Positions 1 to 35,904 of a stretch of 35,904 nucleotides of DNA are shown one piece after another. Location of the stretch: positions 1-35,904 of the IMG/VR virus record IMGVR_UViG_3300013132_005661, one strand, 5' to 3'. A program made the position numbers and the translations under genes. The stretch's first letter is position 1. Each line of letters begins with the position of its first letter. The notes beneath the pieces are model-generated. The model was not told where the DNA came from and did no database searches. It saw only the letters and a program-made list of their open reading frames with translations. The DNA is from a virus.

Positions 1-548
1 ATAACTTTTCTATAATCCATAATATCATAATCAAAGCTGTTAACAATTTTTTGATCATTAATGTTAGATGAAGGATTAAAAGAAGACAACAAAGTAGCAT
101 TAAACGCAATAACAGAAAGATAATTTGTTTGAGTCAAGATTTGATTTTTAAAAATACCATCTGTATAGGTAGATGATAATGTAGTAGAAGATGAAAATGT
201 AGAAGCCGGTATTGTACTTTTGGCTACATAAACAGGGTTGTTAGGGCTATTTATTCTATTAAAGTTAGGTGATATGCTAAACAGTTCATCAAGTTTTAAC
301 CCCTTACCGTCCTTGTAAAGATCAGAATCAAACACAAGATATTCTTCTGTATAACCGGCAAACTTTGCAAACATTTCACAAGCAATAGCAATATTTTCAT
401 TTAGTTGATCTTGATGAATCTCCAAATTAATCATTGGAGCTCCTAAAGAGCGAGAAATTCTATTTCCTAATCTTGAAAAAGAATCAATTTTACTATTAAG
501 ATTCGTGCTTTGAAAAGCCGAAATAGGTGTTATAGCAGAGCAATCCAT
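1..548 (-). CDS. Putative virion structural protein, C-terminus cut off by window edge
   Basis: An open minus-strand frame starts at ATG 548 (Met-Asp-Cys-Ser-Ala) and runs off the left edge, giving about 182 residues with no stop. It begins 3 nt beyond the portal stop codon, so it is the next gene in the same transcript. The protein has a region with alternating acidic and hydrophobic residues near 50-90, then a Ser/Thr/Asn-rich stretch. Its place after the portal and its composition suggest a head/neck or structural role, but I recognise no catalytic motif and cannot name a family. The frame is too short to have been listed as complete because its 3' end is missing. Confidence 0.6.
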   Translation of the reverse strand, partial: MDCSAITPISAFQSTNLNSKIDSFSRLGNRISRSLGAPMINLEIHQDQLNENIAIACEMFAKFAGYTEEYLVFDSDLYKDGKGLKLDELFSISPNFNRINSPNNPVYVAKSTIPASTFSSSTTLSSTYTDGIFKNQILTQTNYLSVIAFNATLLSSFNPSSNINDQKIVNSFDYDIMDYRKV

Positions 549-551
549 TTA

Positions 552-2108
552 TTAAGCGGGCGTAGGCCCCCCTCCTGCACCCCCGGCGGGCGCCGGGGCT
601 CCTCCTCCAGGTCCCGGTGCCGCACCACCGGGCGCGGCTCCCCCGGCTTCTGGACCCGGTCCGGGTCCAAATTCAGGAGGTGCACCTCCAGGCGGTAATC
701 CGCTGGGCCCACCTAATCCGCCTCCACCTTCTTCAGGAGGGGCTCCACCGCCTGCTGCGGCTACTCCACCTTCTCTCCAGTCCGGGCCACCTTGGGAAAT
801 CTGATCTAATTCCCACAATAACTCTCTATCCTTACGTAAGAATTCTCTGTTAGCCATAATATCGGTTTCTGACCACCCTAGATATTTTTTCTGTGCATAT
901 GTTTTTGAAACTAAATCACTCTGTGTAATTGCATTAAAATTTTCAGCCTTTAATTGAAACTTTTGATTTTCTCTTAATTCATAGAAGTTAGTCGGTACAT
1001 TAAAATGTAGATCTAGGTGTGTTTCTTTTAATTCGTATTTTTCCCAAAGCTTCTTAAGCTTAAGATGGGTAACAAAACCATTTTTAAACCCAGCTGCAAA
1101 TGTCTGTTGTAAGCGAATAATAAACCGGGCAAACTTTAATTCTTCTCTTAATATATCTGCACCGTCTTTAAATGTATCTTCAGGGTTAATTCTGGTAACT
1201 GGTACTTTTAAAGCCTTATACAGCTTTTGAACAAAGTACATTAGATCGGTAAGTTCACCGAGATTTTGACCCCCGGGCAACGGGGTTACAGTAGTACCTT
1301 CACTGCCTGCACGTTTTGCAAACCAAAAACTATCTAACATGGATTGTGGGTTAAACTTCTGTACAGTTGCAGCTTGATCAGCATCAAACGTTTTCTTACT
1401 CCAGTACTGCTGCATTAATTTTCTAAGATAAGCTTCTGCTTTCGGAGGGGGCATATTACCCACATCTACATTAAACACTAAACGTTCCGGGGCTCGAACT
1501 AGGCGGTAAATGACAATCGAATCCTCAATTAAGCTTAACTGCCGATAGGCGCGACGAGCATTTTCAATAAATGGTAAGCGTACTGTTTTACTTTCATTCC
1601 ATATACCTGAATTGATATATGTAACTTGATTTACATCCATCGGTACAAATTCAGTTTTAACAATCTTTGTAGGATTCTTTAAATCAAATACAGGCTTTTT
1701 TAACAAATATCCTTTAAGCAGCATATTTTGAACATTACCAAAAATAGGATCGATTAAATCAGAAGTAATTTGAATTACACCAAGAACTCCTTCCTCAGGA
1801 AATTTTTTGTGAATAATATGTTCAAAATAAATCTCTGCATCTACAAGCATTTGACGGACATATTCCCACCCGTTATGCTCTAAATCAAAATAGCCGATAT
1901 ATTTTTGAAACTCTTTCTTAATATCCTGTTTAATGTCTTCGGATAAATTTACATCTTTAAATTTTAATTTTATAATTTCACCGTTATCATCCTTATTAAT
2001 AAATTCATCACATATTTCATCGAGGGCATTGGCTACTTCAGAGAAAGCAGCCATCACCCTGTAATCCATTAACCGGCGAGATTTATCCGGCTGTATGTTT
2101 GCATACAT
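552..2108 (-). CDS. 20: Portal vertex protein gp20, main body (N-terminus separated by a stop codon)
   Basis: This is the T4-type portal, the dodecamer at the head vertex through which DNA is packaged and to which the neck binds. Recognisable portal blocks are the DKSRRLMDYR segment near residue 8, YINSGIWNE, the IVIYRLVRAPER block, VDVGNMP, the LPGGQNLGE loop and REELKFARF. This frame, opened at an internal ATG, has 518 residues. The family has about 60-80 further N-terminal residues before the DKSRRLM block, and the matching sequence lies directly upstream in the same frame, beyond a TAA at 2172-2174. Residues 440-518 form a Gly/Pro/Ala/Glu-only tail encoded by strikingly GC-rich DNA. Without that tail the joined protein would be about 521 residues, close to T4 gp20 (524). 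Confidence 0.93.
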   Translation of the reverse strand: MYANIQPDKSRRLMDYRVMAAFSEVANALDEICDEFINKDDNGEIIKLKFKDVNLSEDIKQDIKKEFQKYIGYFDLEHNGWEYVRQMLVDAEIYFEHIIHKKFPEEGVLGVIQITSDLIDPIFGNVQNMLLKGYLLKKPVFDLKNPTKIVKTEFVPMDVNQVTYINSGIWNESKTVRLPFIENARRAYRQLSLIEDSIVIYRLVRAPERLVFNVDVGNMPPPKAEAYLRKLMQQYWSKKTFDADQAATVQKFNPQSMLDSFWFAKRAGSEGTTVTPLPGGQNLGELTDLMYFVQKLYKALKVPVTRINPEDTFKDGADILREELKFARFIIRLQQTFAAGFKNGFVTHLKLKKLWEKYELKETHLDLHFNVPTNFYELRENQKFQLKAENFNAITQSDLVSKTYAQKKYLGWSETDIMANREFLRKDRELLWELDQISQGGPDWREGGVAAAGGGAPPEEGGGGLGGPSGLPPGGAPPEFGPGPGPEAGGAAPGGAAPGPGGGAPAPAGGAGGGPTPA

Positions 2109-2171
2109 GAACTCGTGGTAATCTTTATTTTGTAAAACATTAGCAACAAGATCGTCGGTATATAAAACCGA

Positions 2172-2354
2172 TTATGAAACACTTTGACGGGCTAAAGCTT
2201 CGCTCTTTTTTGTACCTTTATCAAAAAATAAATTATATTTCGGATTTAAATCGTTAATTTTATCTGCAAGAGAAAGCTCTTTATAGGGAAGCTTATTAGA
2301 AATAAACTTCATTAAATCACGACCAAATGTGCTTTCTCTATTGGAATCAGCCAT
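2172..2354 (-). pseudogene. 20: Portal gp20 N-terminal segment, ended by in-frame TAA
   Basis: A 60-residue frame starts at ATG 2354 and stops at TAA 2172-2174. It is in the same frame as the portal body, and the 21 codons between the stop and ATG 2108 are open and protein-like (they contain TDDLVANVLQNKDYHEF). Its position, length and lack of other identity fit the missing N-terminal wing of the portal. A late-type -10 box (AATAAATA) sits 5 nt before ATG 2354, so transcription is likely to begin here and not at the internal ATG. It may be a sequencing error, a real nonsense mutation bypassed by internal initiation, or readthrough. A separate small protein is less likely. Confidence 0.65.
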
Positions 2355-2359
2355 AAGAT

Positions 2360-2367
2360 TATTTATT
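2360..2367 (-). promoter_or_regulatory. Late-type -10 box AATAAATA before the portal
   Basis: AATAAATA lies 5 nt from ATG 2354 on the minus strand. It matches the T4 late promoter core (TATAAATA) at seven of eight positions. The expected start of transcription falls on or next to the ATG. Confidence 0.5.
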
Positions 2368-2395
2368 AAAAGTATTCAAACTTAAAGGTATAACA

Positions 2396-3169
2396 TTAAG
2401 GGTTATATGAGTATATTACATCCGTAATCAGAGGGCTACCAGATATTCTAAACGACTCTGTCACGCCTATAGTGCTTGTACCCATCATCATTGTTGTTAC
2501 ATCGTCATACAAGGGTATAGTTCTTTCTGCATGAAAGTTTGTATCAATTACGAAAATATTACCCACCTCGTTTTGTTTTACTTGGAACATCCAACCTTTA
2601 ATAGTAAAAGAAGTATCTCCAATAATTTTGTATTTTTCAGATGCATTAATGTCTGTAGGATAACTTAGATTAATACTACCGCTCCAAAGTATTTCACTTC
2701 TAATTTCTTGAGTTTCACTTACTAAATCGGATGGAATTTTCCAAGAAATTATTATGTAAGGGTTATTATAAGGAACAAAATTAGAAATAATCTGATCCAT
2801 ATCAGATTGAAATTTAGAAAGTATGGACATATTAACTGTAATATTAACAGGAACCGGGCTAGCTAAATAATTGCTTTTAGTTAGTAAGTTTGGACTTGGA
2901 AAATAGAATCCCCCAAGTTTATTAAAAACTCGAGTTTCGTCACGGGTAATGTTATTAATACTAATTGAAACTACCGGAACCGTAATGTTTTGAGCTTTAT
3001 TGACTAAATCATACATTACTCTTTGCTTAGGAGCATATACATATCTTACTTGTAGTAAACTTTGAGCTACACGGTTTTTGTCATATCTTTTAATGACAAT
3101 ATCATCAAACGCAGCTACAAATTGCGTTATTAGGTCTTTTACTTCAAAATTAAAAGTGCGATTCTTCAC
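2396..3169 (-). CDS. 15: Tail sheath stabiliser / tail completion protein gp15-like
   Basis: This 257-residue protein resembles T4 gp15, the hexameric ring that caps the tail tube and sheath and joins the tail to the neck. Points in common are the early block ending in RYVYAPKQRVMYDL, the VNITVNMSILSKFQSDMDQI segment followed by an NP-Y-II pattern, and the late ITGW-like FTIKGWMFQV and TNFHAE blocks. The length matches T4 gp15 (272). It starts with GTG at 3169, 8 nt after the helicase stop, and the portal follows 41 nt downstream. Neighbouring another head-tail junction gene supports the call. Assignment is from remembered motifs only. Confidence 0.7.
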   Translation of the reverse strand: MKNRTFNFEVKDLITQFVAAFDDIVIKRYDKNRVAQSLLQVRYVYAPKQRVMYDLVNKAQNITVPVVSISINNITRDETRVFNKLGGFYFPSPNLLTKSNYLASPVPVNITVNMSILSKFQSDMDQIISNFVPYNNPYIIISWKIPSDLVSETQEIRSEILWSGSINLSYPTDINASEKYKIIGDTSFTIKGWMFQVKQNEVGNIFVIDTNFHAERTIPLYDDVTTMMMGTSTIGVTESFRISGSPLITDVIYSYNP

Positions 3170-3177
3170 CTAATTAT

Positions 3178-4809
3178 TTAACAAATTCTATCTATAAAAT
3201 ATTTCGGTAGTTTGTCTTTTACCCGTTTTAAAGTGTTAAATATATTTCCATCTAAAATATAAGTTATAGAGAAATCTTGCTTACTACGAGTAGCTCGACC
3301 GCAAGCTTGTACAAGCGCGTTTAGCATTTTATTTTCATACCAGTCTTTATCTAGATCGAATAGCTTCTTAATTCGTTTTGACGATAAAGGTGGAAATGGT
3401 AGCTTTACAATAACCTGAAAACGCGCTAAGTCATCTTTTAAATCAATGCCATAGGCAAGAGAAGGGCTTACTAAGATTGTAGGTAAATGGGATTCAAAAT
3501 GCTCTTTGAGAATCTCTTCATTATTAGTTAAATCATCTCGAAACAAAAACCGACAATTGTCTTTTAATTTACTTTTTAAAATTTCTGTTATTTCATTTGA
3601 ATGAGTATGAATAATACCTTTTTCATTTATATGATGATTAATAATAGATTTAATTTGATCACCAATTACAGGCAAAACATTTTTAATGTTTTTATAATTA
3701 AGTTTATTTTTAGATGTAACGTGAATAGGTGATTTTTGAGGGTCGAAATCACTATCTACCTCTACATATGTATAATCCTCTATACCTAAACCGCGTGCAA
3801 AATTTTTGTGATCAATAATTGTAGCGGACATGAGAAGAACATTATCTGCATAATCAAAAATATGCTTTGAAAGCTTATTAACTCTTAATGGTAAAAATGA
3901 AACTTTTTTAGCGTCGTGATCTACTATGTATTCGCTCTCTCTCCAGTTTGCATTTACTGTGAGTAAAGATCGGTGTATATTTTTTAAGTATAGTAATTTT
4001 ATTCTTTCCGGTTGTGATAGTGCACCTTCTTTTTTTGCAGCCTTAACAATAAGTGTATTGATCTTTTCGCTTAGTGTTAAGATTAAATCGTTAGTCCAGT
4101 TAAAAGCTCTTTCTCGGTTGTCTGTAATTAGTGGTTTGTAATCAATACTGTAATTTCTTAACTTTTCATAAATAATTTCTGCAGAAAAACGTTTAACTAA
4201 TTCGTCTTCTAATTCTGAAGCCTCGTCGCAAATAATAAAGTTTTTACGTTTTACGTGCCCCGGTAAACTTAAAAACATTTTATAATTTAAAACAGAAAAC
4301 TGAGATAACAAAGATTTGTTTCTTTGATTATAATAATTACAAAAGTTTTTTTCCCAACAATCATCTCTTAACTTAGGTAAGAAAACGCAAGGCGCGGTTT
4401 CTACATCAAATCGCGTATCTACGTTACAAGCATAGTTTGTTTTACCTTTTAGTAGATCTGTATCTGGAAAAAGTTTTAAATATTGATCTTGTAATGACTT
4501 TGTAATCGTTAGAGCAAATGCACCAAAGGGAGGTTCTGCTAAGCATTCTACTTCGTGATTATAATTACCAACATAATCTTGCTTATAAGCTTTGTAAGAA
4601 CGAATTAAATTAACAAATTCAGGTGAAGGCTTCTGACTCAGTCCCGATAGGGTCTTTGCAAGAAAGCTTTTACCTGAGCCTGTAGGGGCGCTACAGATGA
4701 CAAATTTTTTATTATTGTTAAAGGCTTTTTCGACTCCCTTAATCAACCGAACTTGTTGGGAGCTTGGATTATATTCTTTAGGAAAATGTCCAAGATATCT
4801 ACTTAACAC
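3178..4809 (-). CDS. XPD/DinG-like superfamily 2 DNA helicase with putative Fe-S cysteines
   Basis: This 543-residue SF2 helicase has Walker A APTGSGKS (41-48), a DEAS box (195-198), LLMSATI (motif III) and a late QACGRATRS (motif VI). Between motifs I and II are four cysteines, C128, C141, C151 and C157, where XPD/Rad3/DinG enzymes hold a 4Fe-4S cluster. This family unwinds DNA 5' to 3' and acts in repair, R-loop removal or replication restart. It starts with GTG at 4809. Its position between structural and small unknown genes gives no further clue. T4 itself has no XPD-type helicase (Dda, UvsW and gp41 belong to other families). Confidence 0.85.
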   Translation of the reverse strand: MLSRYLGHFPKEYNPSSQQVRLIKGVEKAFNNNKKFVICSAPTGSGKSFLAKTLSGLSQKPSPEFVNLIRSYKAYKQDYVGNYNHEVECLAEPPFGAFALTITKSLQDQYLKLFPDTDLLKGKTNYACNVDTRFDVETAPCVFLPKLRDDCWEKNFCNYYNQRNKSLLSQFSVLNYKMFLSLPGHVKRKNFIICDEASELEDELVKRFSAEIIYEKLRNYSIDYKPLITDNRERAFNWTNDLILTLSEKINTLIVKAAKKEGALSQPERIKLLYLKNIHRSLLTVNANWRESEYIVDHDAKKVSFLPLRVNKLSKHIFDYADNVLLMSATIIDHKNFARGLGIEDYTYVEVDSDFDPQKSPIHVTSKNKLNYKNIKNVLPVIGDQIKSIINHHINEKGIIHTHSNEITEILKSKLKDNCRFLFRDDLTNNEEILKEHFESHLPTILVSPSLAYGIDLKDDLARFQVIVKLPFPPLSSKRIKKLFDLDKDWYENKMLNALVQACGRATRSKQDFSITYILDGNIFNTLKRVKDKLPKYFIDRIC

Positions 4810-4838
4810 ACTATTATTATATGATCGAGTTATTAAAA

Positions 4839-5186
4839 TTATACAGAGACAATTGTAACTTTTCTATTAAACAGCTTAAATGGTTTTTTCGTTTTAATTC
4901 TATTAATTGTATCGCGAATGTTTTTATCTCCACGGCAAAACGTTTCAACTGTATAATCAAATACTATCTTCTCTTTAGTATGCTCTAAATTAAACGGGTA
5001 AGGAATTTCGTACAATATTTTTTTGTTATTTTTTGTTTCTGATATTAAAGTAAAAATACAGTAAAAGTCTTTGATACAAAAAAGAAGCAGTTTTCCTTCT
5101 TTTAACACTTTAGTGTCGAGTAAAAATCTAACTTTCTTTTGAAGAAAGTTGTTTACTTTTTTTTCTATTTCTTCTACAGATGTCAT
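4839..5186 (-). CDS. Hypothetical protein, 115 residues
   Basis: The frame starts at ATG 5186, whose ATGA overlaps the upstream stop (4 nt), so translation is probably coupled. The protein is Lys-rich and predicted mixed alpha/beta, with a charged helical N-terminus (MTSVEEIEKKVNNF) and alternating hydrophobic strands after it. I see no signal peptide, membrane segment or known motif. It shares a transcript with the GroES-like and gp62 genes. Function unknown. Confidence 0.65.
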   Translation of the reverse strand: MTSVEEIEKKVNNFLQKKVRFLLDTKVLKEGKLLLFCIKDFYCIFTLISETKNNKKILYEIPYPFNLEHTKEKIVFDYTVETFCRGDKNIRDTINRIKTKKPFKLFNRKVTIVSV

Positions 5187-5560
5187 GCGTTCATGAACTC
5201 TATTTTTTGTTTTTGTGACATGCCTGCTAAAACTTCGTTAAAATATTTCCAAAACTCTTTACCAGCAGGGATAAATGTAACTAATTCACACGCAGACATA
5301 TTTACACATCGATAATCTTGCATAAAAATATCCCATGTAATTAAAAGATTTTTTTCTGTAGGGTTAAAATGCGGGGCTCTTAATGCGGGTCTATAATTTA
5401 AAGCTAACCGACCTTCTGGGCTATTAAGAAGCTTTAAATTATTTGTACAGAGCATACGTCTTGTAGGGGGAGAGCCTAACTTAGGTCTTCTCCGGATAAA
5501 TTTTATCTCTCCCACATTACTTAGAAGAACGCTTTTTAATGTGGGAAGCGACACTTTCAT
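5183..5560 (-). CDS. Hypothetical protein, possibly SH3-barrel (DUF2693-like)
   Basis: This 125-residue protein has the pattern of small phage SH3-barrel proteins: an early basic strand (GEIKFIRRRP), then RRMLCTN, a central ITWDIFMQDYR-like strand pair and a Trp/Phe-rich end (FWKYFNEVL). It overlaps the GroES-like gene by 44 nt and the next gene by 4 nt (ATGA). DUF2693-like proteins in T4-like phages have a similar MPCTL...VWD...WRSF layout, but the similarity is loose. The function of such proteins is not known. Confidence 0.6.
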   Translation of the reverse strand: MKVSLPTLKSVLLSNVGEIKFIRRRPKLGSPPTRRMLCTNNLKLLNSPEGRLALNYRPALRAPHFNPTEKNLLITWDIFMQDYRCVNMSACELVTFIPAGKEFWKYFNEVLAGMSQKQKIEFMNA

Positions 5561-5963
5561 TATCTTTTCTTAACGAGCAAATACCAAAGATACGCTGCTC
5601 ATTTAAGAATACTCCTTTTTTTAATGTACCGTATCCATCAACATCAAGATTAGCAATCGGTATACCTAAATTATTAGGGAAACAAACGTAATCACCAATT
5701 TGTGTATATTTAATATTCGGGCCTGCTAAAACGACCTCACCAATTCTCCACGCCCGGGTATCGGTGTTTAATGGAACAACAATACCATTGCGAACTATAG
5801 ATGTACCGTCCTCTGTTTCATCTACAAATTTTACAAGTAAAATATCATCTAAAAGTTTCTTCAGGTTGTATCCTGTAAAAACACTATTAAAAGAATTTTT
5901 AGGTGTTTCCGATAAGTCAATAAGTGACTTTTTGACAGTTAATAAGTCTATGTTTGCGCTCAT
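5517..5963 (-). CDS. GroES-like co-chaperonin (gp31-type)
   Basis: This 148-residue protein carries a GroES fold pattern: DDILLVKFVDE (first strand), a loop at about 53-66 in the place of the GroEL-binding mobile loop, GEVVLAGPN (75-83) and GDYVCFPNNLG (90-100). In T4, gp31 replaces GroES on host GroEL so that the large capsid protein can fold; the same role is likely here. There are about 38 extra residues before the barrel. The start is ATG 5963, and an AATAAATA box lies 23 nt upstream, inside the end of the gp62-like gene. Confidence 0.75.
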   Translation of the reverse strand: MSANIDLLTVKKSLIDLSETPKNSFNSVFTGYNLKKLLDDILLVKFVDETEDGTSIVRNGIVVPLNTDTRAWRIGEVVLAGPNIKYTQIGDYVCFPNNLGIPIANLDVDGYGTLKKGVFLNEQRIFGICSLRKDNESVASHIKKRSSK

Positions 5964-5986
5964 TAAAATGACTTATGCAAGCGCTT

Positions 5987-5994
5987 TATTTATT
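5987..5994 (-). promoter_or_regulatory. Possible late -10 box before the GroES-like gene
   Basis: AATAAATA on the minus strand, 23 nt before ATG 5963, overlapping the last codons of the upstream gene. Unlike most boxes here it would give a leader of about 17 nt. A capsid-folding chaperonin is a sensible late or middle target. Confidence 0.35.
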
Positions 5995-6355
5995 CAATCA
6001 ATAGATATTCTTTTATTTCTCTTTTAGAAATTTCATGCTTTTTACTTAGTAACGAAACAAAATCTACTTCTTCTTTTTTATTCTTATCTTCTTTAATTTT
6101 CTTTATATAGTTAATATTTCTTTTAGACACTTTTGGTACCATTGTGACCAAGAAGTTATATAAATCTTGTTTGTTTTCAAAAACAGAAATATATTTAGCA
6201 AGCTTATTAATAACAATAGCGCACTCTGGCGAATACATACTGATCCATCGATTAACTAAAAAAGGGGAAAACAGCTTAGCATCATCGACAGACTGAAATG
6301 CTGTCTTTTTTTTACTAAACAAAATATCGTTTAAAAAATCAAAGATAGTATTCAA
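5990..6355 (-). CDS. 62: Clamp-loader small subunit gp62-like
   Basis: This 121-residue protein resembles the short gp62 of marine T4-like phages, which joins gp44 to load the sliding clamp gp45 on DNA. Shared features are the N-terminal FDFLNDI helix, the PFLVNRWISMYSP block (family pattern PFMVNR-SYFPD), DLYNFLVTMVPK and a basic stretch followed by a C-terminal helix that ends in ISKREIKEYL. It starts with TTG at 6355 and overlaps the upstream stop by 4 nt (TTGA). It is much shorter than T4 gp62 (187), as in cyanophages. gp44 and gp45 are not in this window, so this subunit is unlinked from its partners. Confidence 0.65.
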   Translation of the reverse strand: MNTIFDFLNDILFSKKKTAFQSVDDAKLFSPFLVNRWISMYSPECAIVINKLAKYISVFENKQDLYNFLVTMVPKVSKRNINYIKKIKEDKNKKEEVDFVSLLSKKHEISKREIKEYLLIE

Positions 6356-6939
6356 GCAATAACTTTGGTCGTAGCAATAAAAATATCGTCGTTAAGAGTA
6401 TAAAAAAGCTTAATTACATCTTTCATAAAGTCTATTGCTTGGGTATCATCTAAATTAGTAGAAAAAGCAAATGCAGGTGCCTTTTTTCCAGCTTTGATAT
6501 TAATACCGGTATGACCGAGAGCAACACCGTTTTTCACATATGTAATGCTAACACTACATTTACCGCTAGTTTGAGTGACACCGCCCTGGGTATGCTCTTT
6601 TTGAACTATCATATCATCCCCATCAACTGTGATAGGGGCCTTGAGATAATTTGTACTTAGAATGTTAGCTATTTGTGTATTAAACAACCTTTGCCACGCC
6701 ACTGCACCAAACGGATCCAGGTAAGGTATTTCCCATACAAAATTAATAGCATCATCACTGTAGATAAAATCATTATTCAAAACATCCTCGGTATCGATCA
6801 TACCTTCTGCCTCAACCTTCATAGGAGCGCGAAAAGCTACAATATTCCCTATCGGTAAGGTACGCTCTTTAAAAAATTTATAAGCAAAACGACCGTGTAT
6901 TAAGCTCCCGTCATAAACTTTTATATCTTCTGAAATCAT
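6352..6939 (-). CDS. DUF366-like protein
   Basis: This 195-residue protein matches what I recall of DUF366: an early IKVYDGSLIHGRFAYK, then IVAFRAP, an ED-DFIYSDDAINFVWE block, QRLFNTQI, a short GDDM strand and a late SVSI/GHTGINI pair. No biochemical role is established for this family. A good Shine-Dalgarno-like GGGAG precedes ATG 6939 and lies inside the preceding 23-codon gene. It is the link between the glycan cassette and the gp62/GroES block, probably on one transcript. Confidence 0.7.
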   Translation of the reverse strand: MISEDIKVYDGSLIHGRFAYKFFKERTLPIGNIVAFRAPMKVEAEGMIDTEDVLNNDFIYSDDAINFVWEIPYLDPFGAVAWQRLFNTQIANILSTNYLKAPITVDGDDMIVQKEHTQGGVTQTSGKCSVSITYVKNGVALGHTGINIKAGKKAPAFAFSTNLDDTQAIDFMKDVIKLFYTLNDDIFIATTKVIA

Positions 6940-6940
6940 A

Positions 6941-7012
6941 TTAATTCTCTCCCATTATTTTAACAAGATAAACTAAAACTGCAATACAAAAAATAAGTTC
7001 TATTAAAGTCAT
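6941..7012 (-). CDS. Single-span membrane micropeptide, 23 residues
   Basis: ATG 7012 overlaps the epimerase stop as ATGA, and the frame ends at TAA 6941, 1 nt before the next gene. The product is MTLIELIFCIAVLVYLVKIM plus Gly-Glu-Asn: a glutamate near the start, one uninterrupted hydrophobic helix (residues 3-17) and a lysine-bearing tail, as in a single-span membrane peptide. The exact fit between two genes, the 4-nt stop/start overlap and the next gene's ribosome site lying inside it all argue for a real gene. Function unknown; a membrane anchor or a regulator of envelope glycan enzymes is conceivable. Confidence 0.55.
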   Translation of the reverse strand: MTLIELIFCIAVLVYLVKIMGEN

Positions 7013-8001
7013 AGATAGTTCATTTTTTCTATCCATGAATATGTTTTACTAAGACCAATTTCTAAGGGTTGAGAAGGGGCCCATCCGAGTTTTTCTTTTA
7101 TTAACTTATTATCTGAGTTTCTACCTCTAACTCCTGTAGGGCCTTTAATATGTTTTTTAACTAGGCTTTTGCCAGCAATTTTAGATACAATATCGACAAG
7201 CTGATTAATAGAAACTTTTTCTTCCGATCCAATATTAACAGGCCCTTCAAAATTAGATTCCATTAACTTTATTACCCCATCGAGACACTCATCTATGTAA
7301 AGAAAACTTCTTGTTTGCTCTCCGTCACCCCAAATTTCTATTTCACCACCATTTACAGCCTGAGCCACTTTTCTACAAATAGCGGCAGGTGCTTTTTCCT
7401 TACCATTATTCCATGAACCTAGAGGACCAAAAATATTATGAAATCTAGCTATTTTTACATCTAACCCATAATTGCGTTTGTAAGCAAGATAAAGACGTTC
7501 ACTAAAGAGCTTTTCCCAACCATATTCACTATCTGGATTTGCAGGGTACGCAGAACTTTCTTCGCAATTTGGATTGTTAGGATCTAATTGATTATGCTCG
7601 GGGTACATACAAGCACTGCTGCTATAAAAAACTTTCTTTACATTAAATTTAGCAGCTAGATCTACCACGTTTAAATTAATAGATGCTGAATTATGCATTA
7701 CATCAGCATCATGTTCCCCGGTAAAAATATATCCTGCACCTCCCATATCTGCTGCTAATTGATAAATTTCATCTACATATATTTCTTTACTATTTGTATT
7801 ACTGTCCTTTAAGACGTATAAACTATCTTTTACTATTTGTCTATCTCTTAGATCTCCAACAATAAAATCGTCTGCTTGTGTATTGCTATATTCTGGAGAC
7901 TTTAAATCCACACCTCTAACCCAATATCCTTTTTCTTTCAATCGATTAACTAGATGGTTACCGATAAAACCCCCCGCTCCACATACTAATGCATATTTCA
8001 T
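7009..8001 (-). CDS. GDP-mannose 3,5-epimerase-like enzyme
   Basis: This 330-residue extended short-chain dehydrogenase matches plant-type GDP-mannose 3,5-epimerase (GDP-D-mannose to GDP-L-galactose). It has the NAD-binding GAGGFIG (8-14), AADMGGAGYI (84-92), SSSACMYPE (127-135), YGWEK (Y160, K164), RFHNIFGP, EKAPAA (K203), GDGEQTRSF and a GVRGRNSDN block near 295. Cys131 and Lys203 line up with the acid/base pair known from Arabidopsis GME (Cys145, Lys217). The start ATG 8001 overlaps the preceding gene (ATGA). A UDP-sugar or other epimerase is less likely, because the AADMGG and RGRNSDN blocks are specific to this group. It would supply an L-sugar donor to the transferases upstream. Confidence 0.85.
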   Translation of the reverse strand: MKYALVCGAGGFIGNHLVNRLKEKGYWVRGVDLKSPEYSNTQADDFIVGDLRDRQIVKDSLYVLKDSNTNSKEIYVDEIYQLAADMGGAGYIFTGEHDADVMHNSASINLNVVDLAAKFNVKKVFYSSSACMYPEHNQLDPNNPNCEESSAYPANPDSEYGWEKLFSERLYLAYKRNYGLDVKIARFHNIFGPLGSWNNGKEKAPAAICRKVAQAVNGGEIEIWGDGEQTRSFLYIDECLDGVIKLMESNFEGPVNIGSEEKVSINQLVDIVSKIAGKSLVKKHIKGPTGVRGRNSDNKLIKEKLGWAPSQPLEIGLSKTYSWIEKMNYL

Positions 8002-8840
8002 AAAATATATTTCTTAATTATTTTAGCTAAAGAATCATCAGATGAAAGGTATTCTTTTGCTTTTTCAAAATTATTTTTTATTGACCCAACTTTAGACATG
8101 TATGTATCTTTAGATAGTTTAAGATTAGCTATATCATCCAAGCTGTTAAAAGCTATGATCCCGTTTATATCAAAATAATCACCAATATTAGGGCATCCCC
8201 AATAGATGGGAATACACCCTGTTACAAGCGCATCAATTAATTTTTCGGTAAAATAATTATAATGTTGACAGTTTTCTATAACGAACGAAAACTTATAATT
8301 TTTAAGAGAATCAATTTTATCAAAAATATGTCCTGTTTTAGTACCGCCTCCAAAACCATCTATACCCTGCACTTGTCTGTAAATAGTATGTCTTAATTGT
8401 TGTCCAGGTAAGAATGTTTTACCGGAAAGAATAATAGAGCAGTTTTTAGTTTTTTCGTTTTCATATAGACCGTGCTCGGATTCATTAATCCAAGTACCAC
8501 CTACGATTGCAGGTAAGTATTTTTTAGGGTTTTTTTCTAATAAATCTTTTCTAAAGGTAAGTATATAATCTAACCGATCTTCTATTTTTTCTAGATGTTG
8601 GGTAACCTGCGGTTTTACAGCAGGCGATTCTAAGCACCAGCCTACCTTTATCTTTGTTTTAACCTGATCGGGGAAATCACTATACATAAACTCGTCACTG
8701 AATACAGTGATGCCATCATAAGACATTAATTTTTCTTTATATGATATAAGAGTTGGCTTTCTGTCTTTGGTAGAAGTAAGAAACCCATTCTCATTTAAAG
8801 AATGTCCGAACGTACCGTCAAATAGATTAACTTGTAACAT
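7998..8840 (-). CDS. Glycosyltransferase family 10 (alpha-1,3-fucosyltransferase-like)
   Basis: This 280-residue protein carries the GT10 signature at 182-223: YKFSFVIEN, then FTEKLIDALVTGCIPIYWG and PNIGDYF. This is the GDP-fucose-binding part of bacterial alpha-1,3/1,4-fucosyltransferases. The N-terminal half is the acceptor domain, with GWCLESPA near 67-74. It has no membrane segment, so it is probably cytoplasmic. The start ATG 8840 is in a TAATG overlap with the upstream gene. The family normally uses GDP-L-fucose; next to a GDP-mannose 3,5-epimerase the donor could be GDP-L-galactose, which has the same ring configuration (inference). Confidence 0.85.
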   Translation of the reverse strand: MLQVNLFDGTFGHSLNENGFLTSTKDRKPTLISYKEKLMSYDGITVFSDEFMYSDFPDQVKTKIKVGWCLESPAVKPQVTQHLEKIEDRLDYILTFRKDLLEKNPKKYLPAIVGGTWINESEHGLYENEKTKNCSIILSGKTFLPGQQLRHTIYRQVQGIDGFGGGTKTGHIFDKIDSLKNYKFSFVIENCQHYNYFTEKLIDALVTGCIPIYWGCPNIGDYFDINGIIAFNSLDDIANLKLSKDTYMSKVGSIKNNFEKAKEYLSSDDSLAKIIKKYIL

Positions 8841-9703
8841 TACCCTGCCATCCCATAATCAATATGATTATCAATAAATTCATAATCATAATTATCACGC
8901 AACAAAATATTTAAAATAGATACATTACTTTTCATACAAAGACTGTATTTGCAAGCAGCCATTATAAAAACATCTGTTAACATATCTACACCTAATTTAA
9001 ATTTCTTATTGTCATCATTATATGCGTTTGAGTAATGCAGACCACTATCTGAACCAGGAGGAATTAAATCAGCATTATATTTCATTAAAATACTGCCAAA
9101 ATCGTTTTTAATATTATCATATGTTTCTTGTTCATCTGTAGCTAAAAAAATCTTATCACACTTCTTATCTTTTAGAGCTTTTTCAATAGCCGGTTTAATA
9201 ATAGCTTTATAATCCATTAAATGTTTTTGACCCGCCGCATGTCCTCCGGAACCAAAATGATCGGTACCTCTTTTATGTATGGATAGGACATTTTGCATAT
9301 TATAATTGTTTTTTATAAAAACTTTGCTTATTTCAGCTATGTCGTCTTTTACTTTAAAATATTTTTTAACTATTTTTCTTAAAGGATTAACAAAATTTGA
9401 ATCTAAAAATTGATCTTTATTTTGATCTTTTCCGTAGCTCAATAAAAACTGCCCGCACTTGTACCAGCAGTTTTCTTGTACATAAGAACCAGAATTAAAT
9501 AGTTCTTTTATTTCATCTTTTTTATATTCAAAAGGCTGATAAAAAAACCTGTTCCAAGTATTACCGCTATTTGAATAAAGACGGTTTCTCATTTCAAAAT
9601 AAAGAATTTGATCCTTTTCTATATATTGAAGATTATGAATTACACGTAAAATAGTAGAACCAAGCCCTACAGCTGAATCATCCTGTATTATTTTAAGCTT
9701 CAT
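8840..9703 (-). CDS. Putative fucosyltransferase-like protein (GT23/NodZ-like)
   Basis: This 287-residue protein resembles GT-B fucosyltransferases of the NodZ/FUT8/O-FucT group. It has SIHKRGTDH (141-149; the family motif is HxRRxD), IFLATDE (186-191) and DMLTDVFIMAACKYSLCMKSN (about 240-260), which fits the conserved motif III that ends in a Ser/Asn pair. The first His-Lys-Arg differs from the usual His-x-Arg-Arg by one residue. The gene precedes GT10 with a TAATG overlap and follows the methyltransferase by 18 nt. The exact GT family is uncertain; the role as a GDP-sugar-dependent transferase is more secure. Confidence 0.65.
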   Translation of the reverse strand: MKLKIIQDDSAVGLGSTILRVIHNLQYIEKDQILYFEMRNRLYSNSGNTWNRFFYQPFEYKKDEIKELFNSGSYVQENCWYKCGQFLLSYGKDQNKDQFLDSNFVNPLRKIVKKYFKVKDDIAEISKVFIKNNYNMQNVLSIHKRGTDHFGSGGHAAGQKHLMDYKAIIKPAIEKALKDKKCDKIFLATDEQETYDNIKNDFGSILMKYNADLIPPGSDSGLHYSNAYNDDNKKFKLGVDMLTDVFIMAACKYSLCMKSNVSILNILLRDNYDYEFIDNHIDYGMAG

Positions 9704-9721
9704 TTTTTAAAAATATTTGAG

Positions 9722-10315
9722 TTAAAATATTCGGATAGTTTTCATGTTTACGAATAATGTCTTAATATTATTAGTACGCACTAAAGTAAAATTAAACTGT
9801 TCAATTGTTTGTTTCAGTGAATCGTCATTGAAATACCATATATGTTCATCTACTTTTCTATGCTTCCATTTAGTAAACCACTCGTCAGAAAAATAATGGC
9901 ACCAAGGTAAACTTACAACTAGCCATCTACATTTTAAATCTTTTAAAAAATCAATTGAACTAAAGTGTTCTAAACAGTCAAAAAAAGTTATAACTTCATA
10001 AAACTGTTCAGTTATATCTTTTACAAATTTTATATGTTCTGGTAAAGGATAAGCCGGTTCAATATCGTTACCATAACAATTAGGAATAATTTTAGAACAC
10101 CACTCAAGAAAATTACCGTTACCGTAACCTATATCTAAAATAGAATGTGGTATATAGCCGGTAGTACCTAAAATATTACCTAACCTCAAACACGACATTG
10201 AATTATTATCTATTTTGTTATACGCTTTTTCAACATAATTATAATCATATTGAAACGGTTTTATATTTACCTGTTTAATAGCACCGGTAGGAAGAAGCTC
10301 GTAATTGTCTATCAC
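9722..10315 (-). CDS. SAM-dependent methyltransferase
   Basis: This 197-residue class I methyltransferase has motif I ILDIGYGNGNF (about 58-68), an acidic end of strand 2 (GNDIEP) and motif IV-like FFDCLEHF. It starts with GTG at 10315, overlapping the preceding stop by 4 nt (GTGA). Because it sits among glycosyltransferases it may methylate a sugar or an intermediate. A DNA or protein substrate cannot be excluded, and no target-recognition domain is visible. Confidence 0.75.
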   Translation of the reverse strand: MIDNYELLPTGAIKQVNIKPFQYDYNYVEKAYNKIDNNSMSCLRLGNILGTTGYIPHSILDIGYGNGNFLEWCSKIIPNCYGNDIEPAYPLPEHIKFVKDITEQFYEVITFFDCLEHFSSIDFLKDLKCRWLVVSLPWCHYFSDEWFTKWKHRKVDEHIWYFNDDSLKQTIEQFNFTLVRTNNIKTLFVNMKTIRIF

Positions 10316-11031
10316 AGCGTTTCAAAATACTCTACGTTATTAAAATAAAAATACGGTTTTTGTTGTTCTAGAGTATAACTAGAATGAGGCGGGAAATAAC
10401 AATTAATATTTTCGTTTTTTATAGCAGCTGCTAACACCATCGAACCACTATACAAACAAACAAACTGATGTGAAGAATGAATAATATCTGAATATTCGTA
10501 TATATCATTAAATTCTATAGTCTGATGTTCAAATAAAGGCTGGGGAATATCTTTATTTTTAGGTTTTAAAATATAAAAATTATCTTTTGAGTATTTTGTA
10601 CCTATAATTTTCTTTAATACATCGCTTTTATAATTTTGAGCTGTAGTAATTGAAGTAAGATCGGCAACTACTTTTTTGCTATGTTCTTTTAATGTTTTTG
10701 GTTTGTAATAAATTTTAGGTCTAGGATAATCATTATCTGTATTTAAGCCGTGAACTATTTCCCATTTTTTTAAAATATTACAAGGACGGTCCCATGCGCT
10801 TTTTGGTATAGAGCCAAATAAATTACCTCCAATATTACCCGGTTCGTTTTTTATGCCTTTTATAAACGGGTTTTTATTCCAAACAATATCACCTATTTCA
10901 GAATTTCTTACAACGTTATTAGATGAAATATAAATGTCCTTTCCTATATTTGAGTAATGTTCTGGTAATGTTGAGAATTGAAGATTGTCGCCTAGCCCGC
11001 CCCAGGACTGTGATAAAACCAAATATTCCAT
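10312..11031 (-). CDS. Possible GT-B (GT9-like) glycosyltransferase
   Basis: This protein of 239 residues starts at ATG 11031 (an upstream in-frame TTG at 11037 is possible). It begins with a short strand and a Gly-rich loop (SWGGLGDNLQFSTLPEHY), as in heptosyltransferase-type GT-B proteins. The C-terminal half has IHSSHQFVCLYSGSMVLAAAI, resembling the part of GT9 that contacts the nucleotide sugar. The rest is unlike anything I can name. AATAAATT, a one-base variant of the late box, ends 5 nt before ATG 11031. Its place in the glycan cassette is the main support. Confidence 0.45.
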   Translation of the reverse strand: MEYLVLSQSWGGLGDNLQFSTLPEHYSNIGKDIYISSNNVVRNSEIGDIVWNKNPFIKGIKNEPGNIGGNLFGSIPKSAWDRPCNILKKWEIVHGLNTDNDYPRPKIYYKPKTLKEHSKKVVADLTSITTAQNYKSDVLKKIIGTKYSKDNFYILKPKNKDIPQPLFEHQTIEFNDIYEYSDIIHSSHQFVCLYSGSMVLAAAIKNENINCYFPPHSSYTLEQQKPYFYFNNVEYFETL

Positions 11032-11060
11032 ATACAAATTTATTAATGTATCGAACTATT

Positions 11061-11900
11061 TCAATAATCGTGTTTTTTGTAAAAGTCAGCTACACGCTGC
11101 AATCCTTCATCAATAGACACCTTGGGCTTCCAGAAATTTAAAATATATGGATCCGGTTCATTCTTTTTATTTAGCTGAACGGTGTCTATGCTATTGGACG
11201 GTATCACTTTAGTTTCTGGAAACATACTCGCTATTTTTTGCGCAATATCAATAATTTTATACCATTCAAAATTAGTTATATGTAATTCTTTATCGTTAGG
11301 AATATCGTTATAATGTTCTGCAACAGTTTCTAAACATCTACAACAATCTTCACTATATAAAAGCTGTCTTTCTTCTTGACCATCTGTGAGCATATCAATA
11401 ACGCCTGTTTTCTTAGCTTTTAAAATAAAATCAGTGATAGCATGGGCTTTTTTCATATCTTTTTCTATGCCATAAACGTTCCAGAATTTTACAATCTTTC
11501 CATTTAAACTTTTCGTATAGTATTCACCAAGAGCTTTTGAAACACCATATGGAGAATAACTCATATTAGACATTTGAGAAGAAGCAAAAATAAACGGCTT
11601 TTTAAAAATTTTAAGATAATAAAATACGTTTGTTATAATACGAGAATTATTATCAATAAATTCGTATGTATACTGATATTCTTTTAAGTATCTCGAGCCC
11701 CCTACATCAAATGCTAAGAAATAAACAAAATCTGCATTTCGAATATAGTTACTAACAGTTATGTTATCGTATTCTCTTAAATCGTGAAACGGTGAAAGCA
11801 CAACATCTAAACCGATAACATTATGTCCTTTTTGTTGTAAATATTCTTCTAAAGGCTTACCAATTTGACCCTCAGATCCGAGTATTAAAATATTTTTCAT
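11061..11900 (-). CDS. NAD-dependent sugar epimerase/dehydratase
   Basis: This 279-residue extended short-chain dehydrogenase has the cofactor loop GSEGQIG (8-14), an AFDVGGS segment near 63-69, FASSQMS (105-111) and the catalytic pair YGVSK (Y118, K122), then KFWNVYG. I chose ATG 11900 because it overlaps the upstream stop as ATGA and puts the Rossmann strand at the N-terminus; a longer frame to 11936 would overlap the GT11 gene. It belongs to the NDP-sugar epimerase/4,6-dehydratase group, but its substrate cannot be read from sequence. The cassette therefore has two sugar-nucleotide enzymes. Confidence 0.8.
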   Translation of the reverse strand: MKNILILGSEGQIGKPLEEYLQQKGHNVIGLDVVLSPFHDLREYDNITVSNYIRNADFVYFLAFDVGGSRYLKEYQYTYEFIDNNSRIITNVFYYLKIFKKPFIFASSQMSNMSYSPYGVSKALGEYYTKSLNGKIVKFWNVYGIEKDMKKAHAITDFILKAKKTGVIDMLTDGQEERQLLYSEDCCRCLETVAEHYNDIPNDKELHITNFEWYKIIDIAQKIASMFPETKVIPSNSIDTVQLNKKNEPDPYILNFWKPKVSIDEGLQRVADFYKKHDY

Positions 11901-12742
11901 AGAACAGTCCAGCCATCTACAAAAACATCTTCCCAATCTTTCCAGCTAACCGGCTTAAACCAAACATCTTCTCCAAACCAGTTACGCGGGCATATTACTT
12001 TTTCTTTTTTCTTACCTAGATATGCCCCCCACCAACCAAATGAGCTATTTGAAATAATATTTTTATCAGCAATAGAAGCAATATAAAGATCATACAATTC
12101 ACTTAAACCACCCCCTTTATGATCATGAAAAAAGTTAAATCCAGATTGAAAGAAGAAAACATTTTTTTGTGTAAAATTATATCGACACCAATCTGGAGTA
12201 TCGGTGATAATAATAAAACACGTATCACTATCATTGCAGATTTCGTAGGCTTTATTAAAAAACTCTAATGGCTGAACCGGGTGTATTTTAGGAAGTAACG
12301 TATATTCACCTCTACGCACATGCATTACTGTTACTTTGTTTTTCTCTGAAACATTTTTAATAGACCGTACTTTTTTATCTACTGCTTCTTTAAGAGAAGG
12401 GTCGAAATAAAACATATTTTTAACATCTTCTCGGTATTCTAAAAAATACTTTTCTGTTTGAAAGTAACCATCAACAATTAAGTTTTCTTTTGTTTTAGGT
12501 ATTTCAACATAGTTAAATTTCGGTTCATTATATACTTCAAAATCTGGTACTTTAAAATCTATAATAGGTATATTTTTAAAAATATTATCTTTGTATTTTA
12601 AATGAGGAAATCCTTGGCCAGAATAATGTTTAATGTTATAGTCAATCCCATAGCTGTCCTTAAATTTTTTCGATAAAGCTAAAGCTGTTCCTATTTGGAA
12701 CATTTGATTACCCAGTCCCCCTTTAAGTCGTGCTGTTATCAT
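11897..12742 (-). CDS. Glycosyltransferase family 11 (alpha-1,2-fucosyltransferase-like)
   Basis: This 281-residue protein is a clear GT11 member: GGLGNQMFQ at 8-16, HVRRGEY at 141-147 (GDP-fucose-binding HxRRxD/E type motif) and SNSSFGWWGAYL at about 231-242. Bacterial members transfer L-fucose to galactose of O-antigen or milk-type glycans. It starts at ATG 12742, which shares a TAATG overlap with the preceding gene; an upstream TTG would add two residues. It is the best-supported transferase in the cassette. Confidence 0.9.
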   Translation of the reverse strand: MITARLKGGLGNQMFQIGTALALSKKFKDSYGIDYNIKHYSGQGFPHLKYKDNIFKNIPIIDFKVPDFEVYNEPKFNYVEIPKTKENLIVDGYFQTEKYFLEYREDVKNMFYFDPSLKEAVDKKVRSIKNVSEKNKVTVMHVRRGEYTLLPKIHPVQPLEFFNKAYEICNDSDTCFIIITDTPDWCRYNFTQKNVFFFQSGFNFFHDHKGGGLSELYDLYIASIADKNIISNSSFGWWGAYLGKKKEKVICPRNWFGEDVWFKPVSWKDWEDVFVDGWTVL

Positions 12743-13494
12743 TACCAATTCTTAATATACGTCTTTAATTCTTCCAGAGGCATATGTGTGATTTTTGTAA
12801 CTTCATTAATATTATTTTGTGTGTAGTCATTATAGTTAAATGACGTGTTACCACGAAAATGATTTAAATGAAGAAGGACACCATCTGTTCTACCGATTTT
12901 AAATCCTAATCTTCTAAAACGCATTAAAAATTCATCATCATCATAACCCACGTTTTTAAAGTTAGGATTACATTTACCACCTTGTACAAAAGAATCTTTA
13001 GAAAAGACTGCACACCCACCCCACGAGCTCTTATTAAACAGAGTACATGTTTTTAACTCTACCGGGGTATTTAGATCTGTAACAAGCTTGGTTACAGTAT
13101 CTGCTGGTATATCAAAAAAATTTCCATCATATGGATACACTACATCATACTGCTCATTTTCTATCATTGTAGCAGCAGAAATTAAGCTTTTTTTGCTTAC
13201 TAGTACATCTACATCATACCAACTTGCTATACTATTGTCTGTACTCGATTGGAATAATTCGTTGATACATTTCATTTTATTAAAGTAATCCTGCTCATTT
13301 TTAAATGCTGTAAATTTGTATTGAGAGTATTTCTTAGTTAATAATTCTGTCTTAGGTTTTTCTTTATAATACTCCCGGACTAATACATTAGTAAATTGAG
13401 CTTTCGAAAGATATTCTAAAACAATAGATAAATTTCGTAAACGATCTTCGTGATCGATAGAAACAGGAATTAAAATATCAATTTTTGATAGCAT
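12742..13494 (-). CDS. GT-A glycosyltransferase, galactosyltransferase-like C-terminus
   Basis: This 250-residue GT-A protein opens with a strand ending ILIPVSIDHEDR, has a metal-binding DVD (94-96, in SWYDVDVLVS), then WGGCAVFSKDSF and the acidic GYDDDEFLMRFRRLGFKIGR (about 182-201). The last part resembles the catalytic block of GT7/GT27-type galactosyl- and GalNAc-transferases, where the ED/DD pair acts as base. It overlaps the upstream transferase by 17 nt and the GT11 gene by 1 nt. Donor and acceptor are not deducible. Confidence 0.75.
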   Translation of the reverse strand: MLSKIDILIPVSIDHEDRLRNLSIVLEYLSKAQFTNVLVREYYKEKPKTELLTKKYSQYKFTAFKNEQDYFNKMKCINELFQSSTDNSIASWYDVDVLVSKKSLISAATMIENEQYDVVYPYDGNFFDIPADTVTKLVTDLNTPVELKTCTLFNKSSWGGCAVFSKDSFVQGGKCNPNFKNVGYDDDEFLMRFRRLGFKIGRTDGVLLHLNHFRGNTSFNYNDYTQNNINEVTKITHMPLEELKTYIKNW

Positions 13495-14296
13495 ATTTCT
13501 TATATATTTTTTTTAATATCTCTTTGACGTCTTTTTCAGAGGTATCTGGTACAGAGTTTTGCCACGCAGGAGAATATCCGTGCTTTTCAAGAAACAATTT
13601 TGCACCGTTCATTATATTAGATCGCCAATCCGATCTTGGTCTTATAGCGCTACTCTTTTCAGAGCATTCTATCTCATCAAGATAATTACAACTATTAGCA
13701 ATATCAGCAAAATTCCAATATGGGGTTGTATATCCTGCTTTTGCAATTCTGTAATCGTGCTCTACATGTTCAAACGCGTTTGTAAAAGCCTCATCTATTA
13801 AACCTACTTTTTCTAATACTTCTTTTGTATAATAGCTAAAAGCACCAACACTATGCATATTAATGGCTATTTTTACTTCACCATAATCTACAATAAACCG
13901 GGGCACGGGTTTACCTCCAGAAATACCTTCTTTATTTGCAGGACCGTGATAACCAAAGTTAAAATGTTGTATACCTGTTATATTTCTCGCGCGTATGTAT
14001 TCTTTAAAAACATTTGCATCTTTTACAATAATGTCATCTTCAATAATAAAAATATGATCACAATCATTACCGAGTAAATAGCGCATTAATTTGTTTTTTG
14101 AACGACCCACACCTATATTTTTTTCATTATGAAGATAGACAAAACTTTTCTTTTTGTATAGTTTATCAATATCGGCAAAATCACTACCATCATTTACAAC
14201 GACAATATCTATAATGGAGTCCGGTATGCTTAATAAACACTTAAGAAAAAACGTAGGCCGATTGCATGTAACTATACCTACGCCAATTTTATTCAT
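13478..14296 (-). CDS. GT2-type glycosyltransferase
   Basis: This 272-residue GT-A protein begins with GVGIVTCNRP (5-14), the nucleotide-binding strand of GT2, followed by VVVNDGSD (32-39) and a metal-binding EDD (86-88, in FIIEDDIIV). A later FEHVEHDYRIAKAGY segment fits the acceptor side. I chose ATG 14296; a longer frame to 14383 would run across the divergent promoter and into the opposite gene. It is the first gene of the minus-strand glycan cassette. Confidence 0.8.
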   Translation of the reverse strand: MNKIGVGIVTCNRPTFFLKCLLSIPDSIIDIVVVNDGSDFADIDKLYKKKSFVYLHNEKNIGVGRSKNKLMRYLLGNDCDHIFIIEDDIIVKDANVFKEYIRARNITGIQHFNFGYHGPANKEGISGGKPVPRFIVDYGEVKIAINMHSVGAFSYYTKEVLEKVGLIDEAFTNAFEHVEHDYRIAKAGYTTPYWNFADIANSCNYLDEIECSEKSSAIRPRSDWRSNIMNGAKLFLEKHGYSPAWQNSVPDTSEKDVKEILKKIYKKYAIKN

Positions 14297-14316
14297 ATGG
14301 GCTTCCAATATTTTAA

Positions 14317-14324
14317 TATAAATA
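14317..14324 (+). promoter_or_regulatory. T4-type late promoter TATAAATACTATAA
   Basis: TATAAATA at 14317-14324 continues as CTATAA directly to ATG 14331. T4 late promoters have the consensus TATAAATACTATT, so this is a very close match. With the usual distance, transcription would begin at or next to the ATG, leaving no room for a ribosome-binding site. Confidence 0.75.
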
Positions 14325-14330
14325 CTATAA

Positions 14331-15044
14331 ATGGCAAACAACGCATCAAACAGTAATTTTGTAAATATTTCACAGCTCCCCACTGTTCCTGAATTAGTAG
14401 ACGGTGATTTGCTTATAGTACAAACTGAACAAGGTACACAAACAATTACTTTTGATCAGTTAAACGTTGTAAAGACCGATACAGGCAAAAATGCTACCAT
14501 AATGGGTACAACATGTGCTCAAGATATTTTTGCAAATTCAATTACGTTAGCAGCAAATATTTCTGCAAACAATTTTGTTAGTAATGGCCAACCAGGCACT
14601 TCTTTAGTTAATGGTTATTACAATAAGTTTATTTTTACAGGAGGCGTTTGTACAAGCGCTGATTACGTAACAGGCTCACCGGAATATAGTGATCTGAGAA
14701 ATAATTTTGTACCATCTGTTACTTCATATCTTGACAATATTTTTACCCGTGCTTACGTTGCTTACGGAACAGGAATTATTCAAAGCAATAATCAATACCA
14801 AACCGTGACAGTTTCAACTCCTTTACCCGCCAACTTAGCTTATACTGATATTGTAGAAGCAGATATTAGTTTAGTTCTTAATCCTGCCTTCACATCCGTA
14901 ATGCCTCTACTGTCCGGTATGTTGTATGTTACAAATATTATTAATGCACCGAACAATTGCTTTTCGTTTGATGTGTACCATACACAGGCACAGAGATTAA
15001 ATTTTAATCTTGGATTTAAATATAAAGTTACTAAGTTCTACTGA
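14331..15044 (+). CDS. Putative tail fibre/virion structural protein
   Basis: This 237-residue protein is rich in Asn, Thr, Ser and Ala. It opens with ISQLPTVPELVDGDLLIVQT and a QTITFDQL strand, a pattern common at the start of marine phage fibre and appendage proteins. The remainder has repeated beta-type stretches and few charged residues. The strong late promoter in front fits a virion protein. It is the only plus-strand gene here and its 3' end overlaps the opposing gene by 7 nt. No chaperone or receptor domain is recognised. Confidence 0.65.
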   Translation: MANNASNSNFVNISQLPTVPELVDGDLLIVQTEQGTQTITFDQLNVVKTDTGKNATIMGTTCAQDIFANSITLAANISANNFVSNGQPGTSLVNGYYNKFIFTGGVCTSADYVTGSPEYSDLRNNFVPSVTSYLDNIFTRAYVAYGTGIIQSNNQYQTVTVSTPLPANLAYTDIVEADISLVLNPAFTSVMPLLSGMLYVTNIINAPNNCFSFDVYHTQAQRLNFNLGFKYKVTKFY

Positions 15045-15259
15045 TTTCTAGTGTGAAAAAATAGCGCTTTGTTTATTTTACGTAAAGCATTTCTTTTGTC
15101 ATGACCTTCATCAATAAGTCTTTTAAATTCGTCTCTAAAAGCTTTAATAAAATTTTCTGATAGTTTAAAATTTTTAGGATAAAATTCTCTTTTTATTGTC
15201 CGTATAGATGTAGGAAAGCTTTCTAAGAGTTGCTCAAATTTGTCGTTAAATTTTGTCAC
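15038..15259 (-). CDS. Hypothetical protein with capsid-targeting-like N-terminus
   Basis: This 73-residue, strongly basic protein starts with GTG at 15259; an AATAAATA box 5 nt upstream, inside the preceding gene, supports that start. Its first 13 residues (MTKFNDKFEQLLE) resemble the leader of T4 head-internal proteins, which is cut after [L/I]xE. The rest is Lys/Arg-rich and probably helical, as in internal DNA-binding head proteins. It overlaps the ATPase gene by 14 nt. No family recognised. Confidence 0.55.
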   Translation of the reverse strand: MTKFNDKFEQLLESFPTSIRTIKREFYPKNFKLSENFIKAFRDEFKRLIDEGHDKRNALRKINKALFFHTRNQ

Positions 15260-16001
15260 GTAAATATTTATTGTTTACCATGATCTGCTTCTTAATTTTC
15301 TTTTCTTGTTTTTCTTCCTCACTTATGTTTTGCTGTGTTTCTAGCAGAGATTGCATTTCAGTTAAATTTTCAAAGCTTAGTACGCTTTCGTCCGATTCAA
15401 TTAAATCACCATCTGTGCCTAAATAAAACTTTATCATTTGAATACGCTCTTCAGGATTACCGAAGACTTCAATGATAGGGGGTCTATCCGCAGGATCAAA
15501 GAAAGGAGATTTGTTTTGATTAGCTTGGAACGTAATAGCTTTAAAAATATGATCTATTTCTTCTATAAAAAGACGATCAATTTCACGAGTAGCTTTTTGC
15601 TGTATTTTTACCGGAGCTGCTTTTGTAATAGGTATAAAGAAGATAATGTCTAAAAACTTCATACTTTCTCTTACTAAAGGAATACATTTTTTAATAAACT
15701 CATCATCTATATCGGAACTACCTTTACCATTACTCCAAAGAGAATAGACAAGACTATCTAACGGGCTTCTATCAAATAAAATTTTATCACCCTTTTCTGT
15801 TTTTTGTAAATCATCAATCAAACAATTCATAATCTTCCATTGACCGTCTTGATTAACTTCTTTGTTAATTTTTAGCTTTTCTTCTTTTATAACTTTTCTA
15901 TACGATTCGGTAGATTTTTTATACATAGGCCAAGTCTTGATCATATCATTAATGAGTGTTGTCTTACCTTGGCAAGCTGTACCACAAATTGCTATACGCA
16001 T
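15246..16001 (-). CDS. P-loop ATPase/kinase (AAA_28, NadR-like)
   Basis: This 251-residue protein begins with a P-loop, MRIAICGTACQGKTT (Lys13 and Thr14), and has FDRSPLDSLVY near 76-86, as in deoxynucleoside or NadR-type kinases. The last 60 residues are Glu/Lys/Gln-rich and probably a coiled extension. Similar stand-alone P-loop proteins occur in T4-like cyanophages without a proven role; nucleotide or cofactor phosphorylation is possible. It faces the methyltransferase gene across a short divergent gap. Confidence 0.65.
   Translation of the reverse strand: MRIAICGTACQGKTTLINDMIKTWPMYKKSTESYRKVIKEEKLKINKEVNQDGQWKIMNCLIDDLQKTEKGDKILFDRSPLDSLVYSLWSNGKGSSDIDDEFIKKCIPLVRESMKFLDIIFFIPITKAAPVKIQQKATREIDRLFIEEIDHIFKAITFQANQNKSPFFDPADRPPIIEVFGNPEERIQMIKFYLGTDGDLIESDESVLSFENLTEMQSLLETQQNISEEEKQEKKIKKQIMVNNKYLRDKI
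15265..15272 (-). promoter_or_regulatory. Late-type -10 box AATAAATA before the 73-residue gene
   Basis: AATAAATA on the minus strand, 5 nt before GTG 15259, within the end of the ATPase gene. The spacing is the same as at other boxes in this window, which supports it although it lies in coding sequence. Confidence 0.45.
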
Positions 16002-16047
16002 TACAATATATTATTTGATTCTAAAAAAAATTCTAGTAAGTAAATTT

Positions 16048-16737
16048 GTGGAAACTTTTGATTCAGTTGACAACGTTGCTCTAGAAAAAAGAATTACTAA
16101 GTCGTACCCGGACATTATTATTGACGATTTATATGAATATGTTTTTAACGTATCAACAGACCAGCAAAAGAGTGCTTTAATTCAAAAATTAAAAACAATT
16201 TCTATGTTACATAATGATACTTTACTCCTTTTAAAATTATTTGGAAAGCTAAGTAAGAAAGGTATTTTAGATCTCGGTGCTTATGTTGGTGGAGGGAGCA
16301 TTGCTATGGCATTAGAAGCTTCTGTACCTGTTATTGCCGTAGAAACAGGCGGTTCATTTGTTAATCAACCCTCGCTTCCTTCAAAAGACATCTTAAACGA
16401 TTTTATTGAAAATATAGTACAATGGGACGTTGATAGAAAAATATCACTTATAACAGGTAAATCTTTTGAAGAAATAAATGTAAAAAAAATTAAATTAAGA
16501 TTACCAGAAATTGATTTACTGTTAATTGATTCAGATGGTGATATTGAAAGAGATTTAAATTGTTATAATGATATTTTAGTAAACAAATGCATCGTTGTAA
16601 TAGATGATTATGTTAGTTCTGATCAAAAAAGTAAAATAGTGAGAGCAGCTGTTGACAATCTGGTAAATGAAAAACGATTAGAGCCTTTTGGAGTTTTTAT
16701 GTGGGGCACTTGGTTTGGAAAGTATCTTAAACCTTAA
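16048..16737 (+). CDS. Class I SAM-dependent methyltransferase
   Basis: This protein has 229 residues if it starts at GTG 16048; an in-frame TTG at 16015 is the alternative. Any longer frame would run into the opposing ATPase gene. It has motif I GILDLGAYVGGGSIAMA, an AVETGG strand-2 end and LLLIDSDGDIERDL, followed by VVIDDYVS, the layout of Methyltransf_24/TylF-like enzymes in which the acidic pair may bind metal. The substrate is unknown. No -10 box of the common type precedes it. Confidence 0.65.
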   Translation: METFDSVDNVALEKRITKSYPDIIIDDLYEYVFNVSTDQQKSALIQKLKTISMLHNDTLLLLKLFGKLSKKGILDLGAYVGGGSIAMALEASVPVIAVETGGSFVNQPSLPSKDILNDFIENIVQWDVDRKISLITGKSFEEINVKKIKLRLPEIDLLLIDSDGDIERDLNCYNDILVNKCIVVIDDYVSSDQKSKIVRAAVDNLVNEKRLEPFGVFMWGTWFGKYLKP

Positions 16738-17473
16738 GAGCTTTATCCCATATAACAAGCTGTAAGCGTGGGCTAAATTTAAAATTATATTTTTTACAAA
16801 GATCAGCTACCACCGGGCACTGTACTGTATGCTCTGCCCGGCTACCACAGCATGGCATTAACCAAATTCTATTAACCGGGACATTACAGTCGTAAACATA
16901 TTTCTCTAAAATTTCACGTATTTCATTTTCACCGCTCACTACAAATTTAAAACCTGAACCATTTTTTACATGCCATTTAAGAACCTCTGGTTTATATCTC
17001 CGTTCAACCGGATCTCCGTTATTTGAAAGTTTAGGCGATGTTGTAAATGTTGCTTTCCATTTTTCTTTCCATGCAGGGTCCGGTATAATCGTGGCATTCG
17101 TTTCAAAATCTATGTGAGGTACAAATCCATAACGCTCAGAAAAAGCTTGTACTAATTCTAATAAATTCTTTTGCTGTATTAAAGGTTCACCCCCTGTAAT
17201 TTTCCATATAGCACCGTCTTTTAAATAACAGTTATATTTGTTTTGAGACATATACTCAAATATTTCATCAAACGTCATACGGTTTTTAACGGACCAGCTT
17301 ACAAAGCTATCACAACCGTGTGGTGAATCCGATGAAGCAAAACCTTTACATGTTAAGTTACACATCGATAAACGCATAAATACCGATGGTCTCCCTACAA
17401 ATTCACCTTCTCCCTCGATTGTATAAAAAATCTTATCATCACTAAGGAAAATATAAGAATTCTCGCTCATCAT
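16727..17473 (-). CDS. queE: 7-carboxy-7-deazaguanine synthase QueE
   Basis: This 248-residue radical-SAM enzyme converts CPH4 to 7-carboxy-7-deazaguanine on the way to preQ0. It has the QueE start FYTIEGEGEFVGRPSVFMRLS, a cluster motif spread as CNLTC then GCDS (C-x3-C-x11-C, not the usual C-x3-C-x2-C), the SAM-binding ITGGEPL (about 92-98) and a C-terminal block ending FSPRLQLVIW. The widened cysteine spacing fits a QueE subgroup that carries an insert before the CDS/T motif. The start is ATG 17473 or ATG 17470. Its 3' end overlaps the methyltransferase by 11 nt. Confidence 0.9.
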   Translation of the reverse strand: MMSENSYIFLSDDKIFYTIEGEGEFVGRPSVFMRLSMCNLTCKGFASSDSPHGCDSFVSWSVKNRMTFDEIFEYMSQNKYNCYLKDGAIWKITGGEPLIQQKNLLELVQAFSERYGFVPHIDFETNATIIPDPAWKEKWKATFTTSPKLSNNGDPVERRYKPEVLKWHVKNGSGFKFVVSGENEIREILEKYVYDCNVPVNRIWLMPCCGSRAEHTVQCPVVADLCKKYNFKFSPRLQLVIWDKALKV

Positions 17474-17505
17474 GTTATTTTATACACAAAAAGTAAGAAA
17501 TAAAC

Positions 17506-17513
17506 TATAAATA
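17506..17513 (+). promoter_or_regulatory. T4-type late -10 box TATAAATA before phoH
   Basis: An exact TATAAATA ends 7 nt before ATG 17521 in a 47-nt divergent gap. Confidence 0.65.
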
Positions 17514-17520
17514 TTGTTAG

Positions 17521-18252
17521 ATGTCAAAGCGGGAAAGACAGCTGAAAAAAGCTGCCCAAGATAGTAATAAATTCATTAAACCGGATCTTTTTCTTAATTT
17601 TAAAATAGATCAAAAGTTCCATTTTAATGAACACCATAAAGCTTTTGTAGAGAAAGCTTTTGACGACTCTACACACATAATATTTTGTGACGGTCCTGCA
17701 GGATCTTCAAAGACATATTGTGCAGTATATGTGGCTTTGACATTATTAAAAGAAAAGAAAATAGACGAGATTATTTACATTAGAAGTATTGTAGAATCTG
17801 CTACTAGAAAATTAGGTAGTTTACCCGGTGAGGTAGATGAAAAATTTAAACCATGGAGCATACCTCTCATAGAGAAATGTGATGAACTTATTGGTAAACA
17901 ACTAACAAATATTCTATTTGAAAATGATTATGTAAAAAGTATACCTGTTAATTTCTTAAGAGGCTCTACATTTATGAATAGTGTGGTAATTGTAGACGAG
18001 GCACAAAACTTAGAACATAGTGAATTAGTTACAATTCTAACTAGATATGGAAAGAATTGTAAGTTGTTTGTAATAGGCGACTCTTTACAATCCGACATAC
18101 ATAAATCTGGTTTTCAAAGTATTATGAAAGGATTTGACACTGTAGAAAGTAAAGAGCACGGAATACAAACATTTCATTTTACTGAAGACGACATAACCCG
18201 AAGTAAGCTTTTAAAATTTATAGTACGCGTAATAGCAACAATTAAAAAATAA
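17521..18252 (+). CDS. phoH: PhoH-like ATPase
   Basis: This 243-residue protein has the PhoH core: Walker A GPAGSSKT (58-65), RSIVESATRKLGSLPG (88-103) and Walker B VVIVDEAQN (155-163), then GDSLQSDIHKSG. PhoH-like genes are widespread in marine phages; the cellular protein is an ATPase linked to RNA metabolism, and the phage role is unproven. It is followed by the fibre-like gene at 18261, with its own late-type box overlapping the phoH end. Confidence 0.9.
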   Translation: MSKRERQLKKAAQDSNKFIKPDLFLNFKIDQKFHFNEHHKAFVEKAFDDSTHIIFCDGPAGSSKTYCAVYVALTLLKEKKIDEIIYIRSIVESATRKLGSLPGEVDEKFKPWSIPLIEKCDELIGKQLTNILFENDYVKSIPVNFLRGSTFMNSVVIVDEAQNLEHSELVTILTRYGKNCKLFVIGDSLQSDIHKSGFQSIMKGFDTVESKEHGIQTFHFTEDDITRSKLLKFIVRVIATIKK

Positions 18253-18255
18253 ATA
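18248..18255 (+). promoter_or_regulatory. Late-type -10 box AATAAATA before the PT-rich gene
   Basis: AATAAATA overlaps the phoH stop codon and ends 5 nt before ATG 18261. Confidence 0.5.
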
Positions 18256-18260
18256 TATTA

Positions 18261-20498
18261 ATGAGAGTTGTAAACTTTACGCAAAGATATAGTTTGCTTA
18301 GTTTTAACAATACTTTTCCATATCCTCTTAATGATTATAATACCTATGTTGATTTTATAGCCGGAATTAATATTAGTAAAACAGGGTTTCAAGTTTATGA
18401 ACCGGGGTATCCTTCGCCTATTTCTCAGTTTCAACCTTTAACAGGATACATTATTGTAAAAAAACCTGGTTTAAATTTTTCTATGGTTCTTCCCACTGTA
18501 AATGTCCCACCAGTGACAAAAATTACAAAAAAATACAATATTTTGACGTTTCCGTATAGTACACCAGTTAATTTTGATATTTACAAAGAATATATTGAAA
18601 GTATATTAATACCGAGTAATAACGGAACTGGCTTTATTTCATATTCACCAGATTTTGCTTCTCCTTTTACAACGTTTGTCCCAGGATCTACTTATTTAAT
18701 AGTTGCAACTGGTAATTTTGATATAGAAAACCCCGTTGTAACACCTACATCTACCAGTACCCCGAATCCTACACCGTCTCTCACTCCTTCCTTTACCCCT
18801 ACTATAACACCTACAAACACTTGTACAAGCACTCCTCTGGAAACTATAACTGCAACTCCAACAATTACCCCTACCCCTTCAGTTACCGTTGGTATCACAC
18901 CAACGGTAACACCAACATTTACACCAACAAACACAACAACACCTTCTAATACACCATCCTTCACGCCGACACCCACACAAGCAATAATAATATTAGAAAC
19001 ACCGACCCCAACATCTACTTCTACCACTACCTTAACTTTTACACCCACACAATCTGTAACGGGAACACCGAGCGTTACAATGACAAAATCACCAACAAAA
19101 ACACCTGTTATAACCCCAGCTCCGACATCATCACCGACACCCACACCTTCGGTAACATTTCCCGGAACAGGTATTAATGTTGATGGAGGTGCTTCCGGTG
19201 ATCCGCATTTTCAGATGTCTTTGCAATCAATTGCTCCTGGTTCTGTTGTACATGTTTGTAGAAATACTAGGTTTGCAGGTATGACAGCAAAAGATAGTTT
19301 AAGAGATTTAGGTTTAAGCCAGACATATTTTTATTCATCGTCAGGCTCTTATAATGAAAATGAATGGCAAAATTATTTATCTGGAGGCAGCTTACCACGA
19401 AATGTAGATTTAAGACCTATACAAAATATTCAGAATATCGGGGATGTTAGTGTAGCAGGTTATGTACCTTCTTATGTTCTACACGTACCTTCTGGATATA
19501 ATTCCGAACTTTCAGGGACAATGGTAAGAGAATACTCAGATAGAGTAGAATTTTTATGCAAATCAAGCATTATATTAGATTACGCAGATTATAATTTAAA
19601 AATGTCTGTATACAGAACAGATATTACAACAAGTGATGTTGGATTACAAAACTTAATTACAAATATAAATGAAGGTATAGATGAAACTTACACCTTTTCG
19701 GTTTCAACAATAAACCCCGATAATACTATTTGGTGGTACGCAAATTTACCAAGATTTTCCTCAAATGAAAAAATAATTTATAAAATTAGTTGTTATAAAA
19801 AATTTGACGTCCCAGCACAAAATTTATATCGCCCTGGTCTAATTGCCGCCACCTGGGATGATAATGGCCCTAATTGTAGAGCAAATATGTTATTATTATA
19901 TATTAAAAAAGGAAATAGGTGGGTTGCAATGACGTACTCTTGCTATGCAGGGGGCCCTTCCCCTGCATCTGTTGTTGATACAGTTACAGTTTTTGGCAGT
20001 CATATACCCACCTATTTCGCCGGGCCAGGTGGCATTACTTCTATTTATGTTGAAGAAATGGGGTTTATTTTAAGAGGTCAAAGAGATTCTTTATCATTTA
20101 AAACGAACGGGAAGGTTGATTTTGATGAAATAGGAGGAGGCTTAGCATTAATATTAAGAAGAGTAATAATGGACGGGGCGTTTAATAGTGGATGGGGATC
20201 AACAGTTGATGGTTATTCTATAGCAGGACAACCATTTGGTATTTCAAGAATAGATCTAGAAAATGCAGCAACCGGTGGGTATGATTCACCTGCATGGAGA
20301 AAGGTAACATTTCCAGCTGTATTGTTCCCATCATCAGATTACAATGTAAGAGTTATTTCAAAACCATGTGCAAACCGTGATTTTAATAATTTTGCCTGGG
20401 ATCCATTAGAGCCTCGCCCACCACTTTTACCTGATGGTAGTAACCCCGGCGGTGGTGGAGGCGGTTATTCCATGGGAATAGGTATGTCTATATTGTAA
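18261..20498 (+). CDS. Large virion protein with tandem N-terminal domains and a Pro/Thr-rich linker
   Basis: This 745-residue protein has two similar N-terminal units (about 10-75 and 92-155): each opens with a YxxLxF/YxILTF strand, has a GF-xxY/S-P middle and ends in a GYIIV/TYLIV strand. Residues 158-300 are almost only Thr, Pro and Ser, a stalk-like linker. From GDPHF (about 313-317) to the end is a globular, beta-rich part with several Cys and a Gly-rich tail. This fits a tail fibre or surface decoration with a head-binding end, a stalk and a receptor-binding end, but I recognise no named family. A sugar transferase gene overlaps its stop by 1 nt (TAATG), so the fibre itself could be glycosylated. 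Confidence 0.7.
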   Translation: MRVVNFTQRYSLLSFNNTFPYPLNDYNTYVDFIAGINISKTGFQVYEPGYPSPISQFQPLTGYIIVKKPGLNFSMVLPTVNVPPVTKITKKYNILTFPYSTPVNFDIYKEYIESILIPSNNGTGFISYSPDFASPFTTFVPGSTYLIVATGNFDIENPVVTPTSTSTPNPTPSLTPSFTPTITPTNTCTSTPLETITATPTITPTPSVTVGITPTVTPTFTPTNTTTPSNTPSFTPTPTQAIIILETPTPTSTSTTTLTFTPTQSVTGTPSVTMTKSPTKTPVITPAPTSSPTPTPSVTFPGTGINVDGGASGDPHFQMSLQSIAPGSVVHVCRNTRFAGMTAKDSLRDLGLSQTYFYSSSGSYNENEWQNYLSGGSLPRNVDLRPIQNIQNIGDVSVAGYVPSYVLHVPSGYNSELSGTMVREYSDRVEFLCKSSIILDYADYNLKMSVYRTDITTSDVGLQNLITNINEGIDETYTFSVSTINPDNTIWWYANLPRFSSNEKIIYKISCYKKFDVPAQNLYRPGLIAATWDDNGPNCRANMLLLYIKKGNRWVAMTYSCYAGGPSPASVVDTVTVFGSHIPTYFAGPGGITSIYVEEMGFILRGQRDSLSFKTNGKVDFDEIGGGLALILRRVIMDGAFNSGWGSTVDGYSIAGQPFGISRIDLENAATGGYDSPAWRKVTFPAVLFPSSDYNVRVISKPCANRDFNNFAWDPLEPRPPLLPDGSNPGGGGGGYSMGIGMSIL
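18882..18910 (+). other. Perfect 12-bp inverted repeat inside the Pro/Thr-rich coding stretch
   Basis: GTTACCGTTGGT at 18882-18893 is followed by ATCAC and the exact reverse complement ACCAACGGTAAC at 18899-18910. The RNA would form a 12-bp hairpin with a 5-nt loop. No U-run follows, so it is not a standard terminator. It lies within codons for a Thr-Val/Thr-Pro repeat. Confidence 0.7.
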
Positions 20499-21310
20499 TG
20501 AAAAAATATATATGGACTTACTGGACAAAGCCGCAAGAACAAAGAAAATCTTTTTTTGATTTAGCGTGTCTAGGTCTTTCAACGTCACTAGTCAAAAAAC
20601 ACGGTTATGCTTATAAAATATATACAGATAAGTTTGGAGCCGCGCAAATACAAAATTTTAATATAGATGTTGATTTTGAAGTTTCTCTTGAATCTTTAGA
20701 AGGGGAAAATATAAAAAAATTTGCTCTTGCAAAAATAGATACCTATCAAAAAATTAATTTTGAATGCACCCATATAGACTATGATGTTTTTCTATGGGAC
20801 AGACCAAATAATTACGAGTCAGATTTTACAGTTCAATCTTTAGAACAATCTGACGAGTCAAAAAATTTTGATTTAACATATAAAACCAGTTACGAAGATT
20901 TTAAAAGTATTACTAATTACGTGCCTGCAGAAATAAAATTTTTTGCTGATAAAAATATTTACTCTGGGTATAATATGGGATATGTAGATATAAAGAATTT
21001 AGAGTTTTTTAACAAATATGCTAATATAGCTAGAAAAATGTTTGATGATTTGTCTATTATTAATAATATATATTTAAACTGTTTTGTAGAACAATTATTT
21101 TTTTATTGTATGACACAAACAGAGAACATTAAGGTATCGTGTTTATTAACTGAAAAAGTTGAAGCTTGGGATCGAGAAGCAGCAAATAAAAATTATACCC
21201 ATTTAATGGGAGAAAAAACAAGCAACAAATATAATACCTTTATTAAGGTATTAAACCAATTAAAGATTTATAACTTTAAATGTTACGAATCTATTTTTTC
21301 TCAACTTTAA
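20498..21310 (+). CDS. Putative glycosyltransferase (DUF6734-like)
   Basis: This 270-residue protein has a Trp-rich start (KKYIWTYWTKP), FALAKIDTYQKI and a metal-binding HIDYDVFLW (DxD type, about 92-100), then YSGYNMGYVDIKNLEFF. This order (strand, DxD with Trp after it, then a Gly/Tyr loop) is what I recall for DUF6734 and for capsular-sugar transferases of the GT-A fold. It shares a TAATG overlap with the large fibre-like gene, suggesting that the two are co-translated and that the fibre is its substrate (inference). Confidence 0.5.
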   Translation: MKKYIWTYWTKPQEQRKSFFDLACLGLSTSLVKKHGYAYKIYTDKFGAAQIQNFNIDVDFEVSLESLEGENIKKFALAKIDTYQKINFECTHIDYDVFLWDRPNNYESDFTVQSLEQSDESKNFDLTYKTSYEDFKSITNYVPAEIKFFADKNIYSGYNMGYVDIKNLEFFNKYANIARKMFDDLSIINNIYLNCFVEQLFFYCMTQTENIKVSCLLTEKVEAWDREAANKNYTHLMGEKTSNKYNTFIKVLNQLKIYNFKCYESIFSQL

Positions 21311-21491
21311 CATCTTTGTTATTTAAAATATTTCTCTGCTTTTGTTGAATTTTAGAATATATATCTTCTAATGCCTTACTATCATTTTTATAAGGTACTT
21401 TATCTTGAAGCTTGGGGTAATGGTCGGTTATTTCTCCACCATAAAGCTGTTGTTTAACCTCTGGATCCAGAGGCTTCTTATCTTGATTCAT
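21291..21491 (-). CDS. Hypothetical 66-residue protein
   Basis: A small charged protein with KPLDPEVKQQLYGGEITDHYPKL in its first half and a Lys/Gln-rich helical end. The start ATG 21491 overlaps the queD stop by 4 nt (ATGA), and the 3' end overlaps the opposite transferase by 20 nt. No motif recognised; it is most likely co-translated with queD. Confidence 0.55.
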   Translation of the reverse strand: MNQDKKPLDPEVKQQLYGGEITDHYPKLQDKVPYKNDSKALEDIYSKIQQKQRNILNNKDVKVEKK

Positions 21492-22135
21492 TTATTACCC
21501 CAGCTTGTACCGCCAAAGAGATTACTATACCCGGTGCTCTTCTTCGTATATAAAGGAGCAGCGCGAGGGTTTTCTGCAACCGGGTTATTTACCTGAGGTT
21601 GAACTTCAGGTTGTTCTTGTTTTAAATCTTCAACTGGTGTAGGGTTTGATATTACTGCGGGTATAGGTGAGCCAACAGAAATAGATGTAAGTACTGGTGC
21701 ATCTTCAAATATTGCTGAATTCTTTTCATGTTCCCACATTTCCACCTTAGTTACCCAACAGCGATCATTTGTCATTGCCCTTACATTTTTGTTAGCAATA
21801 TTAAATGCTTCTCTTGTGAATTTTTCGATACCTACACCGTAAGGAAAAACTCTTAAATCAACAATACCAAGTTTCGCTAAATGTTCAAATTCTTTTAGAT
21901 GTGGGTCATCTAAAGCAATACAAGTTGTGTGATCAAACATTCTTTGTAATTCTTTTTTGAGTTCATCTAAAGCACCGAAATCTACAACCCAACCTTTGTC
22001 ATCTAATTCATTACAAGAAAACCAAAATTTTGCAGTTAACCTGTAACCATGTACAAACTTACAATGACTTTCAGCTCTCCATTGACGAAATGCACAGCTT
22101 CCAAGTTCAACAACTTTAGTACTTTGATACTTCAT
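21488..22135 (-). CDS. queD: 6-carboxytetrahydropterin synthase QueD-like, with extended C-terminus
   Basis: This 215-residue protein converts dihydroneopterin triphosphate (from FolE) to CPH4, the QueE substrate. It has GSCAFRQWRAESHCKFVHGYRL (12-33), VDFG (51-54) and FDHTTC (67-72). In the standard family the zinc-binding motif reads HGH; here it is HGY, so one ligand seems replaced or moved. I chose ATG 22135, since the family begins just before this block; an upstream ATG at 22165 would add 10 hydrophobic residues. The last 65 or so residues are Pro/Glu/Val-rich and not part of the enzyme fold. Confidence 0.85.
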   Translation of the reverse strand: MKYQSTKVVELGSCAFRQWRAESHCKFVHGYRLTAKFWFSCNELDDKGWVVDFGALDELKKELQRMFDHTTCIALDDPHLKEFEHLAKLGIVDLRVFPYGVGIEKFTREAFNIANKNVRAMTNDRCWVTKVEMWEHEKNSAIFEDAPVLTSISVGSPIPAVISNPTPVEDLKQEQPEVQPQVNNPVAENPRAAPLYTKKSTGYSNLFGGTSWGNK

Positions 22136-22143
22136 AACGTTAA

Positions 22144-22170
22144 TTATAGTAATACAATAAAACAATCAAC
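22144..22170 (-). promoter_or_regulatory. Possible sigma-70-type promoter of queD
   Basis: On the minus strand TTGATT is followed after 15 nt by TATAAT, which ends 8 nt before ATG 22135. The match is good but the spacer is short and the region is AT-rich. It would start transcription at or next to the ATG. Confidence 0.35.
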
Positions 22171-22208
22171 TCACGATAAAGAAACGCAGTCTTTTCTATA
22201 CCTATATT

Positions 22209-22236
22209 ATTATATAAAAATATGTGAAAAAATCAA
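22209..22236 (-). promoter_or_regulatory. Second possible sigma-70-type promoter upstream of queD
   Basis: TTGATT, a 16-nt spacer and TATAAT on the minus strand, about 70 nt from ATG 22135. It overlaps the terminator-like hairpin of the upstream gene. AT richness makes chance matches common. Confidence 0.3.
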
Positions 22237-22248
22237 CTCTGGGAGTTA
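22225..22248 (-). terminator. Rho-independent terminator-like hairpin
   Basis: On the minus strand AACTC-CCA-GAGTT is followed by GATTTTTT, directly after the stop of the 22246-23130 gene. The stem is only 5-6 bp, so it may be weak, but the T-run and location are right. It is the only good terminator candidate I saw. Confidence 0.45.
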
Positions 22249-23130
22249 TTTCCTTATAACTCGAAGTTTCTTACCAGTCATGTCACTGTAACCGAGGTAA
22301 ACACCTTTTGCAATACTACCATCAGGTGTACGATAAGTGATGTCTTTACCGACTTCTAAATCACCTCCTGTTACGTCTGCTGCATTAACAGTCGCCGATC
22401 TATCGGGACGATAATAATCTGACTGTGATATAGACCATGAACCTTTGCCAGAAGGCGTCAAATAAGTATTCATGGTTAAATTAGGAAGCGGAACATTCTT
22501 TTTAGAATAAAAAACCTCCACAGAGGGGCTATCTTTTGAATAAACAATATTTGCTGTATCTGGACCATTAGGGATATTTGAATTCACGCCTACAGTATAA
22601 ACATATCCGTTTTTGTATGGCCTTACATCTTTAACAGTACCTATTGAGGCTCCGGAATCTATAACCCCCGGTACATTATAAAAAGAGATTTTATTACCCG
22701 GCCGGGGCGGGTTATTTGTACCTACTAAACCTTGATAAATTCTGGAATCTCTTTGTTGTAAGTCCTGATCTCTCTGGGTTTTAACAGCATCAATACCGCT
22801 TTTTATCCCTTGGCTGACACGCTCTCCGGCAGAACCTAATTTTTGTGACATACTACCAAGAGCATTTGATAAAGGTGAATAATCGTTATCCACAACTGCC
22901 CCTTTTAACGCTTGACCGAACTTTTGTGGTGCTGTTGCAACAGCTTGCGCGCCTTTAACTGCGGAACCTAAAGCACCAATACCTTTACTAGCTAAACTAA
23001 AAGGTAGCTTACCTAATGCAGCAATATTATCCGGTACATTCAGTGTTTTCTTTGCTGCAGCTTTTAATGCTGCTTTACCGTAACCAGCTTCGGTTAAAAG
23101 CTGGTTAATTCGCTTGTTATACTTGCTCAT
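22246..23130 (-). CDS. Putative head-internal/structural protein with capsid-targeting-like N-terminus
   Basis: This 294-residue protein starts MSKYNKRINQLLTE, a leader like that of T4 internal head proteins, with an [L/I]xE cleavage-type site after residue 14. Residues 15-125 are Ala/Gly/Lys/Gln-rich and probably helical; the second half is beta-type with a late GKDITYRTPDG stretch, like a small SH3/KOW-type barrel. It overlaps the preceding gene by 14 nt and is followed by a terminator-like hairpin. No known family. Confidence 0.6.
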   Translation of the reverse strand: MSKYNKRINQLLTEAGYGKAALKAAAKKTLNVPDNIAALGKLPFSLASKGIGALGSAVKGAQAVATAPQKFGQALKGAVVDNDYSPLSNALGSMSQKLGSAGERVSQGIKSGIDAVKTQRDQDLQQRDSRIYQGLVGTNNPPRPGNKISFYNVPGVIDSGASIGTVKDVRPYKNGYVYTVGVNSNIPNGPDTANIVYSKDSPSVEVFYSKKNVPLPNLTMNTYLTPSGKGSWSISQSDYYRPDRSATVNAADVTGGDLEVGKDITYRTPDGSIAKGVYLGYSDMTGKKLRVIRK

Positions 23131-23548
23131 TAGAAATAAATTCTCTATATAATTCGCAAATAGCTTGTGTTTCTAATCCTTTTTGTCTTAGTCCGGCTTC
23201 TAAGTCTTCTATTGTTTCAGCTTTAGAAAGACACTGTATAAAAGGATCACCGTCTTTGATCTCAAGCTTACCGTGTAAAAAGCACTTAAATTCATCTACA
23301 ACGTCAGTTTGTTGATCAGCAAGTATTGTTTCTAAGAATTCAGAAGGAATATCATCGAAAACAGGAAAATCTGGAGACAAGACTATAATTTTTGTTTTAC
23401 CCATTTTTTCTCTTAAAATGTAACCTTCATAACCATTACATTTGCTAAAATCAGTAGCACGGGTTATTTCCTTTGGATCTACTTTAATACGCACTCTTTT
23501 TAAAGAGCTCGATTCAAGCAATTTTGTCAGACATGAATTACCCTTCAT
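23117..23548 (-). CDS. Hypothetical protein, 143 residues
   Basis: Starts at ATG 23548, 6 nt after a GATAAATA box. It has a basic strand (RVRIKVDP), a GYEGYILREKMGKTKIIVLSPDFP barrel-like stretch near 38-61 and an acidic helical end. The early LTKLLESSS could be a targeting-like leader with an LLE site. Such SH3-like phage proteins have no agreed function. It is co-transcribed with the putative internal protein. Confidence 0.6.
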   Translation of the reverse strand: MKGNSCLTKLLESSSLKRVRIKVDPKEITRATDFSKCNGYEGYILREKMGKTKIIVLSPDFPVFDDIPSEFLETILADQQTDVVDEFKCFLHGKLEIKDGDPFIQCLSKAETIEDLEAGLRQKGLETQAICELYREFISNEQV

Positions 23549-23554
23549 CTATAT

Positions 23555-23562
23555 TATTTATC
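23555..23562 (-). promoter_or_regulatory. Late-type -10 box GATAAATA
   Basis: GATAAATA on the minus strand ends 6 nt before ATG 23548, in the 50-nt divergent gap to folE. Confidence 0.5.
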
Positions 23563-23598
23563 TTGAAAAACAACAAACCATTAATAAAAATTAACAAG

Positions 23599-24252
23599 AT
23601 GAGTAGAAAGAAGCTTGCTTTTGCGAATCATAATCACCCCGTCAACGAACAAGAAAAACACGATATTATAGAAAAGGCTGCAAAAGCATATGAGGCTTAC
23701 ATGGATGCACTTGGTTATGATTGGAGAAATGATCCCAATAGTGCAAATACACCCCACCGGGTAGCAAAGGCTTTTGTAGAAGATTTTGCCTGGGGTTGTT
23801 ATAGCGAGCCCCCGAAAGTTACAGCTTTTGACAATATTGATAATTACGACGGTATCGTAGCACAGACAAATATTAAACTAACATCTCTCTGTTCTCACCA
23901 CCATGCACCGTTTATGGGATTCGCTCACGTGGCATATATACCTGCTAAGAATGGTAAAGTGATTGGTTTGAGTAAACTAAACCGTATTGTAGATTGGTTT
24001 TCCCGGCGGCCACAAGTACAAGAAAATTTGACAATGCAAATTCATGATTATATAAATAGCGTCTGTAATAAAAATAACGGGGTAGCTGTGATGATTGAAG
24101 CCAATCATACTTGTTGTTCAAATCGCGGTATACGCCATGATTCTACTATGAGAACGGCTCGGATGTCCGGGGCGTTTTTAGATAATAACGACAATTCACG
24201 AAACGAGTTTTATAAGTTTATTGAGTTTGCGCAGAACAGAAAATTGATCTAA
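23599..24252 (+). CDS. folE: GTP cyclohydrolase I
   Basis: This 217-residue enzyme turns GTP into dihydroneopterin triphosphate, the first step towards both folate and preQ0. It shows PHRVAKAF (52-59), the zinc-binding CSHHHAPF (C98, H101) and the second zinc cysteine in HTCCSNRG (C172/C173), plus GLSKLNRIVDWFSRRPQVQE. I chose ATG 23599, since the family starts near here; a longer frame to 23524 would overlap the opposite gene. With QueD and QueE in this window it most likely feeds 7-deazaguanine synthesis. Confidence 0.93.
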   Translation: MSRKKLAFANHNHPVNEQEKHDIIEKAAKAYEAYMDALGYDWRNDPNSANTPHRVAKAFVEDFAWGCYSEPPKVTAFDNIDNYDGIVAQTNIKLTSLCSHHHAPFMGFAHVAYIPAKNGKVIGLSKLNRIVDWFSRRPQVQENLTMQIHDYINSVCNKNNGVAVMIEANHTCCSNRGIRHDSTMRTARMSGAFLDNNDNSRNEFYKFIEFAQNRKLI

Positions 24253-24257
24253 ATGAC

Positions 24258-24265
24258 AATAAATA
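24258..24265 (+). promoter_or_regulatory. Late-type -10 box AATAAATA
   Basis: AATAAATA ends 6 nt before GTG 24272, just after the folE stop codon. It supports the GTG start of the next gene. Confidence 0.45.
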
Positions 24266-24271
24266 TTTTTA

Positions 24272-24619
24272 GTGAACCTCATTATCAATGGGGATTTGGT
24301 CAATCCTCCGTCTTCGGTATCTAGTTTTAGAGAACTCACTTTTTTCGCCCACGAATATCTTCATCGTGAGGTAATTTTAGAGTGTGAAGATAACAAAGAT
24401 TTTTACTACAAATTTTTAAAGTTACGCGGTGCTATGGATTTTATTGATGATATTTTATTACTCGGAGAAGAAGAGGGCGAGCGTATTGATACACAACTAC
24501 ACTATGCTCCCACGGTGTATATTACAGATTCTATTAATCAAAAAAATCTTTTAATTATACTTCAATCAATCGGTTTCAGCGGCATCGCTATCAGTAATCT
24601 TTTTAAATTTAATAAATGA
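24272..24619 (+). CDS. Hypothetical protein, 115 residues
   Basis: Starts with GTG 24272. The protein is acidic and probably helical, with a central block of eight acidic residues (ILLLGEEEGERID) between hydrophobic helices. It overlaps the opposing retropepsin-like gene by 54 nt, the longest convergent overlap in the window. No motif recognised. Confidence 0.55.
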   Translation: MNLIINGDLVNPPSSVSSFRELTFFAHEYLHREVILECEDNKDFYYKFLKLRGAMDFIDDILLLGEEEGERIDTQLHYAPTVYITDSINQKNLLIILQSIGFSGIAISNLFKFNK

Positions 24620-25213
24620 TTTTTTATTGGAAGGATTAACGATTTTAAGTTTTGATTTTCCTTTAAACTTGGGTGAACCTTTAATATCTGTAATTAGCAC
24701 TTTCTGACGGTTAGCTATTTTTCTAATCTCTTTTTCAGAATATTTTTTCTTGTTCCATGCTCCAGATAACACATCTTTTCTTTTGGCTATAACTTTATAA
24801 TGTGTCGATTCATTTATTTCTTTTGAAACATCAACAAGACCTCTTATTTTCTTTAGAAACGGTTCACCAATTAAAACAGGGTCTTCATTTTCTGAACGAT
24901 CTGCAATCGTAAAAGGTTCTGTAAATCTTGTTCCAAGCAAATTAAAAGATAAACGTACCATAGGTCGATCTTCTTTGACACCGCTTCCAATATGTATTTT
25001 CATATCACCATCTAATGGTAGGGTGACTTCTTTATTATTTACAGTGGTAAATGTAATTTTATCTCCATTTATTTTTATATTAATACCGTGTAAAACGTTA
25101 TAGCCTTCGTTACCGCTATCTACTTTGGCTTTTATTTTGCCAAGCCCGTCAATTTCTATTAATTCATTGACGCCTAAAATAGGTCTATTATAAAATTCTT
25201 TAAAATTATTCAC
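24566..25213 (-). CDS. Retropepsin-like aspartic protease (Zn_protease/PF05618-like)
   Basis: This 215-residue protein has a retropepsin-type active-site strand KAKVDSGNEG (D32-S-G34) and a late VLIGEPFL (113-120), which corresponds to the ILIGR/L hydrophobic motif of this group. Similar proteins of T4-like and other bacteria are named putative ATP-dependent zinc proteases, though the fold is of aspartic type. The C-terminal 70 residues are Lys-rich. The N-terminus MNNFKEFYNRP resembles a head-protein leader. It starts with GTG 25213, overlapping the small gene's stop by 4 nt (GTGA). Confidence 0.6.
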   Translation of the reverse strand: MNNFKEFYNRPILGVNELIEIDGLGKIKAKVDSGNEGYNVLHGINIKINGDKITFTTVNNKEVTLPLDGDMKIHIGSGVKEDRPMVRLSFNLLGTRFTEPFTIADRSENEDPVLIGEPFLKKIRGLVDVSKEINESTHYKVIAKRKDVLSGAWNKKKYSEKEIRKIANRQKVLITDIKGSPKFKGKSKLKIVNPSNKKSFIKFKKITDSDAAETD

Positions 25214-25341
25214 TTATTCGGTACGCAGTTTGGTACTGTTTTGCCACCTTTTTTCTTGTGGCCGACCATTTTATATCCCTTCCAACATACACCACGAGGA
25301 GCTTTCTTTTTCTCTGTAAAAAAGGTTTTAAATGATTTCAT
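25210..25341 (-). CDS. Small conserved T4-like phage protein, 43 residues
   Basis: ATG 25341 to TGA 25210. The product opens with MKSFKTFFTEKK, very like the T4 capsid-targeting leader (MKTYQEFIAEA), then GVCWKGYKMVGHKKKGGKTVPNC and ends VPNK. Small basic proteins with a W-x-GYKMVG...GKTVPNCVP pattern are common in marine T4-like phages and have no known function. It overlaps the retropepsin-like gene by 4 nt. A CATAAATA box ends 8 nt before its ATG. Confidence 0.75.
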   Translation of the reverse strand: MKSFKTFFTEKKKAPRGVCWKGYKMVGHKKKGGKTVPNCVPNK

Positions 25342-25349
25342 AGTTAAAT

Positions 25350-25357
25350 TATTTATG
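25350..25357 (-). promoter_or_regulatory. Late-type -10 box CATAAATA
   Basis: CATAAATA on the minus strand, 8 nt before ATG 25341, in the 36-nt divergent gap. Confidence 0.45.
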
Positions 25358-25364
25358 TATTTTG

Positions 25365-25378
25365 TATAAATATTTATA
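25365..25378 (+). promoter_or_regulatory. Palindromic late promoter TATAAATATTTATA
   Basis: This 14-nt perfect palindrome contains TATAAATA on both strands. The plus copy (25365-25372) ends 5 nt before ATG 25378; the minus copy (25371-25378) points to the 25341 gene, which also has a nearer CATAAATA box. Confidence 0.6.
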
Positions 25379-25533
25379 TGTTCGAAAAAGACGTACGACT
25401 TTTAAATGAGCTTTATGCTCAAAAAATTGTCAAAGAAGATGTCGGTCTCGGCCCTAATGCGGAGAGCGATATAGGTCTTGGGTCGCGTAAACCTACTATT
25501 ATCGAACATTCCAAAGAAGAAATGTGCATGTGA
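25378..25533 (+). pseudogene. N-terminal part of a frameshifted Cys-rich protein
   Basis: Starts at ATG 25378, 5 nt after a TATAAATA box, and ends at TGA 25531-25533 after 51 codons. Its leader, MFEKDVRLLNELYAQK, is similar to other head-targeting-like leaders here. Its last residues (HSKEE, then Met-Cys-Met) run parallel, in the neighbouring frame, with KKCACEGEEGC of the next frame. Removing one A at the GAAGAAATG run would give HSKEECACEGEEGC and join the two frames smoothly. Confidence 0.6.
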
Positions 25534-25993
25534 AGGAGAAGAAGGCTGTACTTGTAAAGATGAAAATTGCGAAGAATGTGGCTGCGGGACAAATATAGAA
25601 GGCGGTCATAGCTTAAAAGGTGGTTCAGAAGAATCCGGTGCCTTTATGGCTAAACAAGAGTTATTTAGAATTCATAAAATTTCTGCTATGCTTCACGATC
25701 TTTTAAAAGATGAAGAAAACTTAGAACCTTGGGTATTTTCTAAAATCACGACTGCACAAGAAAATCTTGCCTCAATTTTTGCCTATAAAGATTACGAAAA
25801 ATACAGACAAAAATTTAATATGGATATGAATGGCTTAGAAGAGAACAATGAAGAATCACTCTACACTGCAATTGATAAAGGTGGAGAAAAGATAATAAAC
25901 AGTTTAAAAAGCTCTCTCAAAAAAGAATCGTTGCAAAATTTAGAAAAAATACTTTTCGAGACAATTAAAGTTATTGAAGAAAAAAAGCGCTAA
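25478..25993 (+). CDS. Cys-rich, helical phage protein (C-terminal part; likely frameshifted)
   Basis: The open frame of 171 residues begins at a doubtful TTG 25478; real homology-like sequence starts near CACEGEEGC (25517 on). It has a Cys cluster (CACEGEEGCTCKD, then CEECGCG), as in metal-binding knuckles, followed by MAKQELFRIHKISAMLHDLL and a Glu/Lys-rich helical tail. Similar Cys-cluster-plus-helix proteins occur in T4-like cyanophages without known function. It is in the +1 frame relative to the ATG-started frame 25378-25533. The stop lies in AGCGCTAAGCGCT, two copies of the palindrome AGCGCT separated by 1 nt. Confidence 0.6.
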   Translation: MGRVNLLLSNIPKKKCACEGEEGCTCKDENCEECGCGTNIEGGHSLKGGSEESGAFMAKQELFRIHKISAMLHDLLKDEENLEPWVFSKITTAQENLASIFAYKDYEKYRQKFNMDMNGLEENNEESLYTAIDKGGEKIINSLKSSLKKESLQNLEKILFETIKVIEEKKR

Positions 25994-26005
25994 GCGCTAA
26001 CCGGT

Positions 26006-26239
26006 ATGAGTAAAAAACAAAAAAACAAGAAGGTTAATCACTTGACCCTTGTTGAATGCGGCCAAATTCTTCAAAGATTAGCTGCACATAAGGATAGTAA
26101 ATATTATCAAGACGTACTAACACGTTTTAGATCTTTAATTCCTTCACATGAATTTGCTTTTGAATTAGCAAAAATTTCTTCTGAAACATCAGCTACTTTT
26201 AAGTCTTCTCAACCTAATTTAGAAGAAAATAGCTTGTAA
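26006..26239 (+). CDS. Hypothetical protein, 77 residues
   Basis: Begins at ATG 26006, 12 nt after the preceding stop. Very basic N-terminus (MSKKQKNKKVNH), then helical. The 3' end overlaps the opposing nucleotidyltransferase by 31 nt. No motif, no leader of the head-targeting kind. A small DNA- or RNA-binding protein is possible. Confidence 0.5.
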   Translation: MSKKQKNKKVNHLTLVECGQILQRLAAHKDSKYYQDVLTRFRSLIPSHEFAFELAKISSETSATFKSSQPNLEENSL

Positions 26240-26838
26240 ATTTCTTCGTTATATTCGCCTAATAATTCACGTATGTAATTTTTTCTTGTTTGTTCATCCG
26301 CTTCTTTAAACATTTTTCTTAGTTGCCCGGCGTCCTGAATAACTTGTTCACCTAATTTAAATGTCAATGTTAAAGGCTCATAAATGTAAGCATGGCCTTT
26401 ATGCTCAGGATCATAAGGCTGTAAATCTTCTAATTTTTTAAAAGGCTGGAAATAAGAAGTTTCTGTAAAATTAAATCTCGGTTTTCCTTCTGAATCATTT
26501 TCATTCTTCTTACCACCTATTAAAATTGCTTTTGTAAATTCTGGTTTATATTCTTTTAAAATTTCTATAGGCTTATAAGGTACCTTAACTTGCTTAATTT
26601 CCGATTCATGTATACCATAAGCTTGAATAATTTTTTTCTTTTCCTCAAAATTAAACGGATGTTTTTCATCACCTGATATATTTGAAGTTGCTATTCTAAA
26701 ATCGGCTGCAGGAAATTGCTCTTTTGCATAGTCATAAAGTTTTTTATGCCCAGGATGAAACGGCTGAAATCTACCTGGAAAAATAACTACTAAATTATTT
26801 TTTAATGAGTTGTTATAAAAGTCTTGAAATGTGTTCAT
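26209..26838 (-). CDS. Cytidylyltransferase-like nucleotidyltransferase (NMNAT-like)
   Basis: This 209-residue protein has the HxGH signature in FPGRFQPFHPGHKKLYD (H28, G30, H31), the pattern of NMN adenylyltransferases and related enzymes. The GRFQPFH version is the one of archaeal NadM and bifunctional NadR/NadM-type phage enzymes. A second typical motif (ISSTxxR) near the end is not seen. Its role may be in NAD salvage. The start, MNTFQDFYNNSL, resembles the shared leaders but lacks the [L/I]xE site. It overlaps the next gene by 4 nt (ATGA). Confidence 0.75.
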   Translation of the reverse strand: MNTFQDFYNNSLKNNLVVIFPGRFQPFHPGHKKLYDYAKEQFPAADFRIATSNISGDEKHPFNFEEKKKIIQAYGIHESEIKQVKVPYKPIEILKEYKPEFTKAILIGGKKNENDSEGKPRFNFTETSYFQPFKKLEDLQPYDPEHKGHAYIYEPLTLTFKLGEQVIQDAGQLRKMFKEADEQTRKNYIRELLGEYNEEIYKLFSSKLG

Positions 26839-27599
26839 GAAGACAGCTTTAAATTAAATACCTTCTCAAAGACTTTGGGGTCGTTTTTATAGCCTTCCTT
26901 TGACTCTTCATTTACATTAGTTGTATATTGCCAGCAAAAGTATAGAGGATTAGGTGTTTTGAAACCAAAAAAGCTTAAAACTTGTTTTTGTGTATCTACT
27001 ACAGTTTGATCATTCCAGTTATGACCTATGCCTATAAATCCTGCGTCTATATTTTTAACTATGTTTTCTTCTCCCAGAGTACTGTGTCTGTTATCGATCC
27101 ATGTGAGTCTTTCAATTAATTTTTGATATATACTATTAGCTTGACCCCATCTTATACTTACAAAAAATACTACACAATCAGATTCCAGTAAAGGCTTAGA
27201 AATTTTCCATAATTCATCGTTTTTATTATTAATAGAAGCCCAACAACGATGATGCCCAGAGGGGTTTTTATCTTTGTCTTTTAAAACAGCATCTTTAGTA
27301 CCACAGTGATTACCAAAACGAGAAGAAACATTCCCCTCACAACAATGTATGGTAAGCTGAGGAACTTCTATAAGTTTTATGTTTTTATCAGCCAATTCAT
27401 TTCGTAAATGATAAGCAAGCAAGGTACTCTTGGGTTTATCATCTTCATGGCCTTCCCACCGATTCGAAGTAGTTAAAAAAAGAATATTATTTTTTGTTTC
27501 AAGATATTCTTTAAAAGCTTGAATCTTTAATTGTACAGGTCTGGGGCTAGAATTTATTTTTTCTAGTATGACTTGTGTATATATTTGATCTAGATTCAT
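26835..27599 (-). CDS. NADPH-dependent FMN reductase/flavodoxin-like protein
   Basis: This 254-residue protein has a flavodoxin-type layout: ILFLTTSNRW phosphate loop after a helix, then a strand ending VPQLTIHCCEGNVSSRFG, and SDCVVFFVSIRWGQANSIYQKLIERL with ..TWIDNRH following, as in FMN reductases. Three Cys (CC, CGTK) lie in an insert with HH. The start is ATG 27599; a TTG at 27605 would add two residues. Its leader MNLDQIYTQVILEK has an ILE site like others here. The electron donor and acceptor are unknown; paired with the NMNAT-like gene it may act on nicotinamide cofactors. Confidence 0.65.
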   Translation of the reverse strand: MNLDQIYTQVILEKINSSPRPVQLKIQAFKEYLETKNNILFLTTSNRWEGHEDDKPKSTLLAYHLRNELADKNIKLIEVPQLTIHCCEGNVSSRFGNHCGTKDAVLKDKDKNPSGHHRCWASINNKNDELWKISKPLLESDCVVFFVSIRWGQANSIYQKLIERLTWIDNRHSTLGEENIVKNIDAGFIGIGHNWNDQTVVDTQKQVLSFFGFKTPNPLYFCWQYTTNVNEESKEGYKNDPKVFEKVFNLKLSS

Positions 27600-27618
27600 T
27601 GGCAATGATATTTAAAGT

Positions 27619-28803
27619 TCATATTACCATACCGGGAGTTAATCTAAATTGTGGGCTTTGTTTGCCATATATAGGATCTGTAAAAGGTACATTCTGAGTT
27701 CTCTGTACATTATTATAAAAACCTTTGAACCCATATTCTTCTTCTTCACTTTTAAATTTACTTTCGAAATAGTTTCTGGTCATAAATGTACCTGTAATTT
27801 TAAAAGGAATATGCGATAATGTTATATCATTTATAACAATACCCTCTTGCTCATTAACTGGACCTAAACTAGAAACTAAACAATTTAAAATCTCTTGCCC
27901 GATAAACATAGTTGCGTGATAAAACACTAAACCATCAATGATAGCTTGTAATTTAGAATCATCTTGTAATATTTTTTCTAAAGAATAGCCGCCTGCGTGT
28001 AGCAAATAAATCTTCCTACTAAGAGCTTTCACCGAGCTATTATCTTTTAGTTTTACAACAATATTACTCGAATTTCTTGCTTTTGCTAAAAGATTTCTAA
28101 GCGTATCTGTAACCACATTTTCTTCGTGAATTTTAATATCAAATTTTGAATTTAATATTTTATTGATATCTGGCTTCTTTACAAAATGTACCCCTTCTTT
28201 ATTTACAACATTAAAATCATACTTCTTTGCTTCAAAATCTATTTTCTGTACCAACTTTTGAAGTATATTTTCGTCATAAGATACCGGTTTAACTTTACGG
28301 CTTTTAGTCTTACGAACCGGGCTTTCCACTTCATAAATTTCTAAAATATTGTGAATAACAAAAAAGTTATGCTTATAATTTATAACGTTTGTTGTTCCTT
28401 GTATATATTCAATATTTAAAATTAAGTTACTATTACTTGCTAACCCTAACTGCTTTAACTCTGGCATAATATTAGATACAGATTGATTGAAAATATTTAA
28501 AATGTTTCTACCTGCCTCGATTAAACCGTGTCCCTCCTTAAAGCGATTAGAAAGCTGATCGGAAGTGATGCCATCTACATCTTTCATGGAATACCGATCT
28601 AAAACAAACTGATTATTAACGAGGCGTAAGGAACAATTTACTCCATCGAACTTTAATGTTGCATGTCCGGACTCAATAGATTGAATACATTCGTTAAAAA
28701 ATCTTATCAAGTCGTTACCAGAGTTTATACCCGGTAAATGAAAAGGATGTGTGAGAGATGCTTTTTCGTTTATTAAACAATAGTATTCATCAAAAAGTTT
28801 CAT
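27619..28803 (-). CDS. KxDG nucleotidyltransferase/ligase-like protein (DUF6267-like)
   Basis: This 394-residue protein has the ordered motifs of the ATP-dependent ligase/capping superfamily: LKFDGVN (motif I, K51), LNIEYIQG (129-136, motif III-like), EGIVI (320-324, motif IV) and FKITG (K335, motif V). This fits a covalent Lys-AMP enzyme. I recall phage DUF6267 proteins with a T-x-K-W-DG motif at the same place. It starts MKLFDEYYCLINE, with an INE site as in head-internal proteins. It carries no zinc finger or OB domain visible beyond motif V. Substrate, DNA or RNA, is unknown. Confidence 0.65.
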   Translation of the reverse strand: MKLFDEYYCLINEKASLTHPFHLPGINSGNDLIRFFNECIQSIESGHATLKFDGVNCSLRLVNNQFVLDRYSMKDVDGITSDQLSNRFKEGHGLIEAGRNILNIFNQSVSNIMPELKQLGLASNSNLILNIEYIQGTTNVINYKHNFFVIHNILEIYEVESPVRKTKSRKVKPVSYDENILQKLVQKIDFEAKKYDFNVVNKEGVHFVKKPDINKILNSKFDIKIHEENVVTDTLRNLLAKARNSSNIVVKLKDNSSVKALSRKIYLLHAGGYSLEKILQDDSKLQAIIDGLVFYHATMFIGQEILNCLVSSLGPVNEQEGIVINDITLSHIPFKITGTFMTRNYFESKFKSEEEEYGFKGFYNNVQRTQNVPFTDPIYGKQSPQFRLTPGMVI

Positions 28804-28819
28804 AGCTTTTTGATTTCAT

Positions 28820-29161
28820 TTAAGCTTCCGGAATATTAACGTCAACGTCTGTGTATTTTCTAATTAATCCGATTATCTTTGTTAAAACTTCTTTAGAGTT
28901 ACTTGCATTAACGGTTTGAATTTTGGAAATTTCAGATGCATCTTCCGGTTCTGGAGATAAAACAAATGCTTTAAGCAAAAGTCTAACTAACATTACTTCA
29001 CCTTCCGGGGTAAGCTTATCTGTTTCCGGTTCATTGGCAGGACCCGGCTTTTTAGGAGGCATTGGATCGGCCTGAGGCATTGCAGCATCCGGTAAAGCAC
29101 TCTCCGGGGGCTCTTGTTCAAACAAAATATACGCGTTTTTTAATGCATCATTAAACTTCAC
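28820..29161 (-). CDS. Hypothetical protein with head-targeting-like leader and Pro-rich stretch
   Basis: Starts with GTG 29161, 5 nt after GATAAATA. The leader MKFNDALKNAYILFEQE has an LFE site; then a Pro-rich acidic stretch (residues 18-48) and a helical C-terminus with a run of LLLKAFVL. It lies directly upstream of the ligase-like gene. No known family. Confidence 0.6.
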   Translation of the reverse strand: MKFNDALKNAYILFEQEPPESALPDAAMPQADPMPPKKPGPANEPETDKLTPEGEVMLVRLLLKAFVLSPEPEDASEISKIQTVNASNSKEVLTKIIGLIRKYTDVDVNIPEA

Positions 29162-29166
29162 ATATA

Positions 29167-29174
29167 TATTTATC
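29167..29174 (-). promoter_or_regulatory. Late-type -10 box GATAAATA
   Basis: GATAAATA on the minus strand ends 5 nt before GTG 29161 in the 18-nt gap after the upstream gene. Confidence 0.5.
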
Positions 29175-29179
29175 TAAAT

Positions 29180-29734
29180 TTAAGATATAAAAAGCTGTTT
29201 TGTCTTAAGCTTTTCAAAGTAATCTTTGACCAAAAACAACAATCCATTTTTGGTACAGAACGATTTTGCCTTTAAAAAGCTATAACTGTACTTGTTGTTT
29301 GTCTGGTTCTTTAAATTATTAAGAATATCAATAGCTTTGCCGTTTTTATCCTTTAATAAGGCCCTAAATTCAGACAGAGAAATACTTGAATTATAAAACC
29401 GAATTGGGATTTTATTCTTAATCATCTTAAAAATGTTTAAAAACTCATAGTTAATTAAATGCTTACCATAATGATCAAAAATAGTAAGTTTTTCATTTAA
29501 AAACGCTTTTTCATTAAAGTATAAAATAATTTTCTCTCTACTTTTTGTTTCAATAATATCCTGACAAATATAGTAGATGACATTATGTAAAAAGAGCTTT
29601 TTAAATGATTTATCTGCTTTACCTAAAACACTAAATTTATGCAAATCATTAACCAACGGTATATCTATTTTACTTTTAAATACTTCTACTAAGTCTAAAA
29701 GAAAGATATTATTTCTGCTTAATGCATCACTCAC
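29180..29734 (-). CDS. Hypothetical protein, 184 residues
   Basis: Starts with GTG 29734 (TTG 29737 also possible). Highly Lys/Leu/Phe-rich and probably alpha-helical, with a central FYNSSISLSEFRALL. No active-site pattern or leader of the head-targeting kind. It lies in the minus-strand run between the GIY-YIG-like gene and the Pro-rich gene. Function unknown. Confidence 0.55.
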   Translation of the reverse strand: MSDALSRNNIFLLDLVEVFKSKIDIPLVNDLHKFSVLGKADKSFKKLFLHNVIYYICQDIIETKSREKIILYFNEKAFLNEKLTIFDHYGKHLINYEFLNIFKMIKNKIPIRFYNSSISLSEFRALLKDKNGKAIDILNNLKNQTNNKYSYSFLKAKSFCTKNGLLFLVKDYFEKLKTKQLFIS

Positions 29735-29756
29735 CAAAGTATATTAAAGTAAAAAA

Positions 29757-30170
29757 CTATAACTTCAAATCTTTTGGTGGTCTACCAATTCTAACGTTTA
29801 TAATGCCATTATAATATTGTTCAGACAAAATTGCTCCTCTTTCTATTTGTTCTTTAATTTCAAAATATGCTAGTTCCCATTTAGAATTACACGCACGAAT
29901 AATTTTAAAAACAAATTTATCTTTACCGAATTTTTCAATATCAGCATTCAAGTCGTTTGAAGAACTTGTGTAAGTTTTCCAATCAGATTCTTGTATATGT
30001 ATTCTGTTTTTTGTTTTTCCCTTTAACGGTTTTCTTTTTCTTCTATGTTTACATTGCTTTTTTCCTATGTAAATTCTACCATTTGCTGTATTTGTAATTT
30101 CATATATAAAACCGTAGTTTTCTTCTAAAAAAACCACACCCTCGGCCACGATCCAATGTCCTAAGTCCAT
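29757..30170 (-). CDS. GIY-YIG-like nuclease-type protein
   Basis: This 137-residue protein has YGFIYEITN (19-27) and GRIYIGKKQ (31-39), the two strands of the GIY-YIG fold, a basic loop (KHRRKRKPLKGK), then a DWKTYTSSSNDLNADIEKFGKD block, and a late YYNGIINVR. This layout is shared with a widespread family of phage GIY-YIG-like proteins (pattern DW..Y.SS..L..D....G...F). A homing or repair nuclease role is plausible. The metal-binding Glu of typical members could be in the SE-QYYN segment. It starts at ATG 30170, 1 nt after the upstream stop. Confidence 0.65.
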   Translation of the reverse strand: MDLGHWIVAEGVVFLEENYGFIYEITNTANGRIYIGKKQCKHRRKRKPLKGKTKNRIHIQESDWKTYTSSSNDLNADIEKFGKDKFVFKIIRACNSKWELAYFEIKEQIERGAILSEQYYNGIINVRIGRPPKDLKL

Positions 30171-30171
30171 C

Positions 30172-30462
30172 TTATTGACCTGGAAAGGTTCTTCTTTGTA
30201 TAGGAAACTTTACGGTAACGTTTGAACCTTTTCGTCGTTTCTTATTTTTAGAAACTTTAGCACCGAGCACCGCTCCTGCCGGACCATATGGTGAAAGTTT
30301 ACGAGCATCTCCGTCGTTGTAAGCCTTACTATTTTGAGAGGGAAACTGGTTTCCAAATGAGCCTATATCTTGACCGTTATTGTTACCAAAAGCGCTATCA
30401 GCCCCACCAGAAACGTTGTTTTCCGCTAAAACTTGATTAAATATTTTTTCAAATAGGTTCAT
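30172..30462 (-). CDS. Hypothetical head protein candidate, 96 residues
   Basis: I chose ATG 30462, which gives the leader MNLFEKIFNQVLAE with an LAE site, much like MSKYNKRINQLLTE at the 22246-23130 gene. A TTG at 30471 would add three residues. The rest is Gly/Asn/Ser-rich, then a very basic end (KNKKRRKGSN). Basic, low-complexity protein after a cleavable leader is the pattern of T4 internal proteins. Identity unknown. Confidence 0.6.
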   Translation of the reverse strand: MNLFEKIFNQVLAENNVSGGADSAFGNNNGQDIGSFGNQFPSQNSKAYNDGDARKLSPYGPAGAVLGAKVSKNKKRRKGSNVTVKFPIQRRTFPGQ

Positions 30463-30496
30463 TGATTTCAAGTTTATATATATTATTATTTAAGTA

Positions 30497-30886
30497 ATGA
30501 TTGAAAATTATATAAAGGAATTAGAAAGCGACCTGAAGATAGACGAGTTAAATTTAAAAGAATATCAGTTAAAATTACCTGGAATTAAACATAAATGGGC
30601 AGGCCGATACATTCGGCATAAGCAAGAATTAATTGAGTTAAGAAGTAAGCGTGACGAAATAAAACGTAAATTAGTCGAGCAAATACAAGAGACAAGCCCG
30701 GTTAAACTAGCCTTACCTATTGTTGAAAGAACTGCTGAAAAACACAGTGAACTTAAAGATACGGATAAAAAAATTAGCGAGTTAAATTTAGTGGTAGAGC
30801 TGTTAGAAAAAGCAGAAAAGACTTTAAGCAGCACTTCCTATGATTTAAAGAACCTAATCGATATAATTAAACTCGAAACTACATGA
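30497..30886 (+). CDS. uvsY: Recombination mediator UvsY-like
   Basis: This 129-residue, helical, charged protein resembles marine-phage UvsY, which loads the UvsX recombinase on single-stranded DNA covered by gp32. The KWAGRYIRHKQEL block (33-45) and the final LEKAEKTLSSTSYDLKNLIDIIK helix follow the family. It is followed directly by uvsW (4-nt ATGA overlap), the T4-like order, which strengthens the call. The start is ATG 30497. Confidence 0.7.
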   Translation: MIENYIKELESDLKIDELNLKEYQLKLPGIKHKWAGRYIRHKQELIELRSKRDEIKRKLVEQIQETSPVKLALPIVERTAEKHSELKDTDKKISELNLVVELLEKAEKTLSSTSYDLKNLIDIIKLETT

Positions 30887-32076
30887 TATCGTTTACATAT
30901 GACTCTGCTAAAAAGCAGGGCATCGTAAGCGGTGACCTGTTTAATGAAATACGAGAAAGGTTCTCTGTTAAAAACGAATCTGCTGCTTTTATTAGAAACT
31001 ATAGAAGATTTGTTCCTCAACGCACCTATGCTATAACCCCTAACGGTAGATTTGATATCGGATTATATTTTGAAATTAGAAAGTTTATTACATCTTTACA
31101 ATATGTCGATGAAATTAAAACAGATAGTCAAATTTTAGAGCAACTTTTCCCCGCGAAGAATCTCTGGAAGCAAAATTTAGGTATTGAGAAATTAAAATTA
31201 GAACTTAGAGATTATCAGAAAGAAATTGTAGAAAAGTGTTATAAAATAGGACGAGGTACCGTAGTATTAGCCACGGCCGGTGGTAAAACTTTAGTAATAG
31301 CTTCAATACTTGCTAATGCTTTTCGTGAAAATCCAAAAGCTAAATGCCTGATTATTGTACCCGATCTCGGTCTAGTGAATCAAACTCACGGTGATTTTGC
31401 AAGTTATGGTGTAGGCTACACTTCTTCAAAATTTACAGGTAGTTCTCCGCTCGATCTTTCTACTCAAGTCGTGATATCTAACCTCGGCATACTGCAAAGT
31501 AAAAATACAAACTTAGATTGGCTCACACAAATAAATTTTTTGATCGTCGATGAAGTACACAAAATAAGACGCGGTAACGAAGTTAATAAAATTATAAAAA
31601 AGATTAGTACCCCGTTTAAGTTTGGATTTACCGGAACATTACCAGAAAGTGAATTAGATCAATGGAACATTATTGGCAAAATTGGCCCCATTCTTTACGA
31701 AAAAAATAGTTACGAGCTAAGACTAGAAAATTATGTGAGTAATGTTTCTATTCAAATTTTAGAATTAGAATATAAACCAATAAAAGAAAAACAGGATTAT
31801 ACTGGCATCTCAGATCGTTTTCGAGCTGAACAAAAATTTATTATTAAAAATGAATTTAGAAATAAAATTATTAGTAAACTCGTTAATGGTCTCAAGAATA
31901 ACGTTCTTATTCTTATAGACTTTATTGAGCATGGAGAAACCATAACAAGCACCCTTAAAGCAAATTGCCCTTTAAAAGAAATCTACTTTATACGTGGAGA
32001 AGTTGAGGTCGAAGAAAGAGATAAAATTAAAAATTTAATGGAGACAAAAGACAACATTTGTGTAGTTGCTATATGA
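30883..32076 (+). pseudogene. uvsW: Helicase UvsW, N-terminal part, ended by in-frame TGA
   Basis: This 397-residue frame is most of UvsW, the SF2 helicase that unwinds R-loops and moves branches in T4 recombination. It shows ATAGGKT (motif I), VDEVHK (motif II) and GFTGTLPE (motif III). The frame ends at TGA 32074-32076 after ICVVAI, exactly where the family has VASYG before FSTGI. The codons after the TGA, in the same frame, give KIFSTGINIK (motif V) and QSIGRGLR (motif VI) and stop at 32323-32325. The sum, 480 residues, is near the T4 length (about 500). Confidence 0.85.
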
Positions 32077-32325
32077 AAAATTTTCTCGACCGGAATAAAT
32101 ATAAAGAACCTACATTTTATTATTTTCGCCGGAGGTGGAAAAGCGAAGGTGAAGATTATACAATCGATAGGCCGTGGTCTCCGCTTACATCAAAATAAAG
32201 AGAAGCTCGTCATTTTTGACGTAGCCGATCAACTTTACTACGGTAAGCAACATATGGAGAAAAGATTAAAACTATATGAAAAAGAAAACATACAAACAAG
32301 TACAAAAACAATCCAAGAAGCTTAA
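32077..32325 (+). pseudogene. uvsW: Helicase UvsW, C-terminal part after the TGA
   Basis: In frame with the preceding UvsW and open from codon 32077 to the TAA 32323-32325. It contains FSTGINIKNLH (motif V), a hydrophobic HFIIFAGGGK strand and QSIGRGLRLHQNK (motif VI), followed by the FDVADQLYYG end. There is no in-frame ATG near its start; the only one lies near 32252. It overlaps gp55 by 50 nt. Motifs V and VI are needed for ATP hydrolysis, so the truncated protein alone should be inactive. Confidence 0.85.
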
Positions 32326-32869
32326 GAAAAAAGGCAATAATATTGCCGAAGAAATGGCTATTGAGGGCCATGTCGACCTCAATGACCCGGATGTTCAAAT
32401 CTTAGCTAAAAAGGTTGAGGAAGTCAAAAAACTTAAACCCAAAGACAAACTTCATTACGTAAATAGCAGAGAATTTGAGGAAGAAATACGCAAATTTTAC
32501 ACCACGGAACGTATAAGTGAAAAACTCGGTGATAGTATTATAAAAATTGCAAATGGGCTTTCTTACGCTACCAACTTTATCAATTATTCATACAAAGATG
32601 AAATGATTGGTGATGCAGTAGTCAAGATGTTTTCGGCTCTTAAGAATAAGAAATTTCGACTTGATTCTGGATTTAGCCCATTTTCTTATTTTACAACGAT
32701 TGCGTTCCACGCTTTTATTAACCGCATTAAAAAAGAGAAGAAACACCATGAAGTGTTAAATGAGTATAAAGAAAAAATTTATACCGAAACTATGGCAAAA
32801 ACTGATGAATTTGGTAATGTTCACATCTACGTGGAACCAGATGATGATAATTACAACGCACAAGATTAA
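32276..32869 (+). CDS. 55: Late transcription sigma factor gp55
   Basis: This 197-residue protein resembles gp55 of marine T4-like phages, which directs host RNA polymerase to late promoters with the TATAAATA -10 box. After a Lys-rich start it has a region-2-like block: GDAVVKMFSALKNKKFRLDSG, then FSPFSYFTTIAFHAFINRIKKEKK, which is the typical -10 recognition segment. Late boxes of the right form are found throughout this window, a functional match. It starts at ATG 32276, overlapping the UvsW end; gp47 follows with 1 nt overlap (TAATG). Confidence 0.85.
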   Translation: MKKKTYKQVQKQSKKLKKKGNNIAEEMAIEGHVDLNDPDVQILAKKVEEVKKLKPKDKLHYVNSREFEEEIRKFYTTERISEKLGDSIIKIANGLSYATNFINYSYKDEMIGDAVVKMFSALKNKKFRLDSGFSPFSYFTTIAFHAFINRIKKEKKHHEVLNEYKEKIYTETMAKTDEFGNVHIYVEPDDDNYNAQD

Positions 32870-33930
32870 TGCAGAAAGATATAACATTAAGAAACAGCAA
32901 AGTATGCTGTATATCCGATCTTCATATCGGTGTACATCAAAATAGTACTTTTTGGCATGAAACAGCTCTTAAGTGGGCTGAATGGCTTAAAAGTGAGTTA
33001 GAACAAAAAGACATTCAAGATATTTTAATTCTCGGTGATCTATATCACTATCGTGATGAAATTGCTGTTAATACTATCCACGTTGTAAATGAGATTTTAA
33101 AGATCTGGAAAGACTTTAACATAGTTATACTTGTAGGTAATCACGATTCTTTTTATAAAGATAGAACGGATATTAATTCGTTATCTATTTTACACGGTTG
33201 GGATAATATTAACATTATAAGTGACCCCTGCAGTACCGTTCTTTACGGTAAGAAATGTATATTTTTACCTTGGAATTCTGATCTCACAAGTATTGATAAA
33301 GGTGATATTATTTTTGGTCACTTAGAAATAGAGAGCTTTAAAATGAATTCTTTCAAGCTTTGCGAAGAAGGTATTAAGTCAAAAGATCTTTTAGATCATG
33401 CTCGATATATTTTTTCCGGGCATTTTCATTTACGAGACGAAAGAGAGTATGATGAGGGTAAGATTATCTATCTCGGTAACCCGTTTGAAATGGATTTTGG
33501 AGACGTCGGTTCTTCTAAAGGATATTATATTTTAGATTTTAATGATATATCTTATGAATTTTTTGAAAATAATATTTCACCAAAACATAAAAAGGTTCTT
33601 TTATCAGATATTTTAAATCAAAAGTCTCTTGAAAGTAAAGAAGTCGAATCGATGTTTTCAAAAAACATTGTTAAATTTGTAATTGATAAAAAAATATCTA
33701 GCGAAAACATTGACAGTCTTCTTAAACAGCTTTCTCATCATAAACCACAATCTCTCTCTGTAGATTATTCATTAGCTGTAGACAAGCTAAACGTACCTGA
33801 AGAAAATCGATATGATTTAGGGGGTATAGACATTTCTCAGGCTATAAATGAATTTGTAAATTTATTAGAAATTGAAGATAAAGATGAGGTTGCTAAGTAT
33901 TGTGTCGATTTATATCAAAAGTGTAAATGA
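32869..33930 (+). CDS. 47: Recombination endonuclease subunit gp47 (Mre11-like)
   Basis: This 353-residue metallophosphoesterase carries the expected blocks: CISDLHIGVH (metal-binding D, H), ILILGDLYHYRDE, LVGNHDSF, FGHLEI and SGHFHLRDE. With gp46 it makes the Mre11/Rad50-like complex that processes DNA ends during recombination-dependent replication. Its stop overlaps the start of gp46 (ATGA). The T4 equivalent is 339 residues. Confidence 0.95.
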   Translation: MQKDITLRNSKVCCISDLHIGVHQNSTFWHETALKWAEWLKSELEQKDIQDILILGDLYHYRDEIAVNTIHVVNEILKIWKDFNIVILVGNHDSFYKDRTDINSLSILHGWDNINIISDPCSTVLYGKKCIFLPWNSDLTSIDKGDIIFGHLEIESFKMNSFKLCEEGIKSKDLLDHARYIFSGHFHLRDEREYDEGKIIYLGNPFEMDFGDVGSSKGYYILDFNDISYEFFENNISPKHKKVLLSDILNQKSLESKEVESMFSKNIVKFVIDKKISSENIDSLLKQLSHHKPQSLSVDYSLAVDKLNVPEENRYDLGGIDISQAINEFVNLLEIEDKDEVAKYCVDLYQKCK

Positions 33931-35732
33931 AGAACATATTTTTTAAAAAAGTTTTAATTAAGAACTTTTTATCGGTTGGTAAAGAACCAGTCGAAGTAGA
34001 ATTTAAACCCGGGTTACATATTATTACCGGTGTAAACCGAGATAAAGAAGATAGAAGAAACGGGGTAGGTAAATCTACTATTGCAGATGCCATACATTTT
34101 GGTGTATTTGGTAATACTTTAAGAGATCTTAAAAAAGAACTTATTGTTAATAATATAAACAAAACCAATTGTGAAGTTGTATTAGACATTGAAATTGAAA
34201 ATTTAGGTAATAAAGATTCTATTCAAATTACCCGTTCTTTAGAGCCATCTCGGTGTTATTTAAAAATTAACGGTAAAGATGTAACTCGCGATAGTATCAC
34301 AAATACGAATGATTATATTTTACAACTATTAAATTGTACCGAAGACGTATTTCAAAATTGTGTTATTATGACCGTGAATAATACCATACCGTTCATGGCG
34401 AAAAAAAAGCAGGATAAAAGAAAATTTATTGAAGATATTTTTAATTTAAGCGTTTTTAGTGAAATGCTTTCGCGTTTAAAAGAAGACATTAATGATACTA
34501 AGAGAGAATTTGATATTGAATCTACAAAATACGAAGAGACAGAAAGAAATATTCAGAGTTTAGAAAAGCAAAAGGTTTCTGCAGAAGTAGATCAAAAAGC
34601 ACGCAAAGTAAAATATGAAACAAGAAAAAAGAATAATACCGATGAGCTTATTACAATAGAAAAAAAGCTTAAAGCTTTCGTTAAGCACGATATATCAGAA
34701 ATCGAGAAACAAATAGATGATCAAAAGAAAAATATTGAAAAAATAGATAGTAAACTCATTAAAACTCGTCACAGTATTTCAGAAAAACAAACCCTTACTA
34801 AACAACTTAATAAACAATTTGCTACCATTGATACTCTTAAAGGAAAATGCCCGATGTGTTTACGCAATATCGAAGATGTTGATGAAAAGCATATAGAAAA
34901 AGAAAAAGAAAAAATTAATAAACAAATTGATGAATACGATAAAGAAATGGACAAAAATCAAAAAGATATTGAAACGCTTCTAGCACTAGAAAAGAAAATA
35001 GAAGAAAAAATAGAGACATTACAGGATAAGATTAATAATTTTAACTTAGAGAAAAAAGACTATGATAATACGTTAAACCGTAAAAAGCAGCTAGAAGCCT
35101 GGCAAATAGAGTTAGATCAAGACTTAAAAGATATTAAAAATAATGTAAAGAATTTCGATAGCTTGCTTGTTGAACAAAATAAAAAACTCAAGGAGATTAA
35201 TAAAAAAATTGATGAACTAAAAAAGACTATTAAATTGCAAGAAACCGCCAAGTTCGTTGTTTCTGAAGAAGGCGTTAAAGCCTATATTGTTAAAAAGATT
35301 CTTCAGCTGTTTAATTCTAAGCTAATCTTCTATTTAAAGAAAATGGATGCTAATTGTCATTGTACATTTAATGAATATTTTGAAGAAGAAATTATAGACG
35401 ATAAAGGTAAACCCTGTTCATATTTTAACTTTAGCGGAGCTGAGCGTAAGAATATTGACTTAGCCTGTTTGTTTGCTTTTATGGATATTCGTAGATTACA
35501 GGGGGACGTAACTTATAATTTCAGTATCTACGATGAACTGTTTGATTCCAGTCTCGACGAAAAAGGTGTCGATTTAGTCATAAACATCTTAAAAGAACGT
35601 GTACAAAATTTTAATGAGTCTGTTATGATAATTAGTCACCGAAAAGAAAGTGTTAAATCCGCATCTGGGGAAGTCATTTTCTTAGAAAAACGTAACGGTA
35701 TCACGAGAAAAGTTGATTATCTACCTAACTAA
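33927..35732 (+). CDS. 46: Recombination endonuclease subunit gp46 (Rad50-like)
   Basis: This 601-residue SMC/Rad50-type ATPase has Walker A NGVGKST (45-51), two long coiled coils with many Lys/Glu heptads, a zinc-hook CPMC near 308-311, the ABC signature FNFSGAERKNIDLA and Walker B SIYDELFDS followed by ISHRKES. All essential parts are present. With gp47 it forms the end-processing nuclease; the T4 protein is 560 residues. Unlike the neighbouring uvsW, this frame is intact. Confidence 0.95.
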   Translation: MKNIFFKKVLIKNFLSVGKEPVEVEFKPGLHIITGVNRDKEDRRNGVGKSTIADAIHFGVFGNTLRDLKKELIVNNINKTNCEVVLDIEIENLGNKDSIQITRSLEPSRCYLKINGKDVTRDSITNTNDYILQLLNCTEDVFQNCVIMTVNNTIPFMAKKKQDKRKFIEDIFNLSVFSEMLSRLKEDINDTKREFDIESTKYEETERNIQSLEKQKVSAEVDQKARKVKYETRKKNNTDELITIEKKLKAFVKHDISEIEKQIDDQKKNIEKIDSKLIKTRHSISEKQTLTKQLNKQFATIDTLKGKCPMCLRNIEDVDEKHIEKEKEKINKQIDEYDKEMDKNQKDIETLLALEKKIEEKIETLQDKINNFNLEKKDYDNTLNRKKQLEAWQIELDQDLKDIKNNVKNFDSLLVEQNKKLKEINKKIDELKKTIKLQETAKFVVSEEGVKAYIVKKILQLFNSKLIFYLKKMDANCHCTFNEYFEEEIIDDKGKPCSYFNFSGAERKNIDLACLFAFMDIRRLQGDVTYNFSIYDELFDSSLDEKGVDLVINILKERVQNFNESVMIISHRKESVKSASGEVIFLEKRNGITRKVDYLPN

Positions 35733-35746
35733 CAATAATTACTAAG

Positions 35747-35904
35747 ATGTTTACACCGTCGCCTTTTGCCTCACCATTTGGTTCTTCTCCCTTCGTTGCC
35801 CCGCATCCTTTCATGGCAGGACCACCGCAAGAAACGAACCCGGTCCCCCCGGAAGTACATTTACCCCGCGCTTTAAATTACTACGCCGATTACAGTGGAT
35901 GCGG
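35747..35904 (+). CDS. Partial gene, Pro-rich start, then NYYADYSGCG
   Basis: ATG 35747 opens a frame that runs off the right edge after 52 codons. The start is Pro/Phe-rich; it then reads LPRALNYYADYSGCG. A Y-x-D-x-SGCG motif opens a family of T4-like phage proteins that I recall as related to glycosyltransferases, but too little is present for a firm call. It is 14 nt after the gp46 stop. Confidence 0.4.
   Translation, partial: MFTPSPFASPFGSSPFVAPHPFMAGPPQETNPVPPEVHLPRALNYYADYSGC

Follow-up and report, generated by a model that had tools for sequence, protein, structure and literature searches.

Background

Two kinds of described system are close to the locus reported here. The first is the group of VWD domains that carry a GDPH motif. 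In FCGBP, D4080 and H4082 are the Asp and His of GDPH, the chain is cut between Asp and Pro, and the substitutions D4080A, D4080N and H4082N prevent or inhibit the cleavage (PMC10880436). VWD cleavage in mucins benefits from neighbouring residues and from the mildly acidic milieu of secretory compartments; for some VWDs the cut takes place at a pH close to neutral (PMC10880436). The second is virion glycosylation in mycobacteriophages, whose capsid and tail tube proteins were found by experiment to be glycosylated at their C-termini by phage glycosyltransferases (Freeman et al. 2023, as cited in PMC12619734). A literature search, with subscription papers and preprints outside its scope, returned nothing on the protein family DUF6734 and nothing on VWD domains in phage fibres.

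The DNA analysed here, called the window below, is the whole stretch of 35,904 nucleotides of the IMG/VR virus record IMGVR_UViG_3300013132_005661. Judged by gene content, the window phage is a T4-like myovirus, because the window carries portal, sheath stabiliser, clamp loader, helicase and SbcCD-like genes.

Organization of the fibre-like locus

Three genes follow one another on the plus strand, encoding a PhoH-like ATPase, a fibre-like protein and a DUF6734 protein (Table 1). The PhoH-like gene ends 8 nt 5' of the co-directional fibre-like gene, and it is likely the first gene of a short operon.

The original prediction described a 745-residue ORF with two similar units of 65 residues and a Thr/Pro/Ser linker of 140 residues. 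The ORF is present, and the duplication is clear: the two N-terminal units share 25 identities in 78 positions (32%; BLASTP E-value 1e-12), and the score of 103 compares with a maximum of 60 among shuffles, none of 2000 being as good. The size of the units was underestimated, since they measure about 76–78 residues. No PDB match was found for them; presumably they resemble the GWNLISFP...PGxGYW repeats of bacterial surface proteins. The linker was also found, as a mucin-like stalk of 145 residues with 55 Thr, 30 Pro and 16 Ser (70% in total). Two candidates from this region were discarded: a match of the fibre-like protein to phrog_15511 (4e-8) covers the low-complexity linker only, and a 150-aa antisense ORF (18692–19144) is a by-product of the repetitive linker. 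For both the fibre-like protein and the DUF6734 protein, no direct relatives were found in GenBank phages, and none in single-sequence scans of IMG/VR.

Table 1. Position and evidence of the features in the window
Feature	Position	Strand	Evidence
Sugar-modification cluster, separate from fibre operon	7009..14383	-	Gene content
PhoH-like ATPase gene	17521..18252	+	Pfam PhoH 2.5e-48, phrog_170 3.8e-64
Fibre-like protein, 745 aa	18261..20498	+	ORF
N-terminal unit 1, aa 3-80	18267..18500	+	Self-alignment
N-terminal unit 2, aa 85-160	18513..18740	+	Self-alignment
Mucin-like Pro/Thr/Ser stalk, aa 160-304	18738..19172	+	Composition
First strand of VWD-like domain, aa 308-324	19182..19232	+	Alignment; model of relative
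GDPHF motif, aa 313-317	19197..19211	+	GDPH invariant in 12 relatives and window
Insertion of about 200 aa, first hairpin loop of VWD-like domain, aa 325-525	19233..19835	+	Absent from 12 of 12 relatives; boundaries approximate
Remainder of VWD-like domain, aa 526-672, with ATWDDN and DGYSIAGQPFG	19836..20276	+	HMM match aa 530-668; BLASTP 5e-7
C-terminal tail GIGMSIL of fibre-like protein	20475..20495	+	Likeness to GIGLSLL; lead only
TAATG stop/start overlap, 1 nt	20496..20500	+	Sequence
DUF6734 protein, 270 aa, probable GT-A type glycosyltransferase	20498..21310	+	Pfam PF20508 1.7e-25

Apart from this operon, the minus-strand cluster encodes two nucleotide-sugar epimerases, a GT10 (fucosyltransferase-type) protein, a methyltransferase, a glycosyltransferase phrog with a GT11-like N-terminus (by eye) and further glycosyltransferases, and it is a possible source of activated sugars for modification of the virion or the host surface. 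Genes that resemble QueE and QueD by eye, together with a GTP cyclohydrolase gene (phrog_2197), flank the fibre operon at 16727–17473, 21488–22165 and 23524–24252; they probably serve 7-deazaguanine DNA modification.

The DUF6734 protein

The overlap of stop and start codons suggests translational coupling of the fibre-like and DUF6734 genes. The product of the second gene matches PF20508 at 90.4 bits, compared with a curated cut-off of 27, over model positions 25–283 of 286. Across 31 viral DUF6734 sequences, K79, D94, D96, N159, E198, Q199 and H235 are invariant, and the conserved motifs are DxD, NxG, EQ and a C-terminal HxxxxK. We take these invariant residues to match the arrangement in GT8 and other metal-dependent GT-A enzymes, their roles being assigned by analogy. 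The GT-A assignment is argued from motifs because the protein has no sequence match in PDB, i.e. no solved relative, and its profile gave no hhalign match to six GT8 proteins (a small set). The protein is highly likely to be active as an enzyme. The expectation of a DxD transferase overlapping the fibre stop was supported by the TAATG junction, the family match and the invariant DxD.

Relatives of the C-terminal domain

For the C-terminal part of the fibre-like protein, no Pfam match and no PDB sequence match were found. Relatives were first found by scanning for DNA that codes for G-A-x-G-D-P-H-F, and more were added using the alignment. An HMM of 12 other phage proteins scores the C-terminal part of the window protein at 24.3 bits, while the best of 2000 shuffles reaches 8.1, and direct comparison with the relatives gives 5e-7 by BLASTP and 1.2e-6 by phmmer (small sets). 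The identity to the relatives is 26–31% in this domain. The landmarks GDPH[FML], ATWDDN, [IL]L[KR]RV and DG[YF]S[IV]AGxP[FY]G are collinear in the window and the relatives, and GDPH is invariant in all 13 phage sequences (12 relatives and the window). These alignments place the C-terminal part, as a diverged member, in a family from uncultured phages. When IMG/VR was scanned with the pattern DG[FY]S[IV]AGxP[FY]G, L005 was the only match. The original prediction regarded this region as an unrecognised end part with GDPHF at its beginning; the motif is indeed at the start, relatives of the region do exist, and both the VWD-like domain and the significance of GDPH went unrecognised in that first reading.

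The phage relatives start with MKNGKFFIVNGRAKxNPPKPPSPPLSSL, followed by VGxWGDPH. They contain a conserved domain of about 180 residues and then Thr-rich linkers and variable ends, with Laminin_G_3 in one of them, and their genes are located in structural-gene clusters (by eye). Compared with them, the window domain has about 200 extra residues between strands 1 and 2, and no relatives of this insertion were found.

Predicted fold and the GDPH motif

Structure prediction of the C-terminal part had been proposed as a check. It failed for the window's own sequence (AF2, pLDDT 37; model set aside). For a relative's homologous domain it succeeded, at pLDDT 84.8, and predicted a VWD-like beta-sandwich. 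When the relative's model was compared with 999 PDB chains by VIA-align, the top 21 rows were all VWD domains, at Z 8.2–11.0 over 110–136 residues, from MUC2 (the best, Z 11.0), MUC5AC, MUC5B, VWF, FCGBP and RGMB. Below these rows come a luciferase (Z 7.8), an insect pigment protein (7.1) and then unrelated GFP-like barrels (at most 3.7). Foldseek alone gave weak matches, the best at E 9e-3, with luciferase and MUC5AC among the top ones, and a BFVD search gave no convincing match. Pfam VWD (PF00094) has no match in the window protein, the relatives or the window's record, and hhalign against 74 bacterial VWDs aligned only 9 columns around GDPH, at 41% probability and with a phage profile of low diversity. 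From the model of the relative, we consider it very probable that the domain family has a VWD-like fold. The window's own domain is probably VWD-like as well, with somewhat less confidence, because its own model was set aside and its fold rests on homology at 26–31% identity.

In the relative's model, the first strand carries GDPH, and the motif is in register with the position that is cut in the self-cleaving VWD subgroup. In the row of FCGBP D10 (8qci), the alignment begins at Pro9 of the model's GDPH, opposite chain residue 4081, the residue next after D4080; therefore the phage GDPH would occupy the place of the FCGBP cleavage site. Since the motif stands where the VWDs of mucins, FCGBP and RGM cut themselves, maturation of the fibre into two chains is possible. 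A cut of the Asp-Pro bond that joins D314 and P315 (nt 19202/19203), made by the protein itself, is a tentative proposal by analogy, for which we see slightly less than an even chance. The alternative that GDPH is kept for the structure of the first VWD strand, with the fibre remaining a single chain, is likewise a serious but tentative one, falling a little below evens. It would agree with the production of phage proteins in the cytoplasm, whereas mucin cleavage is aided by the mild acidity of secretory compartments and by neighbouring residues (PMC10880436), and with the relatives, in which a cut would remove the first 38 residues only. However, all 13 sequences keep GDPH even though the relatives are so distant from the window, cleavage of FCGBP depends on the motif's Asp and His, and a near-neutral pH suffices for some VWDs (PMC10880436).

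Gene neighbourhoods of DUF6734

The genes upstream of DUF6734 were summarized for the window and 28 further viral loci. A Ser/Thr/Pro-rich gene stands immediately before DUF6734 in 4 of 21 cases, compared with 2 of 288 other ORFs (Fisher test with the window included, 2e-4); leaving out the window gives 3 of 20. In most viral loci the gene before DUF6734 is not Ser/Thr/Pro-rich; four DUF6734 genes adjoin a dUTPase-like gene (by eye) and others follow small proteins. One viral record (L100, 99–4707) contains five tandem DUF6734 genes and then a structural-looking gene.

The bacterial family that includes Dyadobacter was covered by 121 genomes. Among them, a lantibiotic dehydratase lies within 11 kb of 8 of 25 DUF6734 genes in 7 genomes, while 0.14 would be expected (binomial, about 1e-12). 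The Dyadobacter neighbours include LanB, GG-leader peptides, a radical SAM protein and a C39 transporter, and in L277 a GG-leader peptide gene begins 310 bases from DUF6734 on the opposite strand. The association with lantibiotic dehydratases therefore ties the family to modified peptides and fits peptide acceptors. The DUF6734 proteins of Dyadobacter-family bacteria are a candidate RiPP glycosyltransferase family, and we propose DUF6734 as a family of peptide or protein glycosyltransferases. DUF6734 genes of the Dyadobacter family within lanthipeptide-type clusters are seen at L266 8990–14133 and in L277–L281.

Phages with the GDPH domain also contain genes of Thr-rich proteins followed by overlapping GT2 genes, in L012 (TAATG, the junction of the window), L014 and L015 (11-nt overlaps). 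The exact pair of fibre and DUF6734 has no second copy in the sequence collections searched. Whether fibre and transferase stay together in other phages had been proposed as a check, and the outcome was negative: no DUF6734 was found in 10 records with a related C-terminal domain (some of them fragments), and the gene in front of the closest DUF6734 relative (49% identity) encodes an unrelated Cys-rich protein of 75 aa. By the refuting condition of the original prediction, a transferase apart from the fibre in relatives, this specific pair fails. Thus the exact pair is not conserved, but, as far as gene order indicates, a fibre with its own modifying enzyme recurs with other enzymes.

Further genes accompany fibre-like genes in these phages. 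The Thr-rich protein of L012 (7909–9750) has FGE-sulfatase-type and glycine-rich domains, and the overlapping GT2 gene comes after it. Short genes lie directly after fibre-like genes in L018 (9568–10666) and L020 (1154–1669); they look sulfotransferase-like by eye (TRSGS...VRDPIERF), and in L018 also oxygenase-like. The short L018 and L020 proteins have no Pfam match above the cut-off and no PDB match, and the sulfotransferase identity was not counted as evidence.

Proposed function of the gene pair

On the established elements (gene structure, duplication, linker, C-terminal homology, the predicted VWD fold of the relatives, invariant GDPH and catalytic-type residues), our best explanation is that the gene pair encodes a virion surface appendage and a dedicated modifying enzyme, a reading for which we see evenly balanced chances as a whole. 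The 745-aa fibre would have a pair of small repeat domains at the N-terminus, then an extended stalk of Pro, Thr and Ser, and at the C-terminal side a VWD-fold domain with an insert of about 200 aa in the first hairpin, and it would sit on the virion surface. The DUF6734 protein would be made by stop/start coupling and, as a glycosyltransferase, would modify the fibre polypeptide, most likely at Thr and Ser of the stalk, while the fibre would mature by an Asp-Pro cut at GDPH into two chains kept together by the fold. We slightly favour the fibre as the substrate of DUF6734; the stalk as the modified site is a plausible but somewhat doubtful choice. The earlier idea of a fibre with its own glycosyltransferase is partly supported: it gains from the DUF6734 residues, the Ser/Thr/Pro-rich upstream genes, the RiPP neighbours and the GT2 overlaps, and it loses from the lack of conservation of this pair.

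Another reading takes the Thr/Pro stretch as a spacer without modification, such as phage fibres and secreted enzymes commonly have, with DUF6734 and the sugar cluster targeting a host surface glycan or something else and the adjacency due to chance. In our view this is rather unlikely. The separate cluster of epimerases and glycosyltransferases in the window would suit such a spacer, as would the position of most viral DUF6734 genes, which do not come after fibres (four adjoin a dUTPase-like gene and others follow small proteins), and the unconserved fibre-DUF6734 pair. It would leave unexplained the enrichment of Ser/Thr/Pro-rich genes immediately upstream of DUF6734, the association of DUF6734 with peptide-modifying RiPP clusters, and the 1-base overlap, whose identical junction serves an unrelated transferase in L012.

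A last lead concerns the C-terminal tail of the fibre. The Cys-rich protein before the closest DUF6734 relative ends in GIGLSLL, similar to GIGMSIL of the window fibre, and like it overlaps the DUF6734 start; two further proteins upstream of DUF6734 end in GLGMEFLN and GGAIGLELL. The tail-bearing proteins are unrelated (window 20475–20495, L104 11746–11970, L102 4726–8463, L086 4829–5140). A loose tail pattern, defined after seeing the cases, matches 3 of 197 ORFs in three contigs, just these. In IMG/VR, a scan for the tail with TAATGAAR gave 12 matches, about the number expected by chance and all spurious, and the tail was rejected as a general signal. It could be an enzyme-recognition signal or conserved DNA at a module border. 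That the DUF6734 enzyme recognises or modifies this end of the upstream protein and not the stalk would fit these endings and the virion glycans reported at the C-termini of capsid and tail tube proteins in mycobacteriophages (Freeman et al. 2023, as cited in PMC12619734), but it is quite improbable, with a motif written post hoc, a scan at chance level and most DUF6734 neighbours lacking the tail.

Returning to the fibre with a modified stalk, the Thr/Pro stalk together with a GDPH-VWD domain gives the protein a mucin-like plan. Its furthest extension is a phage counterpart of a mucin, with the stalk O-glycosylated by the co-translated DUF6734 enzyme and the VWD domain cutting itself at GD/PH. 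The result would be a glycoprotein of two chains, which on meeting the host could shed, cross-link or re-arrange; taken as a whole, we judge this unlikely. If the proposals are true, DUF6734, a family of no known role, would receive a concrete function, and a VWD domain with a self-cleavage motif would enter the appendages of tailed phages. It would be a recurring rule in uncultured phages that the gene of a Thr/Ser-rich surface protein stands before that of a dedicated modifying enzyme, gene order would predict phage surface glycoproteins, and phage fibres and animal mucins would share a building plan.

Comparison with known systems

With the GDPH VWDs of mucins (MUC2, MUC5AC, MUC4), FCGBP and RGM, the phage domain has in common the predicted beta-sandwich and a GDPH at the domain start in the same register. 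Mucins also combine VWD with Pro/Thr/Ser-rich glycosylated regions, as in the stalk and domain plan of the fibre. The phage domain differs in being phage-encoded, without a Pfam VWD match and with sequence similarity undetectable beyond the motif; the window protein differs further by the insertion of about 200 aa in the first hairpin loop, and C8, TIL and E partner modules were not recognised in it.

Virion glycosylation in mycobacteriophages (Freeman et al. 2023, cited in PMC12619734) shares with the proposal for the window a phage glycosyltransferase that acts on a virion protein. The window has a fibre-like protein with a stalk and a DUF6734 enzyme, whereas the C-termini of capsid and tail tube proteins are concerned there. 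Within DUF6734 (PF20508), a family without described function, the window protein is a clear member (1.7e-25).

Further counterparts are the Thr-rich IMG/VR phage proteins with a GDPH domain (L005–L007 and L012–L020). They share with the window the VWD-like domain, the Thr-rich low-complexity linker and, in several cases, downstream transferase genes. In contrast to the window, their domain is N-terminal, with the linker and then variable ends behind it (Laminin_G in one of them), the enzyme is GT2 and not DUF6734, and the hairpin is without the insertion.
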